64,000 nt of DNA from Streptomyces sp. NBC_01454 (GTDB lineage Bacteria > Actinomycetota > Actinomycetes > Streptomycetales > Streptomycetaceae): NCBI RefSeq assembly GCF_036227565.1, contig NZ_CP109460.1, forward strand, positions 6,510,001 to 6,574,000, read 5' to 3'. The first letter of the stretch is position 1, and each line of letters begins with the position of its first letter. A program made the position numbers and the translations under genes. The notes under the pieces are model-generated. The model was not told the origin of the DNA. It ran no database searches and worked only from the letters and a program-made list of their open reading frames with translations. This document shows positions 1-64,000 of the stretch, one piece after another.

Positions 1-72
1 ACACCGCGCAGAACACCGCGCAGAACACCGCGCAGAACACCGCGCAGAACACCGGGCAGAACACCGGGCACG
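1..72 (+). repeat. 12-bp tandem repeat, six units, coding
   Basis: Six back-to-back copies of a 12-bp unit (consensus acaccgcgcaga). The last two units vary at one or more bases, and the array runs off the left edge. Because 12 is a multiple of 3, the array keeps the frame of the downstream permease and encodes a Thr-Ala-Gln-Asn tetrapeptide repeat. Confidence 0.9.
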
Positions 73-1151
73 ACGCCGAACAGGCGCGGAAGAAGAAGGC
101 CGGAACGGGAGCGGCCCGGCGGGCCTGGACGGTGCGCACCGCGGGCGGGCTCTCGCTGCGCCTGGCCCCGCGCGCCCTGTGGACCGGACTGCTGCTGCTG
201 GCCCTCGCGCTGGCCGCCGGCGTCGCGCTGATCGGCTCCGGCGATTACCCGATGACCCCGGCCGAGGTGATCGCCACCCTGAGCGGCGGCGGCGACGCCG
301 GCCAGCGGTTCATCGTGCAGGACCTGCGGCTGCCGCGGGTGCTGGTGGGGCTGCTGGTCGGCGCCGCGTTCGGGATGTCCGGGGCGGTCTTCCAGTCCGT
401 CTCCCGCAATCCGCTGGGCAGTCCGGACGTCCTCGGCTTCGCCCAGGGCTCGTCCGTCGGCGCTCTGGTCGTCATCGTCTTCTTCCAGGGCGGCAGTTTC
501 GCGGTCGCCGCCGGAGCGGTCGTCGGCGGCCTGGTCACCGGTCTCGCCATCTTCCTGCTCGCCTGGCAGCGCGGCATCCACGGCTACCGCTTCGTGCTGG
601 TCGGCATCGGAGCCGGCGCGATGCTCTACGCGGTGGTGCTCTACCTCCTGACCAAGGCGAACATCGTCGAGGCGACCCGGGCCACCACCTGGATGACCGG
701 GTCCCTCAACGGCCGTGACTGGGGCCAGGTCTGGCCGCTGGCCGCCGTCTGCGCCGTCCTCGTGCCGCTGCTGCTGGGCCACGGGCGCGGGCTGCGCATG
801 CTGGAGATGGGCGATGACGCGGCCTGCGCGCTGGGCGTACGGGTCGGCCGGGTCCGCGTCGTCGTGCTGATCGCGGCGGTCGTGCTGGTCGCCGCGGCCA
901 CCGCCGCGGCCGGGCCGATCTCCTTCGTGGCGCTCAGCGCACCCCAGCTGGCCCGCCGGCTCACCAGGGCGCCCGGCCCCAACCTGCTGCCCTCCGCCCT
1001 GATGGGAGCCGTGCTGCTGGTCGCCGCCGACTGGTCCTCACAGCGGCTCTTCGGCGCGGACCAGCTGCCGGTGGGGGTGCTCACCGGCATCCTCGGCGGC
1101 GGCTACCTGCTGTGGCTGCTGGCCACGGAGCGCAGGGCGGGACGGATATGA
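3..1151 (+). CDS. FecCD-family siderophore ABC transporter permease (5' end outside window)
   Basis: Inner-membrane permease of an iron-siderophore importer. From about residue 15 after the GTG at 132 the protein is a run of hydrophobic helices. It carries family segments such as LRLPRVLVGLLVGAAFGMSG and GPISFVALSAPQLARRL, the latter being the cytoplasmic loop that contacts the ATPase. The frame is open without a stop back to base 3, through a TAQN tetrapeptide repeat and a Lys/Arg-rich stretch. The true start is therefore probably upstream of the window, with GTG 132 the fallback; from GTG 132 the protein is 339 aa, normal for the family. Its stop overlaps the ATG at 1148, so it is co-transcribed with the ATPase gene. 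The substrate is inferred from the family. Confidence 0.88.
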   Translation, partial: TAQNTAQNTAQNTAQNTGQNTGHDAEQARKKKAGTGAARRAWTVRTAGGLSLRLAPRALWTGLLLLALALAAGVALIGSGDYPMTPAEVIATLSGGGDAGQRFIVQDLRLPRVLVGLLVGAAFGMSGAVFQSVSRNPLGSPDVLGFAQGSSVGALVVIVFFQGGSFAVAAGAVVGGLVTGLAIFLLAWQRGIHGYRFVLVGIGAGAMLYAVVLYLLTKANIVEATRATTWMTGSLNGRDWGQVWPLAAVCAVLVPLLLGHGRGLRMLEMGDDAACALGVRVGRVRVVVLIAAVVLVAAATAAAGPISFVALSAPQLARRLTRAPGPNLLPSALMGAVLLVAADWSSQRLFGADQLPVGVLTGILGGGYLLWLLATERRAGRI

Positions 1152-1249
1152 GCGGCGCAGCGGCCGGACCCCGCCGCCGGACGGCCCGGACGACGGTGCG
1201 GTCCGTACCGGAGCACAGCAGTGACACGACAACCCCCAGGAGTGCAGAC

Positions 1250-2101
1250 GTGAGCCGCCTCACGGCCGAGCAGGTCACCCTCGCCTACGACCAGCGGGTC
1301 ATCGCCGAGAACCTCTCGGTCGCCATCCCCGACCGCTCCTTCACGGTCATCGTCGGCCCGAACGCCTGCGGCAAGTCCACGCTGCTGCGCGCACTGTCGC
1401 GGATGCTCAAGCCGGCCGCCGGCTCGGTGCTGCTGGACGGCTCGGCGATCTCCTCGCAGCCGGCCAAGAAGGTCGCCAGGACGCTCGGACTGCTCCCGCA
1501 GTCCTCCCTCGCCCCCGACGGGATCACCGTGGCCGACCTGGTCGCGCGCGGCCGCTACCCGCACCAGGGCCTGCTGCGGCAGTGGTCGGCGCAGGACGAG
1601 CGGATCGTCCGGGAGTCGATGGCGGCCACCGGTGTGGAGACTCTGGCCGAGCGCTGTGTCGACGAGCTGTCCGGCGGGCAGCGCCAACGGGTGTGGATCG
1701 CGATGGCGCTCGCCCAGCAGACACCGCTGTTCCTGCTGGACGAGCCGACGACCTATCTGGACATCCAGCATCAGATCGAGGTGCTGGACCTGTGCGCGGA
1801 ACTCCACGAGGAGCAGGGACGCACCCTGGTCGCGGTACTGCACGACCTCAACCACGCGGCCCGGTACGCGACCCATCTCATCGCCATGAAGGACGGCGCC
1901 GTCGTCGCGGAGGGCGCGCCGGGCGACATCGTCACGGCGGAGCTGGTGGAGCGGGTCTTCGGGCTCGGCTGCCAGATCATCGAGGACCCGGAGACCGGCA
2001 CCCCGCTGGTCGTCCCCGCCGCCCGCCGGTCCCGGCACCGCGGCGGCCGGGCCGTGGCGCAACCGGCACCGGGCGGGGCGGCGGCTACAGCAGCGTCCTG
2101 A
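1250..2101 (+). CDS. FecE-type siderophore ABC transporter ATP-binding protein
   Basis: ATPase that powers ferric-siderophore import with the preceding permease. From GTG 1250 it is 283 aa, with Walker A GPNACGKST (residues 36-44), signature LSGGQRQRV (about 140) and Walker B FLLDEP (about 160) followed by the D-loop and an HD switch histidine (AVLHDLNHA). GTG 1250 is preferred because AGGAG lies 7 nt upstream and the protein then starts directly at the ABC fold. An in-frame ATG at 1148 overlaps the permease stop (ATGA) and would add 34 residues that look unstructured. The 3' end overlaps the convergent SCP2-like gene by 17 bases. Confidence 0.9.
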   Translation: MSRLTAEQVTLAYDQRVIAENLSVAIPDRSFTVIVGPNACGKSTLLRALSRMLKPAAGSVLLDGSAISSQPAKKVARTLGLLPQSSLAPDGITVADLVARGRYPHQGLLRQWSAQDERIVRESMAATGVETLAERCVDELSGGQRQRVWIAMALAQQTPLFLLDEPTTYLDIQHQIEVLDLCAELHEEQGRTLVAVLHDLNHAARYATHLIAMKDGAVVAEGAPGDIVTAELVERVFGLGCQIIEDPETGTPLVVPAARRSRHRGGRAVAQPAPGGAAATAAS

Positions 2102-2432
2102 GCCGCAGCAGGTCGCGCAGGCCGGCTTCCAGCTTGACGCGGCCGCTGCTCCACGCCCTGGCGAAGTTCAGCTTCCCGTCCACCAGGGCCACCAGATCGT
2201 CGCCGGTCATGGTCAGACGGATGTCGGCCTTGTGCGGGGGCGGGCCGGGGACGTGGGTCACGTCCTGGATGGTGCCGTCGGCCAGCCGCCCGACGAAAGT
2301 CACATCGAGGTCGGTGATGCGGCAGCTGAGGGAACGGTGGACCGCGGTGGCGCCGCGGACCCTGCCGTCGGCCGAGGACATGTTCTGGGCCAGCCGGTCG
2401 AGAGCGGCGCGGCACTGGTCGAGGGTTGCCAT
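2085..2432 (-). CDS. SCP2 sterol-binding-domain family protein
   Basis: Small 115-aa cytoplasmic protein. The body (LSCRITDLDVTFVGRLADG, then ADIRLTMTGDDLVALVDG and LNFARAWSSGRVKLEAGLRD) has the strand pattern and the closing 'G-x-hydrophobic-x-hydrophobic-G-D' style segment of SCP2-like lipid-binding domains. Such genes are common single genes in Streptomyces and usually have no known ligand. The start is the ATG at 2432, giving MATLDQCRAALDRL; longer in-frame extension upstream runs antisense to real genes. It is convergent with the ABC ATPase and overlaps its last 17 bases. Confidence 0.72.
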   Translation of the reverse strand: MATLDQCRAALDRLAQNMSSADGRVRGATAVHRSLSCRITDLDVTFVGRLADGTIQDVTHVPGPPPHKADIRLTMTGDDLVALVDGKLNFARAWSSGRVKLEAGLRDLLRLRTLL

Positions 2433-2506
2433 CGGAAGCGACGATACGCCAGGTCGGGGACGGCTCGTTCGTCCTCGATGCCCCTCGCCGGGGTAGCGTC
2501 GGGGGC

Positions 2507-2941
2507 ATGGAACAGCCGATGTCCGGCCCGGAGCCGGAGCCGGAGGCACCCGCACCCGCCGGGACCGGGGAACCGGAGGAGTCCGTGGAGCCCGTGGAGC
2601 CCCGGGACCGCGAAGCGGGGGAAGAGACGCGGGCCGCCGGGGCGGGCCCGGCCGCCGAGCCTGACGGGCCCGCCGGACCGCAGCCCCTCGGGGTGGGCGT
2701 GACCCCCACCGGCCAGGCCGCGGTCGACGCCCGGCTGCGGCGGCTGGCCGATGCCGACCACCTCCCTGCCGAGGGACATCTGCAGGTGTACGAGGATGTG
2801 CACCGTGGGCTGCGCGACGTGCTGGCCGCCCTCGACCAGCACCCCGGGCCGCCCGCACCGCCCGCGGCTTCCTCGGCTTCCGCGGCCTTCGCGGCCTTCG
2901 CGGCCTTCTCGACTTTTCCGACGCACGACAACAGGAGCTGA
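2507..2941 (+). CDS. Small acidic hypothetical protein upstream of tlyA
   Basis: 144 aa, function not recognised. The N-terminal half is a Pro/Glu/Ala-rich acidic tract. The middle (VTPTGQAAVDARLRRLADAD to VHRGLRDVLAALDQHPG, about residues 65-110) is predicted helical and is the likely conserved core. The tail is Ala/Phe-rich, encoded by a 9-bp repeat (gcggccttc) around 2880-2910. It starts at ATG 2507, 75 bases from the divergent SCP2-like gene. Its end lies just 7 bases before the tlyA start, and the tlyA ribosome binding site sits inside its last codons, so the two are probably co-translated. Confidence 0.6.
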   Translation: MEQPMSGPEPEPEAPAPAGTGEPEESVEPVEPRDREAGEETRAAGAGPAAEPDGPAGPQPLGVGVTPTGQAAVDARLRRLADADHLPAEGHLQVYEDVHRGLRDVLAALDQHPGPPAPPAASSASAAFAAFAAFSTFPTHDNRS

Positions 2942-2948
2942 ACCACAG

Positions 2949-3764
2949 GTGGCAGGAGTGGCACGACGCCGACTCGACGCGGAGCTGGTGCGCCGCAAGC
3001 TGGCCCGTTCGCGCGAGCACGCCAGCCAGCTGATCGCCGCGGGCCGGGTGACCGTGGGCGGTGCGACCGCGACGAAACCGGCCACCCAGGTCGAGACCAG
3101 CGCGGCCGTGGTCGTCCGCGCGGACGAGAGCGATCCGGACTATGTCTCGCGCGGCGGGCACAAGCTCGCCGGAGCCCTCGCCGCGTTCGTTCCGCTCGGC
3201 CTGAAGATCGAGGGCCGCCGGGCGCTCGACGCCGGCGCCTCGACCGGTGGCTTCACCGATGTCCTGCTGAGGGCCGGCGCCGGTCATGTCGTCGCCGTCG
3301 ACGTCGGGTACGGACAGCTCGCCTGGTCGCTGCAGAGCGATGAGCGGGTCACCGTGAAGGACCGCACCAACGTACGGGAACTGACCCTCGACCAGATCGA
3401 CGCGCAGCCCGTCGACCTCGTCGTCGGCGACCTCTCGTTCATCCCGCTGGGACTCGTCCTGCCCGCGCTGGCCGCCTGCGCGGCGCCCGACGCGGACCTG
3501 GTGCTGATGGTCAAGCCGCAGTTCGAGGTCGGCAAGGAGCGGCTGGGCAGCGGCGGGGTGGTGCGCAGTGCGCAGCTGCGGGCCGAGGCGGTGTGTGCCG
3601 TCGCCGAGCGGGCGGCCGCACTCGGATTTGGCGTACTTGGCGTAACTGCGAGCCCGCTGCCGGGTCCTTCGGGGAATGTCGAGTACTTTCTGTGGCTGCG
3701 CGCCGGGGCGCCTGCACTCGACCCGGCGGACGTCGACCGTGCAGTGGCGGAGGGGCCTCGTTGA
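2949..3764 (+). CDS. tlyA: TlyA-family rRNA 2'-O-methyltransferase
   Basis: Predicted S-adenosylmethionine-dependent ribose methyltransferase acting on rRNA (TlyA modifies 16S/23S rRNA and confers capreomycin sensitivity in mycobacteria). The 271-aa protein has an N-terminal S4 RNA-binding domain (RRRLDAELVRRKLARSREHA..., residues 4-60). An FtsJ-like Rossmann fold follows, with SAM motif DAGASTGGFTD. K-D-K-E catalytic candidates are visible in SRGGHKLAGAL, VGDLSFI, VKPQFEVG and NVEYFLWL. The GTG start at 2949 is favoured by AGGAG at 2933-2937. Its stop overlaps the TTG start of nadK (TTGA). Confidence 0.93.
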   Translation: MAGVARRRLDAELVRRKLARSREHASQLIAAGRVTVGGATATKPATQVETSAAVVVRADESDPDYVSRGGHKLAGALAAFVPLGLKIEGRRALDAGASTGGFTDVLLRAGAGHVVAVDVGYGQLAWSLQSDERVTVKDRTNVRELTLDQIDAQPVDLVVGDLSFIPLGLVLPALAACAAPDADLVLMVKPQFEVGKERLGSGGVVRSAQLRAEAVCAVAERAAALGFGVLGVTASPLPGPSGNVEYFLWLRAGAPALDPADVDRAVAEGPR

Positions 3765-4702
3765 CCACTACCCAGGCAGTTGAAGGCAGCGCAGCACACG
3801 AGAACAGCGGCGCCGGGCGGACGGTGTTCCTGCTCGCGCACACGGGCCGCCCGGCGGCCATCCGCAGCGCCGAACTCGTCGTCCAGGGCCTGTTGCGCTG
3901 CGGCATCGGGGTGCGGGTCCTGGCGGAGGAAGCGGCGGACCTGCCGCTGCCGCCGTCGGTCGAGCGCGTCGAATCCGAGCAGTGCGCGGCCGAGGGCTGC
4001 GAGCTGCTGGTGGTCCTGGGCGGGGACGGCACGCTGCTGCGCGGCGCCGACTTCGCCCGGACGTCCGGGGTCCCGATGCTCGGCGTCAACCTCGGCCGGG
4101 TGGGCTTCCTCGCGGAGGCCGAACGGGACGATCTCGACAAGGTCGTCGACCGGGTCGTCACCCGCGCCTACGAGGTCGAGGAACGGATGACGCTCGATGT
4201 GCTCGTCCGCAACAACGGCAATGTGGTGCACACCGACTGGGCCCTGAACGAGGCGTCGGTGGAGAAGGCCGCCCGGGAGCGGATGCTGGAGGTGGTGACC
4301 GAGGTCGATGGCCGGCCCGTCTCACGCTTCGGCGGCGACGGGGTGGTCTGTGCGACCCCGACCGGCTCCACCGCCTACGCCTTCTCGGCCGGCGGTCCGG
4401 TGGTCTGGCCCGAGGTCGAGGCCCTGCTGATGGTCCCGATCAGCGCCCACGCGCTGTTCGCCAAGCCGCTGGTGACCTCGCCGCGTTCGGTGCTCGCCGT
4501 CGAGGTCCAGCCGAAGACCCCGCACGGCGTCCTGTGGTGCGACGGCCGCCGCAGCGTCGAACTCCCCGCCGGCGCCCGCGTCGAGGTCCGCCGCGGCGCC
4601 GTCCCCGTACGCCTGGCCCGGCTGCACCACGCCTCCTTCACCGACCGCCTGGTCGCCAAGTTCGCGCTTCCGGTGGCGGGCTGGCGCGGCGCCCCGCAGT
4701 AG
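3761..4702 (+). CDS. nadK: NAD kinase
   Basis: ATP/polyphosphate-dependent phosphorylation of NAD to NADP in the cytoplasm. At 313 aa it shows the GGDGT nucleotide-binding motif (VVLGGDGTLLRGAD), the NE motif (ALNEASVEK), CATPTGSTAYAFSAGGPVV and the C-terminal beta-domain ISAHALFAKPLV. The start is a TTG at 3761 overlapping the tlyA stop, with GGAGGGG 5-11 bases upstream; no better ATG or GTG exists before the conserved region. The tlyA-nadK-recN neighbourhood is typical of Streptomyces, but here an S41 protease gene on the opposite strand separates nadK from recN. Confidence 0.95.
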   Translation: MTTTQAVEGSAAHENSGAGRTVFLLAHTGRPAAIRSAELVVQGLLRCGIGVRVLAEEAADLPLPPSVERVESEQCAAEGCELLVVLGGDGTLLRGADFARTSGVPMLGVNLGRVGFLAEAERDDLDKVVDRVVTRAYEVEERMTLDVLVRNNGNVVHTDWALNEASVEKAARERMLEVVTEVDGRPVSRFGGDGVVCATPTGSTAYAFSAGGPVVWPEVEALLMVPISAHALFAKPLVTSPRSVLAVEVQPKTPHGVLWCDGRRSVELPAGARVEVRRGAVPVRLARLHHASFTDRLVAKFALPVAGWRGAPQ

Positions 4703-4741
4703 GGACTCACCCGCCGGACGGGCTCCGGCCTGTCCGGCGGG

Positions 4742-6280
4742 TCAGGGCTGCCCGGCGGTCTCCCTCGCTGCCCCGTGCGCGAGGAGGGCCCTGGCGCGGG
4801 TGAGGGCGGAGTCGCGCCGGGCGGAGAGCTCGGCGTCGGTGAAGACCGGGGTGCGGACGGCGGGCGGAATGCCGGGGCCGTCGAAGGTGCGGCCGTCGGC
4901 GGTCAGGAACTCCTCGTTGGGCAGGCCGAAGGTCCAGCCGTTCGGGAGGGTGCGGCCCAGGACGTCGGAGAACACGCCCTGGGTGTTCTCGCCGATGCGG
5001 AGTGGGGCGGGGGAGCGGCCCATCAGGGCCTGGGTGAAGGTCTCGCCCGCGCTGACGGTGAGGCGGCCGGTGAGCACGGCGACCGGCCCCGTGTGGACCG
5101 GGCCCCGGTGCGGGCCGATCCGGATCGGCTGCGGCGTGGTGAACCGGGCCGGGTCGCGGGGGTCGTTCCGTGCCCGCTTGCGGTACGCGAGATACGGGCG
5201 GCCGGTGAGCCGGGAGGCGATCCGCAGACCGAGCGGGTCCGCGCCGCCGCCGTTGAGCCGGACGTCGATGATCAGGCCGCGCAGGGCGGCCGGGCCCCGC
5301 GTACGGGCGGGGGTGAACACGGCGTCCAGGGCGCGGTCGAGCGCGGCGACGTCACCGGCGTAGTCGCCCTTCCTCGTGTACTGCGCGAACGAGGTGACAC
5401 GGAAGTAGCCGATGCGGCCGGGCAGATCCGCGTAGCCGAGCCGGCCACCGGCCCACTGGCGGCGGGTGACGCCGGGGCCCAGGTTCGCGGCGATCGCCTG
5501 GTCGATGCGGGCCATGGAATCGCGCGTGGGCAGGACCGTGCCGGGACGCCTGCCCGCGAACCACTTGTCCTTGCTGACGACGACGCGGGTGTGGGCGTCG
5601 TGCAGCGGCTCGATCATCTTGCGGAACACCGCGAAGAGTTCGTCCCCGGTGGTCCTCGCCGTGATCTGCGGACGGAACCGGTCGCGGACCGCCGCCCAGT
5701 CGGTCCTCTTCGCACGGAAGAAGGGGTAGTTCTCGGCATAGGTCCGCCAGAAGATGTCGAAGACCGTCCGGGGGTCGTGCGGCGTGGGCCGGGTGCAGCG
5801 GGCGGGCAGAGCGCCGACGCGGTGCAGGGTGCGCCGGCCGGCGTCGTCCTCGATGGTCAGCCGGGCGCGGCCGGCGCCGGCCGGCGCCACGGTGACCGGG
5901 GCCGAGCCCGGGACCGTGAAGCGCAGGCTGCCGTGCGCGCCGGGAGGGCCGGTGCGGGTGCCCGTGACGGAGCCGGGCAGACAGCTGATGCCGGTGGTCT
6001 CGTACGTCCGCAGGCCGTGGCCGTCGAGGGTGACGAGGGTGCCGTAGCCGTCCATCCGCCAGACGCCTCGCAGGGAGCCGGCCGGGGTGCGGGCCGGCCG
6101 GACCGCCGCCGGGTCCGCCGAGGCCGCCCGGACCGGCGCTGCGGAGCGCTCCGAGCGGGCCGGGCCGGCGCAGGCCGTGGTGGCGGCCAGGGCGGTGGTG
6201 GCGGTCAGGGCGGTGAGCAGTAACGCCGCCGTGCCGCGGGGGCGGTGGGGGCGCCGGGAACGGGTGCCGGGGTCGTTCAT
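4742..6280 (-). CDS. Secreted S41-family (C-terminal processing-type) peptidase
   Basis: 512-aa exported serine protease of the S41/tricorn-core type. Residues 1-40 form a signal peptide (Arg-rich start, then a long Ala/Leu/Thr core). The TTACAG segment could be a weak lipobox, although position -3 is Thr. A Tsp-like N-domain precedes the peptidase (DIFWRTYAENYPFF..., LHDAHTRVVV with candidate His). The catalytic domain shows LRGLIIDVRLNGGG, the nucleophile Ser in TVSAGETFTQAL, and the ending FDGPGIPPAV typical of the family. No PDZ domain is obvious. Start ATG 6280 has GAGGGA upstream. It lies antisense between nadK and recN, ends 39 bases past the nadK stop, and looks like an insertion into that cluster. 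Confidence 0.85.
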   Translation of the reverse strand: MNDPGTRSRRPHRPRGTAALLLTALTATTALAATTACAGPARSERSAAPVRAASADPAAVRPARTPAGSLRGVWRMDGYGTLVTLDGHGLRTYETTGISCLPGSVTGTRTGPPGAHGSLRFTVPGSAPVTVAPAGAGRARLTIEDDAGRRTLHRVGALPARCTRPTPHDPRTVFDIFWRTYAENYPFFRAKRTDWAAVRDRFRPQITARTTGDELFAVFRKMIEPLHDAHTRVVVSKDKWFAGRRPGTVLPTRDSMARIDQAIAANLGPGVTRRQWAGGRLGYADLPGRIGYFRVTSFAQYTRKGDYAGDVAALDRALDAVFTPARTRGPAALRGLIIDVRLNGGGADPLGLRIASRLTGRPYLAYRKRARNDPRDPARFTTPQPIRIGPHRGPVHTGPVAVLTGRLTVSAGETFTQALMGRSPAPLRIGENTQGVFSDVLGRTLPNGWTFGLPNEEFLTADGRTFDGPGIPPAVRTPVFTDAELSARRDSALTRARALLAHGAARETAGQP

Positions 6281-6580
6281 GGGAAATCCCTCGTGTGGGG
6301 GTGTCTGAGTGGCGGGGCCGGGCCGGGTCAGGCGGTGCACGGCAGTGCTCGTGGCCAGGGCCGGTGGCGGCGCGAGCCGGGGGCCGCACACCGCCGTATG
6401 CACCGATCCGCCGGACATGAGCACCTCGTCCGGTGTGGACGGTGATCAGCGTGACGGCCGGGACCGGGCCCGCACCATGCGGCATCCACCCGTGGTGGGG
6501 TGGGGTTTTCCGCAGGGCCGGGGGCCGGAGTGAGGGGAGGCCGTCGCGGGGCGGCCCCGGGACCTCGTAAGGTCGTATCC

Positions 6581-8329
6581 GTGTTGGAGGAGATGCGGAT
6601 CCGGTCCCTGGGTGTCATTGATGACGCCGTTGTCGAGCTGTCCCCTGGCTTCACGGCGGTGACCGGCGAGACGGGCGCCGGCAAGACCATGGTCGTCACC
6701 AGCCTCGGCCTGCTGCTCGGCGGGCGCGCCGACCCCGCCCTGGTGCGGATCGGCGCCAAGTCGGCCGTCGTGGAGGGCAGGATCAGCGTCGCCTCCCGCG
6801 CCCCGGCCGCGATACGTGCCGAGGAGGCCGGCGCGGAGCTGGACGACGGGGCGCTGCTGATCAGCCGCACCCTCTCCGCGGAGGGCCGCTCGCGCGCCCA
6901 TGTCGGCGGCCGCTCGGTACCGGTCGGCCTGCTGGCGGAGCTCGCCGACGACCTGGTCGCCGTGCACGGCCAGACCGACCAGCAGGGCCTGCTGCGGCCG
7001 GCCCGGCAGCGCCAGGCCCTGGACCGCTACGCCGGGGACGCGGTCGCCGTCCCGCTCGCGAAGTACACCGCGGCGCACCGCCGGCTGCGTGCCGTCGCCA
7101 CCGAGCTGGACGAGCTGACGACGCGGGCCCGGGAGCGTTCCCAGGAAGCCGATCTGCTGCGCTTCGGCCTCGACGAGATCGCGGCGGCCGAACCCCAGCC
7201 CGGTGAGGACACCGAACTCGCCGCCGAGGCCGAGCGGCTCGGCCACGCCGAGGCACTGGCCTCCGCCGCGACCGCCGCGCACGCCGCACTGGCCGGCAAC
7301 CCCGAGGACCCCGAGGGCATCGACGCCACCACCCTGGTCGCCGGCGCCCACCGCGCCCTGGAGGCCGTCCGCAGCCACGACCAGGAGCTCGCCACGCTCG
7401 CCGAGCGGCTCGGCGAGATCGGCATCCTGATGGCGGACGTGGCCGGTGAACTGGCCAGTTACGCGGACGGCCTGGACGCCGACCCGCTGCGGCTGGCCGC
7501 CGTCGAGGAGCGCCGCGCCGCCCTCAACCACCTGACCCGCAAGTACGGCCAGGACATCACCGCGGTGCTCGCCTGGTCCCAGGAGAGCGCCGCCCGGTGC
7601 GCGGAACTGGACGGCGACGACGACCGGATCGGTGAGCTGACCGCCGAGCGGGACGCGCTGCGCACCGAACTGGGCGAGCTTGCCCAGACATTGACCGACG
7701 CCCGCACCGCCTCGGCCGCGCGCTTTGCCGACGCGGTCACCGCGGAACTCGCCGAACTCGCCATGCCGCACGCCCGGGTGACCGTCGAGATCCGCCAGAC
7801 CGAGGTGACCGGGGACGACGCCGACGGCGTCGAGGTCGGCGGCCGCACCGTGGCCTACGGACCGGCCGGTGCCGACGAGGTCGAACTCCTGCTGGCACCG
7901 CACCCGGGCGCGCCGCCCCGGCCGATCGCCAAGGGGGCCTCCGGCGGTGAGCTCTCCCGGGTGATGCTCGCCGTCGAGGTGGTCTTCGCCGGTTCCGACC
8001 CCGTACCGACCTATCTGTTCGACGAGGTCGACGCGGGGGTCGGCGGCAAGGCGGCGGTCGAGGTCGGCAGGCGGCTGGCCCGGCTCGCGAAGTCGGCGCA
8101 GGTCGTGGTGGTCACGCACCTCCCGCAGGTCGCGGCGTTCGCGGACCGCCAGCTGCTGGTGGCCAAGACGAACGACGGCTCGGTCACCAGGAGCGGCGTC
8201 ACCGTCCTGGAGGGCGAGGAACGGGTCCGCGAACTCTCCCGGATGCTGGCCGGCCAGGAGGACTCCGAGACGGCCCGCGCGCACGCCGAGGAACTGCTGG
8301 AGACGGCGCGTACGGGGAATCAGGCCTGA
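6581..8329 (+). CDS. recN: DNA repair protein RecN
   Basis: SMC-like ATPase acting in double-strand break repair. 582 aa: N-terminal half-site with Walker A GETGAGKT (residues 29-36), QTDQQGL region, a long Glu/Ala/Arg-rich coiled coil (about 150-360), and C-terminal signature KGASGGELSRVMLAVE with Walker B YLFDEVDAGVGGKAA and VVVVTHLPQVAAFAD. The GTG at 6581 gives the usual VLEEMRIRSLGVIDDA start; an ATG at 6593 would trim four residues. No clear terminator follows. Confidence 0.95.
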   Translation: MLEEMRIRSLGVIDDAVVELSPGFTAVTGETGAGKTMVVTSLGLLLGGRADPALVRIGAKSAVVEGRISVASRAPAAIRAEEAGAELDDGALLISRTLSAEGRSRAHVGGRSVPVGLLAELADDLVAVHGQTDQQGLLRPARQRQALDRYAGDAVAVPLAKYTAAHRRLRAVATELDELTTRARERSQEADLLRFGLDEIAAAEPQPGEDTELAAEAERLGHAEALASAATAAHAALAGNPEDPEGIDATTLVAGAHRALEAVRSHDQELATLAERLGEIGILMADVAGELASYADGLDADPLRLAAVEERRAALNHLTRKYGQDITAVLAWSQESAARCAELDGDDDRIGELTAERDALRTELGELAQTLTDARTASAARFADAVTAELAELAMPHARVTVEIRQTEVTGDDADGVEVGGRTVAYGPAGADEVELLLAPHPGAPPRPIAKGASGGELSRVMLAVEVVFAGSDPVPTYLFDEVDAGVGGKAAVEVGRRLARLAKSAQVVVVTHLPQVAAFADRQLLVAKTNDGSVTRSGVTVLEGEERVRELSRMLAGQEDSETARAHAEELLETARTGNQA

Positions 8330-8938
8330 TCCACCGATCAGCTGTGTGAACAACGCTCCGGTGCGGTGCACCCAGGCCCCTTCGTCCGGAGCGTCCGGGC
8401 GTCGCTCCGGGGGCCGTTGGCCGGCGCGCACGGGCGCGGACCCAGCCGTTGCTCCCCTCGGCCCCGGGATGTGATCAGTGTCTCTTCCCGGCCGGAGCCG
8501 TCGGCGGCCGGCGGGAACACTTGCCGCACCACCGGGAGGGGCACGCGCACCCCCGGACCGCAGCCCGGCGACGGCCGGTGACCGGCTCTGCCGGATGGCG
8601 TTGATCACGGCCCGCCCGCTGCGACATCGACCACCCGCTCCCCTCTCTGCGCCGCCGCTTGCGCCGGCGTGACAAAACCCCTGCGCACGGCCGGGGCGCT
8701 GATGGTCGGCGGCGCTTACCCCGACCGGGTCGTGAGTACACTCGCCCACCATGTGTGAGGCCAGACGGTATACAAAACGCCACAAAATATCCGATGACCG
8801 ACCATGCGCCGATGCTTCCATCTGGCGCGCGAGGATTCTGCGGAATCTGCTCGCTATCGGGGTAAATGCCCCGCACCAGACATTTGTTGTCAGAAGAGGG
8901 GCTACAGCGACGCCTGCCTCCGGCGTCCCGGGGGCGAT
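8330..8938. other. 609-bp intergenic region between recN and the fused glycosyltransferase
   Basis: No convincing gene on either strand. The first 400 bases are GC-rich. From about 8730 the sequence is noticeably richer in A/T (for example gtatacaaaacgccac at 8768-8783), which suggests a promoter and an untranslated leader for the downstream gene. I found no clear factor-independent terminator for recN and no recognisable riboswitch. Confidence 0.5.
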
Positions 8939-11035
8939 GTGAGGCGCCGCGCGAACCGTGCCCGGCACCGGCAGTCCCGCGACCCGCGCGGCCACTGGCT
9001 GCTGCTGTGCATGGTCCTCCCGGTGATGTTCGGCGCCCTGCTCTTCGAGGGCTGGACCACGCATGAGGTCGACGCCGCGAAGACGCGCAAGGACTGCACC
9101 AGCCCCGTGCCCGGGTCCGTCGACAAGGGCGGCCCGGTGCTGCGGTTCCACGACGGCAAGGTGGCCTCGTCCGCGGTGCCGGCCCGTACGGTGGCGCTCA
9201 CCTACGACGGCGGACCCGACCCCGTATGGACACCCCGGCTGCTCGACCTGCTGCGCGCGCACCACGCCCACGCCACGTTCTTCCTCCGTGGCGCCCAGGC
9301 GGCCCAACACCCGGACCTGGTGCGGCGGATCCGGGCCGAGGGCCATGAGATCGGCTCGAACACCTACACCGGCGCCGCCATGGGCGAGTCCTCGCCGGTA
9401 CGCGCCTCGCTGGAGCTGTCGCTGACCCAGAAGGCACTGGCGGGCAGCGCGGGCATCCACACCAAGCTGCTGCGGCTGCCGCAGACCACCGCGGTGGACA
9501 CCCTGTGCGGCGCCGAATGGAAGGCCGCCGAGAAGGCCGGCGCGCAGGGGTACACCCTGGTCGCCGCCGACAGGTGGTACCGCAAGCCGTCGCAGGGCGT
9601 GATCCGGCAGTTCAGCCAGAACGATCTCGCGTACCTGGGTACCAAGGAGCTGCTCGACAACCCGAGGGTCGCGAAGTTCACCACCGTGTCGGAGGGCGTC
9701 CGGCAGCCCTCGCCCGACGAGCGGGTCTCCGCTGTGGAGCGCTGGACGGGTACCGCCCTGATCTGGGCCAAGGCCCTGGGGCACGCCTTCGTCAGCGGGA
9801 TGGCCTGGGTGCTCGCCATCGCCGGCGGGCTGGGGCTGTTGCGGCTGGCGATGCTGGTGTTCCTCGCCCGTGCCCACGTCCGGCGGCTGACCCGATTCCG
9901 TCCCGGATCGCCCTGGCTGCGCGAGGTCACCGACCCGGTGACGATCCTCGTCCCCGCCTACAACGAAGAGGCGGGCATCGAGTCCACCGTCCGTTCGCTG
10001 CTCGCCTCGACCCACCGGCAGTTGCAGGTCATCGTGATCGACGACGGGTCGACGGACCGGACGGCGGACCTCGCCACCTGGATCGACGATCCCCGGGTGA
10101 GGGTGATCCGGCAGCCCAACGCCGGCAAGGCGGCCGCGCTCAACACCGGTCTGGCGCACGCCCGGTACGACATCGTGGTCATGGTCGACGCCGACACCGT
10201 CTTCGAGCGGGACGCCATCCAGCGCCTCATCCAGCCGCTTGCCCACCCGGCCGTCGGCGCGGTCAGCGGCAACACCAAGGTCGGCAACCGGCGCCGTCTG
10301 CTGGGCAGATGGCAGCATCTGGAGTACGTCTTCGGGTTCAACCTCGACCGCCGGATGTTCGAGGTGCTGGAGTGCATGCCGACCGTCCCCGGTGCCATCG
10401 GCGCCTTCCGCCGGGATGCGCTGCTGGGCATCGGCGGGGTCAGCGAGGACACGCTTGCCGAGGACACCGACCTGACGATGGCCCTGTGGCGGGCGGGCTG
10501 GCGGGTGGTCTACGAGGAGTCCGCCGTCGCCTGGACCGAGGTGCCCACCTCGCTGCGCCAGCTGTGGCGGCAGCGCTACCGCTGGTGCTACGGCACGATC
10601 CAGGCCATGTGGAAGCACCGTGGGGCCGTCGTCGAAATGGGCCCGGCCGGGCGCTTCGGCCGCCGCGGGCTGAGCTATCTCGCCCTGTTCCAGGTCGCCC
10701 TGCCGCTGTTCGCGCCGATCGTCGACATCTTCGCGCTGTACGGGCTGATGTTCCTCGGCCCCTGGCAGTCGGCCGGCGTCTGGTGCGGCTTCCTGGTCGT
10801 GCAACTGGTCTGCGCCGGATACGCGCTGAGGCTGGACGGCGAGAAGATGCGCGTGCTGTGGGCGATGCCGTTCCAGCTGCTGGTCTACCGGCAGTTGATG
10901 TATCTCGTCGTCATCCAGTCCGTGGTGGCCTTCCTGCTCGGCACCCGCCTGAAGTGGCACCGGATGCACCGCTCGGGGACCGCTGCGCAACAGATCGGGC
11001 AGCCGGTGGCGTACGAGAGCCTGTCGTCGCGGTGA
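8939..11035 (+). CDS. Membrane GT2 glycosyltransferase with N-terminal degenerate polysaccharide-deacetylase-like domain
   Basis: 698 aa. N-terminal membrane anchor (about 21-42), extracytoplasmic NodB-like domain (about 75-260), a TM helix (about 285-305), a cytoplasmic GT2 domain (about 330-560) and further C-terminal TM helices. The GT2 part looks active: TILVPAYNEEAGIEST, DDGSTDRT, VDADTVF, EDTDLTMALWRAGW and QRYRW for processive beta-glycan synthesis. The NodB part lacks recognisable catalytic motifs: the TFDDGP position reads TYDGGP (residues 88-93) and the metal-binding HTxxH position reads NTYTG. A structural role for that domain is inferred. GTG 8939 is chosen because family members begin with an Arg-rich segment at this point; an in-frame upstream extension to 8804 looks non-coding. 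Confidence 0.85.
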   Translation: MRRRANRARHRQSRDPRGHWLLLCMVLPVMFGALLFEGWTTHEVDAAKTRKDCTSPVPGSVDKGGPVLRFHDGKVASSAVPARTVALTYDGGPDPVWTPRLLDLLRAHHAHATFFLRGAQAAQHPDLVRRIRAEGHEIGSNTYTGAAMGESSPVRASLELSLTQKALAGSAGIHTKLLRLPQTTAVDTLCGAEWKAAEKAGAQGYTLVAADRWYRKPSQGVIRQFSQNDLAYLGTKELLDNPRVAKFTTVSEGVRQPSPDERVSAVERWTGTALIWAKALGHAFVSGMAWVLAIAGGLGLLRLAMLVFLARAHVRRLTRFRPGSPWLREVTDPVTILVPAYNEEAGIESTVRSLLASTHRQLQVIVIDDGSTDRTADLATWIDDPRVRVIRQPNAGKAAALNTGLAHARYDIVVMVDADTVFERDAIQRLIQPLAHPAVGAVSGNTKVGNRRRLLGRWQHLEYVFGFNLDRRMFEVLECMPTVPGAIGAFRRDALLGIGGVSEDTLAEDTDLTMALWRAGWRVVYEESAVAWTEVPTSLRQLWRQRYRWCYGTIQAMWKHRGAVVEMGPAGRFGRRGLSYLALFQVALPLFAPIVDIFALYGLMFLGPWQSAGVWCGFLVVQLVCAGYALRLDGEKMRVLWAMPFQLLVYRQLMYLVVIQSVVAFLLGTRLKWHRMHRSGTAAQQIGQPVAYESLSSR

Positions 11036-11046
11036 GCGAGCCGGCT

Positions 11047-11079
11047 GGGGGTGGGCTCCGTCACACGGGGCCCACCCCG
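11047..11079 (+). terminator. Hairpin terminator after the fused glycosyltransferase
   Basis: GGGGTGGGC (11048-11056) pairs perfectly with GCCCACCCC (11070-11078) around a 13-base loop, 12 bases after the stop codon. There is no T-tract, as is usual in Streptomyces. Confidence 0.6.
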
Positions 11080-11179
11080 CCTCCGGGCGGGCGCCGTCGC
11101 GCGCCCCTCTGACCCCCGTGCACCCCGGCTTTCGCATGACGAACCCGCCCGTATCCATCGCCCGACCACACGAAAAATC

Positions 11180-11201
11180 CGCTTTCCTCCCGCCGAAAGC
11201 G
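11180..11201. promoter_or_regulatory. Inverted repeat upstream of the LCP gene
   Basis: CGCTTTC (11180-11186) and GAAAGCG (11195-11201), a perfect 7-bp inverted repeat with an 8-base spacer, lie in an A/T-richer stretch 66 bases before the LCP start. It could be an operator or a small hairpin; no regulator is identified. Confidence 0.35.
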
Positions 11202-11266
11202 CTTCCTTTGGTGCGGAATTACAGGCCATTTGGTGAAGGGCTCGTGGGCATGCAGACTGTCCGCCC

Positions 11267-12712
11267 ATGAATGACTGGTTGAACGGGGACCCCGACATCA
11301 ACCGTTACGGCGGCGAAGCGGAGCCGGCGCACGCCGTCACGGGGCAGACGGGGAAGCACGCCCCCTACCCGCCACAACCGGTACCCGCCAGACCGCTGCT
11401 CGGAGAGCCCGGCGACGATCCGTACGGCGCATATGGCGCGCAGGGCACGTATGGCGCGTACGGCGCGCAGGAGTCGTACGGCTCGGATGTCCCGTACGGC
11501 GCGCAGGGCAGGTATGACCGGGCCGTCCCCTACGACCCGGCCCTCTCCTCCGCACCGAGCGCCCCGGCCCGGGCCGACGCCCCTCCGGCCGGCCCGGCAT
11601 TCCCGGGTGGCGGGGACGGCGCGCACGGCGGCCCCGGCCTGAACGGCGGCATCGGCTCCTACGGAGACCCCGGCGGGCCCATGCGCAGGCGCCCCACCCG
11701 GCGCCCCGCCACCCGCCCCACCCGCCGCCGCCGGATTCTGCGGCTCGCGGGCCTCCTGGTCATCGTGTCCCTGCTCACCTCCGTCGGCACCTACACCTGG
11801 GCCGACACCAAGCTGGAGCGCGACGTCGACCTCGGCAAGCTCGCCGGCCGGCCGGTACCGGGCAAGGGCGCCAACTATCTGATCGTGGGCTCCGACAGCC
11901 GCCAGGGCCTGTCCGGAAAGCAGCTGAAGGACCTGCACACCGGCGGCTCGGCGGACGCGGGCCGCCGCACCGACTCGATGATCCTGCTGCACACCGGCGC
12001 CCACGGCACCACGATGATGAGCCTGCCGCGTGACTCCTGGGTGACCATCCCGCCGTACATCCGTCCCGAAACCGGCAAGCACTACGCCGCGTCGAAGGAC
12101 AAGCTCAACGCGGCGTTCTCGCGCGGCGGTCCCGAGCTGCTCGTCCGGACCATCGAGCACAACACGGGCCTGCGCATCGGGCATTACACGGAGATCGGGT
12201 TCGCGGGCTTCGTCGGCATCGTGGACGCGGTCGGCGGGGTGCCGATGTGCCTGAACAAGGCCGTCAAGGACCAGAAGTCCGGCGAAAACCTCACCAAGGG
12301 CTGCCATACGCTCGACGGCCACGCCGCGCTCGCATTCGTCCGCCAGCGCCACCAAGAGGCCCAGGGTGACCTCGGGCGCAGCGCGAACCAGCAGAAGTTC
12401 CTGGCCGCGCTCTCCCACAAGACGGTCACACCCGGCATCCTGCTCAACCCGTCCAAGGTCTACCCCACGATGAACGCGGGCCTCGACACGCTCATCGTCG
12501 ACAAGCACATGAGCCTGTGGAACCTCACGTCGCTCTTCGAAGCGATGAAGAGCGTCTCGGCCGGCGACGGCGCCCGCCTCCATGTCCCCGTCTCCAGCCT
12601 CGGCTTCCAGACCCCCAAGGGCAGCGCCGTGCAGTGGGACGCGAAGCGGGCGGCGAAGCTCTTCGGGGAACTGCGCGACGACCGGCCGGTGACGGCCGGG
12701 GCAAAGGGCTAG
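11267..12712 (+). CDS. LytR-CpsA-Psr (LCP) family cell-wall glycopolymer ligase
   Basis: 481-aa type II membrane protein predicted to transfer lipid-linked glycopolymers (teichoic-acid-like or other secondary polymers) onto peptidoglycan. The cytoplasmic N-terminus (1-150) is Pro/Gly/Tyr-rich with YGAY/YGAQ repeats (about residues 48-85), followed by an Arg-rich stop-transfer and a TM helix (about 158-178). The extracellular LCP domain has NYLIVGSDSRQGLSG, RRTDSMILLHTG, MMSLPRDSWV, KLNAAFSRGG and the conserved Arg segment LAFVRQRHQEAQGDLGRSANQQ. ATG 11267 is the first plausible start. Neighbouring glycosyltransferases support a role in the envelope. Confidence 0.92.
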   Translation: MNDWLNGDPDINRYGGEAEPAHAVTGQTGKHAPYPPQPVPARPLLGEPGDDPYGAYGAQGTYGAYGAQESYGSDVPYGAQGRYDRAVPYDPALSSAPSAPARADAPPAGPAFPGGGDGAHGGPGLNGGIGSYGDPGGPMRRRPTRRPATRPTRRRRILRLAGLLVIVSLLTSVGTYTWADTKLERDVDLGKLAGRPVPGKGANYLIVGSDSRQGLSGKQLKDLHTGGSADAGRRTDSMILLHTGAHGTTMMSLPRDSWVTIPPYIRPETGKHYAASKDKLNAAFSRGGPELLVRTIEHNTGLRIGHYTEIGFAGFVGIVDAVGGVPMCLNKAVKDQKSGENLTKGCHTLDGHAALAFVRQRHQEAQGDLGRSANQQKFLAALSHKTVTPGILLNPSKVYPTMNAGLDTLIVDKHMSLWNLTSLFEAMKSVSAGDGARLHVPVSSLGFQTPKGSAVQWDAKRAAKLFGELRDDRPVTAGAKG

Positions 12713-12713
12713 A

Positions 12714-12756
12714 CGCGCGTTGCGTGGGGGCAGCCGTCTCTGCCCGGCGCACGCGC
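12714..12756 (+). terminator. Imperfect hairpin terminator after the LCP gene
   Basis: GGGCAG (12728-12733) pairs with CTGCCC (12740-12745). An outer GCGCGT/ACGCGC pairing extends the stem, with a bulge. It begins directly after the stop codon. Confidence 0.45.
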
Positions 12757-13078
12757 CTCTCAGGGTGGCGGCAGGCGCACTCCGGAGAGGGGACGCACCC
12801 CACGAACCGTCCACACGCGCGGGCGGTTTGTCGCCCATGTGGGTGATCTGGTGGGCGCTGGAGTGAGACTTCCCACCGGAACGGCGGGGCGACGGTGCCG
12901 AACTGACGTCGCCGGACTGGCATCCTGGGCGCGGTGCGCGAACCCGGGCGGACTCGCCGCCGCCGGCCCGTCCTCCGGGCAGGCGGGAGGACGCGGCTCG
13001 CACGCCGTAGCACCCCACAGCAACCGGACCGGCCCGCCCCCACGGTCCGTTCCGTCCCGACCCAGGAGCCCCGATCAC
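12757..13078. other. Intergenic region before the GT4 gene
   Basis: About 320 bases with no gene I can support. An in-frame extension of the downstream gene reaches back to 12839, but its composition looks non-coding. Only the AGGAG at 13064-13068, which fixes the next start, is recognisable. Confidence 0.45.
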
Positions 13079-14242
13079 GTGATCAGCACCCCGACCTCGG
13101 CGCACGGGCTGTCGCCGCTGCGCACGGTCCAGGTGCTGGGGCACGGCAGCGCCGGCAGCGCCGCGCACGTCCGCTCGCTGGCCGAGGGGCTGGTCGCCCG
13201 CGGGGTGCGGGTGACGGTCTGCGCCACGCCGGAGGCCGAGGAGGCCTACGACTTCGCGGGCACCGGCGCCCGCTTCGTGCATGTCCCGCCGCGGATGGAC
13301 CCGGCGAGTGTGGCCTCGTTGCGCAGCGCCTGCTGGGATGCCGACCTCGTCCACGCGCACGGCCTGCGGGCCGGGATGCGCGCCTCGATGGCGCTGCGCG
13401 GGTTGCGCGGCCCCCGGGGCGGCGGACGGGTCCCGCTGGTCATCACCTGGCACACCAAGGCACACACCGAGGGCGCGCGGGCCGGACTGGTGCATCTGAT
13501 GGAGCGGCGGGTGGCGCGGGCCGCCGCCGTTGTCCTGGGGGCCTGTTCCGACCTGGTGGACCGGGCACGCGAGCGGGGTGCGCGCGATGCCCGGCTGGCA
13601 CCGGTCGCCATTCCGGGCCCCCGGTCCGGTGGTGCCCCGGGCGAGCCCGAGGACCAGGACCGGACGCGCGACAAGGAGCGGGCCGAGCTGGGCGCGGTGG
13701 ACCGTCCGCTGCTGCTCGCGGTCGGCCGGCTGGACCCGAGCCAGGGCCATGACCTGCTGCTGGACGCGGCACACGCCTGGTGCGCGCTCGATCCGCAGCC
13801 GCTGGTCGCCATCGCGGGGGAGGGCGAGCAGCGGGCCGCACTCCAGCGCCGGATCGACCACGAGCGGTTGCCCGTCCAGCTGCTCGGCCGCCGCGACGAC
13901 GTGCCCGAACTCCTCGCCGCGGCGGACCTGGTGGTGCTGCCCAGCAGATGGGAGGCGCGCTCACTGATCGCCCAGGAGGCGCTGCGCGCCGGGGTGCCGC
14001 TGGTCGCCACCGACACCGGCGGCACCCGCGAACTGGTCGGTCGGGCCGCGGAACTGGTCCCCTACGGGGATGCCGCCGCCCTGGCCCGCAGCGTGCTCGC
14101 GCTGCTCGCCGACCCCGTACGGCGGACGGTGCTCGCCGAGGCGGGCCGGGCCCAGGCGGCCGGCTGGCCCAGCGAGAACGACACCGTCACCCAGGTCCTG
14201 AGCGTCTACGACGAGCTGGCCCAGCCGATTCAGCCGGTCTAG
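13079..14242 (+). CDS. GT4-family glycosyltransferase
   Basis: 387-aa cytoplasmic GT-B enzyme, acceptor unknown. The N-domain has the Gly-rich acceptor loop GHGSAGSAAHVRSLAEGL (residues about 19-36). The C-domain has LLAVGRLDPSQGHDLLLDAA (donor-site start), VAIAGEGEQR, LLGRRDDVPELLAAADLVVLPSRWE and LIAQEALRAGVPLVATDTGGTRELVG, the E-x7-E-like sugar-nucleotide motif. The start is GTG 13079, with AGGAG 10 bases upstream, giving VISTPTSAHGLSPL. It stands between LCP and LysE genes on the same strand, so an envelope or secondary-metabolite sugar role is inferred from context only. Confidence 0.88.
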   Translation: MISTPTSAHGLSPLRTVQVLGHGSAGSAAHVRSLAEGLVARGVRVTVCATPEAEEAYDFAGTGARFVHVPPRMDPASVASLRSACWDADLVHAHGLRAGMRASMALRGLRGPRGGGRVPLVITWHTKAHTEGARAGLVHLMERRVARAAAVVLGACSDLVDRARERGARDARLAPVAIPGPRSGGAPGEPEDQDRTRDKERAELGAVDRPLLLAVGRLDPSQGHDLLLDAAHAWCALDPQPLVAIAGEGEQRAALQRRIDHERLPVQLLGRRDDVPELLAAADLVVLPSRWEARSLIAQEALRAGVPLVATDTGGTRELVGRAAELVPYGDAAALARSVLALLADPVRRTVLAEAGRAQAAGWPSENDTVTQVLSVYDELAQPIQPV

Positions 14243-14473
14243 CCCGATCCAGCCGGTGTAGCCCGGTCCGGCTCCTTCGCTCCGAGCCGCCGGGCCGGCC
14301 GGTAGGGTCCCCGCATCGCACGCCAAGGCCGGCCGACGGCGCGTGCGGGCCCGTGAACCGGCGGGCCCGGCCCCGGGCCGTCCCCCCCCCGGACACGGGG
14401 ATGACCATGTACCAACGACGCTCCGTGGGTGATCCGTGCGATCCACGGGGCGCACGCACGACAGGAGAACGCC

Positions 14474-15151
14474 GTGACAGCTGCGGTAGCGGGCTTCGCA
14501 CTGTTCGCCCTACTGGTGACGATGGCACCCGGCCCGGACACCCTGCTGGTGCTGCGCAACTGTGTGCGCGGCGGCCGGCGCACGGGTGCCGCCACGGCCG
14601 TCGGTGCCGCCGTCGGCTCGCTCGCCTGGGCGGTGGCCGCCGCGGTCGGGCTGGCGGCGGCACTCCAGCGCTGGGACGCGGCGTTCACCGTCGTACGGCT
14701 GGCGGGCGCCGCCTACCTGGTGGTGCTCGGCGCGCAGGCGCTCTGGACGCACCGGCGGTCGGCCGCGGCACCCGCCGCGCCCGGCCCGGGCAGCCCGGAT
14801 TTCGTTGCCGCCCCGGAGCCGGACGGCCGCGCCGAGGCACCCCTCGCGCCCGTACGCGCCTTCCGGCAGGGGCTGCTCAGCTGTCTGCTCAACCCCAAGG
14901 TCGGGATCTTCTTCGTCGCCGTGGTGCCGCAGTTCCTGCCCGAGGGGCACTCGGTGCTCGGTGCCACGCTGCTGCTGGGCGCCGTCGACGCGCTGATCGC
15001 CGCGGGCTGGCTGCTGCTGGTCGTGGTCTGCGCGGGCCGGCTGCTGAGCCAACTGCGGCGCCCCCGGGTGCACCGCACTCTGGAGCGCGCCACGGGCGGG
15101 GTGCTGATCGCGCTCGGCGCGGGGACGGCGGCCGAGACGGTCACCGGATGA
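14474..15151 (+). CDS. LysE/RhtB-family amino-acid exporter
   Basis: 225-aa inner-membrane protein with about six hydrophobic helices. The hallmark MAPGPDTLLVLRN (residues about 15-27) is present, as is the helix FRQGLLSCLLNPKVGIFFVAVVPQF, where NPK is characteristic of RhtB-type exporters. A hydrophilic Ala/Pro loop (about 95-130) separates the halves. The GTG start at 14474 has a perfectly placed AGGAG at 14463-14467. It is convergent with the PucR gene, 36 bases away. The exported substrate cannot be told from sequence. Confidence 0.9.
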   Translation: MTAAVAGFALFALLVTMAPGPDTLLVLRNCVRGGRRTGAATAVGAAVGSLAWAVAAAVGLAAALQRWDAAFTVVRLAGAAYLVVLGAQALWTHRRSAAAPAAPGPGSPDFVAAPEPDGRAEAPLAPVRAFRQGLLSCLLNPKVGIFFVAVVPQFLPEGHSVLGATLLLGAVDALIAAGWLLLVVVCAGRLLSQLRRPRVHRTLERATGGVLIALGAGTAAETVTG

Positions 15152-15187
15152 CGCGCCCCCGCTGACCGCCGCCCCGGTGGTATTGAC

Positions 15188-16810
15188 CTAGTCCGTGTGG
15201 CGTCTGGCGCGCAGGGCCAGCCGCAGGCCCAGGACCGTCTGCGGATCGTCCAGGTCCGTGCCGAGCAGCTGGGCGATGCGGGCCAGCCGGTCGTACAGCG
15301 TCTGCCGGTTCACGTTCAGATCGCGGGCGGTTTCCGCCTTGCGGCCCGCGCTGGCCAGATAGGCCTCCAGCGTCGGCAGCAGCGGCTGGCGGGCGCCGCG
15401 GTCGTGCGCGAGCAGCGGCCCGATGGCGCGCTCCACGAAGTCGGTGAGGACGCCCTGCTCGCCGTGTTCGCGCATCCGCCACAGCAGCAGCTCGATGTCC
15501 AGCCGGCGCGCGTCGTACCAGGGCGCCTCCGGCAGTCCCTGGGCCGCGGCCGCCGCCTGTGCCGCGTGCCGCAGACCGGGGCCGGCGGCCGCCCAGTCGC
15601 CCGGTGTGCCGACGACGACCACCGGGCGGTGCGCGGCCGGCCGGTCCAGGCCGGCGCGGACCACGCCGGCGTGCAGGGCCTCGGCGATCCGGTCGGCGAG
15701 CGCCGCACGGTCCTGGCCGGTGCGCAGCGCGACGAGCACCGGGACCCGGCTCTCCACGGGACGTACGCCGAGCAGCACCGGCACCCCGGGGCCGGCCAGT
15801 TCCTCGCGCAGGGCCTGGGCGAGCAGCGCCCAGCTGCCGGGGGACGGCAGGCCCGTGGGCAGCCGCATCACCACCGGGAGGACCGGGTCGGTACCGGGGC
15901 GGAAACCCAGCAGGCGGGCCTGTGCGGGCGCCTCGGCCGCGGTGATGCGGCCCTCCGCCAGATCGGCGAGGAAGTCACCGCGGCCCCGGGCGGCGAGCAC
16001 CTCCTCCTGGCGGGACTGGAGCATGACGACGGCGAGGAGGTCGGCGGCGCGTTCGGCGGCGATGCGGTGCACCGGCGCCAGCGGGGTGTTGACGGGCAGC
16101 AGGACGAGCCGGGCACGGACCGCGTCGGGGCCGTGGCCGCCACCGGGGACATCGATGCGGGCGCCGGTGTCGCGCAGCCCCTCCCAGGCCAGCAGCGGAT
16201 CGGCGTCCGCCGGGCCGTCCTCCCCCTCCGGCCCCGCCGCGTACAGCGGGCTGCCGTCGGGGGCCTCCAGGCAGAGCGGGTTGCCGGTGAAGCCGGCCAG
16301 CAGTCGCAGCACCTCCGGGGCACCGCCGCCGCGCAGCAGCACGTCGGTGCAGCGCCGCAGGACCTCGTCGGCGCGCCGCAGCATCGCGTAGTGGCTGTTG
16401 ACGATCTCGGTGTGGATCGCCTCGGTGACCGTGACGTACGCGACCTCGCGGTGCAGCTGGATCAGCGGCAGCCCGCAGTCCCGAGCGGCCTCGACCAGGG
16501 CGGTGGGCAGCGAGGCGAAGCGCGAGCCCAGCTCCACGACGAGGGCGGCGATCTCGCGGTCCGCGAGCTTGCGGATGAAGGCACGCTGCTCGGAGGGCCG
16601 GGCACCCAGCCCCAGGCCGGTGGTCAGCAGCAGCTCGCCGCCCTTGAGCAGCGAGGCGATGTGCGGGACCTCGCCCGCGTGCACCCAGCGCACCGGACGG
16701 TCCAGCCGGTCGCCGCCGGCCAGTACCTCCGGCAGGCCGCGGCGCAGCGCGGGCAGCTCGAGCGCCCTGCGCACCGTGATCTCGGTCTCCCTCTTCGCTT
16801 CCGGCCCCAT
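15188..16810 (-). CDS. PucR-family transcriptional regulator
   Basis: 540 aa. N-terminal PucR (purine catabolism regulator) domain (VRRALELPALRRGLPEVLAGGD, LLLTTGLGLGARPSEQRAFIRKLADREIAALVVELG). A GGDEF-like middle region follows. The C-terminal HTH_30 DNA-binding domain (LLPTLEAYLASAGRKAETAR, then LNVNRQTLYDRLARIAQLLG) ends with LDDPQTVLGLRLALRARR. These regulators typically control nitrogen or purine catabolism genes, and no such target is adjacent. ATG 16810 is chosen although no strong ribosome binding site is visible; the frame stays open far upstream only because it runs antisense through other coding sequence. It is transcribed after the LacI-family gene in the same direction, 86 bases away. 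Confidence 0.88.
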   Translation of the reverse strand: MGPEAKRETEITVRRALELPALRRGLPEVLAGGDRLDRPVRWVHAGEVPHIASLLKGGELLLTTGLGLGARPSEQRAFIRKLADREIAALVVELGSRFASLPTALVEAARDCGLPLIQLHREVAYVTVTEAIHTEIVNSHYAMLRRADEVLRRCTDVLLRGGGAPEVLRLLAGFTGNPLCLEAPDGSPLYAAGPEGEDGPADADPLLAWEGLRDTGARIDVPGGGHGPDAVRARLVLLPVNTPLAPVHRIAAERAADLLAVVMLQSRQEEVLAARGRGDFLADLAEGRITAAEAPAQARLLGFRPGTDPVLPVVMRLPTGLPSPGSWALLAQALREELAGPGVPVLLGVRPVESRVPVLVALRTGQDRAALADRIAEALHAGVVRAGLDRPAAHRPVVVVGTPGDWAAAGPGLRHAAQAAAAAQGLPEAPWYDARRLDIELLLWRMREHGEQGVLTDFVERAIGPLLAHDRGARQPLLPTLEAYLASAGRKAETARDLNVNRQTLYDRLARIAQLLGTDLDDPQTVLGLRLALRARRHTD

Positions 16811-16896
16811 GGCCAGGAACGGTACCCGCAGTCCGCTTTCCGGAGCGGGGAGGTCCGGTGTCACGGGGGCGTGTGCCCGGGTGGGGGCCCCGCCCC

Positions 16897-17958
16897 TCAC
16901 GTCGACTCCCGCACCACCAGCCGTGCCTCGGTGATGATCGGCGCCGGCTCCGCCGCGTCCGGCCCCTCCGCCGTGCCCGCCTTCTCCCGGTCCAGCAGCC
17001 GCAGCAGCAACTGCGCCATCAGCCGCCCCATCTCCTCCACGTCCTGCCGCACCGTCGTCAGCGGCGGATCCGCCCAGGCCGCCGGCTCCAGATCGTCGAA
17101 GCCCACCACCGCCACGTCGTCCGGCACCCGCCGCCCGTGCGCCCGCAGCGTGCGCAGCGCCCCGTTCGCCATGAGGTCGGAGCAGGCGAAGACGGCGTCC
17201 AGATCCGGTGCGGCCCGCAGGAGCGCGGCCATCGCCCGCTCGCCGCCGTGCGCGGTGAACCCCCCGTCCGCGATCAGCCGCGGATCCGGCTCGGCCGTGC
17301 CCAGCGCGTCGCGGTAGCCGTCGAGACGGTCCACCGCCGAGGCCTGGTCGAGCGGCCCGGTGATCACCGCGATCCGGCGGCGGCCGCGGCCCAGGAGATG
17401 GCGTACGGCCTGACGGGCGCCGCCGCGGTTGTCGGTGTCGACGTACAGCGGCCGCGGTGTGCGGCCGGCGCCCGCCCAGTCCGGCCGGCCGCCGTAGACG
17501 GTGGGCAGGCCGGCGCGCTCGGCGAGGGCGGGCAGCGGATCGTCGCGGTGCAGGGAGAACATCAGCGCCCCGTCGACGTGCCCGGCCGACAGCCAGCGGC
17601 CGATGCGGTCGTGGTCGGCGGGGCCCTCGACGAACATCAGCAGGAGCTGGGTGTCGGCACCGGCCAGCGCCCGGCTGATGCCGCGTAGTTGGCGCCCGAA
17701 GAACGGGTCGCTGAAGACCCGGCTCTCCGGCTCGGCGATGATCACGGCGACCGCGCCGGTGCGGCGGGTGACCAGGGAGCGGGCCGCGCTGTTCGGTACG
17801 TAACCGAGCTCGGCCACCGCCCGGTGGACCCGTTCCTGGACGACGGGCCGCACGCCCGCGCCGCCGTTGATCACGCGGGACGCCGTGGCGCGGGAGACCC
17901 CGGCGACCGCCGCGACCGCCTCCAGCGTCGGCCGGGGGCCGTTCGGCTGAGACCTCAT
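16897..17958 (-). CDS. LacI-family transcriptional repressor
   Basis: 353 aa. N-terminal LacI HTH (PTLEAVAAVAGVSRATASRV, then hinge-helix GYVPNSAARSLVTRR). A periplasmic-binding-like sensor domain follows (AVAVIIAEPESRVFSDPFF, VDGALMFSLHRDD, VDTDNRGGARQAVRHLLGRG, RIAVITGPLDQASAVDRLDGY, DAVFACSDLMANGALRTL, DDVAVVGFDDLE). Start ATG 17958 with AAAGGAG 5 bases upstream. It is divergent from the GH64 beta-1,3-glucanase gene, and a perfect LacI-type palindrome lies between them (18027-18042). It therefore probably represses the glucanase until a beta-glucan-derived sugar binds; the inducer is inferred. Confidence 0.93.
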   Translation of the reverse strand: MRSQPNGPRPTLEAVAAVAGVSRATASRVINGGAGVRPVVQERVHRAVAELGYVPNSAARSLVTRRTGAVAVIIAEPESRVFSDPFFGRQLRGISRALAGADTQLLLMFVEGPADHDRIGRWLSAGHVDGALMFSLHRDDPLPALAERAGLPTVYGGRPDWAGAGRTPRPLYVDTDNRGGARQAVRHLLGRGRRRIAVITGPLDQASAVDRLDGYRDALGTAEPDPRLIADGGFTAHGGERAMAALLRAAPDLDAVFACSDLMANGALRTLRAHGRRVPDDVAVVGFDDLEPAAWADPPLTTVRQDVEEMGRLMAQLLLRLLDREKAGTAEGPDAAEPAPIITEARLVVREST

Positions 17959-18026
17959 CCAACTCCTTTTATCACGCGGTGACTTGACGGGCGGCCGTCG
18001 GGTCGGCAGGGTTCACCGCGAAGGAT

Positions 18027-18042
18027 GTGAGAGCGCTCTCAC
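18027..18042. promoter_or_regulatory. LacI-family operator (perfect 16-bp palindrome)
   Basis: GTGAGAGCGCTCTCAC is its own reverse complement and contains the central GAGCGCTC core of Streptomyces LacI-type operators (for example the CebR box). It lies 69 bases from the start of the lacI-like gene and 186 bases upstream of the GH64 start, so it could control both. Confidence 0.8.
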
Positions 18043-18180
18043 CCGGCGCTCGCACCCCGTGTCATGCCCCCGGCCACCCCGGGCCCGCACCGGCCGGGAA
18101 CTTCCCGTGCGGAACTCCGCACCGCGCTCACGCTCCACGGAACTCCTCACCACCCCCCACCACATCGAGGAGAGAATGTC

Positions 18181-18216
18181 ATGAGCACGCAGTTCCGCCC
18201 AGGAGTGGTCTCATGA
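18181..18216 (+). CDS. Possible 11-residue leader peptide upstream of GH64
   Basis: ATG 18181 opens an 11-codon frame (MSTQFRPGVVS) whose TGA (18214-18216) overlaps the GH64 start codon (tcATGAtc). It has its own ribosome binding site, GAGGAGAG at 18167-18174, separated from the ATG by 6 bases. The peptide looks unrelated to known leaders. The arrangement suggests translational coupling, but it could be chance. Confidence 0.4.
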   Translation: MSTQFRPGVVS

Positions 18217-19391
18217 TCACCCGTCGCCGCCTGCTCGGCGGACTCACCGCCGGCGCAGCCGCCGGCCTCGGCCTCGGCCGAGCCGGCCACGCCCTCGGCG
18301 CCCCCGCCCCGGCCGGCGGCTCCGCCCCGTCCGCCGACGGAATCCCCCTGCACCTCGTCAACCACTCCGGAGCCTTCGCCAACTCCTCGGTCCGGGTCTA
18401 TGTCGTCGGCAACGACGGCACCCAGCAGGTGCACGTCACCCCGGACGGTGCGCTGCGGCCCGTCGCCCTGGCCGACAACGGGCCGGACGGCTTCACCGAC
18501 TACGCCATCCCGCTCGCCGCGAGCGGCACCACCACCCTCCGGCTCCCCCCGATGTCCGGCCGGATCTACACCGCACTGGGCGGCAAGCTGAAGCTCAAGG
18601 CGGTCCAGGACGGCGACGGTAGACCCGCGCTCGCCTACCCGGCGGGCTGGGTGGCCGGCGACCCCAACTACGGAGTGGTGCACGACTGCGCCGAGTTCAC
18701 GTTCCACGCCGGCGGAATGTACTGCAACACCACCATGGTCGACATGTTCAGCGTGCCGCTCGCGCTCACACTCACCGGAGCCCGGCAGCAGACCACCGGC
18801 ACGCTCAAGGACGGCGCCCGCGCCGCGGTCTTCGCCGCACTCCGGCAGGCCGAGGGCTTCGCACGCCTGGTGATCGATGACAAACGGGTCATCGCCCCCG
18901 GACACGGCCTCGACAGCGGACTGTTCGACCGGGACCGTCTCGCCCCGGCCATCGACGAGGCCTGGGCCGCCTACGGGAACAAGGACCTGACCGTCACCAC
19001 CGGCGCGGGCACCTTCACCGGCCGGACCCGCGGCACCACCCTGACCTTCACCGGCCCCCGCACGGTCTCCTTCGGCAAGCCCTCCACCCGCGACGTCCTC
19101 TTCTGCGACGGCACCCTGGCCGCCCCCAACGACGGGGTGCTCGGCCCCGTCGCCGCCGTCCTGGGCGCCGCTCTCAATCGCTCCACCCTCGCCGGACACG
19201 CGAGCCAGCCCACCACCGACCCGGCCGCCTTCTACCAGCGGCCGCTGACCAACCACTACGCCAAGGCCATGCACGCCGCGACCCGCGACGGCAAGGCCTA
19301 CGGCTTCGCCTTCGACGACGTCGGCGGCTTCGCCTCCTACATCGAGGACCCCGCCCCGACGGAGATCACCCTCACTCTGACCCCCTTCTGA
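18213..19391 (+). CDS. Secreted GH64 family beta-1,3-glucanase
   Basis: 392-aa exported laminaripentaose-producing-type glucanase. The N-terminus is a Tat signal (MITRRRLLGGLTAGAAAG, residues 1-18, with an Ala-rich cleavage region near ALGAPAPA). The GH64 body begins at IPLHLVNHSGAFANSSVRVYV and includes VHDCAEFTFHAGGMYCNTTMVDMFSVPLAL, whose acidic residues are candidate catalytic positions. It ends with YGFAFDDVGGFASYIEDPAPTEITLTLTPF. No carbohydrate-binding module is present. AGGAG sits 7 bases before ATG 18213. Control by the divergent LacI-type repressor is inferred from the operator at 18027. Probable role: degradation of fungal or plant beta-1,3-glucan. Confidence 0.9.
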   Translation: MITRRRLLGGLTAGAAAGLGLGRAGHALGAPAPAGGSAPSADGIPLHLVNHSGAFANSSVRVYVVGNDGTQQVHVTPDGALRPVALADNGPDGFTDYAIPLAASGTTTLRLPPMSGRIYTALGGKLKLKAVQDGDGRPALAYPAGWVAGDPNYGVVHDCAEFTFHAGGMYCNTTMVDMFSVPLALTLTGARQQTTGTLKDGARAAVFAALRQAEGFARLVIDDKRVIAPGHGLDSGLFDRDRLAPAIDEAWAAYGNKDLTVTTGAGTFTGRTRGTTLTFTGPRTVSFGKPSTRDVLFCDGTLAAPNDGVLGPVAAVLGAALNRSTLAGHASQPTTDPAAFYQRPLTNHYAKAMHAATRDGKAYGFAFDDVGGFASYIEDPAPTEITLTLTPF

Positions 19392-19399
19392 CAAGGAGA

Positions 19400-19467
19400 G
19401 GTGCCACCCGGAAACCGAGTGGCACCCAAGAACGCCGGGAGGCTGGCGCCCCGAAGGGGCGCTAGCC
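19400..19467. terminator. Bidirectional terminator pair between GH64 and GH15
   Basis: Two hairpins: GGTGCCAC (19400-19407) with GTGGCACC (19419-19426), and a near-perfect 12-bp stem GGCTGGCGCCCC / GGGGCGCTAGCC (19441-19467, GAA loop, one wobble) that overlaps the GH15 stop codon. They separate two convergent genes. Confidence 0.8.
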
Positions 19468-21267
19468 TCCGTACGCCCCGCTGGCCGTCAGCCGCAGCGC
19501 GGTGTCGATCAGCGGAACGTGGCTGAACGCCTGCGGGAAGTTGCCCACCTGCCGCTGGGCCTTGGGGTCCCACTCCTCCGCGAGCAGGCCCAGGTCGTTG
19601 CGGAGCGAGAGCAGCTTCTCGAAGAGCTTGCGGGCCTCGTCCACCCGGCCGATCATCGCGAGGTCGTCGGCGAGCCAGAACGAGCACGCCAGGAAGGCCC
19701 CTTCCTCGCCCTCCAGGCCGTCCACCCCGAGATCGTCCGCGCCGGACGTCGGGTAGCGCAGCACGAAGCCGTCCGGGGTGGACAGCTCCCGCTGAATCGC
19801 CTCGATGGTGCCGATGACGCGCTTGTCGTCCGGCGGCAGAAAGCCCATCTGCGGGATCAGCAGCAGCGAGGCGTCCAGCTCCTGCGAGCCGTAGGACTGG
19901 GTGAAGGTGTTGCGTTCCTTGTCGTAGCCGTTCTCGCAGACGTCCCGGTGGATGGTCTCGCGCAGGTCCCTCCAGCGCTCCAGCGGACCGTCGACGTCCC
20001 CGGACTCGATCAGCTTGACCGTGCGGTCGACCGCGACCCAGGTCATGACCTTGGAGTGCACGAAGTGCCGGCGCGGACCACGGACCTCCCAGATGCCCTC
20101 GTCCGGCTCGTCCCAGTGCTTCTCCACCCACTGGATCAGCTTGAGCTGGAGCAGCGAGGCGTAGTCGTTACGGGCCAGCCCCGTCATGTGCGCCAGGTGC
20201 AGCGCCTCGGTGACCTCGCCGTAGACATCGAGCTGGAGCTGCCCCGCGGCGCCGTTGCCGACCCGTACCGGACGGGAATTCTCGTACCCCGGAAGCCAGT
20301 TGAGCTCGTTCTCGCCCAACTCCCGCTCACCGGCGATGCCGTACATGATCTGGAGGTTCTCCGGGTCACCGGCCACCGCCCGCAGCAGCCACTCCCGCCA
20401 GGCCCGGGCCTCTTCGCGGTAGCCGGTGCGCAGCAGGGAGGACAGGGTGATCGCCGCGTCCCGCAGCCAGGTGAAGCGGTAGTCCCAGTTGCGCACCCCG
20501 CCCAGGCACTCCGGCAGCGAGGTCGTCGGCGCCGCCACGATCCCGCCGGTCGGCGCGTAGGTCAGCGCCTTGAGCGTGATCAGCGAACGCACCACCGCGT
20601 CGCGGTAGGGGCCGTGGTACGTGCAGTGCTCGACCCACTCGCGCCAGAACTCCTCGGTGGCCTCCAGCGACCCCTCCGGGTCCGCCACGGCCGGCGGCTT
20701 CTTGTGCGACGGCTCCCAGCTGATCGTGAACGCGATCCGCTCACCCGGCGAGACCGTGAAGTCGGAGAACGTCGTCAGATTCTTGCCGTAGGTCTCCGCC
20801 TCGGTGTCCAGCCACACCGAATCGGGGCCCGCGACCGCGACGGTACGGCTGTCCACCTTGTGCACCCACGGCACGACCCAGCCGTAGGAGAAGCGCATCC
20901 GCAGTTCCGAGCGCATCGGCACCCGGCCGCTGACGCCCTCCACGATGCGGATCAGCTGCGGCGCGCCATCGCGCGGCGGCATGAAGTCGATCACCCGGAC
21001 CGTGCCGCGCGGGGTGTCCCACTCCGATTCCAGCACCAGCGAATCGCCCCGGTAGCGCCGGCGGTCGGCCGGCACCGGGCGGCCCCCGGGCCCGTTGACC
21101 GGCCCCATCCGCCAGAAACCGTGCTCCTCGGTACCCAGCAGCCCGGCAAAGACCGCCGGCGAGTCGAAGCGGGGCAGGCACAGCCAGTCCACCGTGCCGT
21201 CCCGGCACACTAGAGCGGCGGTTTGCATATCGCCGATAAGTGCGTAGTCCTCGATGCGCCCGGCCAC
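19462..21267 (-). CDS. Glycoside hydrolase family 15 protein (trehalase/glucoamylase type)
   Basis: 601-aa cytoplasmic enzyme (no signal peptide). The N-terminal beta-sandwich starts IEDYALIGDMQTAALVCRDG and contains VDWLCLPRFDSPAVFAGLLG. The (alpha/alpha)6 barrel carries ECLGGVRNWDYRFTWLRDAA, GYENSRPVRVGNGAAGQLQ and the C-terminal ACSFWLADDLAMIGR. Actinobacterial proteins of this exact type include trehalases, so trehalose hydrolysis is at least as likely as glucan hydrolysis. GTG 21267 (VAGRIEDYALIGD) is preferred, with GGGAG about 8 bases upstream; an ATG at 21303 is an alternative. Confidence 0.9.
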   Translation of the reverse strand: MAGRIEDYALIGDMQTAALVCRDGTVDWLCLPRFDSPAVFAGLLGTEEHGFWRMGPVNGPGGRPVPADRRRYRGDSLVLESEWDTPRGTVRVIDFMPPRDGAPQLIRIVEGVSGRVPMRSELRMRFSYGWVVPWVHKVDSRTVAVAGPDSVWLDTEAETYGKNLTTFSDFTVSPGERIAFTISWEPSHKKPPAVADPEGSLEATEEFWREWVEHCTYHGPYRDAVVRSLITLKALTYAPTGGIVAAPTTSLPECLGGVRNWDYRFTWLRDAAITLSSLLRTGYREEARAWREWLLRAVAGDPENLQIMYGIAGERELGENELNWLPGYENSRPVRVGNGAAGQLQLDVYGEVTEALHLAHMTGLARNDYASLLQLKLIQWVEKHWDEPDEGIWEVRGPRRHFVHSKVMTWVAVDRTVKLIESGDVDGPLERWRDLRETIHRDVCENGYDKERNTFTQSYGSQELDASLLLIPQMGFLPPDDKRVIGTIEAIQRELSTPDGFVLRYPTSGADDLGVDGLEGEEGAFLACSFWLADDLAMIGRVDEARKLFEKLLSLRNDLGLLAEEWDPKAQRQVGNFPQAFSHVPLIDTALRLTASGAYGG

Positions 21268-21705
21268 GTGCGTCTCCCGTCGAACTGGAGTCACGCCCCC
21301 CATGGGACGTTGTGATTGTCCGTCCTGCCCATGAAACGTCGCCGAGCAGCGGGACCGGAAATCGGGCGGCGGGGGTGGTGCCTTCCCGGACGGCTCGTAG
21401 CGAGTGTCCGAGCAGGATACGACGCACGTGGGTGATCCGCGCGACCCTCGCGACGAGGAACATGGTCCGAACGGGTGGCCTCCGTCACGTGACCGCGGCA
21501 TCGGTGCCGCCGCCGCACGGAATCCCCCTCCGGCCGGGCGCGACCACCCCTGGTCGCTGATAGCCTGGTACCCCGTGGACCGGTGGGCCGCCCAGAGACG
21601 TCACGGCAGTGGTGAAGGCACCCCCGAGCCGCAGCGAGGCACCCCTGAAACCCCAGGCCGGCGCCGCTTCGCACCTCTCCACCTCGCGACCACGGGAGCC
21701 CCCTC
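21268..21705. other. 438-bp region between GH15 and pyrG (divergent)
   Basis: No gene is supported on either strand. It must hold the promoters of both flanking genes. gctgatagcctggtacc (21556-21572) is the only stretch resembling a -10 element for pyrG. I see no PyrR- or CTP-attenuator-like run of C residues close to the start. Confidence 0.45.
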
Positions 21706-23367
<1,662 letters not shown>

Positions 23368-23390
23368 CCGCACCGCGACGGATACGGTTG

Positions 23391-23430
23391 CCGGGGTACG
23401 GCCTCGTTCTTCGAGGCCGTACCCCGGTTT
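23391..23430 (+). terminator. Strong pyrG terminator
   Basis: A perfect 16-bp stem (23391-23406 with 23412-23427), loop TTCTT, followed by TTT. It lies 23 bases after the pyrG stop. Confidence 0.9.
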
Positions 23431-23464
23431 CTGCGCTGTAGAGGCATATACAGGAGGACGCGCC

Positions 23465-24091
23465 ATGGCGATCAAGGACACCCCCGAGGAGTGGACGGTC
23501 ACCGCGACCACGACGCCGTTCACCGGGAACAAGACCAGCGTGCGCACCGACCAGGTCGTCATGCCGGACGGGTCCACCGTCTCGCGGGACTACCAGGTCC
23601 ACCCCGGTTCCGTGGCCGTGGTCGCGCTCGACGACGAGGGCCGCGTGCTGGTCCTGCGCCAGTACCGCCACCCCGTACGCCAGAAGCTGTGGGAGATCCC
23701 CGCCGGGCTGCTCGACGTCCCCGGCGAGAACCCGCTGCACGCGGCGCAGCGCGAGCTGTACGAGGAGGCGCACGTCAAGGCCGGCGACTGGCGGGTGCTG
23801 ACCGATGTCTACACCACGCCCGGCGGCTGCGACGAGGCCGTACGGATCTTCCTCGCCCGCGGGCTGTCCGAGGCGGAGGGGGAGCGCTTCGAGGTCTCCG
23901 AGGAGGAGGCCGACATGGAGCTGGCGCGGGTGCCGCAGGAGGAGCTGGTGCGCGGGGCGCTCGCCGGTGAACTGCACAACAACTGCCTCGTCGTGGGGGT
24001 GCTGGCGCTCACCGCGGCCCGGGGAGGCGCCGGCCTGGACGCGCTCCGCCCCGCCGACGCGCCGTGGCCGGCCCGTCCCTTCGAGGGCTGA
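23465..24091 (+). CDS. Nudix hydrolase, ADP-ribose pyrophosphatase-like
   Basis: 208 aa. Predicted to cleave ADP-ribose or related nucleoside diphosphate sugars. It contains a full Nudix box, GLLDVPGENPLHAAQRELYE followed by EAHV (G-x5-E-x7-R-E-x2-E-E), preceded by GSVAVVALDDEGRVLVLRQYRHPV and LWEIPAG, the ADPRase-type signature. The YTTPGGCDEAVRIFLARGL loop with downstream Glu residues also matches that subgroup. ATG 23465 with AGGAGG about 7 bases upstream. The pyrG terminator insulates it, so it probably has its own promoter. Confidence 0.93.
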   Translation: MAIKDTPEEWTVTATTTPFTGNKTSVRTDQVVMPDGSTVSRDYQVHPGSVAVVALDDEGRVLVLRQYRHPVRQKLWEIPAGLLDVPGENPLHAAQRELYEEAHVKAGDWRVLTDVYTTPGGCDEAVRIFLARGLSEAEGERFEVSEEEADMELARVPQEELVRGALAGELHNNCLVVGVLALTAARGGAGLDALRPADAPWPARPFEG

Positions 24092-24265
24092 GCCGCCGGG
24101 CCGCCCCCGCGCGCCGCAGGTCTGTCGGATGATCCGCCGATCCGATCGGGTGACGCAACCGCCCTGCTCCGCACCGGACGTGACGGGCCGTGAACTACCC
24201 TCGGCAGCGTGCCGTCCGCGCCCCAGCGGCGGACTCGTACGCGCAGGTGGACGGGAGCGTGACCG

Positions 24266-26413
24266 GTGACGGACCAGGCGGTGGGCGGGGGACCCTTCCT
24301 GCCGGAGACGGGGGAGGCGCCGGCCGCGCCGGCACCCGGCAGGCGCGCCCCGGGAGCCCGCCCGGAGGGCGCCGCCGCCCGCCCCGCCGCCCCCGCCGCC
24401 GGGGCCGCCGCCCCGCACTTCGCCGGGCGCCGCCGTGAACTCAAGGAGCTGCACGCCGACATCGCCCGGGCCGGCCTGGACACCCTCTCCGGCCGCAAGG
24501 GCACCCGCAGCCGGGTCCTGCTGATCGCCGGCCGCCCCGGTTCCGGGCGGACGGCCCTGGCCGAGCAGCTGCTGCGCGAGCTGGCCGGCGACCACCCCGA
24601 CGGGGTGCTGCGGGCCACGCTGACCGGGCCGGGCGGCGAACCGGCCGACACCGGCCGTACCGCCCGTGAGCTGCTGGCCGCCCTGGGCGCCGAGGCCCCG
24701 CCGGGCGCCGCCGAGGACGAGCTGACCGCGCAGCTGCGCGGGGCGCTCGCCGGGCGCAGCGCCCTGCTCTTCCTGGACGACGCCCCCGGTGCCGAACAGG
24801 TCGAACCGCTGCTCCCGGACGCCCCGGACTGCCTGGTCGTGGTGGTCTCCCAGGGCCCGCTGACCGGCATTCCGGACGTCCGGCCGTGTGCCCTGGGCGG
24901 GCTGGACAGCGCGGCCGGCGTCGAGATCCTCAGCCGGTACGCCGGGCCGACCCGGATCACCGTCGACCCCCGGACCGCCGACAGCGTCGTGGAGGAGTGC
25001 GGCGGCCAGCCCGCCGCCCTGGTGCTGGCCGGTGCCTGGCTCGCCGCCCGCCCCATGTCCTCGGTCGCCGATCTGCGCCAGGCGCTGCACGACATCGCAC
25101 TGCCCGAGGACCTGCCCACCGGCGTCCGCCCGCTGTGCCGCGCCTTCCGGCTCGCCCATGACGCGCTGCCGGCGCCCGCCGCCCGGATACTGCGGCTGCT
25201 CACCCTGGCGCCGGGCGGCCTGGTGGACGCCCACATCGCCTCCGCGCTGGCCGGCTGCTCGGTGGCCGCGGCCGCCACGACCCTGGACGACTTCGCCGCC
25301 CTCGGCCTGCTGCGCCCGCTCGCCGCACCGCAGGCCGAGGGCAGCGGATCCGCGGGCACCCGTACGCCCGATGCCGCCATGCACCCCCCGTACCGCCTGC
25401 CCGGCTGCCTCGATCCGCTGGTGCGCGCAACTCTGCCGGAACACGAGCGCCCGGCGGAGGTCCAGCTGGCCCGCGCCCGGATGCTGGAGCGGACCGTACG
25501 GCTGCTGCAGTCCTGCCGTGCCATGGGGGAGCCGGCCGACTCGCCCGCCCGGAAGAAGGTTGCCGGGCTGCCGCGCTCCCTGCGCTTCGCCTCGAAGGCG
25601 GCGGCCGCGCACTGGCTGCACAGCCGCCGCGGCGCGCTGCTCGACGCCGCCGCGATGGCCGTCGCGGACGGCGAACTCGACACCCTGGACCGGCGGTTGA
25701 TGGCCGCGCTGACCCGCACGCTGCTCGCGCACCAGGGCCCCGAGGCCGCCGCGCCGGACCTCTACGCGCTGCACGGGCTCGTCCTGCGGGTCGCCGAACG
25801 GCGCGGGCTGGCCCGGGAGCGGGCCGCCGCGCTGCTCAACCTCGCCGACCTGGACGGCCGGGCGGGCCGTACCGCACAGGCGCTCACCCGCTACCGGCAG
25901 GCGCTGGAGGCGGCCCGCTCGGTGCCGGACCCGGTGGCCACCGGCCGCGCGCTGGAGTCCCTGGGCTGCACGTACACCGAGCTGGGCGACTGGCAGCGGG
26001 CCGCCGACTGGTACGGCCGGGCGCTGGAGCTGCGGCTGGCCCGCGGCGAGGGCGCCGACGCGGCGCGGCTGTACGGCCGGATCGGCGGCGCGCACTCCTG
26101 CGCGGGCCGTTGGGACGAGGCGCTCACGTCCTGGCGGGCGGCTGCCCGGACCTTCCGCCGGCTCGGTGAGGTGTCCGGTCAGGCGCGGGCGACGGGGGAG
26201 ATGGCCCGGGTGCGGGAGTACGCGGGGCGGCCCGAGGAGGCGCTGCGGACCTGCCTGGAGGCCCTCGATCTCGCCCGAAAGGCGGACGACGGACGGCTGG
26301 AGGCGGCACTGCAGCTGCGGATCGCGGACACCCTCGAGCGGCTCGGCGATCCCGCGGCGGCACGCCTGCACCGCTCCGTGGGAGAACGACTCCTCGAAGA
26401 TTACCCCGAGTGA
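24266..26413 (+). CDS. STAND-type ATPase with C-terminal TPR repeats
   Basis: 715 aa. Ala/Pro-rich N-terminus (1-45), then FAGRRRELKELHADIARAGL and an NB-ARC/AfsR-like NTPase (about 80-370). Its P-loop reads GRPGSGRTAL, with Arg in place of the usual Lys. Walker B-like SALLFLDDA, then GGLDSAAGVEILSRYAG and EECGGQPAALVLAGAWLAARP (GxP module). The C-terminus (about 525-705) consists of TPR-like helices (RYRQALEAARSVPDPVATGR, ALESLGCTYTELGDWQRAAD, YGRIGGAHSCAGRWDEALTS). There is no DNA-binding domain, unlike AfsR/SARP proteins, so a signalling or scaffold role is likely. GTG 24266 follows GGGAG. Target unknown. Confidence 0.8.
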   Translation: MTDQAVGGGPFLPETGEAPAAPAPGRRAPGARPEGAAARPAAPAAGAAAPHFAGRRRELKELHADIARAGLDTLSGRKGTRSRVLLIAGRPGSGRTALAEQLLRELAGDHPDGVLRATLTGPGGEPADTGRTARELLAALGAEAPPGAAEDELTAQLRGALAGRSALLFLDDAPGAEQVEPLLPDAPDCLVVVVSQGPLTGIPDVRPCALGGLDSAAGVEILSRYAGPTRITVDPRTADSVVEECGGQPAALVLAGAWLAARPMSSVADLRQALHDIALPEDLPTGVRPLCRAFRLAHDALPAPAARILRLLTLAPGGLVDAHIASALAGCSVAAAATTLDDFAALGLLRPLAAPQAEGSGSAGTRTPDAAMHPPYRLPGCLDPLVRATLPEHERPAEVQLARARMLERTVRLLQSCRAMGEPADSPARKKVAGLPRSLRFASKAAAAHWLHSRRGALLDAAAMAVADGELDTLDRRLMAALTRTLLAHQGPEAAAPDLYALHGLVLRVAERRGLARERAAALLNLADLDGRAGRTAQALTRYRQALEAARSVPDPVATGRALESLGCTYTELGDWQRAADWYGRALELRLARGEGADAARLYGRIGGAHSCAGRWDEALTSWRAAARTFRRLGEVSGQARATGEMARVREYAGRPEEALRTCLEALDLARKADDGRLEAALQLRIADTLERLGDPAAARLHRSVGERLLEDYPE

Positions 26414-26461
26414 CCTACGAAATCGGTAGTGCTACTCCGAAAGATTAATGCTTTGCAAGGC

Positions 26462-26489
26462 TAGACAAGATGAGCTCCTTCAATAGACT
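26462..26489 (+). promoter_or_regulatory. Candidate promoter of ald
   Basis: TAGACA (26462-26467) and TAGACT (26484-26489) with a 16-base spacer resemble -35/-10 boxes for the main sigma factor. They lie in an A/T-richer 168-base gap, 92 bases upstream of the ald start. Confidence 0.4.
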
Positions 26490-26581
26490 GGCTGGGCCGC
26501 GTACGGCGCGGTCAGTTCCGTCATGCAGCGCATGAGGGGATAATTCCTCCCGCACCCTCTCTTTCAAGGACCGTGATCGAC

Positions 26582-27697
26582 GTGAAGGTCGGCATCCCCC
26601 GCGAGGTCAAGAACAACGAGTTCCGCGTGGCCATCACGCCCGCCGGAGTCCACGAACTCGTCCGCCACGGCCACCAGGTCTTCATCGAGAAGGACGCCGG
26701 TCTCGGGTCGTCCATCACGAACGAGGAGTACGTCGCCGCCGGCGCCGGCATCCTCGACACCGCCGATGAGGTCTGGGGCACCGCTGACCTGCTGCTGAAG
26801 GTCAAGGAGCCGATCGCGGAGGAGTACCACCGCCTCCGCAAGGACCAGACGCTCTTCACCTACCTGCACCTGGCCGCGTCCCGGGAGTGCACGGACGCGC
26901 TGCTGGAGTCCGGCACCACCGCCATCGCCTACGAGACCGTCGAGACCGCCGGCCGCCAGCTGCCGCTGCTGGCCCCGATGTCCGAGGTCGCGGGCCGTAT
27001 CGCCCCGCAGGTCGGTGCCTACCACCTGATGCGCCAGGCCGGCGGCCGCGGTGTGCTGCCCGGCGGTGTCCCCGGTGTCGCCGCGGGCAAGGCCGTCATC
27101 ATCGGCGGTGGCGTCTCCGGCTGGAACGCGCTGCAGATCGCCGTGGGCCTCGGCTTCCACGTCACCCTGCTCGACAAGGACATCAACAAGCTCCGCGAGG
27201 CCGACAAGATCTTCGGCACCAAGGTGCAGACGATCGTCTCCAACGCCTACGAGCTGGAGAAGGCCGTCGTCGAGGCCGACCTCGTCGTCGGTGCCGTCCT
27301 GATCCCCGGTGCCAAGGCCCCCAAGCTGGTCACCAACGAGCTCGTCGCGAAGATGAAGCCCGGAAGTGTTCTTGTCGACATCGCGATCGACCAGGGCGGC
27401 TGCTTCGAGGACTCGCGTCCCACCACGCACGCCGAGCCGACCTTCCCGGTCCACAACTCGGTCTTCTACTGCGTCGCCAACATGCCCGGCGCGGTGCCGA
27501 ACACCTCCACCTACGCGCTCACCAACGCCACGCTGCCCTACATCGTGGAGCTGGCGAACCGTGGCTGGGTCGAGGCGCTGCGCCGTGACCCGGCGCTGGC
27601 CAAGGGCCTGAACACGCACGACGGCAAGGTCGTCTACGGCCCGGTCGCCGAGGCGCACGACCTGGAGCACATCGAGCTGCGCACCCTCCTCGGCTGA
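26582..27697 (+). CDS. ald: Alanine dehydrogenase
   Basis: NAD-dependent interconversion of L-alanine with pyruvate and ammonia. 371 aa, the family length. [20 protein letters not shown] start, substrate residues in [16 protein letters not shown] and LFTYLHLAA, and the NAD-binding Rossmann motif [17 protein letters not shown] (about 175-190) followed by [13 protein letters not shown]. Also [19 protein letters not shown] and [23 protein letters not shown] 26582 is favoured: it gives the canonical N-terminus and sits 11 bases from AAGGA. GTG 26573 is too close to that site. Confidence 0.96.
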
Positions 27698-27728
27698 GGC
27701 GTCAACGACACGCGTCAACGCCGCACAT

Positions 27729-27760
27729 CCGGCCGGGTCCTGGTCACAGGGCCCGGCCGG
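27729..27760 (+). terminator. ald terminator
   Basis: A 14-bp stem with one G-T wobble (27729-27742 with 27747-27760) and loop GTCA, 31 bases after the ald stop. Confidence 0.8.
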
Positions 27761-28039
27761 TCGCATGTCCGACCAGCGGAATCATGCGTTCCGGAACGCC
27801 TGCTCTCAACTCGCCGCGAACGTAACCCTTTAACCGATTCGCGCACCCCCAAAACATCGGTGCGATACCGCCTGCGCCCTTGACATCGGGGGGTCCGGTT
27901 ACCGACACATCGTGCCGGGTCCGGTGGATTGTGTTGCTGCGGACGCCCGACACGCCATAGAGTCGCCAACCGTCGGCATGGTGCCACGCTGACCTATCGA
28001 TAAAGTTTCCTGGTCACATCCAAGGAGGTAAGACGACTT
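27761..28039 (+). promoter_or_regulatory. Promoter region of the ParA-like/scp operon
   Basis: Contains TTGCTG (27934-27939) and TAGAGT (27958-27963) with an 18-base spacer, a plausible main-sigma promoter about 75 bases before the start codon. The downstream leader has a TATCGATA palindrome near 27995. It ends in a near-perfect Shine-Dalgarno AAGGAGGT (28022-28029). Confidence 0.45.
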
Positions 28040-29200
28040 GTGAATGAGTCGACATTTTCTCCCGGAGGTGGTCAACCAGGAGTGGTTGCACGGGGCCAGG
28101 GTCCCTCGGGGCGCGAGGCTGTCGGCTCCGTCGCGGTCCACACCTCCGCAGCCCACCAGAGCATTTCCACGACAGCCCACCAGAGCATGGACGGCCATCA
28201 CGTGAACGCCATGGCCGGCGACCGGGGCAGTGGAGAACCCGCCCGTCTCGCCGACTACGACCTGCCCCAGGGGCACTTCTACGATCCGGACGCGGAGTAC
28301 GAGCCGGACCCCGAATACGCCGCGACGCTCGCGCCGGACGCCGCGCGACAGCGCCGCGAACGCGTCGGCCCGACCGGACGCCCGCTCCCTTACTTCCCCA
28401 TCCCCGGACCGCTGTCGGACCACGGCCCGGCCAAAATCATCGCGATGTGCAACCAGAAGGGCGGGGTCGGCAAGACCACCTCGACCATCAACCTGGGTGC
28501 CGCGCTCGCCGAATACGGCCGACGGGTGCTGCTCGTCGACTTCGACCCGCAGGGTGCCCTGTCGGTCGGACTCGGCGTCAACCCGATGGAGCTCGACCTG
28601 ACGGTCTACAACCTGCTCATGGAGCGGGGGATGTCGGCCGACGAGGTGCTCCTGAAGACCGCGGTCCCCAACATGGACCTGCTGCCCAGCAATATCGATT
28701 TGTCAGCGGCAGAGGTGCAGTTGGTCAGCGAGGTCGCGCGCGAGTCGACCCTGCAGCGCGCGCTGAAGCCGCTGCTGGCCGACTACGACTACATCGTCAT
28801 CGACTGCCAGCCCTCCCTCGGCCTGCTCACGGTGAACGCCCTGACGGCGGCTCACAAGGTCATCGTGCCGCTGGAGTGCGAGTTCTTCGCGCTGCGTGGT
28901 GTCGCGCTGCTCACCGAGACGATCGAGAAGGTGCAGGAGCGGCTCAACCCCGAGCTGGAGCTGGACGGCATCCTGGCGACGATGTACGACTCCCGCACCG
29001 TCCACAGCCGTGAGGTCCTGGCGCGCGTCGTCGAGGCCTTCGACGATCACGTCTACCACACCGTCATCGGCCGTACGGTCCGCTTCCCCGAGACCACCGT
29101 CGCGGGCGAGCCGATCACCACCTACGCCTCCAACTCCGTCGGGGCCGCCGCCTATCGCCAGCTCGCCAGGGAGGTGCTCGCCCGGTGTCACGCCGAGTGA
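28040..29200 (+). CDS. Orphan ParA-family partition ATPase linked to scpAB
   Basis: 386 aa. The first ~130 residues are a low-complexity extension rich in Gly, His and Ser, with a duplicated AHQS segment; an Asp/Glu/Tyr-rich stretch follows. The ParA ATPase core begins at AKIIAMCNQKGGVGKTTSTI, with deviant Walker A KGGVGKTT at about 140-147. It continues with VLLVDFDPQGALSVGLG (Walker A'), YDYIVIDCQPSLGLLTVNAL (Walker B), VPLECEFFALRGVALLTETI and YDSRTVHSREVL. It is not the oriC ParA, since no parB follows. Instead its 3' end overlaps a small basic protein gene by 16 bases, and scpA/scpB come next. GTG 28040 is preceded by AAGGAGGT. A role in chromosome segregation or organisation is inferred. 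Confidence 0.9.
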   Translation: MNESTFSPGGGQPGVVARGQGPSGREAVGSVAVHTSAAHQSISTTAHQSMDGHHVNAMAGDRGSGEPARLADYDLPQGHFYDPDAEYEPDPEYAATLAPDAARQRRERVGPTGRPLPYFPIPGPLSDHGPAKIIAMCNQKGGVGKTTSTINLGAALAEYGRRVLLVDFDPQGALSVGLGVNPMELDLTVYNLLMERGMSADEVLLKTAVPNMDLLPSNIDLSAAEVQLVSEVARESTLQRALKPLLADYDYIVIDCQPSLGLLTVNALTAAHKVIVPLECEFFALRGVALLTETIEKVQERLNPELELDGILATMYDSRTVHSREVLARVVEAFDDHVYHTVIGRTVRFPETTVAGEPITTYASNSVGAAAYRQLAREVLARCHAE

Positions 29201-29829
29201 GTCTTCCGGGAGCCGACGAACTGTTCCGTACCACTGGGGGAGTGGGGCTGCAGCCCTCCAGCCCCCGCCGGCCGGCGAACGGCTCGGCGGCGCCCGGCGA
29301 GGCGCCCCGCGTGCCCGCACCGGCCGGCGAACCCGATCCGGCGGCGGACGGGCCGGAGGCGGCCACCGCGGTCCGCCCGCGCCGGCCCGGAACCGGCGCG
29401 GACACCCCCGCGGCCACGGCCGGTGACGGCGGACCTGCCACCCCGCCGCGGGTGCCCGCCGTGGGCGCGCCGGCCGAGCACAGCGGCCGCGAGACGGACG
29501 GCGACGCGGCCAGGAACCACCGGGGTCAGGCCGGGACGGACGCGGCGGCGGCCGCGCAGCAGGCCGGCGGCCAGGGCCGCCGGCGCGGTGGCGGCCGTGG
29601 CGCCAACCGCCGCCCCAGCGGCCGGGAACGGCACGACGAGAAGATCACCGTCTATGTCTCCGCTGAGGAGCTCATGGACCTCGAACATGCCCGGCTGGTG
29701 CTGCGCGGCGAGCACGGCCTCGCCGTCGACCGCGGCCGGATCGTCCGCGAGGCGGTCGCCGTCGTCCTCGCCGACCTGGAGTCGCGCGGCGACGCCAGCA
29801 TCCTGGTGCGGCGGCTGCGCGGGCGTTAG
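29185..29829 (+). CDS. Hypothetical protein with probable C-terminal ribbon-helix-helix domain
   Basis: 214 aa. Residues 1-150 are Pro/Ala/Gly/Arg-rich and likely disordered, with a basic patch GRRRGGGRGANRRPSGRERH. The last ~60 residues are ordered: KITVYVSAEELMDLEHARLV, then DRGRIVREAVAVVLADLE. This is a short beta strand followed by two helices, the pattern of RHH (CopG/ParG/omega) DNA-binding dimers. GTG 29185 overlaps the ParA-like gene by 16 bases, so expression is coupled. A ParA plus a basic RHH protein is the composition of type Ib plasmid partition systems. The fold call is by eye; a different beta-alpha-alpha domain is possible. Confidence 0.62.
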   Translation: MSRRVSLPGADELFRTTGGVGLQPSSPRRPANGSAAPGEAPRVPAPAGEPDPAADGPEAATAVRPRRPGTGADTPAATAGDGGPATPPRVPAVGAPAEHSGRETDGDAARNHRGQAGTDAAAAAQQAGGQGRRRGGGRGANRRPSGRERHDEKITVYVSAEELMDLEHARLVLRGEHGLAVDRGRIVREAVAVVLADLESRGDASILVRRLRGR

Positions 29830-29922
29830 GGCGGATACGGGATAACCTGCCCACTCGGCGGGGTGTCCCGCCCGTGACCAGCCCGTCGCCCCCGGCGCGG
29901 GACCTCCGCAGCATGGACCGCG

Positions 29923-30969
29923 ATGCCGACGACCCACGACGACGCCCCCCGGCCCCGCGCCCGCAGATCACTCGGGCCCGGGCCGGCCGAGGCAGCGACG
30001 GAGCCGGTGGCACCCGAGACGCCGGCGCGGTCCGAGGACGCCGCCCGCATCCCGGCTCCGGCGGCCGTCGCGGCGGAAGAGATCCCGCAGGCCGGTTCCG
30101 CCGTGGCCGCGCCGGCGGACGGCGGCAGAGGCGGCGAGGGCACCTTCACCCTCCGGCTGGACAACTTCGAGGGCCCCTTCGACCTCCTGTTGCAGCTGAT
30201 CTCCCGACACAAGCTGGATGTCACCGAGGTCGCCCTGTCGAAGGTCACCGACGACTTCATGGCGCACATCCGCGCCATGGGGCCGGACTGGGACCTGGAC
30301 CAGACCACCGAGTTCCTGGTCGTCGCGGCGACCCTGCTGGACCTCAAGGCGGCCCGGCTGCTGCCCGTGGCCGAGGTGGAGGACGAGGCGGACCTGGCGC
30401 TGCTGGAGGCCCGTGACCTGCTCTTCGCCCGGCTGCTGCAGTACCGCGCCTACAAGCGGATCGCGGACATCTTCAGCGGCCGGCTGGCGGACGAGAGCCG
30501 GCGGTATCCCCGTACGGTCGGGCTGGAGCCGCACCTCGCCGAGCTGCTGCCCGAGGTCGTCATCAGCATCGGCGCGGAGGGCTTCGCCCAGCTGGCGGTG
30601 AAGGCGATGCAGCCCAAGGCCAGACCGCAGGTCTATGTCGACCACATCCACGCGCCGCTGGTGAGCGTGCGCGAGCAGGCCGAGGTGGTGATGGCGTGGC
30701 TGCGGGAGGCGGGCGAGGCCAGCTTCGGCAAGCTGGTCGCCGACGCACCGGACACCCTCACCGTCGTGGCGCGCTTCCTGGCCCTGCTGGAGCTCTACCG
30801 GGAGCGGGTGGTGGCCCTGGAGCAGGAGGAGGCCCTGGGCGAGCTGCTGGTCCGCTGGACGGGCACCGAGGGGGCCGCGCCGCGCGTCACGGACGAGTTC
30901 GACCGGGAGCCGGGGCAGCGGGCCGACGCGGAAGAGCCCGCGGAGCAGGCGGAGGAGGAACAGGCATGA
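29923..30969 (+). CDS. scpA: Segregation and condensation protein A
   Basis: Kleisin subunit of the Smc-ScpAB condensin. 348 aa: a variable Ala/Pro-rich N-terminus (1-75), then the ScpA signature FTLRLDNFEGPFDLLLQLIS (about 75-94), KLDVTEVALSKVTDDFMAHI, EFLVVAATLLDLKAARLLP, ARLLQYRAYKRIADIFS. The C-terminal winged helix is FLALLELYRERVVALEQEEA with an acidic tail. The core start is uncertain; ATG 29923 is the best, 93 bases after the RHH gene. Its TGA overlaps the scpB ATG (ATGA). Linkage to a ParA-like gene unites segregation functions. Confidence 0.95.
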   Translation: MPTTHDDAPRPRARRSLGPGPAEAATEPVAPETPARSEDAARIPAPAAVAAEEIPQAGSAVAAPADGGRGGEGTFTLRLDNFEGPFDLLLQLISRHKLDVTEVALSKVTDDFMAHIRAMGPDWDLDQTTEFLVVAATLLDLKAARLLPVAEVEDEADLALLEARDLLFARLLQYRAYKRIADIFSGRLADESRRYPRTVGLEPHLAELLPEVVISIGAEGFAQLAVKAMQPKARPQVYVDHIHAPLVSVREQAEVVMAWLREAGEASFGKLVADAPDTLTVVARFLALLELYRERVVALEQEEALGELLVRWTGTEGAAPRVTDEFDREPGQRADAEEPAEQAEEEQA

Positions 30970-31670
30970 GCGGTGTGACCGGTGGTGAGGCGTACGACGT
31001 CACGGAGGCGGGTGCGCACCCGCGGACCGGGACGGACGGTGAGCCCGGGGCGCCGGCCGGGGCGCCGGGCGTCGACGGGCTGGCGCTGAAGCCCGCGCTG
31101 GAGGCCGTCCTCATGGTCGTCGACGAGCCCGCGACCGAGGAGCACCTGGCCAGGGTGCTCCAGCGGCCCCGCCGTGCGGTGGCGCTGGCGCTGCGCGAGC
31201 TGTCCGACGACTACACCCGCCAGGGGCGCGGTTTCGACCTCCGGCTGGTCGCCGGCGGCTGGCGCTTCTCCTCCCGCGCCGAGTATGCGGACGCGGTGGA
31301 GAGCTTCGTTCTGGACGGGCAGCAGGCCCGTCTCACCCAGGCCGCATTGGAGACTCTGGCCGTGGTCGCGTACCGTCAGCCGGTCAGCCGTTCCCGAGTC
31401 TCGGCCGTACGCGGCGTGAACTGTGACGGTGTGATGCGCACGCTCCTCCAGCGCGGCCTGGTGGAGGAGGCGGGGACGGAACCTGAAACAGGTGCGATCC
31501 TGTACAGGACGACGAATTACTTTCTGGAGCGGATGGGCCTGCGCGGCCTGGACGAGCTCCCTGAGCTCGCACCCTTCCTCCCGGAGGCGGAAGCGGTCGA
31601 GGGCGACTCCCCGGAAGGTATCCCGTCGTTCGACGTAGACGACAGCGGCGACTCTCAGACGGATCATTGA
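30966..31670 (+). CDS. scpB: Segregation and condensation protein B
   Basis: Winged-helix dimer that binds the ScpA kleisin. 234 aa: an acidic low-complexity N-terminus (1-38), then LKPALEAVLMVVDEPATEEH, a first wHTH, GFDLRLVAGGWRFSSRAEYA, a second wHTH (ARLTQAALETLAVVAYRQPV, SRSRVSAVRGVNCDGVMRTL) and LYRTTNYFLERMGLRGLDELP. The ATG at 30966 overlaps the scpA stop; its own TGA overlaps the next ATG at 31670. Confidence 0.95.
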   Translation: MSGVTGGEAYDVTEAGAHPRTGTDGEPGAPAGAPGVDGLALKPALEAVLMVVDEPATEEHLARVLQRPRRAVALALRELSDDYTRQGRGFDLRLVAGGWRFSSRAEYADAVESFVLDGQQARLTQAALETLAVVAYRQPVSRSRVSAVRGVNCDGVMRTLLQRGLVEEAGTEPETGAILYRTTNYFLERMGLRGLDELPELAPFLPEAEAVEGDSPEGIPSFDVDDSGDSQTDH

Positions 31671-32878
31671 TGCGAAGCAGCGGCAGGAACAGCAGGGACA
31701 GCGGGCGGGGCGACCACCGCGGAGCCGAGGGAAGCCCCGCCCGGCCGAAGGCTGGAGGAAAGCGGGACGACAAGCAGCAGCGCGCGGGCCGCCCCCGTCC
31801 CGAGGAGCGCCGCTACGACGTGGGCGGCTCCGGCGGCTCCGGCGGCTCCGGTGGTTCCGGCGGCTCCTCGGGCCGCAAGGACGAGCGCACCGGCGGCGGC
31901 GCCAAGAGCGGCGGTCCCAAGAGCGGCGCTGCCAAGAGCAGCGGCAGCCGGGGCGCGGCGGCCCGTGGCGGCGCCAAGGGCGGCCCCCGTACCGGTGCGG
32001 CGTCCAAGGGTGCCCGCCCGGGCGGCAAGGGCGGCGCCCCGCGCGGCCGGGGCCAGGCGCCCGCACGCCCCCGTGAGTACGACGCCCAGGTGGAGGAGCG
32101 CAACCGCGCCCGCCACAGCAAGCCGCAGGTCAAGACCCCCAAGACCTTCGGCGAGCAGGAGGGCGAGCGGCTGCAGAAGGTGCTGGCCAGGGCCGGTATG
32201 GGCTCACGCCGGGCCTGCGAGGAGCTGATCGACCAGGCGCGGGTCGAGGTCAACGGCCAGATCGTCATGGAGCAGGGCGTCCGGGTCGACCCGGAGAAGG
32301 ACGAGATCAAGGTCGACGGCCTGACGGTCGCCACCCAGTCCTACCTCTTCTTCGCGCTGAACAAGCCGGCCGGTGTCGTCTCCACGATGGAGGACCCCGA
32401 CGGCCGCCAGTGCCTGGGCGACTACGTCACCAACCGCGAGACGCGGCTGTTCCACGTCGGCCGGCTGGACACCGAGACCGAGGGCATCATCCTGCTCACC
32501 AACCACGGCGAGCTGGCCCACCGTCTGACGCACCCGCGCTACGGCGTCAAGAAGACCTACCTGGCCGCGATCCAGGGCCCGCTGCCGCGTGACCTGGGCA
32601 AGCAGCTCAAGGAGGGCATCCAGCTGGAGGACGGCTACGCCCGCGCCGACCACTTCCGGGTCGTGGAGAACACCGGCAAGAACTACCTCGTCGAGGTGAG
32701 CCTGCACGAGGGCCGCAAGCACATCGTGCGCCGGATGCTGGCCGAGGCCGGCTTCCCGGTCGACAAGCTGGTGCGCACGGCCTTCGGCCCGATCGCGCTG
32801 GGCGACCAGAAGTCGGGCTGGCTGCGCCGGATGACCAACACCGAGGTCGGCATGCTGATGCGCGAGGTGGAGCTCTAG
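31670..32878 (+). CDS. RluB/RsuA-type rRNA pseudouridine synthase with long disordered N-terminus
   Basis: 402 aa. Residues 1-150 are a Gly/Ser/Lys/Arg-rich tract that includes GGSGGSGGSGGSGGSSG (about 52-68). The conserved enzyme starts at EGERLQKVLARAGMGSRRAC (S4 domain, about 165-225) and continues with FFALNKPAGVVSTMEDPDG. The catalytic Asp is in FHVGRLDTETEGIILLTNHG (about 260-280), followed by RLTHPRYGVKKTYLA and HEGRKHIVRRMLAEAGFPV. Predicted to isomerise a uridine in 23S rRNA. ATG 31670 overlaps the scpB stop. The long basic tail is common in Streptomyces homologues and may help RNA binding. Confidence 0.93.
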   Translation: MRSSGRNSRDSGRGDHRGAEGSPARPKAGGKRDDKQQRAGRPRPEERRYDVGGSGGSGGSGGSGGSSGRKDERTGGGAKSGGPKSGAAKSSGSRGAAARGGAKGGPRTGAASKGARPGGKGGAPRGRGQAPARPREYDAQVEERNRARHSKPQVKTPKTFGEQEGERLQKVLARAGMGSRRACEELIDQARVEVNGQIVMEQGVRVDPEKDEIKVDGLTVATQSYLFFALNKPAGVVSTMEDPDGRQCLGDYVTNRETRLFHVGRLDTETEGIILLTNHGELAHRLTHPRYGVKKTYLAAIQGPLPRDLGKQLKEGIQLEDGYARADHFRVVENTGKNYLVEVSLHEGRKHIVRRMLAEAGFPVDKLVRTAFGPIALGDQKSGWLRRMTNTEVGMLMREVEL

Positions 32879-32937
32879 GCTCCCGGGCCCGCCGCAGGGC
32901 TGCGCGCAGGCGCCAATTCCCTTGCGGCGCGGCCCCG

Positions 32938-32972
32938 CCACCCCTTAACGTCACCATGACGTTAAGGGGTGG
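32938..32972. promoter_or_regulatory. Perfect 16-bp inverted repeat, candidate operator
   Basis: CCACCCCTTAACGTCA (32938-32953), 3-base spacer CCA, TGACGTTAAGGGGTGG (32957-32972). It ends 8 bases before the ADP-ribosylglycohydrolase start and includes its ribosome binding site (AAGGGG). Its A/T-containing core TTAACGTCA is unlike the GC-only stems of terminators in this window, which favours a protein-binding site or a translational hairpin. Some MerR-type operators share an ACGT core. Confidence 0.7.
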
Positions 32973-32980
32973 TTCTTTTC

Positions 32981-33994
32981 ATGGTGTCCACGGGGGCTTC
33001 CGCTACCGGCTCGCTGATCGGGCTGGCGCTGGGCGATGCGCTCGGCTTTCCGACGGAGTTCAGCGGGGTGCCGGCGATCGTGGCCAGATACGGGCCGTGG
33101 CGGCGGATGGCGCTGCCCGACCCCGCCCTCGTCAGCGACGACACCCAGATGACGCTGGCGCTGGGGCACGGGCTGCGTACGGCCATGGCGCGCGGGCCGC
33201 TGACGCCGGCGGAACTCGTCGGGCCGGTGCGTGCCGCCTACGTCGACTGGTGGCGCTCGCCCGACAACAACCGCGCGCCCGGCGGCACCTGCCTGCGGGC
33301 CTGCGAGCTGCTCAGCGATCCCGGCCGGCCCTGGGCCGCGGCCTCCCGGACCGATTCCAAGGGCTGCGGCGCCAATATGCGGGTCGCGCCGATCGGGCTC
33401 GCGCCGGGGCTGAGCCCGCAGCAGCGCTCCGGCGCCGCGCAGCTGCAGTCCGCGCTGACCCACGGGCACCCGACCGCGCTGGCCGCGAGCGATCTGACCG
33501 CCCGCGCCGTACGCGCCCTCGCCGACGGCACACCGCCCGCCCAACTGCCCGGCCTGCTGCGGGCGTACGCCCAGGACCGGCGCACCGTCTACCAGGAGGA
33601 CTGGCTCGGCGACCTGTGGCGGCGCGCCCACGGCACCTCCCCGCAGACCTTCCTCACGCCCGGCTGGGACGAGTGCCTCGGCGCCCTGGACCGGCTGGAC
33701 GCCGCGCTCGGCGCACCCGACCGGGAGGCCGACCCCTGCCTGGCCACCGGCGCCGGCTGGATCGCCGAGGAGGCGCTGGCCACCGGCCTGCTGTGCTTCC
33801 TGCTCTTCCCCGACGAGCCGCTCACCGCGCTGCGCCGGGCCGCCTGCACCTCCGGCGACTCCGACTCGATCGCCTGCCTCACGGGCGTCTTCGCGGGCGC
33901 CCACCTGGGGGCCGGCGCCTGGCCCGAGGAGTGGTCCTCCCGTATCGAGAACCGCGACGAACTGCTGGCACTGGGGGAGGCCTGGGATGTGTGA
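32981..33994 (+). CDS. ADP-ribosylglycohydrolase (DraG-like)
   Basis: 337 aa. Predicted to remove ADP-ribose from proteins or other targets with Mg2+. N-terminal ATGSLIGLALGDALGFPTEF, metal-binding VSDDTQMTLALGHGL, middle APGGTCLRACELL and GCGANMRVAPIGL. The C-terminal metal motif GDSDSIACLTGVFAGAHLGA carries the paired Asp residues. All key acidic positions are present, so it is probably active. ATG 32981 is used because AAGGGG is 11 bases upstream; GTG 32984 is possible. Its last 8 bases overlap the next gene, so it forms a two-gene unit with the nucleotidyltransferase. The palindrome at 32938 probably controls both. Confidence 0.9.
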   Translation: MVSTGASATGSLIGLALGDALGFPTEFSGVPAIVARYGPWRRMALPDPALVSDDTQMTLALGHGLRTAMARGPLTPAELVGPVRAAYVDWWRSPDNNRAPGGTCLRACELLSDPGRPWAAASRTDSKGCGANMRVAPIGLAPGLSPQQRSGAAQLQSALTHGHPTALAASDLTARAVRALADGTPPAQLPGLLRAYAQDRRTVYQEDWLGDLWRRAHGTSPQTFLTPGWDECLGALDRLDAALGAPDREADPCLATGAGWIAEEALATGLLCFLLFPDEPLTALRRAACTSGDSDSIACLTGVFAGAHLGAGAWPEEWSSRIENRDELLALGEAWDV

Positions 33995-34940
33995 GAACCC
34001 TTCCGGCACGGCACGGGAGGCCGTCCTCCGGGCGGCCGTCCTCCGGGCGGCCGGACTGCGCGCCGTCGACCTGGGCGCCGTGGTGGCGGAACAGCACGAT
34101 CCACCGGTCTTCGCGACGGTCTCCGGCGCGCATCTGTACGGCTTTGCGTCCCGGGACTCCGACGTCGATCTGCGCGGCGCCCACCTGCTGCCCACGGCCG
34201 CCCTCGTCGGCCTGCACGAGCCGGCGCAGACCCGCACCCTGATGTGGGAGCGGGACGGCGTCGAAATGGATCTGGTCTCGCACGACCTGCGGAAATTCGC
34301 CCGCCTCCTGCTGCGCCGCAACGGCTACGTCCTGGAGCAGCTGCTCTCCCCGCTGGTCGTGCACACCACCCCCGTGCACGCCGAACTGACCGCGCCGGCC
34401 CCGGGCCTGCTCACCTCCCACCACGCCCACCACTACCGCGGCTTCGCCACGACCCAGTGGCGGCTCTTCGAGAAGACCGGCGAGCTGAAGCCGCTGCTGT
34501 ACACGCTGCGGGTGCTGCTCACCGGCATCCACCTCATGGCCGGCGGCCGGGTGCAGCCCCATCTGCCCACCCTGACCGGCGAATTGTCCGCACCCGCCTA
34601 CCTGCCGGAGCTGATCGCGGCCAAGGAGCAGGGCCCGGCTGGGCTGAGCGGGCAGGCGGCAGGCTGGGGGCGTCCGGAGGGGCCGAGGGCGGGCGGCCGG
34701 GCCAGGAGGGTCCGACCGGGGGCCGCGGCCCGCCTCAGCCCAGCGCGGAGGCCCGCCGGGCCCGGAAGAGGAAGTCCGCCACCCGGCCCGAGTCCGGCTC
34801 GGCCGGCAGGGGCGAGCCGGACACCGCCGCCTCGGCCTCCTCGGACAGCCGCGCCATCCGCCGCTCCACCGTGGCCCAGGCCACCTCACCGCGCCGGACC
34901 GCCAGCAGCGCCTCCCGGTCCTCGCCGACGTCCAGGGTGA
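33987..34940 (+). CDS. Nucleotidyltransferase (Pol-beta superfamily), C-terminus probably lost
   Basis: MNT/COG3541-like nucleotidyltransferase. The catalytic site is intact: GAHLYGFASRDSDVDLRGAH (about 47-66; G-[SA]-x-D-x-D type), then MWERDGVEMDLVSHDLRKFA. Helical family segments LLRRNGYVLEQLLSPLVVHT, THHAHHYRGFA-like HHAHHYRGFATTQWRLFEKT and LLYTLRVLLTGIHLMAGGRV follow. Homology fades after AYLPELIAAKEQG (about residue 216, base 34640). The remaining ~100 codons are Arg/Pro-rich and run antisense over the neighbouring gene, so the native C-terminal ~50 residues appear deleted. An in-frame 15-bp duplication lies at its start. ATG 33987 overlaps the previous gene by 8 bases. Confidence 0.7.
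   Translation: MCENPSGTAREAVLRAAVLRAAGLRAVDLGAVVAEQHDPPVFATVSGAHLYGFASRDSDVDLRGAHLLPTAALVGLHEPAQTRTLMWERDGVEMDLVSHDLRKFARLLLRRNGYVLEQLLSPLVVHTTPVHAELTAPAPGLLTSHHAHHYRGFATTQWRLFEKTGELKPLLYTLRVLLTGIHLMAGGRVQPHLPTLTGELSAPAYLPELIAAKEQGPAGLSGQAAGWGRPEGPRAGGRARRVRPGAAARLSPARRPAGPGRGSPPPGPSPARPAGASRTPPPRPPRTAAPSAAPPWPRPPHRAGPPAAPPGPRRRPG
34018..34050 (+). repeat. In-frame 15-bp tandem duplication
   Basis: ggccgtcctccgggc occurs twice in succession near the start of the nucleotidyltransferase gene, giving a repeated AVLRA pentapeptide (EAVLRAAVLRAAGLRA). Confidence 0.75.
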
Positions 34941-35322
34941 GCACGCCCGTACGGAGCAGATCGCGCGAGGCGGCCAGCAGTCGCAGCAGATGCATGGCGT
35001 GCTTCCAGCGGGGCGCGCCGTGCTGCCGGACGTCGGCCCGCAGCTGCTTGAGCTGGCCGGTGGCGTAGCCCGCGAAGGTGCGGTGGGCCTGCCGGGACAG
35101 GAACGCCTCGCGCAGCGCGAGCAGCTCCCGCCCGACGGGGTCGACGCGTTCCACCAAGGGGGAGTGCAGACACTCCAGGACGGTCGGGTTCGCGCGCAGC
35201 CCCAGCTGGCAGAAGCGTTCCAGCTCCCAGGAGAACTCCTCCTCGCGCGGACCCTCCACATGGGTGGGCGGCTTCTCGAAGCCCCAGAAGAGCGGGGTGG
35301 GTGCGAGATAGACCCCGCGGGT
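34735..35322 (-). pseudogene. 5'-truncated COG3541-type nucleotidyltransferase
   Basis: The frame encodes the middle and C-terminal part of a second nucleotidyltransferase: RGVYLAPTPLFWGFEKPPTH, FSWELERFCQLGLRANPTVL, ECLHSPLVERVDPVGRELLA, APRWKHAMHLLRLLAASRDL and LTLDVGEDREALLAVRRGEV. In this family a catalytic segment of the type GSRAFGL...SDTDRRG directly precedes RGVYLAP. Here the upstream codons read APARVPISVTSRTRGVYLAP, with no catalytic Gly-Ser or Asp-x-Asp and no credible ribosome binding site. The 5' portion therefore seems to be missing up to about 35320, just before aroH on the other strand. A short non-catalytic product cannot be excluded. It faces the other nucleotidyltransferase tail to tail. 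Confidence 0.65.
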
Positions 35323-35391
35323 GCGGCTGGTTACGCTGATCGGGACGCGCGCGGGTGCGTGCGGCGGCACAGGACGCAGGGGAGCAGTGAC

Positions 35392-35754
35392 GTGGCGGTA
35401 CGAGCGGTCCGCGGGGCCGTCCAGCTGGAGCGGGACGACGCGCAGCACATGCAGGAGCAGGTCAGCGAGCTGCTCACCGCCATCCTGGAGCGCAACGGCC
35501 TGCTGGCGGACGACCTCATCAGCGTGTGGTTCACCGCCACCCCCGATCTGCACAGCGACTTCCCGGCCGCCGCCGCACGCGCCCTGGGCATCATGGACGT
35601 CCCGCTGATCTGCGCCCAGGAGCTGGACATCACCGGCGCCATGGAGCGCGTGGTGCGGGTGCTCGCCCATGTCGAGACCGACCTGTCCAAGGCCGGGATC
35701 GCCCATGTCTACCTCGGCGCGGCCGGGGCGTTGCGGAAGGACATCGCGCAGTGA
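35392..35754 (+). CDS. aroH: Chorismate mutase, AroH type
   Basis: Converts chorismate to prephenate. 120 aa, the length of the Bacillus-type monofunctional trimeric enzyme. VRAVRGAVQLERDDAQHMQE, LLTAILERNGLLADDLISVW, FTATPDLHSDFPAAAARALG and DVPLICAQELDITGAMERVV match the family, with the active-site Arg near residue 5-7 and the Arg in RVVRVLAHVE. GTG 35392 lies 7 bases after AGGGGAG. Its stop overlaps the tyrA start (GTGA), so the two consecutive enzymes of tyrosine/phenylalanine synthesis are translationally coupled. Confidence 0.94.
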   Translation: MAVRAVRGAVQLERDDAQHMQEQVSELLTAILERNGLLADDLISVWFTATPDLHSDFPAAAARALGIMDVPLICAQELDITGAMERVVRVLAHVETDLSKAGIAHVYLGAAGALRKDIAQ

Positions 35755-36836
35755 GGACCGCCCTCGTCATCGGAACGGGCCTGATCGGCACCTCGGCCGC
35801 GCTCGCGCTGCACGCACGGGGCGTGCAGGTCTTCCTGGAGGACCACGACCCGGCCCAGGCCCGCACCGCCGCCGCGCTCGGCGCGGGCACCGCCGAGGCC
35901 CCCGGGGCACCGGTCGATCTGGCGATCGTGGCCGTCCCGCCGGCCCATGTCGCCTCGGCCCTGGCGGAGGCGATGCGGCGCGGCGTGGCCCGTGCGTACA
36001 TCGACGTCGCCAGCGTCAAGGGCGGCCCGCGCCGTGAGCTGGAGGCGTCGGGCTGCGAGCTGTCCGGCTACCTCGGCACCCACCCGATGGCCGGCAAGGA
36101 GCGCTCCGGCCCGCTGGCCGCCACCGCCGATCTCTTCGAGGGCCGCCCCTGGGTGCTCACCCCCACCCGCGACGGCAACACCGAGGTGCTCAATCTCGCG
36201 CTGGAGCTGGTCGCGCTGTGCCGGGCCGTCCCGGTCGTGATGGACGCGGACGCGCACGACCGCGCCGTCGCCCTGGTCTCGCACACCCCCCAGCTGCTCT
36301 CCAGCCTCGTCGCCGCCCGCCTCAAGGGCGCCGACGAGACCGCCGTGCGCCTCTGCGGCCAGGGCATCCGGGATGTGACGCGGATCGCGGCCTCCGACCC
36401 GGGGATGTGGATCGACATCCTGTCCGCCAACCCGGGCCCGGTCGCCGATGTGCTGTCCGAGGTCGCCGCCGATCTCGACGAGACCGTGCGGTCGCTGCGG
36501 GCCCTGGAGTCCGCCGACGAGGAGAAGCGCGGCGGCGGCGCCCTCGGCATCGAGGACGTGCTCCGCCGCGGCAACGCCGGCCGGGACCGGGTGCCCGGCA
36601 AGCACGGCGCCGCCCCGGCCACCTACGAGATCGTCGCCGTCCACATCGGCGACCAGCCCGGTGAGCTGGCCCGGATCTTCGCCGACGCCGGCCGGGTGGG
36701 GGTCAACATCGAGGACGTCCGCATCGAGCACGCCACCGGTCAGCAGGCGGGCTTCATCCAGCTCATGGTCGAGCCGCAGGCCGTGCCGGTGCTGACCGCG
36801 GAGCTGCGGGAGCGGGGCTGGTCCATCCGGCAGTGA
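35751..36836 (+). CDS. tyrA: Prephenate dehydrogenase with ACT domain
   Basis: NAD-dependent oxidative decarboxylation of prephenate to 4-hydroxyphenylpyruvate. 361 aa: Rossmann motif VIGTGLIGTSAALALHARG (5-23), AIVAVPPAHVASALAEA and CELSGYLGTHPMAGKERSGP with the substrate His. The helical domain includes DADAHDRAVALVSHTPQLLS. The C-terminal ACT domain (about 290-361), YEIVAVHIGDQPGELARIFA followed by NIEDVRIEH, suggests feedback control by an amino acid. GTG 35751 overlaps the aroH stop. Confidence 0.94.
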   Translation: MRTALVIGTGLIGTSAALALHARGVQVFLEDHDPAQARTAAALGAGTAEAPGAPVDLAIVAVPPAHVASALAEAMRRGVARAYIDVASVKGGPRRELEASGCELSGYLGTHPMAGKERSGPLAATADLFEGRPWVLTPTRDGNTEVLNLALELVALCRAVPVVMDADAHDRAVALVSHTPQLLSSLVAARLKGADETAVRLCGQGIRDVTRIAASDPGMWIDILSANPGPVADVLSEVAADLDETVRSLRALESADEEKRGGGALGIEDVLRRGNAGRDRVPGKHGAAPATYEIVAVHIGDQPGELARIFADAGRVGVNIEDVRIEHATGQQAGFIQLMVEPQAVPVLTAELRERGWSIRQ

Positions 36837-36934
36837 GACCGTGGACGGGGCGGTGCGGGTGAGCCAGTAACCTTGTCCGAGGCCCTTATGGCCCTTGGAC
36901 CCCCGCCCCGTGTACAAGAAAGGTGTTCGTCACC

Positions 36935-37663
36935 GTGGAAACCGCCGCTCGGACCGCACCGGCAGCAGTGATTGTCGCCATCGACGGCCCCGCAGGCACG
37001 GGCAAGTCCAGCACGTCCAAGGCCGTCGCCGCAGGGCTCGGCCTCGGCTACCTCGACACCGGCGCCCAGTACCGCGCGATCACCTGGTGGATGCTGAACA
37101 ACGGCATCGACGTCAATGACGCGATCGCGGTGGCCGACGCCGCCGCCAAGCCCGTGATCGTCTCCGGTACCGACCCGGCCGCCCCGACCATCACGGTCGA
37201 CGGCCTGGACGCCGCGGGCCCGATCCGCACCCAGGAGGTCACCGCCGCGGTCAGCGCCGTGAGCGCCGTTCCCGAGGTGCGGGCGCTGATCACCGACCTC
37301 CAGCGCTCCATCGCCGCCGAGGCGCCGCACGGCATCGTCGTCGAGGGCCGGGACATCGGCATCACCGTCCTGCCGGACGCCGACCTCAAGATCTTCCTGA
37401 CCGCCTCCCCCGAGGCCCGGGCGGCCCGCCGCAGCGGCGAGCTCAAGGGCAAGGACCCGCAGGCGACCGACCTGGCCGCCACCCGCGAGGCGCTGATCAA
37501 GCGGGACGCCGCCGACTCCGGCCGGAAGACCTCGCCGCTGGCCAAGGCGGACGACGCGGTCGAGGTGGACACCACCGAGCTGACCCTGGAGCAGGTCATC
37601 GAGTGCGTGGTCACCCTCATCGAGGGCGCCGGCGCCGAGAAGGCGGGGCGGGTCACCCGGTGA
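36935..37663 (+). CDS. cmk: Cytidylate kinase
   Basis: Phosphorylates CMP/dCMP to the diphosphate. 242 aa: P-loop DGPAGTGKSSTSKAVAAGLG (17-36), LGYLDTGAQYRAITWWMLNN, the CMP-binding insert with IRTQEVTAAVSAVSAVPEVR, GIVVEGRDIGITVLPDADLK and the lid RSGELKGKDPQATDLAATRE. GTG 36935 (VETAARTAPA) is 11 bases from AAAGG; GTG 36923 overlaps that site and is less likely. Its stop overlaps the next start at 37660. Confidence 0.95.
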   Translation: METAARTAPAAVIVAIDGPAGTGKSSTSKAVAAGLGLGYLDTGAQYRAITWWMLNNGIDVNDAIAVADAAAKPVIVSGTDPAAPTITVDGLDAAGPIRTQEVTAAVSAVSAVPEVRALITDLQRSIAAEAPHGIVVEGRDIGITVLPDADLKIFLTASPEARAARRSGELKGKDPQATDLAATREALIKRDAADSGRKTSPLAKADDAVEVDTTELTLEQVIECVVTLIEGAGAEKAGRVTR

Positions 37664-38340
37664 CCGACAGCGGCAGTGCGCCGAGCGCGGCAGGCGCCGC
37701 GGTCGGCCGGCGGATCGGCATCGGCCTGATGTACGGGCTGTGGCGGCCGCGGGTGCTGGGCGCCTGGCGGGTGCCCTCGGCCGGCCCGGTGATCCTCGCC
37801 GTCAACCACTCGCACGGCATCGACGGCCCGATGCTGATGGGCACCGCGCCGCGGCCGGTGCACTTCCTGATCAAGAAGGAAGCCTTCGCCGGCCCGCTGG
37901 ACCCGTTTCTGCGGGGCATCGGGCAGGTGAAGGTGGACCGCAGCACCGCCGACCGCAAGGCGATCACCGACGCGCTCGGGGTGCTGAAGAACGGCGGGGT
38001 GCTGGGGATCTTCCCGGAAGGCACCCGGGGCGAGGGCGACTTCGCCTCCCTGCGGTCCGGCCTGGCGTACTTCGCGGTGCGCTCCGGCGCCCCGGTCGTG
38101 CCGGTGGCGGTGCTCGGCAGCACGGACCGCCACAGCCGGCTGACCCCGGCCGTACCGCCGCTGCGCGCCCGTGTCGATGTCGTCTTCGGTGACGCCTTCG
38201 AGGCACAGGAAGGCGCCGGTGACGGGCGGCAGGCGGGCACCGGCCGGCGCACCCGTAAGGCGCTCGACGAGGCGACCGTACGGATCCAGGAGCGGCTGAC
38301 CGCCCACCTGGACCGGGCCCGGCGCCTGACCGGGCGCTGA
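37660..38340 (+). CDS. PlsC-family 1-acylglycerol-3-phosphate O-acyltransferase
   Basis: 226-aa membrane-associated acyltransferase, probably in phospholipid synthesis. It carries the H-x4-D motif in VILAVNHSHGIDGPMLMG, KKEAFAGPLDPFLRGIGQVK, VDRSTADRKA and the glycerolipid-binding GIFPEGTRGEGDFASL, followed by GAPVVPVAVLGSTD. GTG 37660 overlaps the cmk stop (GTGA). The cmk-plsC-der arrangement is typical of Streptomyces and other actinobacteria. Confidence 0.92.
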   Translation: MTDSGSAPSAAGAAVGRRIGIGLMYGLWRPRVLGAWRVPSAGPVILAVNHSHGIDGPMLMGTAPRPVHFLIKKEAFAGPLDPFLRGIGQVKVDRSTADRKAITDALGVLKNGGVLGIFPEGTRGEGDFASLRSGLAYFAVRSGAPVVPVAVLGSTDRHSRLTPAVPPLRARVDVVFGDAFEAQEGAGDGRQAGTGRRTRKALDEATVRIQERLTAHLDRARRLTGR

Positions 38341-38410
38341 CCCCACACTTGAGTAGTGGGCCGCGGACGAGCGGCCCACCGACCACGATGATGAACGAGG
38401 AACGGACTTC

Positions 38411-39871
38411 ATGAACGACCAGAACCCCACCGGCGACGAGCACGGTGCGCTTGGCGACGCCGAGTACGCGGAGTTCATGGAGCTCGCCGCGGAAGAGGGC
38501 TTCGACCTGGAGGAGGTCGGGGGCGACATCGCCGCGGCCGGCCACGGCCCGCTGCCCGTCCTCGCCGTCATCGGCCGCCCCAACGTCGGCAAGTCGACGC
38601 TGGTGAACCGCATCATCGGCCGCCGTGAGGCGGTCGTCGAGGACCGGCCGGGCGTCACCCGCGACCGCGTCACCTACGAGGCCGACTGGAACGGCCGCCG
38701 CTTCAAGGTCGTCGACACCGGCGGCTGGGAGCAGGACGTCCTCGGCATCGACGCCTCCGTGGCGATGCAGGCCGAGTTCGCCATCGAGGCCGCCGACGCG
38801 GTGGTCTTCGTCGTCGACGCCAAGGTCGGCGCGACCGACACCGACGAGGCCGTCGTCAAGCTGCTGCGCCGCGCCGGCAAGCCCGTGGTCCTGGTCGCCA
38901 ACAAGGTGGACGGCCCGTCGGGCGAGGCCGACGCCGCCATGCTGTGGTCGCTCGGCCTCGGCGAGCCGCACCCGGTCTCCGCCCTCCACGGCCGGGGCAC
39001 CGGCGACATGCTCGACGCCGCACTGGACGCCCTGCCCGAGGCGCCCGCGCAGACCTTCGGCGCCGCGCTGGGCGGCCCCCGGCGGATCGCGCTGATCGGC
39101 CGCCCGAACGTGGGCAAGTCGTCGCTGCTGAACAAGGTCGCCGGCGAGGAGCGGGTGGTCGTCAACGAGGTGGCCGGCACCACCCGTGACCCGGTCGACG
39201 AGATGATCGAACTCGGCGGCAAGACCTGGAAGTTCGTGGACACCGCCGGTATCCGCCGCCGGGTGCACCTCCAGGAAGGCGCCGACTACTACGCCTCGCT
39301 GCGCACCGCGGCGGCCGTGGAGAAGGCCGAGGTCGCCGTCGTCCTGATCGACGCGTCCGAGTCCATCAGCGTCCAGGACCAGCGCATCATCACCATGGCC
39401 GTCGAGGCCGGCCGCGCCCTGGTCATCGCCTACAACAAGTGGGACACCCTCGACGAGGAGCGCCGCTTCTACCTGGAGCGGGAGATCGAGCGGGACCTCG
39501 TGCAGATCCCGTGGGCGATGCGGGTGAACGTCTCCGCGCGCACCGGCCGCCACATGGAGAAGCTGGTCCCGGCGATCGAGACCGCGCTGGCCGGCTGGGA
39601 GACCCGGATCCCCACCGGGCGGCTGAACGCCTTCCTCGGCGAGATCGTCGCCTCGCACCCGCACCCGATCCGCGGCGGCAAGCAGCCCCGCATCCTCTTC
39701 GGCACGCAGGCGGGCACCAAGCCGCCGCGCTTCGTCCTCTTCGCCTCCGGCTTCCTGGAGGCCGGCTACCGCCGCTTCGTCGAGCGCCGGCTGCGCGAGG
39801 AGTTCAGCTTCGACGGGACGCCGATCCACATCTCCGTGCGGGTGCGCGAGAAGCGCAGCAAGAAGAAGTAG
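38411..39871 (+). CDS. der: Ribosome biogenesis GTPase Der (EngA)
   Basis: Tandem-GTPase factor for 50S subunit maturation. 486 aa: an acidic N-terminal extension (1-50); GTPase 1 with [16 protein letters not shown] (about 55), DTGG and NKVD; GTPase 2 with [16 protein letters not shown] (about 230), DTAGIRRR and NKWD; and a C-terminal KH-like domain (about 375-480) ending [14 protein letters not shown] 38411 with GAGGAACGG upstream. All G1-G4 motifs are intact. Confidence 0.97.
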
Positions 39872-39896
39872 CGGCTCCCGGGGCCGCGCGGGCGGA

Positions 39897-40181
39897 TCAG
39901 CGTCCGTGCGGCCGGGTGTCGCGCTGCGCCGGCGGCAGCGCCGGTGCGTGGCCCCGGCGGTGGTAGGGCTGCCGGTTCACGACCTCCCAGTGGCCGGCGG
40001 GCGCCGCCGCGCCCCAGTCCCCGGCCCCGCGCAGCACCTCCGGGAGCTCCGGCTCGTCCGTACGGTCCCCGGGCAGTGCCCGGAAGGAGCGGCGGTACTC
40101 GGCGTACAGCGCGTCATAGATCGGGGTGGCCGAGCCGTGCTCCGTGGTGTGCGCCGTCCCGTGTTCGTACGACGGGCGCAT
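39897..40181 (-). CDS. Small hypothetical protein
   Basis: 94 aa, not recognised. From ATG 40181: MRPSYEHGTAHTTEHGSATP, IYDALYAEYRRSFRALPGDR, LPEVLRGAGDWGAAAPAGHW, ending HHRRGHAPALPP-like basic residues. The YDALYAEYRRSFRALPGDR segment looks like a conserved amphipathic helix, and codon usage fits its neighbours. The gene converges on der, 25 bases away. An upstream in-frame extension exists but lacks a better start. Function unknown. Confidence 0.6.
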   Translation of the reverse strand: MRPSYEHGTAHTTEHGSATPIYDALYAEYRRSFRALPGDRTDEPELPEVLRGAGDWGAAAPAGHWEVVNRQPYHRRGHAPALPPAQRDTRPHGR

Positions 40182-40354
40182 GCCGGGGATCGGGTGGGTG
40201 TACGGGGCGCGGGAGGAGGCGTCGTATGCGTGCACGTATGTGCCAACGACCCCGATGGCCGCGGGATGCGGCTTTCGCGCGGAAATGGCTGATCGCGAGG
40301 GCATGACCGTCCGGAAGGGCGGTCCTGTCCCCGCGATCGGGTACCGAGCGGCGG

Positions 40355-41164
40355 TCAGGTGCCGGCCAGCGGCATCTCCGCGGCGACCAGGGCGCCCTTC
40401 GCCGCGGCGTTCTCCAGCGCCTGCCGCATCAGGTCCTCGCGCGGCTGGTGGCCGATGGTGCCGGCCGGCGCGGCGTACATCAGCACCGACTGCGCCTTGT
40501 TGGCCGCGGCGCGCCAGCCGTCGGAGACGGCCAGCGGCTGGTGGGCCTGCCACCAGGCGGCCTGGTTGCCGGCGCCGCCCGGCTGGAGGACGGCGTGCAG
40601 CTTGCCCATGGCCAGCAGCGCGGACCAGCCCGGGTTCGGGCCGGGGAGCTGGTTCATGTCCGTCACCGGGTGGAAACCCTGCTCCAGGAGCAGCGGGAGG
40701 AAGTCGTCGTCCGGGCGGGCCGAGCCGGGGCGGGCGATCGGGCCGTCCGGCTCGACCACCAGGGCCGGGCGCAGATCGCCCTCGATCAGCACCAGGCCGC
40801 AGGTGATCCCGAGGGTCGCCTGGCGCGGGGTGGTGGGGACCGGGGTGGCCGGCGCGGGCTGCGCTCCCGGCACACGGGCGGCGGCGTCCTCTCCGGTGAT
40901 GGAGCGCACGGCTCCCTGGAGCTGCTCCTCCGACACCGGGACGACCTGCGACGGGATGCAGGTGGCATGGGCGAACGCGAGCACCGCGGTCTCCTCGCCC
41001 ACGAACAGGACGGTGCTGGTGCGCTCCTGGTCGCTGTCTCCGGGGGTCCGGCAGGAGGTGCAGTCATAGCTGCCGGGGGCGTCGCCACCGGCCAGCAGGC
41101 GGTCGGCTTCGTCGTCGCCGATCTCGGCGCGAACGTCGTCACTGACGTCGAGCATGCGCGGCAC
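40355..41164 (-). CDS. Hypothetical protein with an N-terminal Cys pair
   Basis: 269 aa. The N-terminus MLDVSDDVRAEIGDDEADRL is followed by YDCTSCRTPGDSDQERTSTV, a C-x2-C pair that might bind metal, then LFVGEETAVLAFAHATCIPS. The second half (GLVLIEGDLRPALVVEPDGP, LLEQGFHPVTDMNQLPGPNP, AWWQAHQPLAVSDGWRAAAN) looks like a separate globular domain. No TM segment or signal peptide. GTG 41164 has GAGGAG about 8 bases upstream; ATG 41155 is an alternative. I recall it as a conserved Streptomyces protein of unknown function. Confidence 0.75.
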   Translation of the reverse strand: MPRMLDVSDDVRAEIGDDEADRLLAGGDAPGSYDCTSCRTPGDSDQERTSTVLFVGEETAVLAFAHATCIPSQVVPVSEEQLQGAVRSITGEDAAARVPGAQPAPATPVPTTPRQATLGITCGLVLIEGDLRPALVVEPDGPIARPGSARPDDDFLPLLLEQGFHPVTDMNQLPGPNPGWSALLAMGKLHAVLQPGGAGNQAAWWQAHQPLAVSDGWRAAANKAQSVLMYAAPAGTIGHQPREDLMRQALENAAAKGALVAAEMPLAGT

Positions 41165-41325
41165 GGGTGGCTCCTCGATCTCTGTGCGTCTGCCGGGTGG
41201 TCTCCCGGCTCGTACCAGGACAACGGGTGACCTGCGGCAGGAGTCACGCGAGGACGGGAACAGAATCGAACCAATCGCCGCACAGTGGAAATCAACGGAA
41301 AGCCGCCCCGCAAGCGGTCACATAG

Positions 41326-42060
<735 letters not shown>

Positions 42061-42125
42061 CGCCCCCGGCCGTCCCGGGTGGCTCGTACCGCTCGTGCTT
42101 CCCGGGCCCTGCCGTACTCTCGTGC

Positions 42126-42161
42126 CCTCCCGTACCTCCCGTGCCTCCCGTACCTCCCACC
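42126..42161 (+). repeat. 9-bp tandem repeat, four units
   Basis: cctcccgta/cctcccgtg units repeat four times in the non-coding region after the Rpf gene. It may be simple slippage sequence. Confidence 0.6.
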
Positions 42162-42243
42162 GCTCCGGTGTGCCCGCTGGCCGGCGCCCCCGTGAGGTGA
42201 GCAACTCCCGCCCGGTCTCCGTAAGGACAGGCGGCGGCAGCTT

Positions 42244-42262
42244 CTGGAATTGGATATTCCAG
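42244..42262. promoter_or_regulatory. Inverted repeat CTGGAAT-N5-ATTCCAG
   Basis: A perfect 7-bp dyad in an A/T-richer patch, 221 bases upstream of the GT4 gene. Candidate operator; the regulator is not known. Confidence 0.4.
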
Positions 42263-42482
42263 TTCACCGGAGGTGGAGGGAATTCACGGCTATGCGGTTC
42301 CATCAAGCCGTTACCGATGTCCTAACTCTTTCGGAACAACTTGGCGTAACCCCCCAACCCGGAACCTCCTTTCGGGGTCCTTCCGTTCAGCAGGGGGATA
42401 CGTCGCGCCCTACAGGAAAGGAGCGCGACGTCACCCACGGGGAGACCAGCACGGACCGGAAGACCAGGGGATACGGGGACGG

Positions 42483-43742
42483 ATGCACATCTCATTCCTG
42501 ATTCACAACGCGTACGGGATAGGGGGGACGATCCGCACCACGTTCAACCTGGCCCGCACGCTCGCCGACCAGCACGACGTCGAGATCGTCTCCGTCCTGC
42601 GCCACCGCGACGCGCCGGTCTTCGACCTCGGCCCGCGGGTCGCGCTGCGGCACCTCGTGGACATCAGGGAGAGCGGCCCCGGCTACGAGGGCGCGGATCC
42701 CGCGCACGCCCGCCCGGCCAGGGTCTTCCCCGCCGCCGAGGTCCGCTACCGCCAGTACAGCGAGCTCACCGACCGGCGGATCGCCCAGCATCTGGGCCGC
42801 ACCGAGGCCGATGTCCTGGTCGGCACCCGGCCCGGACTCAATGTGCACATCGCCAAGCAGGCGCGCCGCGGCCCGGTCCGCATGGGCCAGGAGCACCTCA
42901 CCCTGGACACCCATCACCCGGAGCTCAAGCTGGCGCTGCGCAGCGCCTATCCGCGCCTCGACGCGGTCACCACCGTCACCGAGGCCGACGCCCGCGCCTA
43001 CCGCCGTACGCTGCGGCTGCCCGGTGTGCGCATCGAGGCGGTGCCCAACAGCGTGCCGGCGCCCGCCGTCGAGGCCGCCGACGGCAGCGGCAAGTGGGTC
43101 GTCGCCGCCGGCCGGCTCACCCGCGTCAAGCGCTACGACGTGCTCATCCGCGCCTTCGCCCAGGTCGTCGCCGCGCGCCCCGACTGGCGGCTGCGGATAT
43201 ACGGCGGCGGCGCGGAGAAGGCCGCGCTGCGCGCGCTGATCGAGGAACTCGGCCTGTACAACCACGTCTTCCTGATGGGCCCGGCCAACCCCCTGGAGGC
43301 CGAGTGGGCCAAGGGCTCGATCGCGGCCGTCTCCTCCAGCCTGGAGTCCTTCGGGATGACGATCGTCGAGGCCATGCGCTGCGGACTGCCGGTCGTCGCC
43401 ACCAACTGCCCGCACGGCCCCGGCGAAATCATCGCCGACGGGGTGGACGGCAAGCTGGTGCCGGTCGGCGACCCGCAGGCGCTCGCCGGCTCCCTGCTCA
43501 CGCTGATCAACGACGATGACGCCCGCATACGGATGGGCGGCGCCGCGCTGGCCTCCTCCGCCCGCTTCGACCCCGCCACGGTCGCCGGGCGCTACGAGGA
43601 CCTTTTCGGGGAACTGCTCGCCCGCCGCCGGGGAAGCCGGCTGCAGTGCGGCCTGCATCGCGCCCGGGGAGCCCTGCTCAGCGGCGCGTACGCCACCAAG
43701 GATGCGGCCCGCGCCGCGCTGAGAGGGGTGCGGACGGTATGA
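42483..43742 (+). CDS. GT4-family glycosyltransferase
   Basis: 419 aa. N-terminal MHISFLIHNAYGIGGTIRTT, the acceptor-domain Gly loop with AYGIGGTIRTTFNLA; C-terminal VVAAGRLTRVKRYDVLIRAF, LRIYGGGAEKAALRALIEEL, VFLMGPANPLEAEWAKGSIA and VSSSLESFGMTIVEAMRCGL (E-x7-E motif), NCPHGPGEIIADGVDG. It is most like enzymes of cell-wall glycopolymer synthesis. ATG 42483 begins directly at the fold. Its TGA overlaps the next gene's ATG (ATGA), forming a two-gene operon with a protein of unknown function. Confidence 0.9.
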   Translation: MHISFLIHNAYGIGGTIRTTFNLARTLADQHDVEIVSVLRHRDAPVFDLGPRVALRHLVDIRESGPGYEGADPAHARPARVFPAAEVRYRQYSELTDRRIAQHLGRTEADVLVGTRPGLNVHIAKQARRGPVRMGQEHLTLDTHHPELKLALRSAYPRLDAVTTVTEADARAYRRTLRLPGVRIEAVPNSVPAPAVEAADGSGKWVVAAGRLTRVKRYDVLIRAFAQVVAARPDWRLRIYGGGAEKAALRALIEELGLYNHVFLMGPANPLEAEWAKGSIAAVSSSLESFGMTIVEAMRCGLPVVATNCPHGPGEIIADGVDGKLVPVGDPQALAGSLLTLINDDDARIRMGGAALASSARFDPATVAGRYEDLFGELLARRRGSRLQCGLHRARGALLSGAYATKDAARAALRGVRTV

Positions 43743-44716
43743 CGGCGCCGAGCCAGCTGACCGTGACCGGACACAACACGAAGGAGTCCTCCGCCATCGA
43801 CCAGGAACCCGAGGCGCCGGACAGACCGGGGCCCGACGGCACCGAACCGCCGCCGGAGCGGGACGCAGGGACGGCGCCGGCGGAGCTGCGGGCCGACTGC
43901 ATCGCGGACTCCGCGGGCGGTCTCACCTTCGATCTGAGCGTCCCTCAGGACCTGCACACCACCTGGAGCGCGGCGCTGGTGCTGCGGCTGCGCGGCGGCG
44001 ACGGTGCGGACGACGCGGTACGGCTGCCGCTCGGGCCGAACGGCGCCGGCCGGCTGCGTGCCGTGCTGCCCAGTACCGTCGCGCTCGCCGAGGGCCGCTG
44101 GAACGCCTACGCCGACCTCGGCGACGGCGAGGACCCCCGGCGCCTGCTGCCGGGCATCAACGATCTGCGCTCGCTGGTGGACCGCCGGCCGCTGGCGGGC
44201 ATCGGCCGGCTCGGCGTGCGCATCCCGTACGCGACCAAGTTCGGCAATCTCGCGCTGCGCAGCTGGCTGCGCGGCCCGCACGCCGAGGCCGGCGACATCC
44301 TCGTCACGCCCGACGGCATGACGGTCTCCGGCCGGCTCTACGGCGCCGCACCGGCGGCCGGCGCCCGGGCGGAGGCATGGCTGCGCCGCACCGCGGCGTC
44401 CGCGGAAGCCCCCGCGGTCACGGTCACCGTCCCGCTGACCGTCGAGGGCGCGGAATTCAGCTTCACGCTGCCCTACGCCGAGCCGGCCGGTCACTGGGAG
44501 GACGGCAGTGAGCCGTGGGACCTGTGGCTGCGCCCGGCGGAGGGCGCCCGGCCGGTGCGGATCGCCCGCCTCCTGGACGACGTCGCCGACAAGAAGCAGA
44601 TCTTCACCTACCCCGCGATGCCGGTGCCGACCGCCGCGGGACACCTGAGGGCCGGTCCGTACTACACGCTCGACAACGACCTGGCCCTGCGGATCGCGGG
44701 ACCGGCCGGGAGCTGA
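43739..44716 (+). CDS. Hypothetical beta-rich protein coupled to the GT4 gene
   Basis: 325 aa. Residues 1-50 are acidic/Pro-rich and probably disordered. The rest is predicted to be mostly beta: LTFDLSVPQDLHTTWSAALV, RWNAYADLGDGEDPRRLLPG, IPYATKFGNLALRSWL, GAEFSFTLPYAEPAGHWEDG, EPWDLWLRPAEGARPVRIAR, and the ending KQIFTYPAMPVPTAAGHL, PYYTLDNDLALRIAG. From memory, similar 'weakly folded sandwich plus PYYT-DND' tails occur next to teichoic-acid-type glycerophosphotransferases in Streptomyces; this is not certain. No TM segment or signal peptide. Start-stop overlap with the GT4 gene suggests a shared envelope pathway. Function unknown. Confidence 0.7.
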   Translation: MTAPSQLTVTGHNTKESSAIDQEPEAPDRPGPDGTEPPPERDAGTAPAELRADCIADSAGGLTFDLSVPQDLHTTWSAALVLRLRGGDGADDAVRLPLGPNGAGRLRAVLPSTVALAEGRWNAYADLGDGEDPRRLLPGINDLRSLVDRRPLAGIGRLGVRIPYATKFGNLALRSWLRGPHAEAGDILVTPDGMTVSGRLYGAAPAAGARAEAWLRRTAASAEAPAVTVTVPLTVEGAEFSFTLPYAEPAGHWEDGSEPWDLWLRPAEGARPVRIARLLDDVADKKQIFTYPAMPVPTAAGHLRAGPYYTLDNDLALRIAGPAGS

Positions 44717-44787
44717 CGGGAAGCGGCCCGCCCGGCCGGGGCGCAACGAGGACCGTACCTGTCCGCAAAGGCTGCGAGACTCCTGTC

Positions 44788-45819
44788 ATGTTGGAGACCT
44801 CGGCACGGCTGCTCCGCCTGCTTTCCCTGCTGCAGTCCCACCGGGAGTGGTCCGGCGCCCAGCTCGCCGACCGGCTCGATGTCACCGCGCGCACGGTGCG
44901 CCGGGACATCGACCGGCTGCGCGAGCTGGGCTACCCCGTCCACTCCGCGTCCGGGACGGCGGGCGGCTACCGCCTCGGCGCCGGCGCCGAACTCCCGCCG
45001 CTGCTGCTGGACGACGACGAGGCGGTGGCGGTCGCGGTGGGACTGCGCACCGCCGCGGCCGGCGGGATCGAGGGCATCGAGGAGACCTCCGTTCGCGCGC
45101 TGGCGAAGCTGGAGCAGGTGCTGCCGCACCGGCTGCAGCGCCGGGTCGGCGCGCTGAACGCCTTCACCGTGCCGATGCTCGGCGGCGGCCCCCGGGTGGA
45201 CCCGAACACCCTCACCGAGCTCGCGCACGCCTGCCGGGACTGCCGGCGGCTCCGCTTCGACTACACCACCCATGACGGCACGCGCTCCCGCCGCACCGTG
45301 GAACCGCACCGCCTGGTCTGCGCCCGGCGCCACTGGTACCTCGTCGCCTGGGACACCGACCGCGCGGACTGGCGTACCTACCGCGTCGACCGCATCACCC
45401 CCACCCCGCCGCACGGCCCGCGCTTCACCCCGCGCCCCCCGCCGGCCGAGGACCTGGCCGCGTACGTCTCCCACGGCATCTCCACCGGCGCCTATGCCCG
45501 GCAGGCGACCGTGCTGGTGCACGCCCCGCTGGAGCGGGCCGCGGAGCGCATCGGCCCGGCCGCCGGGACGCTCGAGGCGGTCGACGCGCAGCGCTGCCTG
45601 CTGCACACCGGAGCCCACAGCCTCGACGTGATGGTGGTGCACCTGGTCCTGATGGGCTTCGACTTCGAGATCCGTGAGCCGCCCGAACTGCTCGGTCACG
45701 TACGGGAGATCAGGGACCGGCTGTCCCGGGCACTGGCAGCGGCGCCGGCTGCTGACCCACCTCCGGGTGGTGCAGATCGAACGCCGGGGACTCGGAGCGG
45801 ATCTTCGGCAGGGTCGTGA
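44788..45819 (+). CDS. HTH/WYL-domain transcriptional regulator
   Basis: 343 aa. DeoR-type winged HTH ([40 protein letters not shown], 1-60), [20 protein letters not shown], and a WYL ligand-sensing domain with the literal WYL in [20 protein letters not shown] (about 175-195), then YRVDRIT. The C-terminal WCX-like domain is [20 protein letters not shown] and [23 protein letters not shown] 44788 has no clear ribosome binding site, and a -10-like GAGACT lies about 7 bases upstream, so the mRNA may be leaderless. The last 110 bases overlap the convergent ctaD gene. Target genes unknown. Confidence 0.9.
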
Positions 45820-47389
45820 AGTTGTGCCGCGGCGGCGGTGAGGAGGTCGCCCACTCCAGGGACCGGCCGAAGCCCCAGGGGTCGTCCACCGTGACCTTGG
45901 CGCCGTAGCGCGTGGTCTTCCAGACGTTGTAGAGGAAGGGCAGGGTGGACAGCCCGAGCAGGAAGGAGCCGATGGTGGAGAGGGTGTTCAGGGCCGTGAA
46001 GCCGTCGGCCGCCAGATAGTCGGCGTAGCGCCGCGGCATGCCCTCCACCCCCAGCCAGTGCTGGACGAGGAAGGTGGTGTGGAAGCCGATGAACAGCGTC
46101 CAGAAGTGGATCTTCCCGAGGCGTTCGTCGAGCATCTTGCCGGTGAATTTCGGCCACCAGAAGTAGAAGCCCGCGTACGTCGCGAACACCACCGTCCCGA
46201 AGACGACGTAGTGGAAGTGGCCGACGACGAAGTAGGTGTCGGTGACGTGGAAGTCCATCGGCGGCGAGGCCAGGATGACGCCGGTCAGCCCGCCGAACAG
46301 AAAGCTCACCAGGAATCCGACCGACCACAGCATCGGCGTCTCGAAGGACACCGAGCCGTGCCACATGGTGCCGATCCAGTTGAAGAACTTCACCCCGGTC
46401 GGCGCCGCGATCAGGAACGACATGAGGGAGAAGAACGGCAGCAGCACCGCCCCGGTCGCGAACATGTGGTGCGCCCAGACCATCACCGACAGGGCCGTGA
46501 TGGCCATCGTCGCGCCGACCAGCATGACGTACCCGAAGATCGGCTTGCGGGAGAAGACCGGGATGATCTCCGTGATGATGCCGAAGAACGGCAGCGCGAT
46601 GATGTAGACCTCGGGATGCCCGAAGAACCAGAACAGGTGCTGCCACAACAGTGCGCCGCCCCACTGGGCCTCGAACACCACCGTCCCGAACTGCCGGTCC
46701 GCCTCCAGCACCAGCAGCGCGGCCGCCAGCACCGGGAACGCCATCAGCACCAGGATCGAGGTGAAGAGGACGTTCCAGGTGAACACCGGCATCCTGAACA
46801 TCGTCATGCCGGGCGCCCGCAGCGTGATCACCGTGGTGATGAAGTTGACCGCGCCGAGGATGGTGCCGAAGCCGGCCAGCGCCAGCCCCATGATCCACAG
46901 ATCGGGGCCGGTGCCGGGGGAGCGGGTCAGCGAGTTCAGCGGCGCGTAGGCCGTCCAGCCGAAGCTGGGGCCGCCGTCCGGGGTGAGGAAGCTGCCCAGC
47001 ACGATCAGGCCGCCGAAGAGGAAGAACCAGTACGAGAGCATGTTCAGCCGCGGGAAGGCCACGTCCGGCGAGCCGATCTGCAGCGGCATGATCTCGTTGG
47101 CGAAGCCGGCGAAGGCGGGCGTGGCGAACAGCAGCAGCATGATCGTGCCGTGCATGGTCACCGCCTGGTTGAACTGCTCGGGGCCGACGATCTGCAGCCC
47201 CGGACGGGCCAGTTCGGCCCGCATCACCAGCGCCAGCACCCCGCCCACCAGGAAGAACCCGAACGACGTGATCAGGTAGAGGTGGCCGATCTTCTTGTGG
47301 TCGGTGGTCGTCAGCCAGTCGACCAGCACCGCCCCGCGGCTCCGCGCCCCGGGAGGCCGCAGGTCCGCCCGGCCGGTGTCCGTAACCAT
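45710..47389 (-). CDS. ctaD: Cytochrome c oxidase subunit I (orphan copy)
   Basis: 559-aa membrane haem-copper oxidase subunit with 12 predicted TM helices. Haem and copper ligands are present: [32 protein letters not shown] (His-Tyr pair), [12 protein letters not shown] and [14 protein letters not shown]. The proton-channel segment [20 protein letters not shown] is present too. No ctaC, ctaE or ctaF lies nearby, so it is probably a second ctaD outside the main respiratory cluster. ATG 47389 has GAGGTG about 7 bases upstream; GTG 47398 would add three residues. The C-terminus overlaps the WYL regulator gene by 110 bases. Confidence 0.95.
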
Positions 47390-47915
47390 CCGCTGCACCT
47401 CGTTCGTCGAGGGTGTACTGGGGCCCGGGACATGATCCCCGCGGCCGCGGCGCAGTGCGAGAGGGCGCTCCGGGCCGTTCCGGTGGGATCCGGCGGGCCC
47501 GGTCCGGCGGGCCCGCCGGGGCGCCGGCGGGGGTGGGCCGGGAAGTGCACGCGCCCGGCAATCGGGGCGATGTGCGGGAAATGTGTGTGGAGTGTGTCTC
47601 GTTGGTCAATTTCCGGACGACCGATAAACGGCAATGAGCAACGGAAATCCGGTACTGCCGGGGGATTGTTTTCGGGCGCCGCGGCGCGCGGCCCGGAACG
47701 CGTGTGCCCGTTTTGTATTCGATCAAGGTGGAATTTCTGCTGCCGGAAAAGTCCACCCGGTTGCGCGGTCACACGGCGCGTACGGGTGACGGAAGTCCGG
47801 CGATCGCACCAACGCAGGCTGTGACACAAGTGTGACCAAGGACGGACCGGACGGTCACCGGGGTATGCACAGGCCGGGCTTCCACGGGCCGCCGCGGCCG
47901 CATACGGTGGCTGTC
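47390..47915. other. 526-bp intergenic region between ctaD and the I78-like gene (divergent)
   Basis: No gene supported. The stretch 47570-47780 is A/T-richer (ggtcaatttccggac, ttgtattcgatcaagg) and should hold the ctaD promoter. GC content rises again toward the I78-like gene. An in-frame extension upstream of that gene to 47832 is not convincing. Confidence 0.45.
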
Positions 47916-48131
47916 ATGGCTGACCTACCGAATCTTCCGGACAACCCCGAGGACGACATCGAGGCATATGTCGGCCTCGCGCAGGAGAGCGCCGAGGAGC
48001 GGGCCAGAGCGCGTGGCTGGACCACCGTCCGCTCCCTGCCGCCGGGCGCGATCATCACCATGGAGTACCTGTCCGGCCGGCTCAACTTCGAGGTCAAGGA
48101 CGGCACGGTGCACCGCAGCTGGCAGGGCTGA
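47916..48131 (+). CDS. Small I78-family peptidase-inhibitor-like protein
   Basis: 71 aa, no signal peptide. The core LPPGAIITMEYLSGRLNFEV plus KDGTVHRSWQG matches the I78 (potato inhibitor I-like) pattern, where an Arg-x-Asn binding loop and a C-terminal Val-x-Arg strand are typical. The N-terminal half is an acidic helix (NPEDDIEAYVGLAQESAEER). ATG 47916 gives MADLPNLPDNPEDD; upstream GGTGG is a weak ribosome binding site. It is a single gene closed by a very strong terminator. Actual inhibition of a protease is inferred, and an intracellular target would be needed. Confidence 0.72.
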   Translation: MADLPNLPDNPEDDIEAYVGLAQESAEERARARGWTTVRSLPPGAIITMEYLSGRLNFEVKDGTVHRSWQG

Positions 48132-48147
48132 GCGCCGCGACGGACGA

Positions 48148-48189
48148 CGAAGGCCCCGGCCGCTCCCTCGGGAGCGGCCGGGGCCTTCG
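48148..48189 (+). terminator. Very strong hairpin terminator
   Basis: A perfect 20-bp stem (48148-48167 with 48170-48189) around TC (a 4-base loop in practice), 16 bases after the I78-like stop. It also faces the PAP2 gene's 3' end and may work in both directions. Confidence 0.88.
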
Positions 48190-48235
48190 CTGCGGGGTGG
48201 GGGTGTGCGTACCGGCCCCGCGGTCCGTGCGGCGG

Positions 48236-49270
48236 TCAGCCGCCGTCGTTGCGGCCGCGCCAGGAGGACGGGCTCAGCGGCGTGGTGCGGGGCATCCGGT
48301 CCGCGTGCGGCGGGCGCCGGGTGCCGGCCGGGGTGACCGGGGCGCGCTCCGAGCGGATCGTGTACGGCCGTGCCGGGTGGTGCGGCCAGCTGTCCGGGGA
48401 GTGGCCGGCCGAGCGGCCGCCCGTGCCGGCGGGGACCGCCTCGCGCACCAGCACCTCGCCGTCGGGCGCGATGCGCTGCCGGGAGACCCCGGGAGCCAGC
48501 GCGCCGGCCGGCAGCGGGCCGCGCAGCGAATTGGGGCGCAGCCGCAGCCACAGCCGCAGCAGGATGCCCATGAGCCGGTCCTCGAACCAGGTGATGCCGG
48601 GCTCCAGCCAGGGCATCGCCAGCAGCACCAACAGCCCCGCGGCCCAGCCGAGCAGGACATCGCTGACCCAGTGCGTGCCGAGGTAGACGGTGGTCATCCC
48701 GACGCCGAGCGCGCCGAGCGCGGCGATCACCGACAGCGTGCGGCGGCGCAGCGAGGTGGTGGCGAGGTAGGCCAGCACGCCCCAGGTGACCACGGCGTTC
48801 GCGGTGTGGCCCGAGGGGAATATGTCGCCGCCCAGGTACATCTCGTTGGCGCCGACCACGGTCGCGTAGTGCGGGCCGAGCCGGCCCATGCCGAGCTTGG
48901 CGGCGCCCACGGTGATGTTCAGCAGCAGCAGCGAGGCGCCGAGCACCAGCAGCGGGTGGAGGTTGCGCTGCCGCCAGCAGCGCCAGCCCAGCCAGGCCGC
49001 CACGGCCACCGCGGTCGGCCCGCGCTGCCCCAGTACAACGAAGTAGTCGAGGAAGGCATGGATCTCAGGCCACTGCTTGTACGGCCTGAAGAACATGACT
49101 TGCCAGTCGAACGTGACCAGCCATGAAGTGACCAGCACTCCGACCACGATCGCGAGGTACACCGCCAGCGTGCCCCAGAACAGCCACAGGCGGGTCCGGG
49201 TCATGCGGGGTGGTCGGGCGCGATCGGTCGGGCGCTCCTCCATCTGGTCGAGCTTGTCATCGGTACGCAC
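48236..49270 (-). CDS. PAP2-family membrane phosphatase
   Basis: 344 aa. Six predicted TM helices (about residues 30-230) and a long Pro/Arg-rich cytoplasmic tail (245-344). Motif 1 is KLGMGRLGPHY. Motif 2 GGDIFPSGHTANAVVTWG carries the catalytic PSGH. Motif 3 is TTVYLGTHWVSDVLLGWAAG, with the nucleophilic His and Asp but with Thr where the family's conserved Arg normally sits (SR-x5-H). Substrate (for example undecaprenyl or phosphatidyl phosphates) unknown. GTG 49270 lacks a ribosome binding site; a leaderless transcript or the ATG ten codons later is possible. Confidence 0.85.
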   Translation of the reverse strand: MRTDDKLDQMEERPTDRARPPRMTRTRLWLFWGTLAVYLAIVVGVLVTSWLVTFDWQVMFFRPYKQWPEIHAFLDYFVVLGQRGPTAVAVAAWLGWRCWRQRNLHPLLVLGASLLLLNITVGAAKLGMGRLGPHYATVVGANEMYLGGDIFPSGHTANAVVTWGVLAYLATTSLRRRTLSVIAALGALGVGMTTVYLGTHWVSDVLLGWAAGLLVLLAMPWLEPGITWFEDRLMGILLRLWLRLRPNSLRGPLPAGALAPGVSRQRIAPDGEVLVREAVPAGTGGRSAGHSPDSWPHHPARPYTIRSERAPVTPAGTRRPPHADRMPRTTPLSPSSWRGRNDGG

Positions 49271-49536
49271 TCAATCGACGTTACCGCGTGTGATGTAGGT
49301 GCTTGGTCAAACTGTGCGCTTTGTAATGACGATGTGATGTGGAATGTGTCTCAAACGAGGCTTCACCGAAGGGATTTGCAAGGGAATTCCTGGCGATTCT
49401 CAATCGCTTCCCGCCATCCGCGTGTCGGCACCCCGAGTGCCTTATCTGCTTTTCTCCGGAGGGAGTTTATCCGCCATTCGCCGCCAGGCCCCGTGGCGTT
49501 TCCCCGCAGTGGCGCTCACGGAGCGGTACCGGCCGG
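49271..49536 (-). promoter_or_regulatory. A/T-richer leader upstream of the PAP2 gene
   Basis: A 266-base gap with lower GC than its surroundings (for example 49318-49400), between the mannosyltransferase stop and the PAP2 start on the same strand. It probably holds the PAP2 promoter; no exact boxes could be assigned. Confidence 0.35.
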
Positions 49537-50730
49537 TCACGGCGGGCCCGAACCGTTCAGCCAGAACGCCCCGTAGACCGCGGAGCCCGCCGCCGCAGCG
49601 CCGATGACCAGCCACGACCACACCGGGCGCCGACGTGCCAGTGCCGCGGCCAGGGGCAGCAGCAGCGGATAGGCCGGCATCATCAGCCGTGGCTTGGACC
49701 CGAAGTAGCCCTTGGCCGTCAGCGCGAGCAGCAGCACCGTCCCGCCGTAGACCGCCAGCGGCAGCGGCTGGCCCTGGCGTACGCCGCGCACGTACAGCCA
49801 GCCCACCAGGCCGACGCCGAGGAGCAGTCCGAGTCCGGCCACGGCGGCGGGTCCCGACAGCAGGCCCCAGACGAACGAGCCGAACGCCAGCCCCCCGTCG
49901 AAGCCGTTGCCCCAGCCGCCCTGGACGTCGAGATATCCGGCGAACGAGCCCTGCCGCGCGCCCACCCACAGGAAGTAGCCGCACCAGCCGAGCGGTGACA
50001 GCAGCACCCCGGGCAGCAGGCCAGGATGCGCACGGAGCGCCGCGCGCAGCCGGACGCCACCGTTCCGCTCGCGCCACAGCGTCACCGCCGCGGTGAGCCA
50101 CACCGCCGCGACCACCGCGGCACCCACCGGGCGGGTCAGCCCGGCCAGGGACGCGCACACCCCCGCCGCCACCCAGCGCCCGGTCAGCACGGCGTACACG
50201 CCCCAGGCCGCGAGCGCGGTGAACAGCGACTCCGAGTACGCCATCGACTGCACGATCCCGACCGGCAGCGCGGCCCACAGCGCGGCCAGGGCGATCCCGG
50301 CCCGCGGCCCGTACAGCCGCTCACCGGTCGCGTACAGGGCGCAGGCCGCGGCCGCCGAGGCGAGCCAGGCGACCGCCATCCCGGCGTCGGCGGGCGACAG
50401 CGGCAGCAGTGCCGACAACCCCCGCTCCAGCCACGGCAGCAGCGGGAAGAACGCCAGGTTGGAGTGGACGTCGCCGTTGGGCATCGTCACCGTGTAGCCG
50501 TAGCCCTGCTCGGCGACCCGGGTGTACCAGAGCGAGTCCCAGCGGGCGGTCAGCAAGGTGTGCCAGTCCTTGCCATCGGCCGCCGACCACACCGCGAGCA
50601 CGAGCACGCCCAGCAGCCGGATCGCCGCGTACGCCGCCAGCGCGGGCGCGGCCCGGCGCAGCCAGGTCCCCGTGGCGGGGGCGGCGCACCGGGTCGGGCC
50701 GGGTACGGCGGCGGGCGCAAGATCGTTCAT
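49537..50730 (-). CDS. PIG-V/GT39-like membrane mannosyltransferase
   Basis: 397-aa integral membrane GT-C glycosyltransferase with about ten TM helices. The first extracytoplasmic loop holds the catalytic-type Asp and aromatic cluster, LLTARWDSLWYTRVAEQGYG, followed by NLAFFPLLPWLERGLSALLP. SMAYSESLFTALAAWGVYAV and SLAGLTRPVGAAVVAAVWLT match the PIG-V (Mannosyl_trans2) family. It probably uses a polyprenyl-phospho-mannose donor for a glycolipid or glycoprotein. ATG 50730. No ribosome binding site stands out. Confidence 0.82.
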   Translation of the reverse strand: MNDLAPAAVPGPTRCAAPATGTWLRRAAPALAAYAAIRLLGVLVLAVWSAADGKDWHTLLTARWDSLWYTRVAEQGYGYTVTMPNGDVHSNLAFFPLLPWLERGLSALLPLSPADAGMAVAWLASAAAACALYATGERLYGPRAGIALAALWAALPVGIVQSMAYSESLFTALAAWGVYAVLTGRWVAAGVCASLAGLTRPVGAAVVAAVWLTAAVTLWRERNGGVRLRAALRAHPGLLPGVLLSPLGWCGYFLWVGARQGSFAGYLDVQGGWGNGFDGGLAFGSFVWGLLSGPAAVAGLGLLLGVGLVGWLYVRGVRQGQPLPLAVYGGTVLLLALTAKGYFGSKPRLMMPAYPLLLPLAAALARRRPVWSWLVIGAAAAGSAVYGAFWLNGSGPP

Positions 50731-50940
50731 CCCGGCGATTATCCCGTGGCCGAAGAACGACGGTCGACGGCGGGTGGGGGAACGCGAGGCGCTGCGATGC
50801 GCGTCTCATCGTGAGGTGAACCACGCAGGGTAGCGGGGGACTCGCGTAGTCTGACGTCTCTACTCGCCCGTGCCGCCGGTTCCCCCGGGGCGCTTTCGCG
50901 CCCTGATCCGCGGCAGCGAGAGCATGACTGGAGGTGCTGC

Positions 50941-52581
50941 ATGTCAGGGACGTCCGCGTCCGGCAGTGGACGGACGGCTGGAGTTCCCCGGCTTTCAGCT
51001 GGCAGTGTGAACCGCTGGACCGTGCTCATCGTGCTCTGCGTCAGCCTGCTCTTCGTCGCGCTGGACACCACCATCCTGTACGTCGCCGTGCCCTCGGTCA
51101 CCGAGGACCTGCGGCCGGGACCGGTCGAACTGCTGTGGATCGTGGATGTCTATCCGCTGATCGCGGCCTCGCTGCTGATCCTCTTCGGCACCCTCGGCGA
51201 CCGCGTCGGACGCCGGCGCGTCCTCCTGCTCGGCTACGGCCTCTTCGGGCTCGCCTCGGCCGCCGCCGCGCTCGCGCCCAACCCGCAGATCCTGATGGTG
51301 GCCCGTGCCCTGCTCGGCATCGGCGGCGCCATGATCATGCCGGCCACGCTGTCGATCCTGCGGCAGGTCTTCCCCGACCGGCGCGAGCGCGCGGTCGCCA
51401 TCGGCGTGTGGAGCGCGGTGGCCGCGGTCGGTGCCGCGGTCGGTCCGGTCCTCGGCGGCTTCCTCGTCGAGAACTTCTGGTGGGGCTCGGTCTTCCTCAT
51501 CAACATCCCGATGATGGCGGCCATGCTGCCGATAGGCCGATGGCTGCTGCCGGAGTCGCGCGGTGAGCGCAACGGTCCCTGGGACGTGATCGGCGCGATC
51601 GTCGCGGCGCTCGGTGTGCTGGGCGTGGTCCTCGGGGTGAAGCGGATCGGCAGCGGCGCCCCGGTGGTGGGCTGGACGACCCTGCTGCCCATCCTTCTCG
51701 GCATCGCGCTGCTGATCCTCTTCGTCCGCCGTCAGCACCGGCGCACCCACCCGCTGATCGACATGCGGCTGTTCGCCCGGCCCGCGTTCGGTACCTCCGT
51801 CGGCTGCATCGTGCTGGCCATGCTCGCGCTGGTGGGCCTGCAGCTGATCGCTGTGCAGTACCTCCAGCTCGTCCTCGGACTGAGCCCGCTGCAGACCGGA
51901 CTGCGGATGCTGCCGCTGGTCTTCGCCGCGATGGCGGCCGGCCTGACCGGCTCCAAGATGCTGCAACTCCTCGGCCCGCGCGCCATGGTGTCCCTCGGCT
52001 TCGTGCTGACCGCCGTCGCGGTGCTCTGCCTGACGGCGATGAGCAGCCAGGACCGCCCCTGGCTGCTGTCCCTGGGCTTCGTGCTGCTCGGCTTCGGCTT
52101 CCAGTCCACGCTGTTCGGGGCGTACGAGTCGATGCTCAGCGAGGCGCCCGCCGAGCAGTCGGGCGGTGCCGCCGCGATCGGCGAGACCTCCTACCAGCTC
52201 GGTGCCGGCATCGGCGTCGCCCTCCTCGGCAGTGTCATGAACGCCGCCTACGCCCCCGGCCTGGACCGGGTCGACGGCGTTCCCGCGCGCGCCTCCGCCT
52301 CGGCCGCGCACTCCCTCGGCGAGGCCTACAAGGTCGCCGCCGGACTGGGGGACACGGCCCGGGCCGCGCTGCGCGAGGCCGCCCGGGAGTCCTTCGTCCG
52401 CGGGCTGCACATCACCCTGGTCGCCAGTGCCGTGCTGCTGCTGATCGGCGCGGGGATCGCGCTGCGGCTGCCGCGCCGGGCGGCGGAGTCCACGGAGCGG
52501 GCGGAGGCGGACGGCGAGGCGGCCCCGGGCGACCGGCCGGCCGGCTGCGGTACGCCCGCCACGGCGCGCTCCGGGCGCTGA
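50941..52581 (+). CDS. DHA2-type MFS multidrug efflux transporter
   Basis: 546-aa proton antiporter with 14 predicted TM helices. Motif A GDRVGRRRVLLLGYGLFGLA, motif B/C-like ALLGIGGAMIMPATLSILRQ, and the family start TVLIVLCVSLLFVALDTTIL (motif D1) followed by DVYPLIAASLLILFGTLGDR. The C-terminal tail is hydrophilic. ATG 50941 with GGAGG about 6 bases upstream. The exported compound cannot be told; no TetR or MarR partner gene is adjacent. Confidence 0.93.
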   Translation: MSGTSASGSGRTAGVPRLSAGSVNRWTVLIVLCVSLLFVALDTTILYVAVPSVTEDLRPGPVELLWIVDVYPLIAASLLILFGTLGDRVGRRRVLLLGYGLFGLASAAAALAPNPQILMVARALLGIGGAMIMPATLSILRQVFPDRRERAVAIGVWSAVAAVGAAVGPVLGGFLVENFWWGSVFLINIPMMAAMLPIGRWLLPESRGERNGPWDVIGAIVAALGVLGVVLGVKRIGSGAPVVGWTTLLPILLGIALLILFVRRQHRRTHPLIDMRLFARPAFGTSVGCIVLAMLALVGLQLIAVQYLQLVLGLSPLQTGLRMLPLVFAAMAAGLTGSKMLQLLGPRAMVSLGFVLTAVAVLCLTAMSSQDRPWLLSLGFVLLGFGFQSTLFGAYESMLSEAPAEQSGGAAAIGETSYQLGAGIGVALLGSVMNAAYAPGLDRVDGVPARASASAAHSLGEAYKVAAGLGDTARAALREAARESFVRGLHITLVASAVLLLIGAGIALRLPRRAAESTERAEADGEAAPGDRPAGCGTPATARSGR

Positions 52582-52598
52582 GCGGCCGGTTCTTCGTC

Positions 52599-52627
52599 CC
52601 GCCGTGCGCCCGCGTGGCGCACGGCGG
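52599..52627 (+). terminator. Terminator after the MFS gene
   Basis: Perfect 12-bp stem CCGCCGTGCGCC (52599-52610) and GGCGCACGGCGG (52616-52627), loop CGCGT, 17 bases after the stop. Confidence 0.8.
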
Positions 52628-52673
52628 TGACCCTTGCCGGGCGGCACGGCGGGACGTACCGTCGGAAGGGCAT

Positions 52674-52690
52674 AACTACCACTGCTAGTT
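52674..52690. promoter_or_regulatory. Inverted repeat AACTA-N7-TAGTT upstream of the acyl-CoA dehydrogenase
   Basis: AACTA (52674-52678) and TAGTT (52686-52690), an A/T-rich dyad of TetR-operator type in very GC-rich surroundings, 22 bases before the start codon. Confidence 0.45.
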
Positions 52691-52711
52691 TTCGCCGCCG
52701 GAGGCCCCGCC

Positions 52712-53935
52712 ATGTCCGCAACGCCGTCCGCAGAGTCTTCAGCGTCCGCAGCGTCCTTGACGGTCCCGCCGTTCGACGCCGGCGACCCGCTGGGCATCGA
52801 CGATCTGCTGACCGACGAGGACCGCGCCGTCCGCGCCACCGTCCGCCGGTGGACCGCCGAGCGGATCCTGCCCTCGATCGCCGACTGGTACGAGCGCGGC
52901 GAACTCCCCGGCATCCGCGAACTCGCCCGGGAACTGGGGTCGATCGGCGCCCTCGGGATGTCCCTGACCGGCTACGGCTGCGCCGGTGCCTCCGCGATCC
53001 AGTACGGCCTGGCCTGTCTGGAGCTGGAGGCCGCCGACTCCGGCATCCGCTCGCTGGTCTCCGTGCAGGGCTCGCTGGCCATGTACGCGATCTGGCGCTT
53101 CGGCTCCGAGGAGCAGAAGCAGCAGTGGCTGCCGCGGATGGCGGCCGGCGAGATCCTCGGCTGTTTCGGCCTGACCGAGCCCGACATCGGCTCCGACCCC
53201 GCCGCGATGCGCACGCACGCCAAGCGCGACGGGACCGACTGGGTGCTCAACGGCCGCAAGATGTGGATCACCAATGGTTCGGTGGCCGGGGTCGCGGTGG
53301 TCTGGGCCCGTACCGACGACGGCATCCGGGGCTTTGTCGTCCCCACCGACGCCCCGGGGTTCTCGGCCCCCGAAATCAAGCACAAGTGGTCCCTGCGGGC
53401 CTCGGTGACCAGCGAACTCGTCCTGGACGAGGTGCGGCTGCCGGCCGATGCCGTGCTCCCCGGGGCCACCGGACTGCGCGGCCCGCTCGGCTGCCTCAGC
53501 CACGCCCGCTACGGCATCGTCTGGGGATCGATGGGCGCCGCGCGCGCCAGCTTCGAGGCGGCGCTGGACTACGCGAAGACGCGCGAGCAGTTCGGCAAGC
53601 CCATCGGCGGCTTCCAGCTCACCCAGGCCAAGCTCGCCGACATGGCCGTCGAACTGCACAAGGGGATCCTGCTCGCCCATCACCTGGGACTGCGGATGGA
53701 CGCGGGGCGGCTGCGCCCCGAGCAGGTCAGCTTCGGCAAGCTGAACAACGTCCGGGAGGCGATCGAGATCTGCCGCACGGCCCGGACCATCCTCGGCGCC
53801 AACGGGATCTCGCTGGAGTACCCCGTCATGCGGCACGCCACCAACCTCGAGTCGGTGCTCACCTACGAGGGGACCGTTGAGATGCACCAGCTGGTGCTGG
53901 GCAAGGCGCTGACCGGTCTGGACGCCTTCCGGTGA
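52712..53935 (+). CDS. Acyl-CoA dehydrogenase, glutaryl-CoA dehydrogenase-like
   Basis: 407-aa flavoenzyme. FAD/substrate segments SGIRSLVSVQGSLAMYAIWR, GCFGLTEPDIGSDPAAMRTH, WVLNGRKMWITNGSVAGVAV; C-terminal RTILGANGISLEYPVMRHAT and catalytic Glu in VLTYEGTVEMHQLVLGKALT (about 385). The SVQGSLAMY context is that of glutaryl-CoA dehydrogenases, which oxidise and decarboxylate glutaryl-CoA to crotonyl-CoA in lysine degradation. Other short-chain substrates remain possible. ATG 52712 has GGAGG 8 bases upstream; the first 20 residues are a Ser/Ala-rich tail. Confidence 0.9.
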   Translation: MSATPSAESSASAASLTVPPFDAGDPLGIDDLLTDEDRAVRATVRRWTAERILPSIADWYERGELPGIRELARELGSIGALGMSLTGYGCAGASAIQYGLACLELEAADSGIRSLVSVQGSLAMYAIWRFGSEEQKQQWLPRMAAGEILGCFGLTEPDIGSDPAAMRTHAKRDGTDWVLNGRKMWITNGSVAGVAVVWARTDDGIRGFVVPTDAPGFSAPEIKHKWSLRASVTSELVLDEVRLPADAVLPGATGLRGPLGCLSHARYGIVWGSMGAARASFEAALDYAKTREQFGKPIGGFQLTQAKLADMAVELHKGILLAHHLGLRMDAGRLRPEQVSFGKLNNVREAIEICRTARTILGANGISLEYPVMRHATNLESVLTYEGTVEMHQLVLGKALTGLDAFR

Positions 53936-53941
53936 CCGGCT

Positions 53942-53967
53942 CCGTGCGGTGATGCCGTGCGGTGATG
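53942..53967 (+). repeat. 13-bp perfect tandem duplication
   Basis: ccgtgcggtgatg occurs twice in a row just after the acyl-CoA dehydrogenase stop codon. Confidence 0.7.
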
Positions 53968-53968
53968 C

Positions 53969-54022
53969 GGGCGGCCGCCGCCCGGCCCTTGTGGGCCGGG
54001 ACACGCCGGCGGCGGCCGCCGC
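53969..54022. terminator. Nested hairpin terminator between convergent genes
   Basis: Inner stem CCCGGCCC (53981-53988) / GGGCCGGG (53993-54000) with loop TTGT, enclosed by an outer GGCGGCCGCCG / CGGCGGCCGCC pairing. It separates the acyl-CoA dehydrogenase and SepF-like genes. Confidence 0.75.
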
Positions 54023-54055
54023 GGTCCCCGGCCCTGTGCGCAGGCCCGGGTCCGC

Positions 54056-54508
54056 TCAACTCTGGTTGAAGAAACCGCCGTTGCGGTGGCCGCGGGCCTC
54101 GCCGCTGAGCACCTTGTAGTCGGCGGGGGTCAGCAGGAACACCCGGGTCGCGACGCGCTCGATCGAACCGCGCAGACCGAAGGTCAGCCCGGCCGCGAAG
54201 TCCACCACCCGCTTGGCGTCGGCGGAGTCCATGGACGTCAGATTGACGATGACCGGGACGCCGTCCCGGAACAGCTCGCCGATACCGCGGGCGTCCCGGA
54301 AGCTCTCCGGAGAGACCGTGGCGATGCGGGTGCCCTGGTCCTGGGCGGCCTCATCGGCCACCCGCACCCGGGGGTCGGTGACCCACGGGTGGTTGTCACC
54401 CGAGTCACCGGCATCGGGTCCCTCGGCGTAGTCGTCGTCGTAGTAGCGCTCGTCATCACTGTCGTCGACGAGGCCAAGCCAGGCACTCGCCTTGCGCACC
54501 GATCCCAT
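54056..54508 (-). CDS. SepF-like cell-division protein
   Basis: 150 aa. Short N-terminal amphipathic helix ([14 protein letters not shown]), an acidic linker rich in Asp/Tyr ([13 protein letters not shown]), then the SepF core: [78 protein letters not shown]. SepF tethers FtsZ to the membrane. Streptomyces have one canonical sepF in the division cluster plus SepF-like paralogues (SflA/SflB) reported to restrain ectopic Z-rings. As no ftsZ or ylm genes are here, this is probably a paralogue. ATG 54508 with GAGGAGG upstream; divergent from the conservon. Confidence 0.9.
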
Positions 54509-54905
54509 TGACGCCTCCTCTCACCCGCGGTCTCTGCGTGTCCGCCCCTATCGTCGTCCATGAGGCGGAGGGTGTGCCAAGTGGATAGCCGCCGCACGGG
54601 GGGTTCGTGACACATCTGGTGCAAAGAGGGTGGCGCGGCATCAGCTTACGCGCCCCATAGGGAAACTGACAGTATGAAGAACGTGACGGTAGGTATTTTA
54701 CCGGCCTGATGTCGAAAAGTGGCCGGTGAAAGGCGGAGCGAACCCCCGGGTAGGTTCGTGCACGGGACCAGGGCAAATGCCAAAGGCGCCGGCGCACCAC
54801 CGGGAAATAGGACGATGATCGGGTGACTGGCCCATCCGAGGGTCGTTGACACGGCAGCAGATCGTGATCTGCGCACCGCATCAACTTCCCTCGAAAGTTC
54901 TGTAC
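54509..54905. other. 397-bp divergent control region between sepF-like and cvnA
   Basis: No gene supported. An A/T-richer segment (54655-54715) includes ggtaggtattttacc (54691-54705), an imperfect dyad GGTA/TACC. TTGACA at 54846-54851 is a perfect -35 hexamer for the conservon, but a matching -10 is not evident. The same TTG could instead be a start codon extending cvnA by 20 residues. Confidence 0.45.
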
Positions 54906-57443
54906 GTGGAATCTCAGACCACCCGCGCCGGGTACCGGCGCCTCCGGCGGACGCTGACGGCCACCGTCGTGGCGCCGCGCACCATCCGCGCCAAGCTCAT
55001 CCGCATCCTGGCCGTCTCCCTCGCGATACTCCTGGCCCTGCTGGGCTTCTCCGCGGCGCGACAGGTGGGCGACTACGAGAACGCCGGCATCACCGCGGCC
55101 GACGCCCGGCTCTCCGACGCCCTCCAGGGCTTCATCCATGAGCACCAGAAGGAACGCGGCCTGACCACCGGCTACGTCGGCGGCATCCGGGAGTTCCACG
55201 ACCGGATGCTCGCCCAGCGCACGCTCACCGACGCCGCGCGCCGCACGGTGGACCACGCGCTCGCCGGCCGTCACGACCGCGCCGCCGGCGCCGTGCGCGC
55301 CGCCCTGGTCCGCGTCAACGCCCTGCGGGACATCCGCACCGCCGCGGACCGCGGCTCCGGCAAGGTCGAGCGCACCTACGACTACTTCACCGAGACCGAT
55401 GTCGCCCTGAACCGGCTCGGGCTCGGTCTGGTCGAGGTCCGCGACGGCGAGCTGCGCTCCGACTACCAGGCGCTGCAAGTCCTCGGCACGGCAAAGGAGT
55501 TCACCGGCCAGGAGCGGGCCGTCGTGCTCGGCTCGCTGCACGCCCGGCGGTTCCACGGCGAGGACTACACCCGCTTCATGACCGCCCGCTCCGGGCGGCT
55601 GGCGGCCCTGGATTCCTATCCCGCGTGGGCCTCCGCGAAGCAGCGGCGGGAGGTGGACGAGGCGCTCTCGACCCCGGTCGCCCGGCGGCTCTTCGGCTAC
55701 GAGAAGGTCATCGTCGAGGGGCGCGGCGCGATGCCGGCGCCCGCGACGGTGCCGCCGACCGCCTGGTACGACGCGGCGACCGCCACCATCAACGGGCTGC
55801 GCACCGTCCAGATCGCCCTGGGCGGGGACATCACGGACCGCGCCTCGGCCCTGCAGGACGAGGCCACCCGGACCCTGGTGCTCTTCGGGCTGCTGGCCCT
55901 CGGCTCGGTGCTGGCCCTCGGCGCGCTGGCCGTGGGCGCCGCCCGCTCGGTCTCCGGGCCGCTCGGCTCGCTCACCCGCCAGGCCCGTGAGGTCGCCGGC
56001 GAGCGGCTGCCCGACGCCGTCGCCCGGGTGCAGTCCGGGGACGGCTCGCCCGCACCTCCCGGCCCGCTGACCGTTCCGCGGGGTGCGGGCACCGAGGTCC
56101 AGCAGCTGGCCGACGCCTTCGACCAGATGCAGAAGGTGGCCTACGACCTGGCCACCGAGCAGGCCGTACTGCGCCGCAACGCCACCGAGTCGCTGGTCAA
56201 CCTCGGCCGCCGCAACCAGAACCTGGTGCGGCGTCAGATCAGCTTCATCAACCGGCTGGAGCACGAGGACGCCGACCCGGGGACGCTGGCCAACCTCTTC
56301 GAGCTGGACCACCTCGCCACCCGGATGCGCCGCAACGCCGAGAGCCTGCTGGTGCTCGCCGGTGAGGCCAGCCCGCGCACCTCGGCCACCCCGCTGTCCG
56401 TCACCGACGTGATCCGGGCGGCGCTCTCCGAGGTGGAGGAGTACCGCCGGGTCACGCTGCGTCGGGTCGACGCCGGCTTCCTCAGCGGTGCGGTGGCCTC
56501 CGAGATCGCCCATCTGCTGGCCGAACTGGTCGAGAACGCGCTGAGCTTCTCGCCCCCGGACACCGAGGTGGAGGTCGAGGGCCGCCGCACCAGCGCCGGC
56601 TACCTCATCGCGATCGTCGACCACGGCACCGGCATGACCGCCCCGGCGATGGCCGAGGCCAATGTGCGGCTCTCCGGCATGGCCGGCTTCATGGCCGAAC
56701 CGACCCGCTTCCTGGGGCACTTCGTGGTCGGCGCGCTGGCCCGCAGGTGCGGTATCGAGGTCCGGCTCGGCGAGGCACCGGCCGCCGGCACCGTCGCCCG
56801 GGTGCTCGTCCCGGGCAGCCTGATCACCGAGCCGTCCGCGGCGGCGGCCGCGGCGGACGCCCCCGGCACACGGGACGGGCAGCGGGCCGCGACGCCGGAG
56901 AAGAGCCGGCCGGCGGCCGGACCCCGCGCGGACGACGGCGCCGAGCGGCACGACGCGGCCGACGCCCCCGCCGAGCCGCAGCCCGCGGCCGGACCCGCCG
57001 CGGACGACCGGGCCGCCGAGGCGCTGCCGCACCCGCGCGCCTCGCAGGAATCAACGGCCACGACCCCAGCCGTGGCCACGACCCCGGCCGCGGCCCGCGG
57101 CTCGGCCGGGTCCCGTACCCGCAACGGGCTGGTCAAGCGCGCCCGGCGCAGCGCCATCCAGTCAGCGGTGAACGAGGCGGCGGCCCCGCGCTGGCAGCAG
57201 CAGGCCGCCCCCACTCCGGACCGCAGCCCCGACGAGGTGTCCGGCATGCTCGCCACGCTCCGCAGCGCCCATATGCGCGGCGGGATCAGCGTGGAGAAGG
57301 AGCGCGAGAAGGAACAGGCGACGGAACAGGCGACGGGCGCGGCGGAGCCCGGGCAGGACAGCGGTCGGGACAGCGGTCAGGACAGCGGTCAGGACGCCCT
57401 GCCGGAGACGGCCGGGACGGCGACGAAGGGTGACGAGAAGTGA
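54906..57443 (+). CDS. cvnA: Conservon CvnA: nitrate/nitrite-sensing-domain histidine-kinase-like protein
   Basis: 845-aa membrane sensor. TM1 at about 26-50 (IRAKLIRILAVSLAILLALL), an extracytoplasmic NIT domain (about 55-310; DALQGFIHEHQKERGLTTGY), TM2 (LVLFGLLALGSVLALGALAV), a HAMP-like linker, a DHp-like helix (NLGRRNQNLVRRQISFINRL, FELDHLATRMRRNAESLLVL) and an ATPase domain (LLAELVENALSFSPPDTEVE, VDHGTGM). The Ala/Pro-rich tail (690-845) includes three GQDS-type repeats. GTG 54906 is used; TTG 54846 is possible. It heads a CvnA-B-C-D cluster in which CvnA is thought to signal to the CvnD GTPase. Confidence 0.92.
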   Translation: MESQTTRAGYRRLRRTLTATVVAPRTIRAKLIRILAVSLAILLALLGFSAARQVGDYENAGITAADARLSDALQGFIHEHQKERGLTTGYVGGIREFHDRMLAQRTLTDAARRTVDHALAGRHDRAAGAVRAALVRVNALRDIRTAADRGSGKVERTYDYFTETDVALNRLGLGLVEVRDGELRSDYQALQVLGTAKEFTGQERAVVLGSLHARRFHGEDYTRFMTARSGRLAALDSYPAWASAKQRREVDEALSTPVARRLFGYEKVIVEGRGAMPAPATVPPTAWYDAATATINGLRTVQIALGGDITDRASALQDEATRTLVLFGLLALGSVLALGALAVGAARSVSGPLGSLTRQAREVAGERLPDAVARVQSGDGSPAPPGPLTVPRGAGTEVQQLADAFDQMQKVAYDLATEQAVLRRNATESLVNLGRRNQNLVRRQISFINRLEHEDADPGTLANLFELDHLATRMRRNAESLLVLAGEASPRTSATPLSVTDVIRAALSEVEEYRRVTLRRVDAGFLSGAVASEIAHLLAELVENALSFSPPDTEVEVEGRRTSAGYLIAIVDHGTGMTAPAMAEANVRLSGMAGFMAEPTRFLGHFVVGALARRCGIEVRLGEAPAAGTVARVLVPGSLITEPSAAAAAADAPGTRDGQRAATPEKSRPAAGPRADDGAERHDAADAPAEPQPAAGPAADDRAAEALPHPRASQESTATTPAVATTPAAARGSAGSRTRNGLVKRARRSAIQSAVNEAAAPRWQQQAAPTPDRSPDEVSGMLATLRSAHMRGGISVEKEREKEQATEQATGAAEPGQDSGRDSGQDSGQDALPETAGTATKGDEK

Positions 57444-57865
57444 GCGTCGATCTCCACAGCGATTCACAGACCTTCAACTGGCTGCTGGCCAGCTTCGTCC
57501 GCAAGACGGACGGGGTGCGCGACGCGGTGGCCGTCTCCTCGGACGGGCTGCTGATCGCGGTCTCCGACGGCCTGGGCCGGACCGACGCCGATCATCTGGC
57601 GGCGGTGGTCTCGGGCCTGTCGAGCCTGGCGCGCAGCGCCTCGCGCCGCTATGAGTTCGACGGCGTCAAACTCATCATGATCGAGATGGGCCGCGGCTTT
57701 CTGCTGGTCTCGGCGATCCGGGACGGCAGCTGCCTGGGCGTACTCGCCGACAGCACCGGCGAACTCGGCCTGGTCGGCTACGAGATGGCGGTGCTGGCCG
57801 AGCGGGCCGGGGATCTGCTCAACCCGGCGCTGATCGCGGATCTGCGGCAGGTCCTGCCGCGATGA
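57440..57865 (+). CDS. cvnB: Conservon CvnB: roadblock/LC7-domain protein
   Basis: 141 aa, a single roadblock fold: FNWLLASFVRKTDGVRDAVA, VSSDGLLIAVSDGLGRTDAD, HLAAVVSGLSSLARSASRRY, RGFLLVSAIRDGSCLGVLAD. Such proteins resemble GTPase-activating or regulatory partners of the CvnD G protein (like MglB for MglA). GTG 57440 overlaps the cvnA stop, and its own end overlaps cvnC (ATGA). Confidence 0.93.
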   Translation: MSVDLHSDSQTFNWLLASFVRKTDGVRDAVAVSSDGLLIAVSDGLGRTDADHLAAVVSGLSSLARSASRRYEFDGVKLIMIEMGRGFLLVSAIRDGSCLGVLADSTGELGLVGYEMAVLAERAGDLLNPALIADLRQVLPR

Positions 57866-58203
57866 GCGAGGAAGCCGATGCGGAGGAGCTGTTCGTCCGT
57901 CCGTTCATCATGACCGGCGGCCGGGCCGAGCCGATGCACGACGGGCTGCGCCTGGAGACGCTGGTGGTCGCCGGGCCCGACGCGTCGCTCGCGGGCCTGG
58001 AGTTCGAGCGTCGCCGGATCGTGGCGCTGTGCGCCCGGCCGACGATGGTGGCAGAGGTCGCGCAGAAGACCGGGGTGCCGCTGGGCGTGGCCAAGGTGCT
58101 CATCGCCGATCTGGTCGTCGCCGGACTGCTGGTCTGTCAACAACCCAAGGAGCTGCCGCTCCATGTCCTGGAGAGGATCAGGGACCATGTCAGGGCGCTC
58201 TGA
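57862..58203 (+). CDS. cvnC: Conservon CvnC: DUF742 protein
   Basis: 113 aa. FVRPFIMTGGRAEPMHDGLR start, then a winged-HTH-like core RRIVALCARPTMVAEVAQKT, GVPLGVAKVLIADLVVAGLL. Biochemical role unknown; always found between CvnB and CvnD. ATG 57862 overlaps cvnB; its stop lies 16 bases into cvnD. Confidence 0.93.
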   Translation: MSEEADAEELFVRPFIMTGGRAEPMHDGLRLETLVVAGPDASLAGLEFERRRIVALCARPTMVAEVAQKTGVPLGVAKVLIADLVVAGLLVCQQPKELPLHVLERIRDHVRAL

Positions 58204-58789
58204 CAAAGCCGCACCGCTCGCCGTGAAGATCGTGATCAGCGGCGGTCTCGGCGTCGGCAAGACCACGTTCATCGGTGCGATCTCCGAGATCGAGCCGCTG
58301 GACACCGAGGCCGCCATCACCCAGGTCTCCGTCGGAGTGGACTCGCTGGCCGGGGTGGAGGACAAGACCACCACGACGGTCGCGCTGGACTTCGGCCGGA
58401 TCACGCTCGACCCCACCCTCGTGCTCTACCTCTTCGGCACCCCGGGTCAGGACCGCTTCTCCTTCCTCTGGGACGACCTGGTCGAGGGCGCCCTGGGCTC
58501 GATCGTGCTGGTCGACACCCGGCGGATCGAGGACTCGTTCCCGGCGCTGGACTATTTCGAGGAGCGCGGCACCCCGTTCGTGCTGGCGGTCAACCGCTTC
58601 GACGGCGCCCGGCACTTCGAGCTGGACGAGGTCCGTGAGGCGCTGGGCATCGACTCCGGGGTCCCGGCGCTCGCCTGTGACGCACGGGGGCGCCGGTCCG
58701 TACGCGAGGTGCTGGCCGCGCTGATGGACGAGGTCGTACGGCGGCACACGGCCGGCGGCCCGGCGCGGGCGGGCGCGCTCGCCCGCTGA
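58187..58789 (+). CDS. cvnD: Conservon CvnD: small Ras/Arf-like GTPase
   Basis: 200 aa. P-loop [17 protein letters not shown] ([20 protein letters not shown]), [20 protein letters not shown] (switch II DxxG replaced by FGTPGQ), LAVNRFDGA (NKxD-like NRFD) and [20 protein letters not shown]. Output switch of the conservon. ATG 58187 overlaps cvnC by 17 bases, with GAGAGG 10 bases upstream. Confidence 0.94.
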
Positions 58790-58794
58790 CGGCA

Positions 58795-58826
58795 GGGGCG
58801 GGCGGACCGGCCGGACCGCCCGCCCC
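58795..58826 (+). terminator. Conservon operon terminator
   Basis: Perfect 11-bp stem GGGGCGGGCGG (58795-58805) / CCGCCCGCCCC (58816-58826), 5 bases after the cvnD stop. Confidence 0.75.
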
Positions 58827-59099
58827 ACGCCCGGCCGGACCGCCGCCCCGCACCCCGGACGTGAGTCGCCAACCAAGCCTCCGGAGAACGGTGTTGAGGG
58901 CCCCAACGGGGTGCCGTCCGTGTGCCGGACACAAGACGTGGGTGTCACCCCTCTTGCGCTGTGGGGGCGGTGCGCCCGACACTCCGCTCAGCGCTTGTCA
59001 GGGGCACGCCGAAAAGGGACGTGCGGATTCCGGCCTGCCCCTCGGCTGCGCCTCACGGGCTGCCCACCGGCGGCCTCCCGATCCCCCTCGGAGGAATCA
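58827..59099 (+). promoter_or_regulatory. Upstream region of the streptogrisin B-like gene
   Basis: 273 bases without a gene. cttgtcaggggcacgccgaaaaggga (58994-59019) is the most promoter-like segment. GGAGG (59090-59094) sets the GTG start 5 bases later. Confidence 0.4.
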
Positions 59100-60008
59100 G
59101 TGAGGAACGCGCGCACCAACCCCCACAGCGGCGTGGCGAGACGTACCCGGCTGATCGCCGTGGCGTCCGGACTGGTGGCCGTCGGAGCCATCGCCGTCCC
59201 CACCGCCAGCGCCCAGAACCCCGCACCCGCGAAGACGTTCAGCGCCACCCAGCTCAGCGCCGCCGGAAGCGCGGTCCGTGCCGCGGATGTCGCCGGCACC
59301 GCCTGGCGGGTCGACAGTGCCACCCACACCCTGGTCGTCACCGCCGACCGCACGGTCTCCCCGGCCGGGATCGCCAAGATCGAGCGGGCCGCCGGCAGCA
59401 ACGCCGAGGCGGTCCGCATCGACCGCATCCAGGGCACCTTCCGCAAGTTCATCGCCGGCGGCGACGCCATCTACACGCCCAGCTGGCGCTGCTCACTGGG
59501 CTTCAACGTCCGCAGCGGCAGCACCTATTACTTCCTGACGGCCGGTCACTGCACCGAGGGCAGCCCGCCCTGGTACACCAACTCCTCGGACTCCACGAGC
59601 ATCGGCCCGACCACCGGCTCCAGCTTCCCGGGCAACGACTACGGCATCGTGAAGTACACCAACAGTTCCCTGGCACACCCCGGGACGGTCGGCAGCCAGG
59701 ACATCACCAGCGCCGGCACCCCCAGTGTCGGCCAGACGGTCACCCGCCGCGGCTCGACCACCGGCGTCCACAGCGGCAAGGTCACCGCGCTGAACGCCAC
59801 CGTCAACTACGGCAGCGGCGACATCGTCTCCGGACTCATCCAGACCACCGTCTGCGCCGAGCCCGGCGACAGCGGCGGGCCGCTCTACTCCGGGACCAAG
59901 GCCCTCGGCCTGACCTCCGGCGGCAGCGGCGACTGCACGTCCGGCGGCACGACGTTCTTCCAGCCCGTCACCGAGGCGCTGAGCGCATACGGCGTGAGCG
60001 TCTACTGA
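59100..60008 (+). CDS. Secreted S1-family serine protease, streptogrisin B-like
   Basis: 302-aa pre-pro-protease. Signal peptide 1-38 ([20 protein letters not shown], cleavage near ASA-QNP) and an alpha-lytic-type propeptide (39-117). The mature enzyme starts at [20 protein letters not shown] and is 185 aa, the streptogrisin B length. Catalytic triad His150 (YFLTAGHC), Asp180 ([13 protein letters not shown]), Ser258 ([14 protein letters not shown]). Disulfide Cys residues are present, and the ending [19 protein letters not shown] is characteristic. Extracellular protein digestion. Spaced from the conservon by its own terminator and promoter region. Confidence 0.95.
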
Positions 60009-60065
60009 CGCCGGCCTGCTGACGTCCCTGCGGGCCGCGGGCCCCGGTCCGCGGGGACGTACGCA

Positions 60066-60134
60066 CCGCGGACCGCCGGAGCCGGTTCCGGCGGTCCGCG
60101 GCGCGTCCCGCCCCTGTCCGCCGGCGGACAGGGG
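60066..60134 (+). terminator. Tandem hairpins after the streptogrisin B-like gene
   Basis: First hairpin: 15-bp perfect stem (60066-60080 with 60087-60101). Second: a perfect 24-bp palindrome (60111-60134), CCCCTGTCCGCC followed by its complement. Together they form a double terminator. Confidence 0.8.
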
Positions 60135-60234
60135 CCCTGCCCCGCCCACCGCGAGCCTCGACCGCCTTCCAAGCCGGGCATACCATGGTAAACAAGGCAA
60201 TTCGGATGGCGCAGGGCACACCCAGGGAGCTGTG

Positions 60235-61179
60235 ATGGTCGGAGAGCTGGTGGCGACCGGGGTGGCGCTGGCCTCGGTGGGTGCGGTGTATCTCGCCGCG
60301 GCGGCGCGGGTGGTCAAGCAGTACGAGCGCGGGGTGGTGCTCCGGCTGGGGCGGCTGGCCTCCGAGGTGCGCGAGCCGGGATTTACCATGATCGTTCCGT
60401 TCGTCGACCGACTGCGCAAGGTCAACATGCAGATCGTCACGATGCCGGTGCCCGCCCAGGAGGGCATCACCCGGGACAACGTCACCGTGCGGGTCGACGC
60501 GGTCGTCTATTTCAAGGTCGTGGACGCCGCCGACGCGGTCATCCGGGTCGAGGACTACCGCTTCGCGGTCTCGCAGATGGCACAGACCTCGCTGCGGTCG
60601 ATCATCGGCAAGAGCGAACTGGACGATCTGCTGTCGAACCGCGAGAAGCTCAACCAGGGCCTGGAGCTGATGATGGACAGCCCGGCCATCGGCTGGGGCG
60701 TGAGCGTCGACCGGGTGGAGATCAAGGACGTCTCCCTGCCGGAGACGATGAAACGCTCGATGGCCCGCCAGGCGGAGGCGACCCGTGACCGGCGGGCCCG
60801 GGTGATCAACGCCGATGCCGAGCTGCAGGCCTCGAAGAAGCTGGCCGAGGCGGCCGAGGCGATGTCCGACCAGCCCGCCGCGCTGCAACTGCGGCTGCTG
60901 CAGACCGTGGTGGCGGTCGCCGCCGAGAAGAATTCCACCCTTGTCCTGCCTTTCCCGGTCGAACTGCTGCGGTTCCTGGAGCGCTCCGGGCTGCAGGCCC
61001 AGGCGGAGACCGCGGCGGCCGAGGCCGTGCGAGGGCGCGCGCAGCGGCCGGCCGCCCCCGAGGTGTCCGACGACTCGCCCGCGGCCGTGGAGCGTGAGGC
61101 GGAGGGCGAGCGGCCGCCGGAGCTGGAGGACCTCCCGGAGGCGGAGGACCTGCCGGACCGGACGGAGGACCTGACGTAG
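60235..61179 (+). CDS. Slipin/stomatin-family SPFH membrane protein
   Basis: 314 aa. N-terminal hydrophobic anchor (VATGVALASVGAVYLAAAAR, 6-25) and a band-7/SPFH domain (VKQYERGVVLRLGRLASEVR, PGFTMIVPFVDRLRKVNMQI, VTVRVDAVVYFKVVDAADAV, 28-190). A coiled coil follows (MARQAEATRDRRARVINADA, ELQASKKLAEAAEAMSDQPA). The C-terminus is very acidic (260-314; ELEDLPEAEDLPDRTEDLT). ATG 60235 with GGGAG 7 bases upstream. Slipins organise membrane microdomains and are often paired with an NfeD protease, which is absent here. Confidence 0.92.
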   Translation: MVGELVATGVALASVGAVYLAAAARVVKQYERGVVLRLGRLASEVREPGFTMIVPFVDRLRKVNMQIVTMPVPAQEGITRDNVTVRVDAVVYFKVVDAADAVIRVEDYRFAVSQMAQTSLRSIIGKSELDDLLSNREKLNQGLELMMDSPAIGWGVSVDRVEIKDVSLPETMKRSMARQAEATRDRRARVINADAELQASKKLAEAAEAMSDQPAALQLRLLQTVVAVAAEKNSTLVLPFPVELLRFLERSGLQAQAETAAAEAVRGRAQRPAAPEVSDDSPAAVEREAEGERPPELEDLPEAEDLPDRTEDLT

Positions 61180-61680
61180 GGCGGAGAGCCTGCCGCGGGG
61201 GCGGCGGGTCTGTCGCAGGGGTGGAGGGCTTGCCGCGGGGGCTTGCCCCAGGGTGGAGTTGCCGGTTTTCCTGAGGTCCCGTTGGCCGCCGTATATGCCT
61301 GTTGATGCCGGTGTGTACGGCGGTTTCCGTTGTCCGGGGGCGGCTTCCGGTCGGCGTTTTCCGGCCAGCTATAGTCCTCACACGTGGCGAGGCCGCCGAG
61401 CTTCCGGACGCCCGCTGATGTCCGCACTCCGCACCGAGGGGCGCGGACACAGGTGTGACCGCCGTGTGGCGAAATGGTGAACTCCCGTATGTGAGACCGG
61501 TACTCGGTCTTGTGCACGAGTGAGGCGGATGGGGATACTCGGCCGCGCACACGTCGGCATGGACGCGGCTTCCAGGGATGCGGCATCCCGGGGGGACCGT
61601 CCGTGTATCCATCCCTCACTCTCCGGGCCCGGGCAACTCCCCACGGTTTCCGGGCTCTTCCCCCCACGGGAGGCCCCGAG
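61180..61680 (+). promoter_or_regulatory. 501-bp upstream region of the second streptogrisin-type gene
   Basis: No gene supported. Bases 61180-61255 contain imperfect repeats of ttgccgcggggg type following the slipin stop. A consensus-like -10 TATAGT lies at 61370-61375; the -35 partner (TTCCGG at 61345, 19-base spacer) is poor. If used, it would give an mRNA leader of about 300 bases. GGGAGG (61669-61674) sets the TTG start. Confidence 0.45.
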
Positions 61681-62757
61681 TTGAAGCACCGTCGCATACC
61701 CAACCGACGCGCCGTGATCGCGGGTGCGGGAGCACTCGCACTCGCCGCCACCGCCACCGTGGCCCTGGCCAATGCCAACGCGTCCCCGGCGCCGCCTGCC
61801 ACCCCCGCCCTCGCCAAGCTGACCTCCGCCGCGGCGACCGCCCTCGCCTCCCACCTCAAGACGGACACCGCGGGTGCGTTCTACGACGCCAAGGCCAAGA
61901 AGCTGGTGGTCAATGTCGTGAACCAGGCGCAGGCCAGGGCCGCGCGGGCGAAGGGGGCGGAAGCCAGATTCGTCAAGCACACCTTCGCCCAGCTCGACTC
62001 GGCCCGGCAGACCCTGAAGTCGAAGGCGACCATCCCCGGTACGTCCTGGGGGATCGACCCGCAGAGCAACAAGGTCGTGGTGACCGCCGACCGCACGGTC
62101 AAGGGCGCCAAGCTGGACCGCCTGGCCAAGGTCGCGCAGGGCCTCGGTGACAAGGTCGAGCTCCGGCACAGCAAGGGGGAGTTCAAACCCTTCATCGGCG
62201 GCGGCGACGCGATCTGGGGGAGCGGTGCCCGCTGCTCGCTCGGCTTCAACGTGGTCAAGGACGGCAAGCCGTACTTCCTGACGGCCGGCCACTGCGGCAA
62301 CGAGATCAAGAGCTGGTCCGACCAGCAGGGCGGCTCGGCGATCGCGACCACCGAGGCCTCGACGTTCCCGGGCCACGACTTCTCCCTCGCCAAGTACACC
62401 GGCGACACCCCGCACCCCAGCGAGGTCGACCTCTACAACGGCAGCACGCAGAAGATCACCAAGGCCGCGGAGGCCACCGTCGGTGAGAAGGTGCAGCGCA
62501 GCGGCAGCACCACCCAGGTGCACGACGGCACCGTCAAGGCACTGAACGCCAGCGTCAACTACCAGGAGGGCACGGTCGACGGTCTGATCCAGACCGATGT
62601 CTGCGCCGAGCCCGGCGACAGCGGTGGCGCGCTCTTCGACGGGGACGCCGCGATCGGCCTCACCTCCGGCGGCAGCGGCGACTGCACCAAGGGCGGCGAG
62701 ACCTTCTTCCAGCCGGTGCCGGAGGCCCTGAAGGCCTACGGCGCCGAGATCGGCTGA
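61681..62757 (+). CDS. Secreted S1-family serine protease, streptogrisin D-like
   Basis: 358-aa pre-pro-protease. Signal peptide with twin Arg (NRRAVIAGAGALALAATATV, about 8-27, Sec or Tat), a long propeptide to about 170, and a mature enzyme from FIGGGDAIWGSGARCSLGFN of about 188 aa, the streptogrisin D length. Triad His204 (YFLTAGHC), Asp233 (FPGHDFSLAKYTG), Ser314 ([14 protein letters not shown]). TTG 61681 is used, 7 bases after GGGAGG. It shares the [11 protein letters not shown] ending (ETFFQPVPEALKAYGAEIG) with the streptogrisin B-like gene at 59.1 kb, so the two are paralogues separated by the slipin gene. Convergent with the SSI inhibitor gene. Confidence 0.93.
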   Translation: MKHRRIPNRRAVIAGAGALALAATATVALANANASPAPPATPALAKLTSAAATALASHLKTDTAGAFYDAKAKKLVVNVVNQAQARAARAKGAEARFVKHTFAQLDSARQTLKSKATIPGTSWGIDPQSNKVVVTADRTVKGAKLDRLAKVAQGLGDKVELRHSKGEFKPFIGGGDAIWGSGARCSLGFNVVKDGKPYFLTAGHCGNEIKSWSDQQGGSAIATTEASTFPGHDFSLAKYTGDTPHPSEVDLYNGSTQKITKAAEATVGEKVQRSGSTTQVHDGTVKALNASVNYQEGTVDGLIQTDVCAEPGDSGGALFDGDAAIGLTSGGSGDCTKGGETFFQPVPEALKAYGAEIG

Positions 62758-62797
62758 CCGGTCCGCGGTCCGGGAGGCCCTGACCTGCCGGACATGA

Positions 62798-62834
62798 CGA
62801 TCCCCGGGCACCGCCGTCCGGTGCCCGGGGATCG
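62798..62834. terminator. Bidirectional terminator between protease and inhibitor genes
   Basis: Perfect 16-bp stem CGATCCCCGGGCACCG (62798-62813) / CGGTGCCCGGGGATCG (62819-62834), loop CCGTC. It serves two convergent genes. Confidence 0.88.
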
Positions 62835-62846
62835 CGAACGGTCCGG

Positions 62847-63287
62847 TCAGAAGTCGAACACCGAACCGCGGCCGTCGGTCATCGTGCAGGGGTTGGCGAA
62901 GGTGTAGCTGTACGACACCCGCTTGCCCTGCCAGACGCCGTCCGCGGTGACCACGACGGGAGCCCACTCCTTGGTACACAGTCGCTGTGACGGTGCGGCG
63001 GTCACCGCGCTGAAGTCGCCGGCCACCGTGCGCAGTTGGTCGCAGGCGGCTATCGCGTTCGGGTGGCTGCCGCCGGACTTCGGCATGCAGGTGAGCGTCA
63101 CCGCACGCTGCACCGTGGCGGTCGCACGGCTGTCGCCCTGGCCCACCGTCAGCACCAGTTCACTCGGGGCATACAGGCCACCGGTCCGCGCGGGCTGCGC
63201 CGGGGCGGCCACGGCCTGCGCCGTGGTGGCCAGGGTGCCCAGAACCAGTGCCGCGCCGAGCGCGACCGCCCCAGTGATGTACCGCAT
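62847..63287 (-). CDS. Secreted subtilisin-inhibitor-like (SSI) protease inhibitor
   Basis: 146 aa. Signal peptide 1-28 ([20 protein letters not shown], cleavage near AVAA-PAQ). SSI fold: [95 protein letters not shown], with four Cys for two disulfides. The reactive loop reads [10 protein letters not shown], so by alignment with SSI (Cys-Pro-Met-Val) P1 is Lys106, predicting inhibition of trypsin-like enzymes as well as subtilisins. ATG 63287 is 8 bases after GGGAG; GTG 63296 overlaps that site. It converges on a streptogrisin-type protease gene. Confidence 0.94.
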
Positions 63288-63700
63288 GACGAACACTCCC
63301 TATCTCGAAGGTGCAGATACCGGACGGGAGTCTGGCCCAACCGCATCCCGAAAGCACCTTGAGTGCGCCTGAAGCGTTCACTTTGAGTCGTTGCTCGAAA
63401 GCTGAGGGTAATGGCGCGAACGGGCCGGAGAGGGTGCGGCAGGGGTGGGTGAAAGTGCCGTGCGGCCAGCGGGGTTGCCCCGTTCGCCATGCTCCTGGCA
63501 AGGGGTGGCGGTCTCCGGTGTGCCGGGATCCGGCCACCGACCGGCCGTTCGGGCGGGTTTCGATCTCCGGCGATTGGCCGAAGAGGGGGGCCGGAGGGTC
63601 CCTCCGAGCGGTGCCGGGCGTCCGACGAGGTAAGAACCGGCCCGCCACGGGTCGCCTTACCGGCCCGCCGGCGGCCCCTCGCCGCACGCCCCCCGGGGCT
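63288..63700. other. 413-bp region upstream of the SSI gene
   Basis: No gene supported. It contains two 10-bp direct repeats (CACCTTGAGT at 63355-63364 and CACTTTGAGT at 63379-63388, 24 bases apart) upstream of the SSI gene. The remainder lies beyond the end of the TetR-like gene. Confidence 0.45.
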
Positions 63701-64000
63701 CTACCGGCCCGGTTTCTCCGTGCCTGCCGGCCCGTCGCCACGCCGTCCCCGCGCCGTGCGGCCGGACTTCTCCGCCCCCGCCCGTCCGCGACTCCCTGCC
63801 GGTCCGCGCGCCCCGGTCAGCTCCGGCATCCCCGCCGTCAGTGCCCGCATGCTCCGCGCCACCAGCTCCGCCGGCCCCCGGGGGCCGTCCGGCGGCTCGT
63901 CGCCCGCCGCCCACTGCTCGACGGCGACCCGCATCGCGGTGTTCGCGGCCGCCGCGGCCAGCCGTACCTCCAGCGGGCCGGCGCCGGTCAGCCGCTCCAG
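63701..64000 (-). CDS. C-terminal part of a probable TetR-family regulator (5' end outside window)
   Basis: The frame is open from the right edge to a TAG at 63701. The visible 99 residues run LERLTGAGPLEVRLAAAAAN, TAMRVAVEQWAAGDEPPDGP, RGPAELVARSMRALTAGMPE, LTGARGP. This resembles the last helices of TetR/AcrR proteins, especially the RLAAAAANTAMRVAVEQW segment, followed by a basic disordered tail. The DNA-binding domain would be outside the window, so the family call is tentative. Confidence 0.6.
   Translation of the reverse strand: MERLTGAGPLEVRLAAAAANTAMRVAVEQWAAGDEPPDGPRGPAELVARSMRALTAGMPELTGARGPAGSRGRAGAEKSGRTARGRRGDGPAGTEKPGR

Follow-up and report, generated by a model that had tools for sequence, protein, structure and literature searches.

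In archaea (Saccharolobus/Sulfolobus), the SegA-SegB system pairs a chromosomal ParA-type ATPase gene with an overlapping downstream gene for a site-specific DNA-binding protein of ribbon-helix-helix (RHH) type that has no recognised bacterial sequence relatives; in the passages cited here, SegB sites lie at the segA start codon and at -59 (PMC12284271, PMC5120986, PMC9178275). Type-I plasmid partition systems with an RHH component (pCXC100 ParB, TP228 ParF/ParG and pSM19035) are built from a ParA and a small RHH partner encoded by linked genes. Chromosomal ParABS systems combine a ParA ATPase with a site-specific DNA-binding ParB of helix-turn-helix (HTH) type, and the cited part of a 2026 paper describes HTH-ParB as the only type on bacterial chromosomes (PMC13245405). 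Myxococcus xanthus has a chromosomal RHH protein needed for nucleoid organisation, CdbA, but this is a 67-aa c-di-GMP receptor for which the cited text reports no ParA partner (PMC7156744). Finally, ParA2/PldP/Rv1708 have been studied as orphan ParA proteins with a role near division sites: in the excerpts cited, PldP of C. glutamicum is described without a partner ParB (PMC3989709), and Rv1708 binds both ScpA and ParB (PMC10482377).

We analysed a 64,000-nucleotide stretch of the Streptomyces sp. NBC_01454 chromosome (G000:C1:6510001-6574000; hereafter the window), in which a parA2 gene and an overlapping small gene for a predicted RHH protein precede scpA and scpB. The pair resembles SegAB in design: in gene order and overlap, in the predicted RHH fold of the partner, and in a predicted site at the ParA-gene start and a candidate one upstream. 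The two differ in the DNA concerned: SegB has the motif TCTAGASTCTAGA and, in the cited passages, 39 ChIP peaks on the S. solfataricus chromosome (PMC12284271, PMC5120986, PMC9178275), whereas the predicted Streptomyces site is centred on GTCGACA and has one exact composite copy in the genome. With the plasmid systems the pair shares its two components and its linkage, pCXC100 ParB being a top fold match of the small protein's domain; unlike them it is chromosomal, on a contig of more than 7.6 Mb, is present in one copy per genome and, in Streptomyces, has a long linker. The first-pass annotation had called the locus plasmid-like, a description that suits its design but not its relationships, since tblastn found no relative of the small protein in 72,556 plasmid records. 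Like ParABS, the pair joins a ParA ATPase to a DNA-binding partner predicted to be site-specific, but that partner lacks a ParB_N match and is RHH by model, and a canonical parB lies elsewhere in the same genome. PldP, Rv1708/MSMEG_3743 and ParA2 (SCO1772) are by description the same ParA, with scpA linked in M. smegmatis by tag number; the Streptomyces locus differs from PldP and Rv1708 by a candidate partner gene between parA2 and scpA.

The parA2 locus and its small protein

Open reading frames and Pfam matches gave the order parA2 (28040-29200), small gene (29185-29829), scpA (29923-30969; PF02616, SMC_ScpA, 3.3e-57) and scpB (30966-31670; PF04079, SMC_ScpB, 1.7e-50; TIGR00281 above its cut-off), all on the forward strand, confirming the 16-base overlap of parA2 and the small gene that had been reported ahead of scpA and scpB. 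ParA2 (386 aa; Pfam AAA_31, 1e-62) is a ParA/MinD-family ATPase with the deviant Walker A motif of ParA type (KGGVGKTT) and an N-terminal extension of about 127 aa; its PDB matches include Soj and 4pfs ("cobyrinic acid a,c-diamide synthase"). At E <= 1e-75 it has one match per genome in 280 of 296 genomes of the class. We take parA2 as the orthologue of SCO1772, PldP (Cg1610) and Rv1708, and SCO1771 is presumably the S. coelicolor counterpart of the small gene. No description of the small protein was found among the open-licence papers listed for SCO1771/SCO1772, orphan ParA, PldP/Rv1708, ParA-RHH and ParA2-ScpA; within that literature the earlier statement that no function had been described applies to the small protein and not to its ParA, which has been studied as ParA2/PldP/Rv1708. 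Upstream in the window, the open reading frames at 24266-26413 and 26573-27697 resemble, by eye, an AfsR-related ATPase/TPR protein and an alanine dehydrogenase, the SCO1774-1773 pair. Mutants of that pair have a spore-pigment defect, with possible polarity on SCO1772 in the cited passage (PMC3878966), and polarity on parA2 may contribute to this sporulation phenotype.

At E <= 1 the small protein (214 aa) matches nothing in Pfam or NCBIfam, and PDB sequence searches with the protein alone or with an alignment of 23 wide-range relatives (A3) returned unrelated matches only (best E 0.23 and 0.53, respectively). Its best relatives come from named Streptomyces, and relatives are annotated mostly as "hypothetical protein" and sometimes as "Cobyrinic acid a,c-diamide synthase", which we take to be a name carried over from the neighbouring ParA. 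The gene is not a chance reading frame, since it recurs in 137 of 296 class genomes (searched with A3), is conserved at both ends and adjoins or overlaps parA2. An alignment of 19 Streptomyces proteins shows hardly any variation in the first ~19 and the final ~70 residues and a variable middle, giving three parts, all on the forward strand: a conserved N-terminal motif, MSRRVSLPGADELFRTT, as a candidate ParA2-contacting peptide (29185..29235); a hypervariable Pro/Ala/Gly linker, predicted to be disordered (29236..29601; pLDDT <50 over most of it); and a C-terminal domain modelled as RHH-type (residues 140-214; 29602..29826). Two N-terminal positions, M1 and R4, are invariant in A3, as are H150, K153, T155, Y157, L163, E167, R170, L173, R174, D182, R183, G184, R188, A190, L195 and L211 in the domain. 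Of 74 non-redundant gene-positive loci, 72 encode the N-terminal motif RRxSLPGADELFR or one close to it, 58 being recognised by pattern and 14 by eye. The motif is absent from L034 (family f71) and L076 (family f83), both of which keep the RHH domain and in both of which the contact with ParA2 may be different.

Modelled alone, the domain reached a pLDDT of 90.9, with helices at residues 160-177 and 183-204, the same two as in the full-length model. Of the strand-helix-helix block proposed from the sequence, the helices were recovered; DSSP assigned no preceding strand in either monomer model (full protein or domain). The two best PDB fold matches, NikR and the centromere-binding ParB of pCXC100, are proteins that we take to be RHH, and the NikR alignment extends over the strand region (model residues 12-59). 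SegB was not among the matches listed, which counts for nothing against a relation. The fold scores are weak (Foldseek best E 2.6; Z <5; VIA-align also weak), and the mostly disordered full-length model had three fold matches, pCXC100 ParB included, none better than E 2.7. No Pfam RHH family was matched, RHH_3 being reached by 1 of the 23 relatives at E=0.13 only, and Pfam gave no ParB_N/HTH domain. Variable hydrophobic residues stand between K153, T155 and Y157, an alternation that would suit the outer face of a ribbon reading DNA. Taking the model and its two best fold matches together, with the Pfam and NCBIfam profiles silent, we consider an RHH fold very likely, in agreement with the first reading of the locus.

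Distribution and history of the pair

Beyond the class set, the small gene was found in 47 of 386 phylum genomes, 34 of these outside the class; ScpA was found in 285 of the 296 class genomes. These whole-genome searches scored the best candidates of a first pass (12 per genome for the class, 9 for the phylum), and misses are possible. Wherever rows for both genes were listed, the small gene lay directly 3' of parA2 on the same strand (87 of 87 genomes), its RHH match starting between 13 bases before and 77 bases after the point where the ParA2 match ends. These adjacency counts draw on one row per gene-positive genome (137), on 150 of the 280 ParA2 genomes and on 115 ScpA rows (285 genomes had one); the row for G630 joins two, the longer row was used for G191 and a second row for G477 was dropped. 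The named loci number at least 80, and the 80 listed are all from Actinomycetota (Streptomyces, Kitasatospora, Nocardioides, Pseudonocardiales, Nitriliruptoraceae and others); ParA2 is upstream in 78 of the 80, and the remaining two start at a contig end. One set of 30 loci has ParA2 upstream in all 30, in L045 as broken frames. The ParA-RHH pairing proposed from the single window extends to all 87 genomes with both rows, and we consider the small protein a likely partner of ParA2.

At L045, the RHH gene is intact but the adjacent parA2 is broken into several frames, through either an assembly error or gene decay. ParA2 and ScpA rows were compared for 35 genomes that lack the small gene. In 34 of them the ParA2 match and the ScpA domain are only 101-240 bases apart; in the remaining one, G487, they are separated by 820 bases that hold another open frame. 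We also considered parA2-scpA gaps of ~680-900 bp at three loci (L086, L098 and L101) as hiding a small gene, and rejected them after finding no RHH by eye or profile in six frames. The gap frame at these loci is membrane-protein-like, by eye a relative of small M50-type metalloproteases.

A ParA2 tree was built from 94 loci, of which 74 have the small gene and 20 lack it; presence of the gene requires 8 changes there against a shuffled mean of 18.4, and only 2 of the 8 are forced by well-supported branches. Loci were thinned at 86% ParA identity, those with <500 nt upstream were dropped and L186-L206 were left out. Some gene-negative ParA2 are nested in gene-positive groups; family f5, for instance, groups with Pseudonocardiaceae and f115 (SH-aLRT 98). 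Outside-class loci entered the tree because they had the gene, so the frequency of gene-negative lineages there is not readable from it. Most simply, these sequences reflect one old pair with several losses inside the class; acquisition by transfer is a possible alternative.

A predicted DNA site at the parA2 start

The predicted binding site, CTTGTGAATGAGTCGACA, spans the parA2 start codon (28037..28054, forward strand) and was recognised from conservation and a genome scan. Its composite form, CTTGTN6GTCGACA, has one exact match in the 9.46 Mb genome, at this position, ~2.5 Mb from the canonical parB (ParB_N at G000:C1:4061131); with one mismatch allowed there are 9 matches, compared with 12 for a reversed control. 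The same 18-mer, with spacer GAATGA, occurs in 18 of 21 genomes (its own included), near the pair's place where this is comparable; of the other three, G013 has a different match elsewhere and G016 and G020 have none. The start region, CTTGTGAATGAGTCGACATTT, is nearly frozen in Streptomyces and relatives. In loci whose ParA2 aligns from residue 1-3 (51 loci, 47 distinct start regions, from Streptomyces and its nearest relatives), codons 4 and 5 of parA2 are TCG and ACA in 47 of 47, codon 2 is AAT in 46 of 47 and codon 6 is TTT in all 43 that encode Phe. Across seven window genes, ACA accounts for 3 of 142 Thr codons and TTT for 2 of 53 Phe codons. Selection for an AT-rich start could contribute to this freezing.

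An open k-mer count placed TGTCGACA, GTCGACA and TAGAGTCGC among the most over-represented words upstream of gene-positive loci, and all three are rare or absent upstream of gene-negative loci. Because shuffles of these gene-positive loci served as the background for choosing the words, part of their excess there reflects selection; gene-negative loci played no part in the choice. GTGTAGA and AGATCTA, also high in the list, were set aside as common to gene-negative loci. After thinning at 90% ParA identity and removal of loci with <600 nt upstream, GTCGACA was scored in the 500 nt preceding the ATPase domain: of 86 loci with the gene, 70 carry it, compared with 8.6 after shuffling, and of 18 loci without the gene, 3 do, compared with 1.9 (Fisher 2.9e-7). 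Counting one hand-picked locus per family, with two families on both sides, the figures are 20 of 26 with the gene and 2 of 13 without (Fisher 4e-4). In the tree set they are 57 of 74 and 3 of 20, leaving 17 of 74 gene-positive loci without the word within 500 nt; phylogenetically independent site/gene pairs on well-supported branches number two, too few for an association test. The second conserved element, TAGAGTCGC, a candidate second site upstream of parA2 (27958..27966, forward strand) recognised from the k-mer count, occurs in 28 of 86 loci with the gene and 0 of 18 without (0.0 in shuffles).

A full palindrome, TTGTCGACAA, is present in five loci that come mainly from outside the class (L011, L029, L036, L044 and L153). 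Among 62 loci with at least 8 of its 10 bases, 32 have it in the frame xTG TCG ACA and 30 in the other two frames; ParA2 coding could contribute to the former, and the latter imply that coding does not explain all of the site. In the home genome, TGTCGACA occurs 89 times, compared with 44 for the pattern read backwards. For the 50 of these sites that were listed, which extend to 5.26 Mb, no interval of 10-400 kb clearly exceeds random placement, the densest (11 in 400 kb) being reached by 8.4% of random sets. The region upstream of parA2 holds the site at the start and TAGAGTCGC, with no regular array of centromere-like repeats.

We assign the site to the small protein because the two co-occur and because SegB offers a precedent, and on these sequence grounds we judge it probable that the small protein targets a GTCGACA-type site, as the earlier suggestion that the pair has its own DNA site had anticipated. 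A single exact composite site is no less expected of an autoregulator than of a centromere. The small protein might accordingly be only a transcriptional autorepressor of parA2, and perhaps of scpAB, with ParA2 working without touching it. Many RHH proteins are repressors, the exact composite site occurs across the start codon and nowhere else in the genome, and in lineages lacking the gene ParA2 must act without such contact (of 296 class genomes, 280 have ParA2 and 137 the small gene). A plain repressor, however, has no obvious need of the conserved N-terminal motif, and in the rows listed the gene always lies beside parA2; we think this explanation unlikely.

A strongly diverged relative at L080 (2537-3067, reverse strand) has strand residues, TEQVGLRLPS, that differ from the invariant K-T-Y set; its N-terminal motif is intact and no GTCGACA lies upstream. 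It is a possible natural change of DNA specificity.

Proposed mechanism and relation to condensin

On balance, we favour a chromosomal ParA-RHH pair of partition type, a design counterpart of SegA-SegB with a partition-like mechanism overall. The C-terminal domain is predicted, from the model and the conserved footprint, to dimerise as an RHH and to read the GTCGACA-centred site at or near the parA2 start; binding there would make parA2 autoregulated and may seed a partition-like complex. ParB and ParG trigger ATP hydrolysis by ParA-type ATPases through N-terminal peptides, and by analogy the RRxSLPGADELFR peptide, on its flexible linker, would reach nucleoid-bound ParA2-ATP and trigger hydrolysis. 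The resulting ParA2 gradient would position the bound chromosome region, or ParA2 itself relative to the nucleoid and the division site. ScpA and ParB are likely clients of such a gradient, since mycobacterial Rv1708 binds both. The pair would predate the class, and "orphan" ParA2 proteins such as PldP and Rv1708 have probably lost their partner gene.

A different role, in septum placement, would make the system MinD-MinE-like or PldP-like, with the RHH protein anchoring ParA2 to the nucleoid or resetting it. The published excerpts report that deletion of pldP yields minicells and variable cell length with little segregation defect, and that Rv1708 complements the minicell phenotype of E. coli HL1. 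In the same excerpts, however, PldP and Rv1708 are described without a partner; together with the consecutive tags of M. smegmatis MSMEG_3743 (ParA) and MSMEG_3742 (ScpA), this leads us to read their phenotypes as those of the state without the small protein. Streptomyces, moreover, divides mainly at sporulation. We regard a role in septum placement of this kind as quite unlikely.

We regard the candidate partner of ParA2 as real and widely conserved, though unannotated; its RHH fold and its site are predictions. Only tentatively would we extend the partition reading to a second chromosome-partition machine of Actinomycetota, of RHH type, with a centromere-like site at the parA2 locus, independent of condensin, older than the class split and the first of its kind to be described on bacterial chromosomes, the mycobacterial and corynebacterial orphan ParAs being remnants rewired to ScpA, ParB and the septum. 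If true, this would challenge the view that only HTH-ParB partition systems occur on bacterial chromosomes, and Streptomyces and Nocardioides would be where the full mechanism is testable. If the RHH partner and its site are the older state, experiments in Mycobacterium and Corynebacterium describe a reduced system. One gene, one peptide and one DNA site are now named for testing.

The first-pass annotation had tied the pair to condensin as a possible loader or positioner of Smc-ScpAB. In 59 of 63 gene-positive class genomes with both rows, scpA lies downstream on the same strand; in the other 4, all of family f99, it is divergent and ~1.1 kb away. At L070 scpA is likewise on the opposite strand, and at L071, of the same family, it is in line. 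Among the outside-class loci of L028-L045 (L042 is inside the class), 13 of 17 have no ScpA in flanks of at most 1.5 kb per side. G641, a 99% complete genome in nine contigs, retains the parA2-RHH pair, with no ScpA match genome-wide and no ScpA or ScpB beside the pair (L085); its best SMC_N match is 1.1e-18 in a 404-aa frame, whereas G589 and G516 have far stronger matches in frames of >1000 aa. That loading or positioning Smc-ScpAB is the pair's main job, as the prevailing gene order and the binding of ScpA by Rv1708 in the cited excerpt might suggest, is very unlikely in view of the 13 outside-class flanks, the divergent scpAB of f99 and L070, and the G641 pair with no detectable ScpA or SMC-sized match. 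Adjacency to scpAB is thus not constant across actinobacteria, some lineages keeping the pair apart from it, and as judged from gene order the conserved unit is parA2 with the small gene, not the link to condensin. The pair in G641, a single genome, suggests that it can outlive condensin. G641 and G608, both nearly complete genomes, have no detectable ScpA and no SMC_N match as strong and as long as those of G589 and G516, an apparent loss of condensin.
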